From Blastomussa wellsi (Eukaryota; Cnidaria; Anthozoa; Scleractinia; Plerogyridae): a stretch of DNA of 64,000 nucleotides. Where the stretch lies: positions 33,741,043 to 33,805,042 of the forward strand of contig OX393562.1 in assembly GCA_947652115.1 (NCBI GenBank), written 5' to 3'. The notes below the pieces were generated by a model. The model worked only from the letters and a program-made list of their open reading frames with translations, had not been told where the DNA came from and ran no database searches. A program made the position numbers and the translations under genes. This document shows, piece after piece, positions 1 through 64,000 of the stretch (positions are counted from its first letter, which is position 1; the number at the start of each line of letters is the position of its first letter).

Positions 1-3000
1 TTCGCTCAAAAGGGCGAGAGAAACCTGAAATTCTTTCAGCGAAAACGATTCCGAAACTTATAACATCACACTCCTCAAACTTCCTTATTGGTACTTAATT
101 TCGCGATTTTGGCGAGACAGTATTTCGCGGGGTTTTATTTTCGCGATTTCAATAGGAAAATGCGAAAAAAAGGATTAAATTGCGCTATTAAAGCGTTCTC
201 AACTTCGTTTAGCTCTGTTAGTTCACAACGGCCAAAACCGTATCAAATGACAATTTTCAGCTATTGCCGGTTTGCAACCATTCCCGAGAAATTCAAATAA
301 AAAATAGGCGTGGCGGCCATGACCAAACAGGAGAGGTTTAACAAGAAATCTTTGTTCATGTCATCCAACATAGCGTCCATGAGGTCACTTCTAAACCAAT
401 AATTTGGAAGGATATTTAGAATTCTTAGGTTGGTGAAGGTAACGTCTTCAAAATTTAAATTTTGATACATTAACTGTTGAATTCATTACCTGTAATAAAA
501 ATTACACTAAACAGTCATGTTAATTTGCTCTAATTTGGCATTCTTTAACTTTTATTGGGTTTCTAGAAGTTTCTTTCAATGGACAGATTTCACTTTACAG
601 TGTACACAGACTGGAATGTATGCATGTACTTACAAAAATACAGCAAAGTTGACAAATCATTTATTATACATTTAAGGTAATTAACATTAAAACACTAATA
701 ACTGTACACTGATCGAAGGACCTTAAACGATGATACCGAATTATTATCTTAGGGAAAATACATGCATTACGTGGGAAAAATAATGCAACATACATGTGCA
801 GATATCCTTTTTAGATAGCATAACTATGTTGCGAGAAAGCAGCCCAATTAATTGGTATTATCGGTAGTTTTGCCTTTGGTTTTTTTGTTTTTGCTCATCA
901 TGGAACCGTGGACCTAAAATAATATTTACCATACATCGCATTGATGCAAACAGTACAGTGATTTCATTTATCCTTTGAAACAATATCTAACAATTAGTGC
1001 TGTGCGTAATACTCCAAATAAACAAGAAATACGAGATTTATAATTGTAATATTAAATTTTAAATGTACGTAATAACATGTTTTTGTAAAATTATAATTCT
1101 CTTAGTCATTTAACACAGGTTGTTGACACGAGGGCCTAAACAACAGTTAGCATTCTAATAAAAAAAATTAAGCATACCAAACCAGTGAATAGATCTTTTT
1201 CATTACATAATTTAAATTCCCTTACGATGAACAACCAAGTTTGAACGAAAATCTATTGTCAGTTCTATTTCGGGGGAATGAGCTTAAGGAGCGTGTTCAA
1301 CTCCATTATTAAGTACAATAATTCATGATAAAGTTTGGATGACATGCAACATTTAATAAAATAATACCTCCATGATATTCACTAGTTTGGTGTATGTGCC
1401 TGTTATTTGTTGTATCTGACAAGTTAATCATGTACATGCATTGTTTCAATAGAACCCTGCCATTAGACCACATCTTATTACAGCCACTTTCTCTTGGCTC
1501 TAATCCAATGAAATCTCACTCTGAGTTTCACAAGATACTCAACAAACCCTTTACTGGTCCTTTTGGTGACCCTTCGCGAGGGTGGTCAGATTAATGGGTC
1601 CACCACAAAAACTTCAATTCTGATAATCACCATCTTGCTCTAACTGCATGTAACTCAAGCGTTTATTTTATGACAGTATGAACATGTGTTACTGTACTAT
1701 TTTACCATGATGTAATTGTAATTAGATGCACAAAACAAGAGTTCTCTCATCCATGCTACTGCACAAGGCAAGACATATATATAAAAATGAAGCTTACTGT
1801 TACCCTGTTGTGTCAACTGTACTGTAAGTAAGAACTTCAGCCAAGAGTGGGGTCGAGCGCCATAGTTATACCAAGTCAATAGCAAGTCCCAAGGTACATC
1901 ACAAAGAACACAACAATGGGACCTAGCCCTTAAACAATACTCTACACAATAGAACGACACAATAGTGCATATATTGACTTGGTATATGGAGCATCACCCC
2001 AGGAGTGACTTGCAAGCAATAATTACATATTCCTTATTTTTAAGTCTACATTCATATACTTTGAATAACAGCATAAAAGTCACTTTGAACATTCAGTTTA
2101 CTACAACGTAGTATGGCATAGTAAATTGAATTCGAGAGGTCTTGCTTCTAAATAGAAAGTACAAAACACTTAACAATTATTCCACGAGCACCTGTTAAAT
2201 ATGACTTGACTATAACTACCGGTACATCCATTTCATATCCAACAAGCTGGAGTGGAATAATTGGGTTTTTTTAACACACCCACAGAATTGCAATATGTGA
2301 GCTCCCAGGCTGTTTTTGCTAACACATACTGAGCTCGTATACACCATGGGAAGGCTGTAAACCTATCAAAACTCAGGAATTGCAATAACCCACGGCTAGT
2401 TTTTAGCAATAAAAAATAATAAGATATAATAATCATCACTATTTAAAGAGCCTTTGACACTAATTTTCTGCGCATGTGTGGCAATTTGATTTCTGGGAAA
2501 ATTGACAAATTGTAAAAGCTCCAAAACTTTAGGTAAATGATTATTTGGTTAAAACAATTTCTCTGTGAATAAAGGATCTACATGCGCATTATAATGGCAA
2601 TGGCCCTTTAAATCACTGTCAACAGAACAATGATACTTGTATCTTGATACAAAATGAGTATCACATTCAGCATACTTAGAGATGCATATGCGGAATATAA
2701 TAATAACATTTCTTTCTGCTCTGATGTCATACACGTTAAATGAAATTTGAGAAACAATCAAATAAAGAAATCCAAAATTACTTTTAGGTCATCAAAACAT
2801 ACCGGTTTCACATACATGTGCATTGCAAACATTGTCAAGACACCAATGTTAGAGACCACTCAATTATTTTTATAAGACATTTACTATCATTCTACAGTAA
2901 GAGTGTTCAACACCCAACTTCTCAAAAACATCAAAAGACAATCAAGGAAACAGGTTGAAAGAATTGCTTGCAAGGTGATGTCCACTAAAGAAAAAAAAAT

Positions 3001-3395
3001 TATGTGACATTTACAAAGATTCAGCCAACCTGTACTGTAAGAAAAGAATGAAGATTGGAAACGGAATGTGCATCTTGATGCTGGGACATACTAGAGGATA
3101 AAGTATCATGTAATTTTTTCTCTCATTTAACTTGCATTTTGAAGGGTCCTTCAATAATATAAAGCAATGCATATGCACCATTAAAAATCACTGACAGCTG
3201 TTCAACATACAGTGACATCCCACTTTACAAAACACAAATTAAACAGTAAATTTCCCAGTCTCTTTCTAGACTATTCATTTCTAACATTAATATACTAAAG
3301 AAATATGCAATACCTTGGGAATAAGGTTTGTTTTGTTAGAAGTAAACATAGAAGGGCTTATATTTGTGCAACAATAGACTACAGCTTTTCGCAAG
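1..3395. other. Non-coding region downstream of Rab11
   Basis: I see no supported coding exon here. The DNA is AT-rich and every open frame is short, without a recognisable domain or splice context. The part next to position 3396 should contain the Rab11 3' UTR, since that gene is on the minus strand. The first 170 bases carry TTTCGCGATTT-like motifs that look like a dispersed repeat, but I could not set its limits. Confidence 0.5.
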
Positions 3396-7261
<3,866 letters not shown>

Positions 7262-8970
7262 TGCGGTAAACTTCAGTTAATCCTAGATAAATAATACGTC
7301 TTTCAAATCCAACGTCTCTTATCACAACCTCCTGCTCCGTATATTACTTTACAGCCCAAAATTATTGGACAAGATTGAAGAAAAGGTTCTTCCGATCCTC
7401 GAAAATGAAACAATCAAGAAGCAAACCAAAGGATGACAGGGATTTTCGATAGATTGGAGTTTTGACTAACGGGCGGAAGCGATACAAAATGGCCGCCCTT
7501 CAGGACTCGGCCTATGCTTCCAAATTTGGAAATGATGTAAGCGCCTGGGAACGAGACTCCCTGTCATGCCACACGAATTGTCACGCGTAATTTTCCTTCA
7601 AGTCACACTACAAATGTCACACTTTCCAGACACATCACAATTCTAAATTTAATCTCCTCGTATCTCTTAATTAATGTTATGAAAGTCATAATACTGGGAC
7701 TATTTGTTTTGAAAAGTGGGGCTAACATTGTGCAATGTATATAAAAACCATCATCATCATCATCATACTCACCCTGCATATAACAAAGCTAACCGAGGCG
7801 GGTTGTGAAACTTACAATCAAATTTAACAAAATAGATTAATAGTAATTTAGGTAAAATAAATAAAATAAAATAAATAGTTATACACATACATTCACAGAT
7901 AACTAGAAGACAAGAAGACAGAGCAAAGGAATTTTAAAATAATAACAGCTTAGAGTTCGATTAATGATAATAAGTAATTTTTCTGAGATTAGCGTTGAGA
8001 CATCAACATAACCATCCCCATCGCCAAGCACCGCAAACAAAAATTGGCGAATTTCGTTTTTTCTAAGTTCCTAAGTTGTTTTTTCTTGCCACGTTTACGC
8101 AAGTCAGGCTTCAGCCAATCCAAAAATCGAAGACAAATGAAAGTGCCTACAACCCCAAAATTTTGTTTTTCTCCAAACAAATATTGGCATTTCCCTGATC
8201 GTAATGCCGAAAAAATTTTTTCTTTCGGTTGAAACCTCGATTTTTTTCGTGAAAAATCTCTCTTTTGAAAAACGTGACCGAGTCAAAGAATCGGTCAAAA
8301 GGATCTGGGTCTAGTACATGTGGCTTCGTCCTGAGCTCGAAACTGCGTTTAAAATTGTTTGTGAGTGACGATCAAGTTCTCGGCGGTGTACACTAAACAC
8401 TTCAGCGAACAAGATTTCATGGCCAGGTATGATCGATCGGTGAGTCTGCAGCGAAGAACGAGTAAAGATGAAATTAGAGTTTTGATCTATCTTCAATAAT
8501 TCAAGGCTTCAACCCCTTGCCTCGCACGGCTTCCAGAATTTTCGTTGAAATCAAGGTAATTTATTCTTGCCGATTCAAAATATATTATCTTTGTTTAAAA
8601 GTATCAAGAGATTCTCGCGAGAGTTGCTGATTTGAACCAGCCTTCGTGTTAAATTTGCTCAATCTGTTTGCACGTACAATGCGAACGATCGACTCATGTC
8701 GCGGCGCTTCGCATTTGATTTACTGATCTGGTGGATACTGGAAATAATGTATTCGTGCGTCCAAACTTTTCGAACTTTGAAGAATGGCCATGAAAATAGT
8801 TAAGCCAAGTTTCTATATTTTATTTTTCTTCAAACGTTTAGAGCGATTCGGTTTAATTGTTTATGTAAAGGTCAGCCGGCCGTGTCAAGGTCGTGAAACT
8901 ACGCCACATCAGCTAGCGCTCACGAGTTAAGAATGCTCAAGAAATTTGCCGATAATTTTCCCCTACCTTA
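7262..8970. other. Rab11 upstream region, no gene seen
   Basis: This should include the Rab11 promoter, immediately right of 7261. I see a CAT trinucleotide microsatellite at about 7749-7767 and an AAATA-rich run at about 7850-7880. There is no coding exon I can support. Confidence 0.5.
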
Positions 8971-9015
8971 GGCCCGGTTCAAACGTCGAACTTTACATGT
9001 GCCGAACCTAATTAT

Positions 9016-10622
9016 CGCTCGTGTGGTGCCTATTTTCAAAACTGGCGACAAAGCTATTTTTTTCTAATTATAGGCCTGTTTCCATCCTTCCTTGCTTTTC
9101 AAAATTCCTAGAGCGTATTGTTTATAATCGCATTTTAAGTTATCTAAATGATTTCCACATTCTTTGTGATAACCAATATGGGTTTAGAAAAAATCATTCT
9201 ACCACTCATGCACTTATCGACTTGTATGACAAAATTTCGTCTGCTCTGGATCGCAAAGAGCATGCTGTCGGAGTATTTCTAGATCTTTCTAAGGCCTTTG
9301 ACACTGTGAATCACGAAATTCTTTTTGACAAACTCTATCACTACGGTATTCGCGGACTGGCGTTAGAATGGGTGAAAAGTTACTTCAATGAAAGAACTCA
9401 ATTTGTTGAATACAATAGATTGAGATCAACCCCTCATAAGATCTGCTGTGGGGTTCCGCAAGGGTCAATTCTAGGCCCGCTGTTTTTTATCTTATACATA
9501 AATGATTTGAACAACGCTTCAAATCTTGAATCAATCATATTCGCAGACGACACAAATTTATTCATCTCACACAAAGACCCTGATTTGTTAATTAGTACCC
9601 TAAACTGCGAATTAATTAAACTGTCAAATTGGTTCAGAGCAAACAGACTCTCTTTGAACTTAACTAAAACAAATTTCATGGAATTCAAACCACGACAAAA
9701 AAAAAACTTCCTCAGACTTTAATGTTGTTATTAATGAGAGAACCATTGCACAGGTCAATGAAACAGTCTTTCTTGGGGTAGTTTTAGATGACAACTTAAC
9801 TTGGAAGTCTCATATATCTAGCCTAGCGGATAAAATATCTAAATCTATTGGTATAATTTTTAGATCTAGTTTTTATCTTTCAACTCCCTCTCTTCGCATG
9901 TTATACAACGCAATGATACTTCCATACCTTAATTACTGTAATCTAGTCTGGGGATCAACTTATAAAACTAACCTTCAAAGAATCGTAATTTTGCAAAAAC
10001 GTGTAATTAGGATAGTGAACAAGTCCTATTATAATGCTCATACAGAACCTATTTTTAAGAAGCTTAACTTGCTTAAATTTCAAGATATTCATTTAATGCA
10101 TCTAGGTCAGTTTATGTTCTCGTTTAAGAAGGCTATTCTCCCTCGAAAATTTGAGAACATATTCGCAATCAACAACCAAATCCATTGCTACAATACAAGG
10201 CATGCAAATTCCTTTCGTCTTCCGTTATGTAGAACAAATATCCGGCAATTCTCCGTATTCTTTCAAGGTCCCAAATTCTTCAATTCTCTTTCACCTGAAA
10301 TTTCGGGCACTTCATCACTGGCATCTTTCAAAAAAAAACTTAAAGCATATATTATTGATAACTATTAACTCTGTTTTCAAATAAGACTTGTCATAAATTA
10401 TCTAATATCAGTCATCTCGTGTTTATTGTGAGGGAACTTAAGCTTACAAGCCCCGTGGTTTTTTATTAGGTTCCCTCGCCATTTTGCTTTCCACCTTAAC
10501 ATATTATACTGTAGTTCTGTATTTTCATCGTTATCTGTATATTGAGCTGTTTTTATTTATTAATCATTGTATTATAATTCTATTTTTGGCAAATCAAAAT
10601 AAATAAATAAATAAATAAAAAT
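9016..10622 (+). mobile_element. 5'-truncated LINE (jockey/CR1/L2-like)
   Basis: Non-LTR retrotransposon copy holding only the reverse transcriptase and C-terminal part. The 3' end is a TAAA-type tail (AAATAAATAAATAAAT), typical of CR1/L2/jockey relatives. A probable 6-bp target duplication AATTAT is present at 9010-9015 and 10623-10628. It is inserted inside the inverted-repeat element 8971-11361, so it is the younger insertion. Confidence 0.8.
9021..10368 (+). pseudogene. LINE reverse transcriptase, frameshifted
   Basis: Reverse transcriptase fragment. Motifs seen in order: NYRPVSILP, LDLSKAFDTVNH (motif A), GVPQGSILGPLFF (motif B), FADDTNLF (motif C, the catalytic FADD). The frame breaks near 9705-9720 in an A-run and resumes with the thumb and C-terminal segment (FLGVVLDD, then NTRHAN and FKKKLKAYI). 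A second shift lies near the T-run at about 9056, where the preceding VPIFKTGDK block is in another frame. The endonuclease domain is missing because of 5' truncation. It cannot make a working enzyme as it stands. Confidence 0.88.
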
Positions 10623-10697
10623 AATTATTAGATTCGGCACATGTAAGGTTCGACGTTTGAATCAATTAGGTTCGACAGATTTGTATTTGGGTCGACC

Positions 10698-10736
10698 TGC
10701 CGTTCTATTCGACAGGGCTTGTCGAATAGAACGGCA
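10698..10736. repeat. Perfect 17-bp palindrome
   Basis: The arms TGCCGTTCTATTCGACA and their exact reverse complement are separated by a 5-base loop. This lies inside the larger inverted-repeat unit and looks like the centre of one of its sub-elements. Confidence 0.75.
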
Positions 10737-11361
10737 AAAGATCGACTTCCTTTCATACGTCGGTCTTTACATGTGCCGAACCTAATGCATAAATTACGCT
10801 AATGTATTTCTTGATATAAGAGAGTTTGTGATTGGCGAGTGAGCTGTCAAAAACGCGGTCGTGCATGAAATGTCCGGGACATTGCGCGACATAACACTGG
10901 ACCGCAAAAAATGTAGCCAGAGTTTTATTATCGGACACAATTCGCATACTGTTTCCCATTTTATTGTTGAATATGCGTCTATACCAAAATAAAACAAAAG
11001 ACAGGGCTAGAAACTAAAGCCAGTAGTTAAAGTTACAGTCTAAACGATACTGAAGAAATTTGACCAAAGCCTGGCGACTACATTACAAGTACGATCTTCA
11101 AAAAGTGTTGTTGGTGTTTTTTTTGTAAAGCAACCGAAGCAACAGAGATATGCGGTCCATTATATTGTAGAGTACGGTGACGAGTATTTATTTCGTTCCA
11201 TAAAGTGTACAACTGGAAAATTCACCGTTTGCCTTAACCGATATTGAGTTCGGCACATGTGAAAGTTCGACGTTTGAATCAACTGCCGAACTTAATTATT
11301 CGGGTCGACCCAAATAGGTATTAGGTTCGGCACATGCAAAGTTCGACGTTTGAACCGGGCC

Positions 11362-12753
11362 TGACTGGAACAGTTTACCTAATAACATTGTAGAAGCAGG
11401 AAGCATCGAACTTTTTTAAATCATTTTTAAAATTATAAATATTAAATGGATTTCTTTTCTTTTCTTATATTCATTTTTCTGTTCAGGGAAGTTTTATTAT
11501 AGGGTTAACCTCTAAACTCCCCTTTTCAAATTTTGTATATATTTCTATATATAAATATTGAATAAACGTGTATGTTATGTTATGTTAAGGCTCGTTTTGT
11601 TATTCGGGGTCCGACGTTTAATCGCGTAAAATACAGTACATCTTCTAACGATAAAATCGACATCAGGTGTTTTTCCTTAAGGTGTTATAACATGATTGGT
11701 TCGAAAGACTGTTCTAATATAATTAATAACAAAAATGTTCAACTTGAACCCGCAATAAGAAGAAAAGATTGAGACAGAAATGAGAAAAAGGAAAACAACT
11801 ACGAGTTGCGTAAGCATTTGGCCGAGATCTATCACGTGAAGTTAGACTGCTAGCAGTCTCTTTCTAGATAGTCGCGATTGCGCGCGAAATAGCCGAGAGT
11901 GCACAGCGGAGCGAGACTGGAGCGAGGAGAAAAAAACGAGAAGAAGCTCGCCTATTTCGCGCGCCCTCGCGACTATCTAGAAAGGGACTGCTAGCAGTCT
12001 AACGTGAAGTTTTATAAAAACGCCCCGGGCGTTTATTTGAGGGCCGTCATACGCAACTCCGTCTCATCGACAAATAGGAGTAACCATAAATTAAAGTTTG
12101 TCACAAACGAACACGCTCTAACAGTTCGATTCTCTAGCTTTTCACACATCCAACAAACAACCAAGTTTGTGGCATTCTGGCTTTGTTCAGTAAAAAGCGA
12201 GGCTTTCAAAAATAATAAAAATACCCTTGTTTAATAAACGCCGGGTCCAAATAAACGCCAGACCAACAAGGCCGAGTTTTAAATGAACGCCGGGAGCGTC
12301 CAATCAAGAAAATTCGGTATGTCGTAAAAAAGAGAAAACAAGTAAGAAATTGTTCTTGCCAAACAGATACACAATATCATATCGGGTCACACAAAAATCA
12401 CGAGTTTGGATGCTAAGTGCCGCAATACCTCTGTCCTTTCTCGGCTGTTTTGTTCACTCATGGTTAATTTTATTGAAAAGACGTGCTCGAAATCGTTGTG
12501 AAGAAAAAGAGATAAACATTTTCGTTTGCAAAGCACTTTGATAGGTATTTCATGCGCTTGTGCTTTCACTTCCGTTTTCCTCAAAAACCGGAAGTTACGT
12601 CAGTTGAGTGAAGCTGTTTTTTCATCGAATGCAAATTTCCCGCTCGATAAAAAACAATATCTTGGTCACAAGACCAGTATTAAGGTTTTCAGACACTGCG
12701 GCCCGGAGCTGTATGAGCCTGCTTCTGCAGCCGTTTAAGCTAAAATTCCAAAA
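11362..12753. other. Upstream region of ephrin gene 1
   Basis: This should hold the ephrin-1 promoter and 5' UTR near its right end. It contains the MITE at 11841-12003 and then a repeat at about 12015-12300 with several copies of an AAATAAACGCC-type motif. No coding exon is supported apart from the exon starting at 12754. Confidence 0.45.
11841..12003. mobile_element. 163-bp MITE with 5-bp target duplication
   Basis: The left end GTTAGACTGCTAGCAGTC and the right end GACTGCTAGCAGTCTAAC are inverted copies. The homology runs on through TTTCTAGATAGTCGCG and a GCGCGCGAAATAG block on both arms. GTGAA flanks it on each side (11836-11840 and 12004-12008). There is no coding capacity. Confidence 0.75.
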
Positions 12754-15700
12754 ATGGGAGTAAGCAGCGGAATTCAGTATGGTTTCATTCTCTTAATTTC
12801 TGTGTTCGATCAAGCAACAACTGAGTTATATCCATCCATCCAGTGGACTCCTCTGAACCCAATGTAGGTACAAACGCGAACAAAGGGTTTGATTGTTTGT
12901 TTTAGCTTTAGAAAACGGTTTAAGACGTAAAGCGAAGTTATGAACCGTGTCTACCGGTTCGAAAATTTCAATTGACGACGGACAAAATAACTCCGTATAA
13001 TTGCAAGCTTGTGATCGTCTTGGAAGCCGCAGTTCCGTGTTGGTACTTTATTTGTATCCCAGGAAAATAAGCAATTTTAGCAGAACGTTATTATGTTATT
13101 CTCCAGAAATGGCATAGATTAATACGATTGCAAATTCGCTGAACAACAGCAGATCTCGTGCGAATCACAAAGAAAGAAGAATAATTAATTCGAATTATTG
13201 AAACCTGTATTTCTTTCTCTACTGCGTGCGAGCTTCAGACCTCACACTGTGCAGACGTGACTTGCCTGGAGTGTTTGTCTGTAAGTTGCTCGTGTTTTGA
13301 ACTGTGAGAAAAAACTTGTGTTAATCTTTACAATATCTTGTCCCCTCTTGCAATATCTCTTGTTTTAATAAGAAACAAAGGGCCGGCCTACAAAACATAA
13401 ATATAAACTTGTTTTGATTGAAGAAGTTCAGTTCCAACTTGAATGTTTAATTTTGAACGTTATCAGATTCTTCCTAAAAACTTATGCTCGTTTGCACTGA
13501 TTAGACTCAAACTCGGCCACTGAGACTACAATAGCAATCATTTTGTAATAAGTCTAATAATATTCAAAAACAACGTCAACGCAGCAACACAATTCCCCCA
13601 GCAAACATTAAATGTCACGAGACTCTTAATTTAGCTTGTTGGGCAATTTTATTTCGGGGAAATCAGTACGCACCCTTTCCTTTCCTTTCGTCAAAATTTG
13701 CGGAAGTGTTTGGGAAGTTTCCCGTTTCATGTGAAAGCTATGAACTGTCTGATGATGGAACCTGTACTAATTAGAAATGCATGAATAAAAGAAATTTGGC
13801 CAAAAACTCCCGGTGATTCTCGCCTATCAATCGACCACTACAAATTTAAAATTTCAATATAAATGCAAGGTAAGGCTACTACTAGCAAAAATCAACAATA
13901 AATCGAGTTCTAGACACCAAAGAACGAACTGTTTATAGCTTCCAGGCTGGTTGCACCGGTTGCATATTGTCTTTTATTGATTGGGAAAAACCTTAGCCAA
14001 GAGCGTTTCGATCCTACTTGTAACCAGACACAATTCTATCACTGAAGCGAAGTCTGCACAAAAAATCAAAAACTAAACCTTTTTTTATTAATTATAGGAA
14101 TTTAGAGAGCGGTTTTCGAGTTTTCTACCATACTGCGTGAACATTTTCTCTTGGCTGCTGATTGTTTTTATGTAGTTGCGGTTCAATCTACCAAATATTT
14201 ACCCAGAAATGAAATCTATAAGTTATTAATTACTGAAAGTAAACCGAGGATGAATTTATGTAACTTCAGAATTTCAAGTCCATAATTCTTAAACCGTGAT
14301 TTCCTAAATTTTGTTCTGTAATTTTATTTTGTTGTTAATTGCCACCAGTTATTCATGTCCAGCAATGAGTGTGCTAAAATTTAATTATTCCGTTTTTCGC
14401 ATTTTAATTTTGAACCTTTATAATTCATCTTCCGAAACATGCCAGCTTTTCAAAAACAGTGTCAACTGCAAAATGTTCGAAATATAAATATAATTTTATT
14501 TCACCTTGGCTAGTGATAGACGATGAACGTGAAGCAGAGTCTTGCAATGTTTATTTTGGCAGCTGCATGTCACGTTGGTGAAGAATTTCTTAAGGTTACT
14601 AAGCTAAGTTACTGACTGCGTTGAGTTAAGCTTAACTTGACAAAGGGCAATCATTTTGCCAAAGCATTTACACATGAACACTGATAATGGGCAGGAATGG
14701 GGAATTTTATAATTACCTGAATAGCCGTAACAAGAAAAGAATTGAAGGACTAAATGAAGTCCCCAGATTTGCAATGGTGAATTTTTTGTCACCCACGTAC
14801 GTACCCCCACTTTGTCATAGCAAAAACTAAATTGGTCGATTCCGTTACTCATAACTTATGCCAGGCTAACGGTAACTTAACCAAAGAAGTTTTGTCCAAC
14901 TGACAGCCGTTTATAAAGTGTATATGAAAATATTTTCTTCTTCTTTGAACGGCCTTTCAAAATTCAGAAGAATGGTTAGTTTCAAGAACACTGCATCAAT
15001 AGTTTTAGTTCAAACCAGCTGACATCATCACTGATCTAATTTGCATAATAGGAAAATGTCAACATCTCTAAAACGAAAAAAGATATTTCGAAAAGAAACA
15101 TGCCATTCTTCTGAAGTTTGAAAGGCCTTTCAAATAAGAAGAAAATATTTTTCATGTCATATACACTTTAAGAACGATCTCCACAAAACCACCCAGGTTT
15201 CATTCAAGCGGTTTATTGAAACAAATTTTAAAGGAGAACATGATGACTTAACACTTAAACATTTGCCATTTTCGAAGTGTCGCTAAACCAGAAGACTACC
15301 ATGCAGTAGTCCATATTTCTTGTTAGTACGTCGTTCGTGAGGTGAAAAACCCACAAGCGCTCTACTCATACTCAAGTTTAAGTCCGTCCAAGGGGGGAAG
15401 GTTAAGCACTGACCCATGAAACGAGGCCAGACCACAACACCGGGAACCTCGTGCCAGGCTACTCTTTGCGAGAAGTGCGTGGGTTCTTTAACGTCCCCTG
15501 CTTACCGTAACACTGACGATGCAGGAGATGGGACCTACGGTTTTTCGTCCTTATCCAAGAAGACTAGAAAGTCCAACCATTTGCAGATGTATTGCAGATC
15601 TAATCATTTGCATATGTAATTGCAACTTAGGCTAATAGGCTATTAGTGAATGGTCGTAGTCTAAAATCAAGAAGTTTCCTAACCCCGGAACACTATAGTC

Positions 15701-18649
15701 AATGAATTTAGTCATCTGTAAGCTTCTAGTCAATCCCACAACCAGCCCCGACATTACTAATCGAAGCAAATTCGTTCGCTTGATCAAACTTAATTGAACC
15801 CAATCACGCGATTAGGTCGGATTGCGGTTTCGGTAATTGAACACAACGCTACTCTGTCCGATCTCGGACGACATCGACCTTTCGATTCCGTTTGATCGGG
15901 CTTCATTGAGTCTCATTAGTTCGATTAAGTTCAATTAGGGTAATTGGGATGAATTTTAGATTATTAGATTGTGTTCGATGGGGTGCAGTTAGTTCGGAAA
16001 TCGAACCCAATCGAACTCTCTCACAATTTTTTTGATTGGACTGAATGATTAAGTTCGATTAAGTTTGATTGCCGAACACGGTTCGATTAGTAATGTTGGA
16101 AATAATGCAGGCTGGTTTTTATCAAAAAGAAAAAAAACGTCTTTTTTGAAATGTACTAATTCATCGATTTTTATTGGTCTCTGCAGATTCTCGACTAATA
16201 GAACGCAATGTGTTCACCCCATGTCTAAACTGATCTTCGTATGTCCGAACACCGCTACCGCGGTGACGAGACTTGCCGCAAGTAGTGTCCTGGAGCCCCA
16301 ATACGAAAATCTCTGGCTAGTCAGCAGACACAGTTATGAGCGCTGCGAAGTGAATAAGTCCATTGACAGCGAACTTATATTGTGCGAAAAGCCTTTCAAC
16401 TTAAAATATCTTACGGTAATTTTTAAGAGGTACAGTGCAAGCGACGATCCCAAATTTGAACCGGGAAACGACTATTATTTTATAGGTAAGAACAATCTCC
16501 AATCATTTCTAAACGTGAACGCGTAAACAGTCACCCCAAAAATGAATGCAATCCTTTGACACTAACATGAAGCCTCGGGAAATGGTAGGATATTCTCGCC
16601 AGAAGGTGTTCAAGACTTAAATTCAGTACGTCATGCTTATGACGTCAATGCTTGGTTCAAATGTGGCCAAAATCTGTTACATAAAAAACCGGGGATACAC
16701 CTAAAATATATGACGATTATGTGTTATTTTGCTAGCGACTTCGGATGGCAAGCAATCATCCATTCACAGTACTTCTGGAGGACACTGTAAAACACACAAC
16801 ATGAAGCTAAAATTCCATATTTGTACGCGAACCGGAGGTGAGTTGCAGAAGAGACGGAAATGTTCTGTTACAGTCTTTCCCGTAAAACCGTGAACAGCAG
16901 AAAAATTTCTGGAATGTTTATTGTGTAGTGACAAATCGCAGCAAAGTTCAGGACACGCGAACAAACCTCAAAACCACAAACTAATGACCGTTGCTGTTTG
17001 CGGTTTAGTTTTCTCACACCTGATTCGCTTTTTCTTTAATTTGTAACACAATAACATTCCCTAAACATTTCTGGTGTTCACGGTTTTACGGGAAAGACTA
17101 TAAGGACTGCTAATTCATTGGAATGTTTCATTTGCGTTAAATGTGCATGTTCTCTTCCCAGACATGGGCCCTTAGAGAACGTCACTGACAGGCCCCTAGA
17201 GAACGTCACTGACAGGCCCCTAGAGAACGTCACTGACAGGCCGCTAGAGAACGTCACTGACAGGCCGCTAGAGAACGTCACTGACAGGCCCCTAGAGAAC
17301 GTCACTGACAGGCCCCTAGAGAACGTCACTGACAGGCCCCTAGAGAACATCACTGACAGGCCCTTAGAGAACGTCACTGACAGGCCCCTAGAGAACGTCA
17401 CTGACAGGCCCCTAGAGAACGTCACTGACAGGCCCCTACAGAACGTCACTGACAGGCTCCTAGAGAACATCACTGACAGGCCCCTAGAGAACATCTCTGA
17501 CAGGCCCCTAGAGAAGGTCAGTGACAGGCCCCTAGAGAACATCACTGACAGGCCCCTAGAGAACACAACATAGTGCTTAAAATTTGAAATCTATCTGACT
17601 GTAGGGTGAACTACATACAAAATACAGTGCCTTTGCTTGTTGCACAATTTAATTAGTGGTGATCATGAATTCAAAAAAAAAAACATGCTTCGTTTTCTCT
17701 TCGTAGATCCGCGTTGTCAAAATAATGATATGTGTAATGGCATAGCTCCTACGCATGCGCAAACAACTGCCATGGCAACCAACCCACCAATAACAAGAGC
17801 AGCTGTAACTACACAGAAGACAAAAAATGTGTCATGTACAAGCCATACTCTTCCAACCATAACCAACAATCCAGGTAACGTGAATCTCGGCTTAGAGTGT
17901 GCTGGACTCCGGATCGGGCAGCCCGGGTCTTATTAAATGCCGAGGAGAATGATCGAGCCCGTTTTTCAGGAGTTTGTCCGCAATACATTCTTGCAACTTT
18001 GCCTGGGCTGAGGAATATCTGAAAGTCCTTTATTTCAAGGTCCTCACTTCCTACTTCTCCTGAGTTGGTAGGAATGCAACCCCCAAAATATACCAGTATC
18101 TAAACCATCGGCCACGCTGCATATTTGCGTTAAAACATATTAATAACTTATGTGATGGTGGGGGGGGGGGGGGGGGGGCGGCTAATGCAATTTCCGTGGA
18201 CATTAGTAGCGCAATCCGCAGGCGCAAGCCATCCTGGGGGCTCTGGGGACAAAATGAATGCCCCCAGAATGGCTAAAACTGCATTCCAATATACAAGACG
18301 CAGTGAATTAATTTATTATTGCATGAGAGAAGTAAAACGGTTTTTTTAATGGGGTAAATGTATATTTTTCACAAATAATGCCTGTAAACACGATGTAACA
18401 ATTTGATAACCAAAGAGTTCTCTCCTTGCAGATGATCATGAAAATGAAAGCAATATGTCAGGGAGGGAGTCAACTTACCAGATAACCATCGGTTTGCTCG
18501 CGTTTATGTGCGTCATTCTAATCAGCGTCTCTGTTATTTGGATGTACCGACTTCACCGGAAGAGGAAGGCCACATCATTACCGTCACGTGACAGTGCTTC
18601 ATACGTGGTGAGAGTTGGCAGTGATTGCCCTGACGGAGACTGGGACTGA
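12754..18649 (+). CDS. Ephrin, transmembrane (B-like), gene 1
   Basis: Exons 12754-12863, 16187-16485, 16736-16837, 17707-17874 and 18432-18649 join in phase (897 nt, 298 residues). Exon 1 gives a signal peptide followed by LYPSIQWTPLNP, like the start of ephrin receptor-binding domains. Exons 2-3 give the ephrin fold with the expected cysteines (IFVCP, YERC, ILCEKPF, GGHC, FHIC), the YYFIG strand and an NRT glycosylation site. Exon 4 is a short Thr-rich stalk starting DPRC. Exon 5 carries a membrane segment (GLLAFMCVILISVSVIWMY) and a short basic tail ending GDWD, without a clear PDZ ligand. Known role: membrane ligand for Eph receptors in contact-dependent signalling. The second ephrin at 30824 has matching intron phases, so the two are tandem paralogues. 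Confidence 0.9.
14914..15170. mobile_element. Fold-back MITE, about 70-bp arms
   Basis: The left arm starts TAAAGTGTATATGAAAATAT and includes GGCCTTTCAAA and CAGAAGAATGG. The right arm carries the inverted copies CCATTCTTCTG, TTTGAAAGGCC and ATATACACTTTA. The arms differ at a few positions. No coding capacity is seen. Confidence 0.7.
15385..15625 (+). repeat. SINE-body repeat
   Basis: Contains CACAACACCGGGAACCTCG, GTGGGTTCTTTAACGTCCC, CCTACGGTTTTTCGTCC and CCATTTGCAGATGT. The same series occurs in reverse orientation at 41346-41560 next to a tRNA-like head, so this is the body of one SINE family. A short open frame across it is not a gene. Confidence 0.6.
15750..16098. mobile_element. MITE close to ephrin-1 exon 2
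   Basis: The ends ACATTACTAATCGAA and TTCGATTAGTAATGT are inverted repeats. Inside are many TTCGATTAAGTT-like motifs in both orientations. It ends about 88 bases before the exon 2 acceptor. Confidence 0.6.
17163..17573. repeat. 24-bp minisatellite, open on both strands
   Basis: About 17 tandem copies of a 24-bp unit (core CCCCTAGAGAACGTCACTGA) lie in the intron between ephrin-1 exons 3 and 4. Because 24 is a multiple of 3, the frame is kept. The plus strand reads PLENVTDR per unit, with an N-V-T or N-I-T glycosylation sequon in most copies; the minus strand reads GLSVTFSR. Later copies are more diverged (I for V, Q for E, K for N). An AG acceptor-like site precedes it at 17160-17161, but its phase does not fit exon 3, and no in-frame donor follows before TAG at 17571. 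I read it as an intronic minisatellite, possibly exonised, not as an established exon. Confidence 0.9.
17885..17935 (+). repeat. SINE head fragment
   Basis: Contains AGAGTGTGCTGGACTCCGGA followed by TCGGGCAGCCCGGGT. This matches the tRNA-like head of the SINE at 58180-58465. It lies 10 bases after the ephrin-1 exon 4 donor. Confidence 0.5.
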
Positions 18650-21600
18650 GGTTTACTTCTATCGGAAAACTAGTATAAAAGCTGAGCCAGCGGTCATCGT
18701 TTTCTTCAACTGGTCAGTGATGTTGCTTAGTTGCCTAGTCCAATCTAGCCTCGCTAAAGCAAGACCTGCAAATGTCATTTGGATGATACACAATCAGCCT
18801 GCAAATTTCATCAGGGTTTAGGGTTAATTCTCCAACCACAGTTTCGGTGCTGTTCAGTCTCCCTTCGGGGACTAAACCTTTCCGAGGGTACCGGTCCTGA
18901 TGTTTGAAAGGAAAAACTGAATAGGTTTAGGAAACTGTTCGAGTTTTGGAATAAACAGTGCGCTGAGCACGATTTGCCCTTCTTATTTGCAGAGACTATA
19001 AAGTTTTAATATTTGCTCTGCGGTAATTGGCGATTGGTAGTGTCCTCGTGTGCTGATTTGTGTGAAAATCCTAACGCAAATAAGGAAAGCCATACATTTC
19101 AGAGAATTAATGTAGCTGCGGGCGTTTAAGATCTAATAGAAAGAAACAATCCACCATTTTTTTTAGCTGTACTGGCAGTACAGTAGCATGTTCCAGATTC
19201 ACTAATTGGACCTGATTTTGGCAGAAGAATCATTGAACGTTTTGTGTGCCGTTTTTGTTCTCGGCTTCCACATTCATAGGATTAACTATTCCTGCAGTCT
19301 AACACAATCTAATATCTGGAACAAGCTACCTGTATCTTGCGTTGGTTGTATAAGAATATCCAGGCTTGATGTTAAGTTGGTGTTTTTCTTTGATAGTCGC
19401 GGTGCGCTAACAGTAATGTTGCTGTAGTGTTTGGTTCTTAGGCCCAGCGTGTGACATCACAGAAAACGAATTCTTGGTAAAAGGTCTGGGAACTATGCCT
19501 TACAGGAGCTCGGTAACACAATCATTGGCATGCAAAAAATAGAGTAGATTTCAATATCGTTGGATTTCCAGGATCTTGAAAATAATGGTTTTGAGGGAAA
19601 ACCCAATGACCAGCTTTGTAGTTGTAATGTATATTTATGAAATTTTTAATAGTTTTATAATGCATTCCTGGTATTGCCATAAACACGCAGTTATTTATTG
19701 TATAGCATTTCTTGCAATCTGATCAATAAAACATGCATACGTTAAACGTATATATTTGTGAACCACCCTGCTTGCTCTAATCTACGAGCGATGCAATCGT
19801 ATCAACAACTCTCTCTAGTTTGCTACTTTAAAATGATATGTAGATTTAGCCAGGGCAACCTGACCCCTCTTAATTAACCCACCCTTAATTAAATAACTAC
19901 CCCTAGATTCTCCCCGGTTGCCACTTTTTTAGAATTGCTGAACAAGGTATCGTTACGCTTTTATAGATATGAAAAACGGATTCAAAATTATAGACTTTGT
20001 TGTGATACTTTGTCAATAAAATCAACTTACCTCAGCGTCTTGTTGTTTTGTCAGTTGTTGCCTTGCTTCTCAAGCCAATCCGAGGCCTTTTAGGCGAGTT
20101 ATATGGCTTTTTGGTTAGCAGTGGACCCGAAACAGTGGAAAACCAAACCAGCCATAACTAAGTTTATTTTATTGACCATAAGGATGACAGTATAGTCTAT
20201 AATTTTGAGTCCATTATTTTTAATACCGGCACTGTTCGCTAGTCACGTTTCGCGTATTGTGTAACGGCATCGAGAGCTTGGGCTGCCTGTGAACTAACAT
20301 CAAAATCATTCGTGACTCACCCACACACTTGTTCCCAATCTTTGCGCCGGTTAGATGCCTGTTTCTCTTTTTCATTGGCTAACTGGATATTCTGTTTCCT
20401 TTGTGATTGGCTAGAATGATTACATCGGTTTTAGTTTCACGACAATATCGCTCCTATTCCCGGGTCTTAATGCATGTCCGCGCTTTCTTTTCCAGTCCCC
20501 CCTCTCGGAGAAATGTTATCGAAATAAAAGAAGATCGAAATCAATACAATGCAATACAATGCAATGCAATGCAATACAATGCAATACAATACAATACCGA
20601 AATATCATTTCTAAAAACGAAAATAGTTTTGAAGAGAAACAATTGCAAAATGTGACAAACACACAAGGAAAAGGTCAAACTTACTCCCACTCGCGTTCAG
20701 CACTGGACAACGAGCGTCACAGAAAATTAATCGTTGAAGCTCCCTCAGCTTGGAGCCTATGGTCCGATCAAAACATTTCTTCGAGCAATTTAAAAATATC
20801 AAATGAAAGACAACCATCCAATGAAGATCCATGAAGAATTAAGCATTTACCGCGCATGTTAAAATCTACGGAGAAGCGATGTGGCAGAGTTGTATGAACA
20901 TTGAAAGAAGAGGTGATGTGTTTCTTATAGCAGCCATACTTACGTGAATTGGCAATTGTGCAAAAGGGTAAATCTATCCTTCAATTTTCTGGACGCCGCA
21001 TAACCCAATGTAACTTCATTTCACAACATGACGAATGAAACTAATGTGAAGTATAAGGCTTATATCCTGTGATGGGATCTTTCTCGTGGTACACTATTTC
21101 CGCATTTTTAAACTCAATAACCTGTTAAAGTTAATTAATAACGGAATTTGCGATTGGGTAGCGATACGAGATAATGTTATCGGAGCTCTTATCAGGATAT
21201 AACAACGTGAGCCAGATTGATCGATGTTTTAGCTTCGATAACAAATTACGTCCCTCTTTGGCGAAAATATACACTATGAAAGCCTTGAGAGAAACGGTAG
21301 TGCAGCAGCTATCGCAAGTAATTCTACAGGTAGAGGTTTCTATTGTTTAGGGGCTAGTGGCGTTGTTCCTGTTGTTTGTTTTATTGCTTTCACGCAGGGT
21401 ATCGAGTCATTCATGTGAGACCTCACGAGAGCTGCTTGAGAAAACACAGAAGGTGTCAACAGGCATTAAATTCTTAACAAATAGGTTCATTTTAGGAGAG
21501 CAGGGTTATGCCAAGTAATGGCACATCAGGGCACAAGTTGTGTTTATGATTTCTACTTATTTCAGATTGTTTTTGTTGCGGTTTGATTCACCTGCTAAAT

Positions 21601-22532
21601 ATCTCTCCTCGTTTTTTAATTTTTTTTTTAAATATTTTAAAATTCTTAAATTTTAATGATGTTCTTATTTTGAATATCCTGGATGTGTCTGTCTGTGTCT
21701 GGATGTTAATTTTCGATGTGCGACCCTCTTTAAATAAAGTTGTTACTTACTTACCTGCTTACTTACTTCTTTAGCTACTTTAAAACTTACTATATCAAGT
21801 AATTAATTGTGAACACAACGAAACTAAGTTTTGGTGAGTAAAAAGTGTAAATGTATTTAAAGTAGTCATACAAAGTGGTTAATTCTTGAACCTTTGTGTC
21901 TTTTTAGTTCTTTTAATGGAGCTATGTCGTGATTAGTGCATTTAGAAAAAAAAATTCGTCATTTGTAATCCGTCTAAATCTTGTCCATCTTTAACCATCC
22001 TTGTTTTATTTTGGTTTAGCATCATCTCTTGACTCACGATAACGTGATCGGACTCCTTTAAGTAATGGTATTTTTGTTCGGAAATCAGCCAAACAGTTCT
22101 TAACGTAGAGTGCGGCGGTCGCGTAAATGCGTAATTTAAGTTGTGGTATTTCTTTTTCAGCTAAAAAGTATAATAGCTTATAATTCTTGCACACTACGAT
22201 CGATCGCGAGAGACCGTCCACTTGATATATGTATTGCAGATATCATTAACATTGTCGAGTTATATATAAGCAGGCCGGAATTTTTAAGAAAGAAGAAGAG
22301 ACAGAAGTGCACAGAGAAGCACGAAGCGTAGACGAGCGCTTCATACAGATTTCCAAGTGCTTATAGTACTCAACAACGCACGAGGGCAAGTTCTTTATTT
22401 CTTCTCTGAAAACCGTTTCCAAAACGTTCTTTTGGATCACAATAGCACATTACAGCATTTAGGTGATCTCTGCAAGGATCATTTCGTTCATTTCGGTTTT
22501 AAAGCGCCAAACTAAATAACTTTCATTTCCAA
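18650..22532. other. Intergenic, downstream of ephrin gene 1
   Basis: This should begin with the ephrin-1 3' UTR; an AATAAA polyadenylation signal candidate lies at 18950-18955. I see no supported coding exon. The GCAATACAAT microsatellite lies at 20536-20596. Confidence 0.5.
20536..20596. repeat. Pentanucleotide microsatellite (CAATA/CAATG)
   Basis: Repeated 5-base units CAATA and CAATG in tandem with occasional switches. A low-complexity open frame across it is a by-product. Confidence 0.85.
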
Positions 22533-22832
22533 CCTTGTTCCCAGGGTCTTTTCCCTATCTTGGGAGCGGGGCGGGAAAAGACCTTTACCCACTCCGCCCC
22601 AAGCCTGGGAAAAGAAAACTGCAAAGGACTGCGAGCGATAATGCTGCTAGTTGACGTAGGATCTACAAGAGACCTAATCAGCCAAAAATAAACTGTAACA
22701 CAAACATCACTGCAAGGCTGGTACTACGTCAAAAAGTTGACTTTGCCTTGCTTTGTCGGTTTCTTATCGGTTTCACGTAGTATCAGCCTTGCAGCGATAT
22801 TTGTGTTACAGAGAAAAGACCCTGGGAACGAG
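22533..22832. mobile_element. Nested inverted-repeat elements
   Basis: The outer arms TTCCCAGGGTCTTTTC and GAAAAGACCCTGGGAA face each other. Inside is a second pair, TAACACAAACATCACTGCAA and TTGCAGCGATATTTGTGTTA, at about 22695-22810. This suggests one MITE inserted in another. No coding capacity is seen. Confidence 0.65.
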
Positions 22833-23418
22833 TTTGTTTCATTTCACTGAGACACTTACCGGGCTTTAAAGGAGCTCTCTTACGGACGACACAGCTCAAG
22901 ACGTTTAGCCTAAATTTTTCAAATTTATCAATTATAATACTTCTCATATTCCTTATTCAAAGCCATCCTCGTTTCTTCTCAGTTTATTGTAACCTTTTTG
23001 CTGTTTCTCTGCCTTGGTGCTAGAAAAAAACTTTGATTTGAATGTAGTTTGTTTATAAATCAAAGGGACACTGCCACGAGTATAACTTCAAAAATTAAAC
23101 GACCCAAAAACGTGTTTACACCAATAGATTAACCTACAAACAGTGATCAAGTTTTGTTGAAATTATTTTTTCAGTGTACTGAGGCTAACTAAAAAATGTG
23201 ATAAATTCAAATGTTAGAAAAAATTAATAGATAAACGACATATCCAAGTTTCAGGTCTGTACAGTACAACATTCTTGAGTTATTTGCCGAATCATTTCAC
23301 GCAAAATTACAGAGCTCAGTATGGAGACGCCATGTTGGGACACCAACAATCATGGCGTCCGGAAATCAAAGAAAACATCTGGCGCTGGAACCAAAAATGT
23401 TTAAATTCAGGCGTGTTA

Positions 23419-23605
23419 GGATAAGTCCACACTAAGCCGGATAAATTTGAAAACGGCGTTTTCGCCTCGAAAGGGGATAAAATGTTTTCTGTCCACATTA
23501 TACCGTTTTCAAATTGTTTCGCCATCGATTTTGAAACGTTTCCTTGCAAGAAACGTTATGCGATTGTTTTGATGTCAGCGTTTTCAAAAAGTTCCGTTTT
23601 CGGTG

Positions 23606-23639
<34 letters not shown>

Positions 23640-23697
23640 AATCCGGAGAAAAAAAAGTTGCGTTTTCAAATTTAGCCGGATTAGTGTGGACGTAGCC
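23419..23697. mobile_element. MITE of the ACGTCCACACTAA family (short form)
   Basis: The ends are AAGTCCACACTAAGCCGGAT and ATTAGTGTGGACGTAGCC, with inner GAAAACGG/CCGTTTTC-type repeats. It is the same family as 27923-28317, with a left end more diverged than the right. Confidence 0.65.
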
Positions 23698-24032
23698 TAA
23701 ACGCATTGCGACTTTCGAGTTAAAGATCGCGTTTTCATTCACCTCCTGGCTAACCTGTTCCAGGCTCTTAAATAGTCGAGCAAACGCAGAAAGCGGGCGA
23801 GCGAGGACGAGCCTTCCTCTTTTTTTTTCCTTCGCCGCCCCCGACCATTCGAGAGCCTGTAACAGGCCACCTCCTGGCCAGCTCAACGGAGTTCAGTGCG
23901 ATTACGGTTACGTTTCGTCCCAAATACCTCCCTCGGCGCCGCACGTTTCCATTTCGTAAACAAGCGATGCCATTTTAGCGACACTTTTTTGGCTATCATC
24001 GATTTTTTTTTCGCACAGAAAAGAAAGAAAAA

Positions 24033-24098
24033 TTGACCAGAATCGAACCCTGACCCTCTGACATGCCTACCACTACACTACCAGGCTGATCCGCCAAA
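24033..24098 (-). repeat. tRNA-derived SINE fragment
   Basis: On the minus strand there is an A-box-like TGGTAGTGTAGTGGTAGGCA and a B-box-like GGTTCGATTC, with too little sequence between them for an anticodon arm. I therefore call it a tRNA-derived repeat rather than a tRNA gene. Confidence 0.55.
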
Positions 24099-25045
24099 TT
24101 CTCTCAAACAATTTATAGTTCTAAAAAGTGACTTTTTAAATCTATTTTACTTTGCTGTTGCCCCAGCTAACAAATAAAAGCTAACCGCAATCAAACCAGT
24201 TAGAAAGTTGGGAGTGTTTATTAGTCTATCACCAAATTATAACCAGTTTCGACCTAGTCCAGGCCTAAACTAGAGCAGATATAGCATCGTCATTCCGTAA
24301 AGCTTGGTTACCAATTATGGCATCGACCGTTAAGGGACCGGTCATTATTTATCGCCTGGGAGGGGGGGGGGGGGGGGTCGGAGTATTTTTGTTGTCACAT
24401 CGGAGCATTTACCTGATCCCCCCGTAGAGTATCTAGTTTTTTAAAGATCCCCCCTTATTGGTAGTGGAAAGTTTCATGATCCCCCCCCTGGCAACTGTTT
24501 TCTCTACAAGTTCCGTTTCTTTATAACGCCGCGTTAATTTTCTTCATCAGTTTGAAATTAAAAAACACACCTTTCGCATTATTTATTTTATTAGAAAGTA
24601 TTTTTCCTTCACTTTGCGATAATTTAAATCGCGTCAATTTCTAGTACGTCCGCTGGTTTATAGTCTGCATTTGACGCACGCACGAGGGACCCCCCACATT
24701 TTTTTTCCGCTCGCTTCGCTTGCGTCACGTTCTACATTTCCGTTTTAATTTAATTTTATTATTTGCAAGCATAGTTAAATATTTAACACTGTTATTTACC
24801 TCTGATCTGCAAATTATAGGGTTGTCTTTCAGATGCAGGGAATAACCCTATCTAAATTATAGTTAACACAAATACCAGGATTTGCAGTCTTTAATAAATA
24901 CAAAGAATTAATGTCCGCGTCGTTTCGATGTTTCAATGTTAATGGACCAGTATCACGAAGATTTTAGTAACATAGAAACGTCAGGCAACATTTACTAGCT
25001 TTTATACTGATTTTTACGAAGACTGCAAAGCCATCATTTATTTAC

Positions 25046-25213
25046 CTGGTCATTGTCGATATCTGATACAAGCCGCTCAGTTCTCGCCCTTCGCTCGCTT
25101 CGCTTTTCATTATGGCATCGTTTATGGGTACTTCCATCACTTAAATCCAAATGCTTTCCAAGCTGATCACCATTATCGTCCAGATTGCTAAGCTTTTCTG
25201 TCATATCTTCCAT
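25046..25213 (-). CDS. Small first exon, divergent to the SAM gene
   Basis: An ATG at 25213 opens 56 codons (MEDMTEKLSNLDDNGDQLGK at the start, then a basic stretch rich in Arg and Glu) and runs to a good donor CAG|GTAAAT, in phase 0. Without splicing the frame ends at 25034. The protein start is acidic and then basic; I recognise no family. It points away from the SAM gene, with 117 bases between the two starts, so they may share a promoter inside the transposon. I could not identify a following exon. Confidence 0.4.
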
Positions 25214-25330
25214 TCTTGCTCAATTACAATGTCTGAAGTCCAACTGTCGGGAAATCTTCTCAGCGCGCTTATTAAAAACGTGGGCACAGAACTCGTTTAA
25301 TTGCGCTGATTTGCTTTCATTATTTTTTCA

Positions 25331-26115
25331 ATGGATAAAGAAATTGACTATCTTTTAACAAAAGCTGACTTGAGCAATTGCACAGACAATTTTAAACAAA
25401 TTGGCGTTGCAAAGGTCGAGCATTTCCTGGACGTTGATGACGAAACTCTTGAGCGAGACATTGGACTAACGAAGATACAAACTCGCCGTCTGAGGCGTTT
25501 CTTCGCTCAGATACAAGGCGAAGGCCGTTTGCAAGTGATGAGCTCAAATATTTCCAGGAAGCTCAAGAGCGAGTGAAGGCCTTACACCAAGAGCTGCAGA
25601 AAGCCTCCAATGCGCTCACGACCACCCTCATGAGCTTGAAGAGAAAGTTCCCATCTCCCATGGGGAACAACGGCCTATCCCGAAGAAAAAAAGAAAACAA
25701 GAGAAAAGTGAAAAAAATCAAGGAGAAAAGGTTACGTCAGCGAGCAGCAATTCTCCTAGAAAAACTTACCTCAAAAGAGGTAGCTAAAGAGGTTTTCGAT
25801 TCACTCGAAAAGAATACTTACAAATGTGTCTCAAGTATTAATGCAGGGTTCACTGCGAGATTTGTCAAGCGTCTCCACTTGGATCCTCTGCTATGGCTTT
25901 TGGAAAGAGGCGTGTTTGAAACAGAGCTGGCACGCAATTTGAAAGTGGTAGTGGCCAGAATGAACGAAGAGAATAGCAGTAATGGTGCTGAAAGAGGGTC
26001 AAGTTCGGGCGAGGATTCCGATGAATCTGACGTGGAGACTGTGCAAGAGCCAGTGGAGAGGGCTGCCGAAGATTCTGACACGGAAGCGGAACAAGATACA
26101 GCCTCACCAAAATAA
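25331..26115 (+). pseudogene. SAM-domain/coiled-coil protein of the transposon, one frameshift
   Basis: The first 60-65 residues look like a SAM domain (LLTKADLSNC, then FKQIGVAKVEHFLDVDD, then DIGLTKIQTRRLRRFF). The frame then shifts by one base near 25525-25545. The second frame continues as a coiled coil (DELKYFQEAQERVKALHQEL, joined directly to the frame running to 26115), a Lys-rich basic region (RRKKENKRKVKKIKEKR), a helical segment and an acidic Ser/Glu tail. Read as one gene it would encode roughly 260 residues. The shift means this copy is broken or carries a sequence error. The stop overlaps an AATAAA signal (26111-26116). The protein is not a transposase I know; because it lies inside the terminal repeats it is probably an accessory or captured gene of the element. 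Confidence 0.65.
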
Positions 26116-26592
26116 ACACTTTTTTATTTGTTGTTTTCATTCGGCCGCGTATTAAAACAATGAACGTTTATGATTTTAGATTACGATTCTCTATAAAACA
26201 AACTGAAACGTCATTAAACAATTTTGAGCAATTGTAAGTATTCCATTCTCAAAATCTTGATTACCTTTCTAATTTCAATAGATCGTGCCTGATTAACAAC
26301 GTGTATGTTAGACTACGATAGTGATACTTTTTTTACAAAATGGAGGGTCTGTAAAAGGGTTTGGGTTTTGTGTCTGGGCTAGAATAAAGTTTATATAATA
26401 CAAAATACAACTGAACGTGGTCTTGAATATATGGTTGGGGGTTTAGAGTCCTAGCGGCAAATCCTGATCACCCCCATTATGCTTGTCAATTACGGCTGAT
26501 CCCCCCTAAAGGTCTTCAAAAAACCATGTGATCCCCCCCTAAATACTCCGACCCCCCCCCCCCCCCCCAGGCGATAAATAATGACCGGTCCC

Positions 26593-39756: not shown

Positions 39757-41295
39757 GGTTTTGTCTAAAACTGATAGTGAAGACAACGAAGAAACGCCTC
39801 GTAAGGCCATGAAGGGGTTTGTGCAATGTGAAAACGCGACAAAATGGAATGAGGGCAGGCACAGCGATTCAGCTACAGCTTATTTCCTGTAGAAAAAAAG
39901 CGTTCGTTTGTTCGTTCATTTGTTTAGCTAGTACTTTAGTAACGTTTATACTTAATCGTTAACTGACCCTTGCCTGGCAATTCGTTTATAATTATGAGGA
40001 AACAAGCTCTAAATTCTAAATGAAATCACTTTAAATGATTTCGTACCGGACTTACAAGCGATAACATTCAATTTGTTGTGTTTAATTCCTCCGTAGTTTC
40101 GTTACCCAAAACGTTTTATTCTGTTGCGTTTCATCGTAGTTTCGTTACAGTACCATCACTCGACTCAACGCGACAAATAATACCAGGAATCGGAAAGTAC
40201 ATAATTATAGTGACTCTAAAGTCACTGCATGCAAGTCACGACTGCTTACCATTAGTCGATGTTCGTTTCACAATGTCATTTATTCATTCAATTTGCTAAC
40301 CATAAACTTTGGGGAGACTGAACACCACATTAGCGTACAAAGATTTCCAGGATTGTTTTGGAAGTCGTGGACTAATCACAGCTCACGTTGGATAGAAAAG
40401 TCCCAGAAATCCTGGCATCGTAAGCTGGTGTTAGTTGCTCTGGCACCGGGCAATTCTTTCAACGAAAGATCTTTTCCGACCTTTCCCATTACTTTCTTAA
40501 GAAGAAAATTAGAAGCGATTGCGAGAATTATTGGAACTGATGTGTAGTTTTATGGTCGTTAAGTAAGATACTATTTCAAAACTAGTACAGATATTTCGGT
40601 ATGTTTGAAAACAAACTGATTCCCGAAATTTTCAGTGATTTTTGTTTAAATACAAAGCGATGGGAAATTATCAGAGACATGGAATTTCTGTTCAGATCAA
40701 ATAGAACATTAAGTAATTTTAGCTCCGGCGAAAGATTAAAAATTCAAAAAAGAAAAGAAAAAATTAATTATAAGGGTAGCAGTAGAGTGTTATTCGCAAC
40801 TACCCTAGCGGTTAGCTTATTGCGAAGCAACCACGCTGACCGAAGAACATGCGCGGTATTTCGAGATGTCTTGTGGCGGGAAGCGTTTGATTAAGTGTTT
40901 CAATGAGACTCGAAGAGCTCGCCGCTTTCGTTAATCTTTTCCCTTTGTGTTATTTTATAAATATACATATTTGAAGACATAGTTCATTATAACGTTGTAA
41001 ATAATCTATTTAATGAAAATGAATATTTTGAATTCCGAGCCAGAATTGAATAAACCTGATGTGTTTGCACTTGGCAAAATAAAGTTTAGCACTGGTTTTA
41101 AACTGCCTTCATGTCTGTTACTCAAAGCAGCGTTGCATATAGTTTCAACAAGATGAAAGAGGAATTTTATTAGTTCCCTTCCACAGCTGACGTACTTATA
41201 TTACTTATCCTCTTCTTCCGTTATGGGCCATAAGGCAACAGCAATGTCCTTCCATTTAGTCTTATCTTCTCTCCCCAAGTAAGTTTTACCTCACT
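39757..41295. other. 3' flank of ephrin gene 2
   Basis: The first 135 bases are open in another frame that looks like an ephrin tail (see findings). Polyadenylation signal candidates (AATAAA) lie near 41049 and 41078. No further coding exon is supported. Confidence 0.45.
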
Positions 41296-41299
41296 TCAC

Positions 41300-41332
41300 A
41301 GCCTACCGGTTAGCTCAGTTGGTAGAACCTCA

Positions 41333-41373
<41 letters not shown>

Positions 41374-41560
41374 CGTGCTTTCTTTGCAATGACATCTGCA
41401 AATGGTTAAATGTTCTAGCGTTCTCGGATAAGGACGACAAAAACCGTAGGCCCCGTCTCCTGTATCACGTTGAGCAGGGGTCGTTAAAGAACCCACACAC
41501 TCATCATAAAGCGTAGGGCATGGAGTTCCCGGTGTTGTGGTGTAGCCATTCCGCACCTTC
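41300..41560 (+). repeat. SINE with tRNA-like head
   Basis: The head has ACCGGTTAGCTCAGTTGGTA, an A-box-like sequence. The body follows with GGGTCTTAAAATAACTGAGG, CATCTGCAAATGG, GTCGTTAAAGAACCCAC and GTTCCCGGTGTTGTGG. It is the same family as 15385-15625, in opposite orientation. A B box is not clear. Confidence 0.6.
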
Positions 41561-41574
41561 GAAAGTTTTATACA

Positions 41575-42895
41575 TGAGCCTCTGGCTAGAGAGAATTAGG
41601 CAACCAATCCCCGCTCTTCGAAGTAAAATATTTGCCTTTGCCTCTTGCCTTTTGAGCTCCGTCATGACTGTTCTTCTCCAAGAGGTGCTGTCCAACGCAA
41701 GGCAACCTTTGAGATACAGGCTTGATCCGTTTTCAGTACGTGGCCTAGCGTTCGACGTCGTCTTCGTTTAATTTCCAAGACGATGCTCTGGCAGCCAGTT
41801 TTCCTGTAGAGGTCCTTATTGGAGATCTTATTTGGCCAGAAGATGCGGCAGATTTTTCGGAGACACCCATTGTGGAAGGACCCGAGTTTGTTCATGTCAT
41901 TTAACGACACGCCAGTATTCAGACCCGTACAGCAAGGGAGATTCTCATTGCCGTTATATAGTCGAATTTTGGTTTGACCTCCAGATGGGCTGAAGTCGGG
42001 CGAATGCAGCTCAAGCTTTCCCAAGTCTAGCCTTGATATCTTTCTGCGTCCCACTGTCCTTGCTGATAAGACTGCCTAAATACGTCAAGTTGCCAATAGA
42101 CTCACCAGCAACTGTGATTGGAATAGATTTCACTGAGAACCAGACTTGACTGTGAACCATTCAGAGAGAGTGTTGTTATCCAGCATGACGCTGCATTCGA
42201 AGTTGTCATAGAATTGCTCAATCAGGTTGACAATCTTGGTTGGGATTGCATTTGAATGCTGTATCTTTCACAGAGTTGCCCGGTGCACGCTATTAAATAC
42301 CTTCCTTAAGTCAATGAAGCTAATAAACAAAGGTGTGTTCCACTCCAGACACTGTTCGATGATGTGCCGTAGTGTAAAGATCTTGTCAATACATCCTCTT
42401 TGTTTCCTAAATCCGGCTTGCTCCTGCCTCAGCTTGCTGTAAACCCTGCAGAACACTTTGCTAGGGACAGGTAGAAGAGTTACCCCTCTCCAGTTATTGC
42501 CATTTTGGAGATCCCCTTTCTTCGGTAGTTTAGCTATATATAAGGCCTTTCATCCAGTCGGCGGGAATTGTATCCTCAGCCTAGATGGTAGAGACTGGTC
42601 ATTTAGAACTTTTGTAGACGTATCAAGGTCAGCTTTTAGCATCACACCAGAAGCTTACTATCAAGGACATAATCACCTGGTGTAGGATTGGCCGGCTCGT
42701 CTGGCTCTAGGTGGTTAAGCACCTCGTGGAAGTGCTCAACCCATCTGGATGCTTCGCTCTGTTGTTAAAATATTGCCATCCTTACCAGGGCCAGGATGGT
42801 TTCTGTTGTTACCACAAATGCGCTTGGTGATCTTACATTACAGACAGCACTCAACTTGCCCCTCAAGCTCAGCTTCAGCAGCCAGCTCCTCGAGT
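41575..42895 (-). pseudogene. LINE reverse transcriptase relic
   Basis: On the minus strand, fragments of one LINE appear in order over several frames: KRICGNNRNHPGPGKDGN, the RT block QEQAGFRKQRGCIDKIFTLR with FISFIDLRKVFNSVHR (motif A with changed residues), then the C-terminal part with FHNGCLRKICRIFWPN and LGHVL. Stops and shifts interrupt the frame many times and motif C is not intact, so this is an old dead copy. It is a different clade from the LINE at 9 kb. The SINE at 41300-41560 lies at its 3' side. Confidence 0.75.
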
Positions 42896-42896
42896 G

Positions 42897-42998
42897 GGGT
42901 GCGGCGGGTGGCGGGTGGCGGGTGGCGGGTGGCGGGTGGCGGGTGGCGGGTGACGGGTGACGGGTGGCGGGTGAAGGGTGGCGGGTGACGGGTGACCA
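42897..42998. repeat. 7-bp minisatellite (GGGTGGC)
   Basis: About 13 tandem copies of GGGTGGC with GGGTGAC variants. The reverse-complement unit recurs at 48381-48454. Confidence 0.9.
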
Positions 42999-43443
42999 TT
43001 GAAAATCCTTTTAATATCAAGTTACAGCGAAAGCATAACATATTAAGGTTCGTTTTTACACGACTTTCACCAGGAGCCCATTAAATGCTTTCACGAATTC
43101 TGAATTAAACTTCGAACTTGAGCGGAATTCGTCTCTTCTGAGAGGGGGTGGGTAAGGGTATTTTCGTTAAGCCGTTATCCGGTTTCTTTGTGCTCTGTGA
43201 ATCGTGATTTGATTAAAAACTGTTCCGTGATTCGTGATTAAAGTGTATTCCGTGAGGCGTGAAATGCAAAAGTCCTTGGCTGTGAATCGTGAATAGATAA
43301 GAAATAAATCGTGAGTGTCTAAAGTTGAATTCGTAGCTGAATTTCACTGCATTGTGATCAGATTTTTTGCCATAACCGTTGTGAATTTTTCGTGATTCGC
43401 GAAATCGAAAATTTACTATCGTGACTTAGTGACAAGAGAATAG

Positions 43444-43478
<35 letters not shown>

Positions 43479-43491
43479 TGGGTGGGAAGTA
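42999..43491. other. Region with CGTGATTCGTGA-like motifs
   Basis: No gene is seen. From about 43190 to 43420, CGTGATT, CGTGAAT and similar words recur in a degenerate, irregular way, suggesting a decayed tandem repeat. Confidence 0.4.
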
Positions 43492-43688
43492 TAACAATAT
43501 AATTTGGTTTTATCAACTGGGTTGATAATGTCAATTGGCCACCGTAAAGAGATTCAATTGCTGACGTTTCGAGCGTTAGCCCTTCGTCGGAGCGAATCAA
43601 GGAATTGTGGGTCGTGTGTTTTTTATATACAGAAAGATGGAGCTTCGCTATTGGCTGGTGCCTGGTAACGTGAAAACTTCGGAATAAA

Positions 43689-44186
43689 TTAGTTGAATGA
43701 AAAGCTTTCGTTGATACCGTGAGGATTAAGAGTGCCGATTTGAAAAATAAATTTTTGTTCTAGAGTTTTACGGCTTTCCGTGTTTCCTTGGTGAAGGGAA
43801 AGGCCGCAGACTGCCATATGTTGCTTAGAATGATTTGGGAGATTGAAGTGTCTCGCGACCGGTTTCGATGCATTTTTGTCGTCTTTCTCTACGTCACGAA
43901 GGTGTTCTCGGAATCGGTCGCCAAGTCGTCTCCCTGTTTCGCCGATGTATAACTTTTTGCAAAGAGTGCAAGTTATGCAGTAGATGGCATTGGCTGAGGT
44001 ACAGGTGAAATGATCAGTGATTTTGATAGATCGCTTGGGTCCCGATATTTTGTCAACGTTGTGAATAAAAGGGCATGTTTTGCATCGTGCGCGAGCGCAT
44101 TTAAAAGTTCCGGGTTGATCACTAGTTTGGAATGCACTTCTAACTAAAAAGTTACATATGTTTTTGTCGCGTTTGAATGAAATTAA
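43689..44186 (-). pseudogene. Penelope GIY-YIG endonuclease domain
   Basis: C-terminal part of the Penelope protein. A Cys-rich CARARCKTCPF segment comes first, then IYCITCTLCKKLYIGETGRR and FREHL, the GIY-YIG nuclease core with the Tyr, Gly and Arg positions in place. The frame is open to the stop at 43689. It is cut off from the reverse transcriptase by the transposon at 44187-45260. In Penelope-like elements this domain nicks the target DNA. Confidence 0.88.
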
Positions 44187-45260
44187 GGGACTGTGCAATA
44201 ATTACCTGGAGGGGGGGGCCGTAAAACGAGAGGGGGGGGCACAATGTAAACTAACAGCCTTAGGGAGGGGGGGTAACATGTAATTTTCTAAATAAGTGGG
44301 GGGGGGGGCAACTAAAAAACTGACTTTATGACTCAAAAACCAAAGATATTATTTTACTGAAAATTATACTCACTTTTTTCTGGACTGATTTATATAAATT
44401 TCATATGGCATGACCTAACATTTAAAGTAACACAGCCATGAGCAGTTCACCAATCTGGGACTGATTTTCAATGATACAAATAAAACATGAATAAAATAAA
44501 ATAGAACAGAACTAGTTATTACATGCAATAACAAAACCATCAGCAGTTCATGTAAATGTCTGGTGACTTGATGTTTTACCCTATTTATGAGTAACACAAC
44601 AGGGGTAAATCTAGAATTTATAGAAGTAGAGGATGTCCCCAACAGGAAACCAAGAACAAAATTAATTCTGATTGACAATAAATGTACGGAATTTTAGGCC
44701 CAAGGTAAGTATCACATCAACCTCATTACACCCCTCTAGATTTACCAATGGATATAATTAAAAAACTGGAAATGCAGGTAACAAGTGAAATTCACTTGAG
44801 AATATTATCAAAATGATACATGTTTTTGTTAGTGTTTAAGAGCTTGATGATAAAAAGTCTTCAACAAACTCTTCAGCTTCTCCCACAAAGCACTTAGAGT
44901 TTAACAGGTCTCCTAAACAAGCTTTATCAGTGCGAGACGTAAATAAAGCAATAATATCTGGATCGACATTATCAATCTGTGGCACTCCATATTTTTCTGG
45001 CTCATATTCTCCATCAACTGCTGTTCCTCCCAGTGAACGAAAAATAACAGAAGCTCTACCCTAGGTACGAGGGAATCAATGGGAGAAGTTGTTTTTCCAA
45101 GGGAGAGGGGGAGGGGGGGGGTCAAACTTAATGTTATTATTGTGTGAGGGGGGGTTGAAGTTAATTTTTGCTTAACGAGAGGGGGGTATGACTTAATTTT
45201 TGGCCATTTGGAACCCATTTTACGCCCCCCCCCCCCTCCAGGTAATTATTGCACAGTCCC
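44187..45260. mobile_element. Second poly-G DNA transposon, nested in Penelope
   Basis: The ends GGGACTGTGCAATAATTACC and its reverse complement, each followed inward by TGGAGGGGGGGG-type runs, are flanked by TAA on both sides (44184-44186 and 45261-45263). Like 24334-26592 it has GGGAC ends, an AT-rich block, CTGG and a long G run, so the two appear to belong to one family. It sits exactly in the Penelope reading frame. It carries one open coding-like segment on the minus strand. Confidence 0.85.
44836..45060 (-). CDS. Open segment inside the second poly-G transposon
   Basis: Seventy-four codons are open to TAA at 44836-44838, with CTAG|GGT at the upstream edge as a possible acceptor. The peptide is acidic (VDGEYEPEKYGVPQIDNVDP, later FVGEAEEFVEDFLSSSS). 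I do not recognise it, and it does not resemble the SAM protein of the first element. Codon-like order and a clean end make a last-exon remnant plausible. No upstream exon was found. Confidence 0.35.
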   Translation of the reverse strand, partial: GRASVIFRSLGGTAVDGEYEPEKYGVPQIDNVDPDIIALFTSRTDKACLGDLLNSKCFVGEAEEFVEDFLSSSS

Positions 45261-46231
45261 TAATGGCGGTTGCGAAAAGATTCTACCAGTGTCGGGATCA
45301 TTTTGAAGTAATTTAAAGTTTTTGAGGATGATGGATTTAACTGCGTGGTTGTGAGGGTGAAATGTGAGGGTGAATGGGATTCTATGGTTGTTTTCTCTCT
45401 GTAACGTTCGTAGTGCTAACTGTCGATCAATTTGTTGGGCGCGATGATGGCCCGCTTGAACAACAGAAGCAGGATAGCCGCGTTTGTCGAAGAAATTGCA
45501 CATTTCCTCTGATTTTTCCTCGTCACTACAAAGACGGCGAAGTCTAAGAAACTGAGAATAAGAAATGGAATTCTTGACATGTGATGGATGTGAAGATGAA
45601 TACAACAAATAACTTTGAGAATCTATGGGTTTGTAGTGCACACTGGTGCATAAACCGTTGCCTTCGATAAAAACTTTGATATCCAGGAATGCTAAGGAAG
45701 TATCGGAAATTTCCCAGGTATATTTAAGGGCAGAATGAAACGAATTAACAGCGGTTATAAATTGATCGAGATCCTCTCTGGTAGAAGAGGTAGCGCCGAT
45801 ACAGTCGTCAATGTAGCGACGATAGAGTTCAGGTTTTGGGCCGTTGTATTGATTGAAAAATTGGTGTTCAATGTAGCCTACGAAAAGATTGGCGTAGCTG
45901 GGTCCCATTTTGGTACCCATGGCCACGCCATTGATTTGTTTGTAATAATTGTTCGCGAATGAAAAACAGTTGAGTGTTAACACTAACTCAGCCAGGCGGA
46001 GTAGTGTTTCCAAGCTTGGTTCCTTAACAGTGCGTAAATAAAACAAATGTTTGAGGGCTAGAAGACCTTCGCCATTTGGGATGACGGTGTAAAGAGATTT
46101 AATATCCATAGTGAAAATAAGTTTGTCTTCGCCCAGGAAATTGAAATCGCGAAAAATTTGAAGTGCGTGTTGACTGTCTTTAACGTATGACGGTAAAGAT
46201 CTGACGATAGGTGCCATAATTTTGTCTAATC
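45261..46231 (-). pseudogene. Penelope reverse transcriptase core
   Basis: Open frame with the palm motifs in order: FTMDIKSLYTVIPNGEG (motif A), NGVAMGTKMGPSYANLF (motif B), YRRYIDDCIG (motif C, YIDD catalytic pair), then FLDIKVFIEG. The core is uninterrupted and the catalytic Asp residues are present. It is separated from its N-terminal part by a reversed Penelope tail and from its endonuclease by the poly-G transposon, so it cannot give a complete product. Confidence 0.9.
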
Positions 46232-46602
46232 GAAACCGGTTGCGAGACACTTCAATCTCCCAAATCATTCTAAGCAACATATGGCAGTCTGCGGCCTTTC
46301 CCTTCACCAAGGAAACACGGAAAGCCGTAAAACTCTAGAACAAAAATTTATTTTTCAAATCGGCACTCTTAATCCTCACGGTATCAACGAACGCTTTTCT
46401 TTCAACTAATTTATTCCGAAGTTTTCACGTTACCAGGCACCAGCCAATAGCGAAGCTCCATCTTTCTGTATATAAAAAGATACGACGCACAATTCCTTGA
46501 TTCGCTCCGACGAAGGGCTAACGCTCGAAACGTCAGCTATTGAATCTTTTTACGGTGGCCAATTGACATTATCAACCCAGTTGATAAAACCAAATTATAT
46601 AG
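46232..46602 (+). mobile_element. Reversed Penelope 3' tail inserted in the RT frame
   Basis: On the plus strand this repeats, almost letter for letter, the reverse complement of 43492-43870: the end of the GIY-YIG frame (QHMAVCGLSLHQGNTESRK), its stop and the 3' UTR. The host Penelope frame stops before it at ELISSY and resumes after it at LDKIMAPIV, so it is a 5'-truncated younger copy of the same family. Confidence 0.85.
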
Positions 46603-47584
46603 CTGGAAATGAGTTCGGTAGGGCAACTACAGGCAGAGACGATAGGTCGACCTGGGTTGTTAGCTTTGTGAATTTTAGGTAAAAAGTAAATACACGAGGT
46701 TCTGGGAGTGGTAATGGTGAGATTGGTAGTAGTAGCCGGCAATTCTTGTTTGACTATAAGGTCGTTAATAGTGCTCTTGACAATTTGTTGGTTTGTGGAG
46801 GTGAGATCTTTATCGACTTTAGCATAAAAAGAGGTGTCAGAAAGTTGCCGCAAAGCTTCTTTTTGGTAGAGGTCGGCCCGCCAAACAACTAAAGCGCCGC
46901 CTTTGTCGGCCGCTTTGATAATTATGTCTTTGCGCTTACTAAGGTTTTTTAGTGCCGTCCTCTCTTCCGAAGAAAGGATGGAAAATTTGGTGTTACGATT
47001 GAAATTAAGTTTATTGATGTCGTGACAGCATTTTTTAATGAAAAAATCTAAAGAGGAAAACTGGCCCTCTGGTGGAGTCCACTCAGATTTTCGAGTCTGA
47101 AGCGTCTCGAAAGTATCTTTGTCCGAGGTGTTAGAATCATCCTCTTTGTCATGGAAAAACGCCTTGAGTTGAACGCGGCGAAGGAATTTTTCAACATCTT
47201 GCTTAACTGAGAATTCGTCCGGTTTTTTGGATATAGGATTCAAGCCCTTACTGAGGACGGATTTCTCTGAGTCGGAGAGCGAAGATTTTCTGGAATAGTA
47301 ACCACGGTGTTAAGGTTTTCAAATGATGAGTCACAAGTAATTTGAGGACCTATTAATTGTTGAAGTTTTTGGGCCTTAATTTGGTGTAAATGGTTAAAAA
47401 GTTTAGAGTTTAACTCCTGAATTTTGGCGCGAATAGATTGTACTAAAATAGCTGGGCAGGTTTTGGACAGTTCAGAGCGATAATGTAGAATTTGTTTGTC
47501 GAGGTCATCACGTTTTTGCTGTTCCTCTGTTTCACGAAAACGAGACTTAATTTTTATAGCGTGCAATAAATTCTCCAATCGCAT
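46603..47584 (-). pseudogene. Penelope N-terminal region
   Basis: N-terminal part of the Penelope protein with a coiled-coil-like start (EEQQKRDDLDKQILHYRSEL) and the block IIKAADKGGALVVW that precedes the palm in this family, then FLPKIHKANNPGRPIVS. A one-base loss near 47275 splits it into two frames. It ends at ELISSY against the inserted reversed tail. Confidence 0.82.
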
Positions 47585-47934
47585 AATGTTTGTTCAGGAT
47601 TGGAATGATACATCAGGTTCATCAAAAAAACTCCCTTACCGAAAAATATCGAGGAATCAAAAATTATCTCAATGTCAAGTTATAGTGCATAACAAAAACT
47701 GTGCATCAAAACTAGTCAAATATCAAGATGCAGAAGTTTCCAACCAAACAACAACTGACAAATCAAAGGTGGCCCAAGCTCAATTTATGAGTATCTGTAC
47801 CATGTTGGCGTCATGCAACAGCAAAATGTAATGATTTGTATTGAGAAAACAGCAGTATTCAAAAATAATATTTAATAAAAATATTTAAAACAAAATAGCT
47901 TACCTAGCTTCTGTAGTGTCTTTCTTTGGGCCTG

Positions 47935-48325
47935 ATAACATGAGTCGGGCTGGCCCGGTTAGCCAAGCTGCTTACATGATCCCGGTTAGCCGGGCTGGCC
48001 CGGTTTGCCGTGTTTGCTTTCAGCCCGGTTTTAGCACGAATGATTCTAGTATGAATATTTCTTTATCACCTTTTTCGGCAATTTGGTAGTTAATGTTTTA
48101 CACGTATGCAGCTGGATGGGTTACTTTACTTCTAAATCCTATTTAGAAGGAAGAACATTGATTTTTGGGGTCGGATATCGTGCTCGGAAGAGAAATTTTA
48201 TACTGGCACGTTTCGTCGGGCTGGCCCGGTGAACGCGATTACATGGAAAATTTTCAGCCCGGTTAGCCGGGATCCCGACATCGCGATACCGGGATCTCGG
48301 CTAACCGAGCTGAAAATTTTAATCT
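47935..48325. repeat. Repeat rich in GGCTGGCCCGGTTAGC
   Basis: The words GGGCTGGCCCGG, CCGGTTAGCC and GGCTAACCGAG occur in both orientations, with TCGGGCTGGCCCGG at both about 47945 and 48220. It looks like a degraded inverted-repeat element just upstream of the Bcl-2/Roc-COR gene. The limits are approximate. Confidence 0.45.
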
Positions 48326-48380
48326 AAAAGGCAAGGTGTACTTATTTTTCGCATGGAATGAAAGTCGAGAGTTACCTGAC

Positions 48381-48454
48381 ACCGGTCACCCGCCACCCGT
48401 CACGCGCCACCCGTCACCCGCCACCCGCCACCCGCCACCCGTCACCCGCCGTCA
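48381..48454. repeat. 7-bp minisatellite (CACCCGC)
   Basis: About 10 copies of CCACCCG and variants, the reverse complement of the unit at 42897-42998. It ends about 150 bases before the putative promoter of the Bcl-2/Roc-COR gene. Confidence 0.9.
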
Positions 48455-48601
48455 CTCATTAATTTTGTTTTTCAAAAGTTTATTGCTGATCCTGATCTAA
48501 TCCAAGATCCAGCTACATTCTGCTTCTGTGGTCCCTGCAGCGTCCCTGCATCGTTTTCTGGTACCCAGTCTCATGGCAAGGGAATACTCCCAGAACGAGG
48601 C

Positions 48602-48618
48602 TATAAAAATGGCGGATG
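48602..48618 (+). promoter_or_regulatory. Candidate core promoter of the Bcl-2/Roc-COR gene
   Basis: TATAAAA at 48602-48608 is followed at once by ATGGCGGAT, a YY1-like word common at animal start sites. The ATG in it opens only a 14-codon frame. With a TATA box here, transcription would start near 48630, which makes the ATG at 48676 the first good start for the main frame. Confidence 0.4.
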
Positions 48619-48675
48619 TCATATGTTGGATGGTTCGCATGTTTACGTTCTGATGTTTTCTTCTATCCCAACAAA

Positions 48676-49185
48676 ATGTCGGGAACTGAGTTCTATCCAA
48701 TTTTATTGGATATTGTAAGAAGCTACACTCGTCATAAGATTCTACAGCGTCGTTTTTCCTCCATACTTCAGACAGATCGAGGAGAAGCCAGGGTCCCTTC
48801 GCAATTTGCAGTGTTGATTATCAAATTTCTTGGAGAGGAAACAGAAGCAGAAAATCAACAAATCAAAGAAGCTTTCAGTACGGCTGCAGCTGATCGCATC
48901 ATTGCAGAGCATGCTGAATTATTTTCCGACTCAATTTACGTGCAGAATTTCCATGTCTCGCCTCAAAGGTTGCCCTCAGTGGTGAACGAGATGGGAGATG
49001 TTATTTTCAAGGAGAAACAGCACATTGGCACCGTGGGCGCTTTCTTGGCGTTTGGGGCCACGTTTGCCGCGTACTGTGAGCAAAAGGACGGTCTGGGGGC
49101 GGTAGCAGTGGAGACAGTTGTGAAATCTGCCGCAAAATATTTAGATCATCATCTTCGATTCTGGCTGAGAAGTAACGGAGGATTG
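48676..49185 (+). CDS. Exon 1: Bcl-2-like domain
   Basis: 170 residues. The region around residues 109-128 ([20 protein letters not shown]) aligns by pattern with BH1; HIGT stands where NWGR is usual, so the Arg that holds the BH3 Asp is missing. FWLRSNGGL at 162-170 fits BH2, with L for the usual W. Between them is a helix of the expected length ([17 protein letters not shown]). No clear BH3 motif. The exon ends in phase 0 directly after the GGL. Confidence 0.85.
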
Positions 49186-52100
49186 GTAAGCTTAAAAGGA
49201 ATTAAACTTCAATTTCAAACTATGACTTTAAGTGAGGAGGAACCTTATGTTGACTTTAAGGCTAGAAAATGCAATAAAACGGTCAAAAGTCCCCACTATG
49301 GGGCGATAACTACTGTCAAATCCCCCACCTATGCCCGCACCCCCCCCACAGGATTTATATTGACAGGTGCATAACAAGAATGGCACCCGCTAGCTAATTG
49401 GTTGAGTCTGAACCTCCCGTTTCCCGTTTCACTGCCAGCTGAAGAAGAATGTTGGCATTAGTTTAATAGTGCATTAACGTTTGATGGTTACAATGTAATC
49501 TGATGCACAGTAACACTACAATGGGAAGAGGTCAAGCCCAATCTCGTACCTCGAGTCTTCGACGAGTGACTCCCAAAAGTTCTGTTACACAATCGATTTT
49601 GATTGGTTTTGAAGACAATAAAATGGTCAGAAGTAAAATACCATGTAGTTCGTTGGTTTGAGCTTTTGAGAGGTGGGCATGCGCAGTTCAGCTGGAAGTC
49701 CGATATTTTCACACTTCAAATCTGATCTATCCAGGGTCGCTTGTTTCCCGAGCAACCCTGGGTACGAGGGTGGGTGAAGCCCAGCAACACTGTGTTGTCA
49801 GTGAATCTCAAGCTTATCTTGACTTCATGCACATGTACCTCTAAAATACACAGTATAAAATTTACAGGTATCCGTTTGTATTATTTTCTTTGCAGGATAT
49901 GCTTCATTCTGCCAAAGTGGAATCCCTTGCTCATTTTGCTACATCTAAGAAAAGGAAGTTCCAGTTTTCAGATTCACTGAAACTTGTGGCTGAACATAGC
50001 TTGCAGACTGGAAATCCACAGTTTTACATCGAGATGTGTAAACTCATTTTAGAACTGCAGCATCTGCTTGGAATGGATGAAAAAGTAGCTGAAACTTGGT
50101 TTGATTATGGTATGTTTCTTTTTGGACAACAAGACTATTCTGGAGCCAAGAATGCCCTTGGAAATTCCATAACTGGATTTATCAGCCTGGGGCATGCTAC
50201 CAACACATTATTCCTTGGCCAGTGTCACTTTCAGATGGGTGTCATTGATAGTCACCTTGGAAACTTTCAAGAAGCTATCGTCTCATTTCAGCTATCGTCT
50301 CAATTTGGAACGGGACACATGTCAACTGCAATTTGCCAGCATTGGCTTGGATATCTGTACCGACAAAGGAAGTGTCTTGAGAAGTCCCTTCAAACTCAAA
50401 GCAGAGCTTTACAAGAGATGGAAAAAGATTCAACAGATGCTACTATGGGGAGCTTCATAAGTGATTCTTGCTTTGAATTAGGATGTGTTTACCATGAGAT
50501 AGGAGACTTCGAAAATGCTGTTAGTTTCCATCAGAAATCTTTGTGCACACGTGAGGAGCAAGTTTCTCATTTCAAACCAAAACTTCAGTCATACATTCAT
50601 CTGGCTGTGGTTCTGTATGATAGAGGTGTAAAGTTCAGCCTGTCTTATGTTGCTAATGAACTGATATTCCAAATTGTTCTTTTGCTTGAAAAGGCTGTGA
50701 CATTGTGTCAAGAACAGTCGCAGAGTGGAAACTTGCGTGAACGATTTCCTGTAATTATGCTGGCACACACAGACCGACTAGAAAGAATCAACGATATTCT
50801 TTCTTTAGCACTTGAACTTTGCAGAAATTTATGTTCAGTATTAGGTGAAAAAGACAAGAAAATGAAACAGAAATTGGAGAAAATAAAGGCTGATTTCAAG
50901 AACTTGCTGAACACAATTGTTGGTGAAAATGCATTGGAAAAATCTCCTGACTTGTTTGATGAAAAAGAGGACAGGTCAGAGTAGTGTTCTTGTTTAATGT
51001 AGTCTGCTTAGCTATGGGTTCAGTTTCATACAAATATGTCAACCAAAAGAAATATTATGTTTCCGTCATACAAGTACAGTAAGCTAGATAGATGTAATGT
51101 TCAACTTGTCATGATCAAGGGATAAAGAAAAAGATCTCAGTCCCCAACAGGGGTGGAAGCCGTTACCCCTCAAACAAGTGCACTCTATCCACTTTATCCA
51201 TTTCATGCTTGGTTCATAAAAAAAATACTATTAATGTTGCATTTTGTTCACCATAAGTCTCTATAGTTCAGTGGATAGACTAAGAGCGTCCATTCATTGT
51301 TTGGAAGGTCATTGCTAATGTACATAATACCTCAGTTACAACCTGTATGATGCTCTTGGAAGTGGTGGTAAATCGTATATGATTTATATATATGGCTTTC
51401 TTTTAATTTTTTTTCTTCACAATGCAGCTTGTTCAGATTGTTAACCACTGTATTCTCTTGCACAGAGATGAGGAGAGTGATGAGCAACAGCTGTCTAATG
51501 AGCAAGAAGAGATGGAGAAAGGTGAGGGGATTGCAGGTATCTAAATATGCATGCTGTGTGTATATGTTGCAGGTAATTTTTTGTTTCAGTTAATTTGATT
51601 TTTAACTACAGTAGGTTAATTTAGTAATTTACACGTACCTCTCATCTCTCTCCCCCTGCTCAACCTTCCTTCCCCCCCAACCTACATGATCTCTTTACCC
51701 TCTAGTATCAGTGCTCTCAGGGTTTGGGAGTATCTTCTCATCTCTCTCCCCCCACTCAGCCTTTCTTCTCCCTCTCCCGTAGTAGTACATGTACCTCTCC
51801 TCTGATCTCTCTCCCCCATACTCAGCCTTCCTTCTCCCCCCCCCAACCTACATGATCTCTCCCACCCCCAGTATCAGTACTCTCAGCGTTTGGGAGAATT
51901 CTTGGAATTCTTCCAAACCCTCTCATGTTTAGATGAGGCTATGTAAACACGGAAAAAGTCCTCTATAACTTAAATGCAGTTATAGATCACAAAGTAGGAA
52001 GATACATTCAACAGCCATACTCTTGTGGAGAATGTTCTTTAGTTTCAAATGCAGTATATTTACTTGTGTTGTTTTACTTGTACATTAGTTCCTCCAGAAA

Positions 52101-55100
52101 TTCTTGCAAGAGGAAAAGTGGCTTTGGAAGCATACAACAAGGCCCTTACTGAAGGGATGACTTGTGTTAGGAGGGTGCCAATAATGTTTATTGGACAAGA
52201 TCGTGCAGGGAAGACAAGCCTAAAGAGATCTTTGACAGGGAAACCTTTCAACAAAGAAGAAGACAGCACTGTAGGAATAGATGTTGATCCATCGCATTTC
52301 AAAGTGTCAACTGAGGTTTGGAAGACAGGGCAGAATATTCCGTCAACGGATTTTGATATTGCCATGTCTTATGAGCACCACGCAGCACGATTGGTCTTTG
52401 AAACTCTGACGGAAGAAGATGATGTCACAGAGGAACAAGTAGTGGAATCTTTTGGGTCAACACACATTCCCTTGGTTGACACAGCCTCGTCAACTGTAGA
52501 CAGTGATTTCCCTCTGGAGCCTTTAAATGTCCCTGGTGTAGAAGGCCATGATTCTGCCAAATTATCTAATAACTTGAACGTTTTAGAAACTATTGAAACG
52601 CAAGCAGATTCTGAGTCTATTCAAGCATCCAGTAATCGTGAACCTGGGCATGTTTCCAATGCATTAACTTATGACAAATATGATCTTACCAATGGCCAGA
52701 AAGACGACTCTCCCCTGGTCGTACCCAAAATGCCAGAAGAGATAGCGACATTGATTGAAAGATTGCTCAGAGAAGTTGATAATGTGGACGACAAAGACGA
52801 CATCTATTCGGTGTTGTGGGATTTTGGTGGTCAATCAGTTTACTATGCAACCCACCCACTTTTCTTGACTGCCAGAGCGATGTTCCTTTTGGTTTACGAC
52901 CTCAGCCGAGATCCACGTGAAAGAGCCGAACCCGTTGTAAAGCAAGGAATGTTCACGAAATTTGAAGACAGCTTTGGCCCGCAAACGAATATGGATTATC
53001 TGGACTTTTGGATGACTTCTGTTGCTTCCCTTTCCAGCCAAGATGGAAACCGTCACATAACTTGTGATGCTGAGGTGTTGCCAGAGAAATTTCCTCCTGT
53101 GTTCCTGGTTTGCACTCATGCTGATACACCTCATGGTGGTGGTGACCCCAGTGCATTAGCTAAGGAGCTATTTGGTTCTCTACAGACCAAACCATACAAA
53201 AGCCATTTGTATGGAGATGTCTTTGCCGTGAATAACACCAAGTCAGGCCTGGAATCTGAGTGTTTAGAAGTCATTCGCTTGAGGAGAGAAGTGCTTGCTG
53301 TTGCTAAGGAGCTACCACAGATGAAAGAAGCCATTCCAATCAAGTGGTTAAATTTCGAAAAGGCACTTCAAGTCATGAGGGAAGAGGGCCACAAATGGAT
53401 TACCCTCGACAACACCAAGCAAGTCGCATTTGAAGTATGCAGTATTGTCGAGGATAAAGAGTTCCAGACGTTGCTGGACTTTTTACATGACCAGAGAATT
53501 TTGATTCATTTTGACGACACGCCACAGTTGAGTAAAATGGTTGTGCTGGACCCTCAATGGCTGATTGACGTGTTCAAGAAGGTGATAACCGTAAAGCCCT
53601 ATTGCCATCAAGAGAAGGAATTTAAAGAACTATGGATCAAGCTTGAGATAACAGGAATCCTGGATGAAAAACTGTTAGAGCATGTTTGGGGCCCTTTGTT
53701 TGACCACAGAGAAACCTCAGAGAGCCTTATTGCAATCATGGAGAAATTCAGCCTACTTTGTCCCTGGCCTTCATCAGATGCTTCACAAAGAAAGCAGTAT
53801 TTGGTGCCATCCATGTTGATGTCTCATCCACCAGAAGCCATCATTAAGCTGGTTGCATCTGCACAAATTCCTTCTCTATTTGTTACATTTGAATCTGGTC
53901 AGGTTCCACCTGGATTGTTTCCCCGGCTGGTGCTGCAGTTTTTTCAGTGGGGTAAAGAAGAATTTTGGAGCCCAGTTAGTCCTCAGTTGTACCACAATTT
54001 TGTTAGATTCTTCATTATTGGAGAAGACGACTGTTCTGTAATCCTTCTGTGCCATTCCTCGTCCATCGAAATAGTTTTCCACAGAGGAAATGTGGGTCTT
54101 GTGTTAGCAGAAAATTTCAAGTCAAAGGTGAATTTGTTTGCGGATGTCAGTCATGACACATTTGATGTGACCTGTACCCGTGCTGTCTGCAGGCAGATGA
54201 GATTGATGCTTGAGTGTATGCGCAAGGAGTTCTGTTGGCTAACGAATATGAGGTATGACCTAAGTGTCATCTGCCCAGTCTGTTGCCAAGGATGTGCAGT
54301 TAGCTACTGTCGCACTCATCGCACTCAGGGTTGCAAGCAAGAGGAATGCTTGCACTTCTGGTCGGAGTCTATGTTACGTGGCAGCAAGGGTGTCATCATG
54401 TGCACCAGGTCTGCTGCCGCCCAGAATCACAAAGTTCCAGTGAAGAAGTTTGCACCATGGTTTGCATCCCTTGGTGAACAGGTACTGGTAGAACAAAAAA
54501 GTACAGTACTACGAAAACCGCGGAAATGGACCTGAATTTTCGTATTACTTCTTCGCCGACTTTTTTTTAAACAAATTCCAGACATTCCTAAGCCTGGCGT
54601 GGTCCGTTGTCTTGTCGCCACCGTTGCTAACAGTTGCCCGCCTGAACCGCGCTACTTGGGACAGAATTCTATTCCGCACTGCAAGAATCATCGCATCGCA
54701 TTACGATTGGGAAGAAAATTCGGCGTGCAACGCAGTCCAAGAGTGTCGCAGTGCAACACACATGGGTGGGTGGGTGTGTAAGGTTGTATTATACCAGCCA
54801 TTTAAATACCCTCAAGTAGAGAGAACACCCAGAACAGAATCCCACAATATTCCACAATCCTGGTTTCTTTACACTTGATATGTTCGTTTCGTCGTTGCAC
54901 TTAACAGTGCCAATTCATTCAATATTTGTGAGCTTATTTGCGATGACGATAAGTTATGCAGTGCGAATAGTAGAACAAAGTGGGTCGGAAAGCAAGACAA
55001 AAATTCAGGTTCGTTCCACGGAGCGTTGGTTTTCGTAGTAGTAAACCTTAAACTTGTAGCTGCTGAATATGTTCTGAGATATCCCAAAAAATCATTTTGA

Positions 55101-57373
55101 TCAAACTCGTCTTTTCTGATTGTATACCACAGCTTGCAGTTGATGAACGTGATGGAAGACTTTTGTCTTCTGAGCAAGGTAGGTTTGCTTGGTTGCTTTG
55201 TGGCAAGCTGTTCTTTTGTAAGACTTATGTGTTTGGGTGCATGAGGCTATGTAAACATCGCAAAAGTTCTCTTGCCAAAAACAACAAAAAGACTTGTGTG
55301 AAAGATTAACAACTAGTCCCATACTGGTGTCAACTGGTCATATCTTTTTTCATTTATTCCCCAAGCTGAAAATTTACCATCTGTTATATTTACCACATTC
55401 GAAATAAGTGTGATAACTTATACATGTAATGGATGGTAAATTTCGAAGCCTAATAGTGCAGTTTGTTCATAAGCTGGTTGTTTTTTCCTGTTTTTCTCTT
55501 CTCCCCGTAGTATAACGTACTGTAGCGTTTCGTAATCATTGCAATTATTAACTAGCGTGCTGTACGTTTTTTTTTGTGTGTGATGTAAAACATTCCTTAC
55601 TCAATAAAAATTAATTTTTAAAAACATGTTTACCACACACATGTTGTTTCGACATTGCTGATCCTAGCAGTGTACAGGGCGCATGTCATATATGAACCTT
55701 GTAAATTGCCTTAGCTTACAAAGAGTTCTCGTAGAACAGTTGGTTAGAGTGCCCGACTGGTATCTTGGACGGCTTCCGTTCGAATCCTATCGGGGAACTC
55801 TTATTTTTTCTTTGTCCCACGCTCGCCTCACAATAGGCCATTACCGAGTTCCCTTGAGCCTCTATTTCAAAGCGAGTCTAAGTGCGAAAGTTTTGTGATG
55901 GTAATAAGTTTTGCTTTCCATATGAATGAAAACTCATTTTCATTACAAAGACTTTGCACTTAGACTCGCCTTGAAATAGAGGCTAAAGGGAACTCGGACA
56001 TGGCCTATTGATCATTTCACCTTTATCAATGAATACTGTTTTTAACTAAATGAGGTAAAAAGCCTATTCTTTTATGTAGAAAGCGAAGAAAAACCGCTAG
56101 CTCTTCCCGGCAAGGTTCTGGAGTCACTTTTGTCACAGTCATGTGATCCCGGGGAGGTTGTTCATCAGCTTAAAGAAACTCTGCATCTGGACGAAGACTC
56201 TCTGAAGACTCCAGAGCCTGGAACCAAAAGATGGATCCGTTGCCTGGCAAGAAAAGCTAAATATTTAAACAGACATGATGTGGTAGAATTTTTGAGGGAA
56301 ATTACACCTGCTGGAAATACTGGTGAGTCTGGCAGTGTTGACTGACATGGCGCGCTGGACGCGTTAACATGGCGCGCTGGACTAGTTTTTACGGAACGCT
56401 TTGTTGCGGCAACACATTGTAGCAATTTGAAGGCAATTCAAAAACCTGCAGCATTTTTGCCCAATTTTGTTGGAGATGATTCGTGTAACACCCTTGTCGC
56501 TGAGCACACGCGTCCCGTTTAATGCATGTTGTTCCAACAATGTTGCATTAAAAGTTGTCTCATGTAACATGGATTAACAATCGGCGCCGAAAATTTACCA
56601 TCTATAATATTTAAAGTTTACTTTTGGAAAAAAGGTCGTTGTACAACGAAATTTAACTGTTTGAAGCTGTTTTTGACTTCTGGCATTTCTGCTTCTTCGT
56701 AATTATTACTAGGCTCAAATCTAGAATCATGAATCTCGAGTCATGTAATATCTACTACCGTAGGTGTACCAAGTGCGAAGTGCCCTCAGGCTGTAGGCTT
56801 TCTTGTATTTGTTCATTGTTAGCCTGTCTTTTTCCCATTATGCTGGATCACCCGTCAAACTTCTATTTTACCTGGCCGTTTGTTCCTACAGGTCCTCTAT
56901 TGCATGAACACCTTGATGTTCGAAATATGCCAGTGTCCCAGAGAAGGGAAGTTACAATTGACTTGAGTAGTAAGTGCTGATCATAATTTTGAATTTATCT
57001 TTATAACAAGTCTACATATTTATAATTATTATAGTCATTGTTTAAAAGTTCAAAAGATAAAAAATGTGTTTTGAATTTCGCGCACACGTTTTGGTTAGCT
57101 TCTCTTTCGGCAAGGAAGCTGCGCTTTCGTGATTTTTGTCACGGAGACACAATTACAAGATTTGTTGTTGTTCTTATAGGTGGGGATGAATGGAAGGTGG
57201 TTGCTGAGAGGCTGGGCTTGACTCCACGGGAGATTCGTTTCCTTGACAATAGAACTCTGAACCCATGTGATGCTGCGCTGGCTTTCATTGCAAATCAGAG
57301 GCCCACAAGTGTGGGTGGCCTGTACGATGTGTTAAACGACTGTGACTTGCCTATGATAGCTGATCTTCTGTGA
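48676..57373 (+). CDS. Bcl-2/TPR/Roc-COR/death-domain fusion protein
   Basis: Eight exons (48676-49185, 49896-50974, 51466-51521, 52089-54481, 55133-55178, 56080-56322, 56892-56969, 57180-57373) have matching phases and GT-AG borders: 4,599 nt, 1,532 residues. Approximate order: Bcl-2-like domain 1-185; TPR repeats 190-420; coiled coil 480-520; Roc GTPase P-loop GQDRAGKT at 584-591, acidic insert, DFGGQ near 793, CTHAD near 889; COR about 960-1250; Cys/His cluster about 1276-1305; helical segment 1362-1442; death domain about 1465-1532. Bcl-2 domains govern mitochondrial apoptosis, Roc-COR proteins are GTP switches, and death domains recruit adaptors or caspases. One chain holding all three suggests a signalling switch for cell death; the function is inferred. 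An in-frame ATG at 48616 is an alternative start. Confidence 0.85.
49896..50974 (+). CDS. Exon 2: end of BH2 and TPR repeats
   Basis: Starts [10 protein letters not shown], which continues BH2 as canonical family members do with DAF. Then come helical 34-residue-type repeats: [39 protein letters not shown] and [19 protein letters not shown] show the W/L-G-Y and A-F pattern of TPRs. A Lys-rich coiled coil ([20 protein letters not shown]) follows. TPRs bind peptide partners. No membrane anchor is present. Confidence 0.85.
51466..51521 (+). CDS. Exon 3: short acidic linker
   Basis: Nineteen residues rich in Glu ([18 protein letters not shown]). It enters in phase 2 and leaves in phase 1, joining exons 2 and 4 in frame. 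A second in-phase donor 15 bases later (51536) would add five residues. Confidence 0.65.
51634..51900. repeat. Pyrimidine-rich tandem duplication in intron 3
   Basis: Blocks of ACCTCTCATCTCTCTCCCCC, CAACCTACATGATCTCT and AGTATCAGTGCTCTCAG are repeated two to three times with small changes. The high C/T content lies upstream of the exon 4 acceptor. Confidence 0.75.
52089..54481 (+). CDS. Exon 4: Roc GTPase, COR domain, Cys/His cluster
   Basis: A single 2.4-kb exon. P-loop [14 protein letters not shown], then about 190 residues rich in Asp, Glu, Ser and Thr, then [17 protein letters not shown] (G3), VYDLSRDP and VCTHADTP (G4, the THxD of Roc domains). COR follows with [16 protein letters not shown] and KQYLVPSML. 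The end has [20 protein letters not shown] then [10 protein letters not shown], a possible metal site. It ends CAG|GTACTG in phase 0. Confidence 0.9.
55133..55178 (+). CDS. Exon 5: linker
   Basis: Fifteen residues ([15 protein letters not shown]). It enters in phase 0 and leaves in phase 1 at CAAG|GTAGGT. It links the Cys/His cluster to the helical segment. No domain. Confidence 0.7.
55722..55801 (+). repeat. tRNA-like SINE head
   Basis: AGAGTTC and GAACTCT form a perfect 7-bp end stem. An A-box-like AACAGTTGGTTAGAG and a B box GTTCGAATCC are present, but anticodon and T stems do not pair. I read it as a tRNA-derived repeat in intron 5 of the fusion gene. Confidence 0.5.
55831..56010. mobile_element. 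MITE in intron 5 of the fusion gene
   Basis: The left arm CAATAGGCCATTACCGAGTT and the inverted right arm AACTCGGACATGGCCTATTG continue inward through CCTCTATTTCAA and GACTAAG-type inverted copies, about 60 bp per arm. It ends 70 bases before exon 6. Confidence 0.75.
56080..56322 (+). CDS. Exon 6: helical, possibly death-fold segment
   Basis: Eighty-one residues in phase 1 at both ends. [24 protein letters not shown] and [20 protein letters not shown] followed by EFLREI look like successive amphipathic helices; the last resembles the final helices of death-fold domains. The sequence is not clear enough to choose between death, CARD or DED. Confidence 0.7.
56892..57373 (+). CDS. Exons 7-8: C-terminal death domain
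   Basis: Exon 7 (56892-56969) gives VTIDLSS at its end. Exon 8 (57180-57373) gives [20 protein letters not shown], then [10 protein letters not shown], then [17 protein letters not shown] and TGA. The W-x-x-V-A-x-x-L-G-L core, the mid helix and the closing D-L-P-x-x-A-D-L-L are the death-domain pattern. An AATAAA at 57800-57805 gives a 3' UTR of about 430 bases. Confidence 0.88.
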
Positions 57374-58179
57374 TAAAAACCATTAGAAGTGATACCGTTA
57401 TAAATTGAGAACGTTGTTTTATTTCCAAATGAGGGAAGAATTGTGTGTCTTTGTACGTGACTTGTTTTGGAACTTTTTTAAAAGCGTTGACTACGGAATA
57501 TTAGGACGACGACCGGAAGACAAATTGTCACATTTGCGTGCAATGCGCATGTCAATATTTGTCAATTAGTTTATGTTTCGTCGACGAAGCAATCAGCAAT
57601 ATATATGACTAAATTCCGACAATTGTTAATTAACTCCGACACGGCATTCATGTAAAACAGGCTTTAATGTAGTTGACTTTTCTTTAATGGTTAGCATATT
57701 TTAACTATAGAAGCTAAATCCGTGTACATAGTCTTTCACAATAAGTTGCAGCTTTTTTATATATTAAATTGTTAATGCCTGATGTATTTACCGTGTTTAA
57801 ATAAAGATGATGATGATAGATAAGGAATAAAATAATCGATTTTTTAGTTAATTCTTCTTGGAACAAACTTGCATACACGTTGATGCACGAAGTATAGACG
57901 GGCTTTTAAACCTTAGCATGACTGCCTCGCGCCCGAGTGCATTGTTGAGTGATTATAACCATGCGGTAATTTTTTAGAACATGAGAGAAGTGCAAAGAGA
58001 AGCACGAAGCCTTCTCTAGTATTCTTAAATATTCTCAAGTTCTTGGATAACTCAACAATGTACGAAGGCAAGTTCTTTTATAAAATGTTAAAAAAAATTG
58101 CGCGCTCACCGGGACAATTCTCTAATGCGGACACGTTTGCATTACGGGCAATTTCCTATGTGCCGACAAAATTCTTGTG
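57374..58179. other. 3' flank of the fusion gene
   Basis: It holds the presumed 3' UTR and the AATAAA signal at 57800-57805. A short GAT repeat follows at about 57806-57816. No coding exon is supported. Confidence 0.5.
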
Positions 58180-58465
58180 GGAGGCGCGGTGGCCTATGGT
58201 TAGTGTGCTGGGCTCCGGATCGGGCGGTCTTGGTTCGAGTCCCTGGCCGGGGCGCTGCGTTATTCTTGGGTAAGACGCTACTTTCACAGTGCCTCTCCTC
58301 GCCCAGGTGTATAAATTGAACCGGCCAATTTACTGCTGGGGATAACCCTGCGATGGACTAGCATCCCATCCAGGGGGGAGTAGAAATACTCTCTGTCGCT
58401 TCATGCTTCAGAAACCGGGATAAGCTACAGCCTGATGGGCCACTAGGCCCGACTGCAGAATGCAT
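58180..58465 (+). repeat. tRNA-derived SINE, nearly full length
   Basis: Head with GGTGGCCTATGGTTAGTGTG (A box) and GGTTCGAGTCCC (B box). Body with TTCTTGGGTAAGACGCTAC, CAGTGCCTCTCCTCGCCCAG, GGGGATAACCCTGCGATGGA, CTAGCATCCCATCCAGG and CAGCCTGATGGGCC. Fragments of the same family occur at 17885 and, reversed, near 5100. Confidence 0.8.
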
Positions 58466-59016
58466 ACCTTTACGACAAAATTCTTACATTTTTTCTTGAA
58501 AAAGAAATCGCTCTATTCTCTTCTTGCACAAATCCCATAGTACACCTCTTTTACCTCCCCAAAATTTTACATAATCATTGTTTTCAATTTCTCCTGGGAC
58601 ATGAAAATGTCCCAAGGGAAATCTAAAACAATGCCTATGCTAATTTTTTGGGTGGTAGAAGTGGAGTATTATGGGATTGTGCAAGTAGAGAATAATACGG
58701 ACACAAACTTAACCTCGTTATTAAGGTCACGCGAATGCTAAGGTAATGATCACTGCCCCCGCTAATTATTATATGGGAAAAAATATTAAAAATAGTAAAC
58801 AAACCATGGTGATAAACATTCAAAAAAACGAATATTTACTCGACCTGGTGTTTCGTATGCTAGACGCTAGACTACATACATTTTCAAAAGTAACGGTTAA
58901 AATAATCCAACCGTATACGGTCAGCCTTTCTGTGTTAAACTTTTTATACTTAAAACGGGGGGGGTCTGGCTGGGGTTTGGCTGGGGCGGTGTGGTTGCGC
59001 CTCGTGGACGACGCAG

Positions 59017-59275
59017 GCTAGACCCTTTGTCCTCCGCAGAGGCTACCTAATAAGATCCAATTATGCTAGAGGGGGTGCGCGGGAGGGCCCGCGTGGGACG
59101 ATGGGAAGAGCGAAATGCCTGGAGCCCGCGTCGCTTCTCTCTTCCCCTTCCCAGCGTTCCCCGCGCACTTTCCTTTCCCTTCTCCCCAGGCTCCACGCGC
59201 TTACTTTTCACCTCTCTCCATTTCCCTTAGTACGAAAAAACGAAAGAGCCCTCTGCGGAGGAGAGATGGCTAGAC
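59017..59275. mobile_element. MITE with CCTCTGCGGAGGA ends
   Basis: CTAGACCCTTTGTCCTCCGC on the left faces CTCTGCGGAGGAGAGATGGC on the right as imperfect inverted repeats. The interior is rich in CTTCCC. No coding capacity is seen. Confidence 0.6.
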
Positions 59276-59276
59276 G

Positions 59277-59383
59277 GTAGTCACTGGAAGGGATAGATCA
59301 GGAGGCCCTTGACATTTCATGACCTTTTATATAAAGTAACGAAATGCCAAGGACCTCCTGGTCTATCCCTTACAGCGACTACC
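59277..59383. repeat. Long hairpin directly after the MITE
   Basis: Arms of about 42 bp, GGAAGGGATAGATCAGGAGG and GCCAAGGACCTCCTGGTCTA among them, with a loop of about 20 bases. It abuts the previous element, so it may be a second insertion. Confidence 0.65.
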
Positions 59384-59920
59384 CACTACATATGGTTGCA
59401 CGAAAAACGTCCCCGGTTTGGTTGCAGTTAGTTCCACTTGGATTTGCTTGCGGTTATGTTTAATTTTTGGGGATAGTTCGCAGTTCTCTAGAACCTCTGG
59501 TTTTCACTGTCACGCTATCAAAAACTAACTTCGAAACAATTCAACTACAGAAGCTTAGAATTTCAGCGAGTGATGATAAATAAATAAAAAATTTCCCCAA
59601 GTCTCAGGCCTGTGCGGTGTCCCGTTCTCGAGTTATTTTCCGCCATATTTATGTCCTTCCGAGGGGTACAAATATGGCCGCCGTGATGCACGCGAAACCA
59701 TCTGGAATTCAATTGTGCTATATTAGCGACTACTTTTGGCTCATGAGCTATTATACTTACACATAAACACCACTTATTATATCTGAAATGTTAAAACATC
59801 TGAAAATCGAAAGGATAGGCTTTTTCTAAACAACACAGTTTTGTCACGGTTCTCAGCTTGATGGCCAAGAACTAAAATATTCAAGATGATCTGTTTTCAA
59901 AACGAAGGGTACTATCGAGC

Positions 59921-60088
59921 TGAAAATACTTTGCTGTTGTTGTGGAAGCAAGGACGTGGATCTCAGGCAACATATGCGGCTTTAGAAGCAGGATTATGCC
60001 ATAGTGTTGTTCTGCGGAGGGACTTGGCAGAAAAGTACTATTATGACCAAGCTATGCCTCAAGAAAACGATTTCATGGGATAAAAATA
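59921..60088 (+). pseudogene. Partial copy of the death-domain gene at 62.3 kb
   Basis: These 168 bases repeat 62448-62615 with a few changes (LLLLWKQGRGSQATYAALEA onward to the stop). The upstream part is unrelated, so only the second half of the death domain is here. An ATG at 59886 puts it in an open frame of 65 codons by chance or by a captured start. It is probably a broken duplicate. Confidence 0.75.
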
Positions 60089-60452
60089 TATTTTTAGTTA
60101 GTCTTAAACCTAGTGGCACTGAAAATTTAGCAGGCCTAGCGAATTTTGATTCAGAATTTGATGACGTCACATGAAAACCAAGAATTGTTTTAGGGCTAGG
60201 GTCCATTGTTGCTGTTGTTTGTGATTTTTTCAGCCAATATTGTGGGACCTTGTAAAGAGCTGCGTACCGCCCCTATTATGGTTTGGCTGACACTGAAAAA
60301 GTTGCAAAATTGGGGTTATTGCAGCTGGCGCTATGATAGTGTAGTAGGTAGGCGTATGCTTCTTGAATCGTGTGTACCCATATTAAAATATCTTCTTCTT
60401 TGTTTGAATTTTAAAAAACTAAGTGTCTTCTTTAGTCTTCTTTATTACATTT

Positions 60453-60790
60453 TCAAAAAACTAAGTGTATGAGTACATGAAATGTGTCTTTAATCCTGTC
60501 CTGCATGGGTCTCCCCGTCTCGCCGATGTAGACTTTTCCCCATTCGCAGGGAATCTTGTAAACAACGCCGTCTTGTTCAGTCGGTTGAACAGCGTCTTTG
60601 GACCGTAGGATCAGCGAAGATCGAAATGCACCAATCACAGCTGTTGAAAACCAACCAATCACAGCTGAGCACCATGCTTGATAAAGCTACACGTAGCCAG
60701 TCGACCTTATCGCCTGATGAAGGCTAGCAGTATGCAGCCGAAACGTCGGGGTCCACATCACAAGTGACTACATCGTGAGACAACTGATAA
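60453..60790 (-). mobile_element. Penelope-like 3' fragment
   Basis: On the minus strand a short GIY-YIG piece is visible (VVYKIPCEWGKVYIGETGRP, then MQDRIKD) at about 60490-60600. The region to 60790 contains CCTGATGAAGGCTAGCAG and GCCGAAACGTCGG, resembling the end motif of the Penelope element at 43.5 kb. It is a different subfamily and lacks the reverse transcriptase. Confidence 0.65.
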
Positions 60791-60864
60791 CGCCTTAATT
60801 ACTAAATCAAAGTTTGTTTACACTTGGGCATAGACAAATTGCGTCATGTAGCAAGGACATTATA

Positions 60865-61023
60865 CAGGGACGGATCCAGAATTTTTCTTAGGAGGGGGTG
60901 CACCACTAAGGAATGACGTAACTGATGGGTGACCTAAGTAGAACATTAGTTCTATAAGAAAGCCGCAGGTCATCCCAGGGAGGGGTGCGCACCCCCTGCA
61001 CCCTCCCCCTAGATCCGCCCCTG
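60865..61023. mobile_element. MITE with CAGGGRCGGATC ends
   Basis: CAGGGACGGATCCAGAATTT on the left and AGATCCGCCCCTG on the right form short inverted ends. The interior has GGGGGTGCA/TGCACCC words in both orientations. No coding capacity is seen. Confidence 0.65.
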
Positions 61024-62190
61024 TTATAGTACTGTAGGAACAAAGTAAGAGTGTTCGCAAAAGTGGACATGTCAGCCGCGACTCGTGTTGCACGAGAGGA
61101 AAAGTAATAGCAAACACGAGGGGACGTGCCATGTCTCCGATGTGACTACTGCTTTGCGTTGCTAGTTATCAAAATGACTGCTCAAGGACATTATTTGTGA
61201 GAGTTTAGACTGTTCAGAGTCTCTCTAACGTCTCTATTTTTGAACTAAAAAATTAAACGAAAGAAATAGCGAGCGAAGCTAGTGCTAGTGGAGAGCGAGC
61301 AAAGCGCTAGGATCCGAGACAGGATTTGAGCCAGGATCCGAGCCAGGATCCGGTCTAGGATCCGAGCTACCGAACTAGGATTCGAACCAGGATCCAAGCA
61401 AGGATTCTAGCTAAGAATAGCTAGAACAAATCAATGGAAAATATTTAGAATATACTGCCCGTACCAACAAATTATAAGTTAATCTCGGCTTTAAACGGCA
61501 GACTGATCCTGACGGCGAAAGCGATCAAAAACAAACAAGACAGATAAAGCTATGGATAATTTACTGATCCAGGTCTACAAGAGATCCGGAACTTCTCATC
61601 GGTTTCCACAAACGAGCCGACACTGGGACGAGAAAGTAGAAGACCTCCTCAAACAGTTTTTACTGTCTTTGACCTGTCTTGGGCAACGTGAGGGGAGGGT
61701 GGACGACCGTCACTCAGATAAAGCTTAAGAAAACCACGACGGCAACGTCACTAAACAAAAGGTTAATGAGGAGAACAATGGCTGTGCACGTGCGTTAGGT
61801 AAAATATAAACTCATTTTTTATTCGACGTTGCCCGCTACGTTGCCGTCGTGGTTTCTTTGAAGGAGCTACGTCACGGAAACTGATCTTGAAAAAACTGGC
61901 AAGTTTTTTCAAGTTTGTCGTTTGTAATCGGTCTATATCGTTGTCATTCGAAACAATCCTTGTATAATTTCAGCATTTAATTATTCGGTTGGTGTTTTTC
62001 GGCATTAGAAAACTCTTACTTTTAGATTTCCTTCAGTTTGAAAGTAAATGGAAAAATGACTTCAAATGCCGTGACACTGCTCCTTTTAGCTCCCTAAAGT
62101 TCTATTGCGTGACGCAAGCCCACTCGACCACTCCCATATTTTTTTCTGAGAGAGATCTGGAAGAAAGTGAGTTTTTTAAACTAACTATCC
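61024..62190. other. Region upstream of the death-domain gene
   Basis: No coding exon is supported. It holds the GGATCC-rich repeat at 61305-61425. An inverted pair CACGACGGCAACGT and ACGTTGCCGTCGTGG (about 61735 and 61840) suggests a further small MITE. Confidence 0.45.
61305..61425. repeat. Degenerate 12-bp tandem repeat (GGATCCGAGCYA)
   Basis: About nine imperfect copies: GGATCCGAGACA, GGATTTGAGCCA, GGATCCGAGCCA, and so on, decaying to GGATTCTAGCTA. Confidence 0.8.
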
Positions 62191-62200
62191 AAGATGGCGG
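62191..62200 (+). promoter_or_regulatory. YY1-like start-site word of the death-domain gene
   Basis: AAGATGGCGG matches the YY1-type motif found at many animal transcription starts. Its ATG opens only MADGLEL and then a stop, so it would act as an upstream frame. Confidence 0.3.
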
Positions 62201-62298
62201 ACGGTTTGGAACTGTGAAGCAAACCAAAGAAAGTATCTACTCATCGATTTGCATCAGTATTGTTTGATTTTGATCAGGGATTTGGAGGCCGCCAAATC

Positions 62299-62613
62299 AT
62301 GCGTAGAAAAACTGGAGTTCCTTCAGAAGCAGAGCTATTAAATCTGTCTTCAGAGCTCGGCGCAAAATGGAAGAATTTGGCTCGTGCTTTAGGAATACCA
62401 GAAGCAAACATTGAGGTGGTAGACGAGGAGAGTCGCAAAGTTGTAGAGAAGTGTTATACTTTGCTGTTGTTGTGGAAGCAAGGACGTGGATCTCAGGCAA
62501 CATATGCGGCTTTAGAGGCAGGATTATGCCATAGTGTTGTTCTGCGGAGGGACTTGGCAGAAAAGTACTGTTATGACCAAGCTATGCCTCAAGAAAACGA
62601 TTTCATGGGATAA
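62299..62613 (+). CDS. Small death-domain protein
   Basis: 104 residues from ATG 62299. SEAELLNLSSELGAKWKNLA is followed by RALGIPEANIEVVDEES, then LLLLWKQGRGSQATYAALEA and VVLRRDLAEKY. The W-K-x-L-A-R-x-L-G-I core, the L-L-x-x-W-x-x-x-x-G-x-x-A-T helix and the closing L-x-x-A-L are a clear death domain, which covers nearly the whole protein. It could be a stand-alone adaptor, or the last exon of a longer gene, since TCAG|GGA upstream (near 62278) is a possible acceptor. It lies about 5 kb after the fusion gene; a partial copy lies at 59921-60088. Confidence 0.75.
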   Translation: MRRKTGVPSEAELLNLSSELGAKWKNLARALGIPEANIEVVDEESRKVVEKCYTLLLLWKQGRGSQATYAALEAGLCHSVVLRRDLAEKYCYDQAMPQENDFMG

Positions 62614-64000
62614 AATTGGAACGAATTTTAGACATTTTAATACGGATTGGTTTTGTAGATTTTTAGATTCATAAACGACAACCTGCTTCTGTCACCAAAA
62701 GAACATACAGCGATGCTCATCGTTACGTCATCTATTGTCATTAATGTGCCAACCAGAGGTTGATTGGCCGTCGAAACAAAGGGATTTTTTGTTCCGTGGT
62801 TGGCAAATTTGAATATCAAAAGAAATGTTTGTAAACAGTGAGTATCGCTATTGTCTTATAATTTTGCTCGTTTTATACACAAGGTCCTAACACATGTAAA
62901 TTAAATGAAGTGGACCCAAGTGGCCCTGAATTCTGTAGTTGGTTGTAGAAAGATGACAAAAATATAAGTAGCAAATTAAATGACTGTCAGGTAAACATTT
63001 TGTGGTATGCAATGATCCATGTGAACTTGTAGAGATATGTATGTAAGGCTGGTGCTTGTAGGCCTTACCAATTCTATACTTGCCAACTTTTTCAGAGTCA
63101 AAAGCATGAGATTTTTATCAGGGTTTTCGAAGATGATCTGATCATTCCCAAAATTGTAGATTCCCGAGGTCATTCTGAACACTTCCATAGACAGTAAGAA
63201 GATTTTCGGGTCCCAGTCTCTTGGATGTCTTGTGTCAAACACAGCATTGTTTAAATGTTGTCCCAAGTCCATTCTCTGATTAGAATTGGGCAATTTGGGT
63301 GTAGTACAATCATTTATACAAACGTTTCTTGGATTGCATTGCATTGCATGAGAATTTGATACATAGCTTAGGTGTCAGTAGGCATGGGATCGAAGTTTTT
63401 GACCTGCAGGCATGAGAGTTGTGTAGTTCTAGAAAGATGACCTAGTGTCGAAATTTTTTTGGTTTTTCCTTTTTAGCCTTGTATATAGTATTCAAATGTA
63501 TGAAGTTTAATTGGAATTTTCAGAGGGGTGGGTCTTTGAAAAACTCCTTTTGTGTTAGAGGTATGGATATGTTCTGGACTTACACAATGAGCAAAAGGTT
63601 ACAAAATATATCACAGCAGAGTCTATTATTTTCAAGGCTGTGTCCCTTTCTTTAAATAAAGACCACCTTGAAAAACCAGTTCCTGGTATCAGAAGGTTAT
63701 AGTTGGTCTTATTTTTGAAGCAAAAAAATGGGAATCATGACCCTTGGAAAAAAAAGGAACCTAACCCCTGGGGGTCATCCAGATGATGAGCGCTGAGTGA
63801 CAAAAAAGTCCCATATCCCATTAGTTAATTTTAGTCATTTTTCCCATACAGTGTAAATCGTTTTAAAAGCGAAGTTTATTTATTTGGGCAGATGTTGTCT
63901 GAAATTAAAGTTGATTTTAATTGGGAGAAGTCTCGATTAATTATCTCGTTCGAAGATTGCTCGGAGTATTCCCGAAATTGTTGCATACCATATTTGGTCA
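62614..64000. other. Right flank, no gene seen
   Basis: One longer open frame on the minus strand (62976-63344) has no recognisable domain or splice context, and I do not call it. The rest is AT-rich, without a delimitable repeat. Confidence 0.45.

Follow-up and report, generated by a model that had tools for sequence, protein, structure and literature searches.

We analysed a window of 64,000 nucleotides of the Blastomussa wellsi genome (OX393562.1, C2 in our labels, positions 33,741,043 to 33,805,042), in which the gene under study occupies 48676..57373. The gene and all features described below lie on the plus strand and are numbered from the first base of the window. Eight rebuilt exons yield a single frame of 1,527 amino acids followed by a stop codon. 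GT and AG are present at every internal exon border of this model, and the incoming phases of exons 1 to 8 are 0, 0, 2, 1, 1, 1, 1 and 1. A previous reading of the sequence alone (here denoted the sequence-only reading) had described eight phase-compatible exons in one frame of 1,532 residues, which is borne out as a model, the two lengths being five residues apart. The joining of all eight exons in one transcript is predicted. For exon 4 the frame depends on the choice of donor: it is lost with one border and restored with another lying 8 bases farther upstream, and the later exons have paralogue support.

Exon 1 (48676..49185) encodes a Bcl-2 core domain of 170 amino acids without a membrane tail and ends in NGGL directly before the donor gt. 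Downstream we noticed an exon encoding TPR repeats (exon 2, 49896..50974) with an ATG at 49899, followed by a short acidic linker (exon 3, 51466..51521) and by a long exon encoding a Roc GTPase domain with an insert of ~150 residues, a COR-A domain and a following region (exon 4, 52089..54473). Exon 5 (55140..55178) is a linker of 13 residues, defined, like exon 3, by splice sites and phase only. Exon 6 (56080..56322) encodes a domain of ~80 amino acids with five predicted helices, exon 7 (56892..56969) a linker ending in INLSS that leads into the death domain, and exon 8 (57180..57373) the death domain and the stop codon. A pattern scan 3' of the stop detected poly(A)-signal-like hexamers at 57763..57831, namely ATTAAA at 57763 and AATAAA at 57800 and 57826. 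In the flanking 100 kb to the left and to the right, covered by 20 stretches (L016-L035; tblastn, E<=0.01), no tandem copies of any part of the gene were detected.

The domain content was examined exon by exon with Pfam, whose curated cut-offs are 31.4 bits for Bcl-2, 27 for TPR_2, 27 for Roc, 35.3 for COR-A and 22.6 for Death. The Bcl-2 profile (PF00452) scored 38.9 bits on exon 1 and 39.3 bits in a genome-wide profile scan. Exon 2 scored 42.7 bits with TPR_2, above the cut-off, and 36.2 bits with TPR_12, while exon 4 scored 57.9 bits with Roc (PF08477) and 69.8 bits with COR-A (PF16095). The Death profile gave 28.5 bits for exons 7 and 8 together and only 22.9 bits in the full-length protein. 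All five profiles proposed by the sequence-only reading as a check of the translation are therefore found over their cut-offs, including the TPR, COR and terminal death domains that it had assigned. The Roc motifs it had listed can likewise be read in the translation: GQDRAGKTS (52193..52219), DFGGQ (52820..52834) and THAD (53114..53125), which we take to be the P-loop, G3 and G4, respectively. Roc is followed by COR within a single exon, as in Roco proteins, the GTPase activity is putative, and the exon 4 region matches structures of bacterial Roco and LRRK2. A Pfam scan of the full protein detected neither a protein kinase nor ankyrin repeats, the domains of the DAPK N-terminus.

Exon 6 adds a domain that is absent from the earlier description of the gene. 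It showed no Pfam match, no clear PDB match by sequence and no fold match at E<=0.001 (model pLDDT 68). Our guess is that it may be a second death-fold domain.

The PDB sequence matches of exon 1 are members of the Bcl-2 family, the best being Bcl-2-like 4 (6wgz, E 2.2e-8). The single-sequence structure prediction of this exon is of low confidence (pLDDT 53). The 50 Foldseek matches listed for the model are all Bcl-2-fold proteins, none of them at E<=0.001; since the pLDDT is poor and no match reaches this level, we count the result as supportive only. We also searched the genome of this one species (G000; 368 Mb, 124 contigs). The Bcl-2 profile identified 13 places, 12 of them over the cut-off (11 besides the gene in the window); the 13th, L015, scored 18.9 bits, under the cut-off, and was omitted from the alignment of 12 exons. 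Two pairs of search rows are duplicates (L002 and L005, L001 and L013), and several frames were trimmed at the N-terminus by eye before alignment, mostly to a Met. A GT, the predicted donor, occupies the same BH2 position in all 12 exons, as GGW/GT in 11 and as GGL/GT here. The BH1 Trp is found in each of the 11 other genes and the Arg in 10, and both are absent from the equivalent segment here, which reads HIGTVGA (49021..49041) as against the usual [N]WGR[IV]VA. The Arg of BH1 helps to hold BH3 ligands. In BH2, too, the GGW of all 11 other genes is GGL here. Thus, of the BH1/BH2-like motifs claimed previously, the Bcl-2 domain stands by profile, but BH1 is degenerate (HIGT) and BH2 is NGGL, not NGGW. 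The nearest relative, C2:26126118-26126417, is 31% identical over 133 columns; exon 1 groups with it (support 0.924) on a branch of length 1.5 in a small one-species tree of 12 sequences. These alignments mark exon 1 as a Bcl-2 core exon that evolves fast and ends where the family has its intron.

A tail exon is predicted 1.88 kb downstream of the nearest relative, in phase 0; it begins DGFIAFF and includes a transmembrane stretch. In another Bcl-2 gene, on C10, a tail exon is predicted at +816. Between exon 1 and ~52 kb no Bcl-2-type phase-0 tail exon was seen, in a scan that is insensitive, giving a clear tail exon in just 1 of 11 genes, the one on C10, over the 1.5 kb read. Three hydrophobic tail candidates with a pyrimidine-rich acceptor all overlap exon 2 in another frame, and a looser list of eight candidates includes none with the beginning of a Bcl-2 tail. 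The acceptor of the TPR exon is good and its phase is right, and the exon begins with Asp, as does the tail exon of the nearest relative. A donor that has a TPR exon and no tail exon is the pattern expected, though no proof, if an old intron was the site at which a tail exon disappeared or gave way to another exon. For comparison, of the 11 Bcl-2 proteins tabulated for Acropora millepora, 8 are predicted to have a tail and 3 lack one (PMC4715348).

Genome matches to the Roc-COR exon numbered 22 at E<=1e-10, its own exon and several pieces of the same gene included. We analysed the four closest paralogues among these 22 matches, C20:7832336-7834573, C16:16719558-16721771, C2:28651339-28653474 and C20:7607962-7610175, whose main rows show 52-57% identity. 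Three of the four have the exon 6 domain a short way downstream (49-63% identity). These three loci also carry relatives of exon 7, at 54% (L042), 48% (L043) and 37% (L040; weak, E 0.023) identity, and two of them carry relatives of the death exon, at 63% (L043) and 48% (L040), both of which end in ADLL and a stop, like exon 8. Alone, the death exon of L040 scored 12.0 bits, under the Pfam cut-off, and within the 4 kb covered downstream of the C16 paralogue there was no match to the death exon. Because the paralogues repeat the arrangement of Roc-COR, exon 6, exon 7 and death domain, exons 4, 6, 7 and 8 are taken to belong to one gene. In the fourth paralogue Roc-COR reads straight into a GT4-conflict glycosyltransferase (PF20706, 131 bits) in place of exon 6 and the death domain, which suggests that end domains are exchanged within this Roco family. 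We infer that these Roco genes may be conflict-type switches with such exchanges. For a TRADD-N domain, considered upstream of a C20 paralogue, a Pfam scan of two frames found no match.

The front half of the gene is private within the genome. At E<=0.001 the TPR exon matched only itself (52 candidates scored). Upstream of the four Roc-COR paralogues no TPR exon was found in the 5.0, 3.1, 4.0 and ~2.1 kb read, a range that may fall short of N-terminal exons lying farther away. No Bcl-2 place other than that of the gene in the window coincides with a Roc-COR match. Since no Roco paralogue was found with Bcl-2 or with this TPR exon, exons 1-3 stand without comparative support. The unusual part of the predicted protein is its Bcl-2 domain; the part made of Roc-COR, exon 6 and death domain recurs in the genome.

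Together, we are inclined, with some reserve, to read the locus as one gene, a Bcl-2/TPR/Roc-COR/death fusion with a predicted exon 1-2 junction, acting by the mechanism proposed below. Two neighbouring genes are the rather unlikely alternative: a short tail-less Bcl-2 gene formed by exon 1, perhaps with read-through into the intron, and a TPR-Roc-COR-death gene that starts at Met172 and has an untranslated first exon. Exon 2 could be a first coding exon, because its ATG lies one codon after the acceptor, and the Bcl-2 domain is on no Roco paralogue found. Beyond its donor, the exon 1 frame continues without interruption as far as a stop at 49374, AATAAA follows at 49617, and the three poly(A)-like hexamers of intron 1 (49201, 49273 and 49617) could terminate a short exon 1 transcript. 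Such hexamers arise by chance, however, as they are also present in exon 2 (50882) and in introns 5 and 6 (55603 and 56547), and the exon 1 read-through tail is unlike a membrane anchor. Moreover, the Bcl-2-type donor is kept at its conserved place, and no plausible partner exon other than exon 2 was seen to ~52 kb. The CpG content speaks on both sides. The observed/expected ratio is >=0.85 in 22 of the 32 two-kb bins of the window and 0.08-0.55 from ~49.8 to 52.6 kb (300-base steps), so that the stretch leading up to exon 2 is CpG-poor, and neither exon 2 nor exon 4 is directly preceded by a CpG-rich stretch. Across exon 1 and intron 1, unlike in the gene body, the ratio is 0.53-0.9, with an intermediate value of ~0.7 between 49.35 and 49.8 kb, and for this reason a start inside intron 1 is conceivable; 0.81 is reached inside exon 4.

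A division into three units, in which the TPR frame stops at 50984 and a Roc-COR-death gene starts separately, as the paralogues show no TPR, appears improbable. The donor of exon 2 (CAG/GTCAGA) is of modest consensus and a stop codon follows 8-10 bases after it (50982-50984), the TPR exon is without a relative in the genome, including the 2.1-5 kb upstream of the four paralogues, and in exon 4 the P-loop is preceded by an in-frame Met. Nevertheless, no poly(A)-like hexamer occurs between exon 2 and exon 4, from 50984 onwards, the CpG ratio is low across the gap, and exon 3 fits both phases. In addition, the acceptor of exon 4 lies just before VPPEILARG, which is also found in paralogue L039. 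It is most improbable that exon 1 is a dead, unused Bcl-2 duplicate. The very long branch and the loss of the BH1 Trp and Arg and of the BH2 Trp would suit such a copy, but its 170 codons are free of stops at 31% identity to the nearest relative, which makes it unlike a dead copy, and its start and donor are kept.

Read as one gene, the locus would encode a cytosolic Roco-type scaffold. Intron-mediated shuffling, or the loss of a Bcl-2 tail exon, may have allowed phase-0 splicing of the Bcl-2 exon to a TPR exon, the recipient presumably being a TPR-Roco-death gene. Roc-COR proteins change their assembly state with the bound nucleotide, TPRs bind partners and death domains assemble. In the fusion the TPRs would bind a ligand or partner, and GTP/GDP cycling of Roc would alter COR-mediated assembly, which would cluster the death domain and recruit death-domain partners. 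The Bcl-2 domain, tail-less and damaged in BH1, would be a binding or sequestering module (an adaptor or decoy) rather than a pore former, and would bring the scaffold to other Bcl-2 proteins. The suggestion of the sequence-only reading that the protein could link its GTP state with a Bcl-2-type interaction is weakened by the loss of the BH1 Trp and Arg and by the missing tail. A further reading, which we consider somewhat doubtful, is that Bcl-2 is an end module of the conflict-type Roco switch family, so that Bcl-2 interactions and death-domain assembly would come under one GTPase.

To our knowledge Bcl-2 domains nearly always stand alone, and if the reading as an end module of a GTPase switch is true, we know of no earlier Bcl-2 protein of this kind. 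The fusion, if real, would clearly exemplify exon shuffling, with a Roco/death-domain gene capturing a Bcl-2 core exon at the intron position that this exon had before, and it would join the mitochondrial and death-domain arms of cell death in one protein. It would also suggest that this animal has a Roco family whose end domains can be swapped. No description of a Bcl-2/Roc-COR protein was recognised in searches of the open-licence PMC literature.

The sequence-only reading held that these modules normally sit on different proteins. This applies to Bcl-2, whose presence is unusual, but not to the remainder, as the Roc-COR/exon 6/death unit recurs in the genome and related combinations are described elsewhere. 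In the descriptions we consulted, DAPK1 has Roc-COR and then a C-terminal death domain (PMC6337361), an arrangement it shares with the gene studied here; it differs in having a kinase and ankyrin repeats in front, where this gene has Bcl-2 and TPR, and this gene has the exon 6 domain in addition (PMC6337361, PMC6320773). Roco proteins of Trichoplax are reported to carry TPR, CARD and death domains; they resemble the present gene in the TPR and death domains around Roc-COR and differ in that the passage on them mentions no Bcl-2 (PMC11378527). In some molluscan immune proteins Roc-COR is found together with TIR or death-like domains (PMC9334734).

Closest to the exchange of end domains are the prokaryotic proteins with an AP-GTPase (Roc) and COR described by Kaur et al. 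2021, in the relevant section of which GT4 is in the effector position (PMC8195603). Common to these conflict systems and the genes studied here are the Roc-COR switch and exchangeable ends, one paralogue here carrying GT4-conflict itself; the systems described in that section are prokaryotic and have GT4, whereas the gene in the window has Bcl-2 (PMC8195603). The same source gives over 500 GT4 paralogues for Acropora digitifera (PMC8195603). Acropora millepora has 11 Bcl-2 proteins, on which Table 1 of the report names no other domain, and this number is similar to ours, 11 there as against 11 others over the cut-off here (PMC4715348).

Behind three Roc-COR paralogues of the window gene we noticed the same domain as that encoded by its exon 6 (56082-56321, +), for which there is no Pfam family, making the exon 6 domain a candidate new domain family. 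Within a stretch of another contig of this genome (C20:7607300-7612299), a single open frame (positions 3-2885 of that stretch, -) runs from a Roc-COR paralogue into a domain that Pfam assigns to the GT4-conflict glycosyltransferases (PF20706, 131 bits). Besides the window gene, contig C2, on which the window lies, also carries the Bcl-2 relative nearest to it, at 26.13 Mb, and one of the Roc-COR paralogues, at 28.65 Mb.

Downstream, a death-domain exon (62218-62610, +; Death, 51.3 bits, Pfam) is located ~5 kb 3' of the window gene and is separate from it. A shorter near-copy of the end of this exon is found at 59862-60080 (+), and the Pfam scan of the near-copy gave no match.

Upstream, the Pfam scan detected reverse transcriptase and GIY-YIG pieces (43692-47593, -) that end ~1 kb 5' of exon 1 of the window gene and resemble a Penelope-type element. 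A further reverse transcriptase frame (RVT_1, 120.8 bits), whose end is overlapped by a second frame with no Pfam match, together spanning 9012-10365 (+), is probably a retroelement. The same scan also placed a Ras-family GTPase exon at 4732-5016 (-) and an ephrin-domain exon at 16053-16523 (+).
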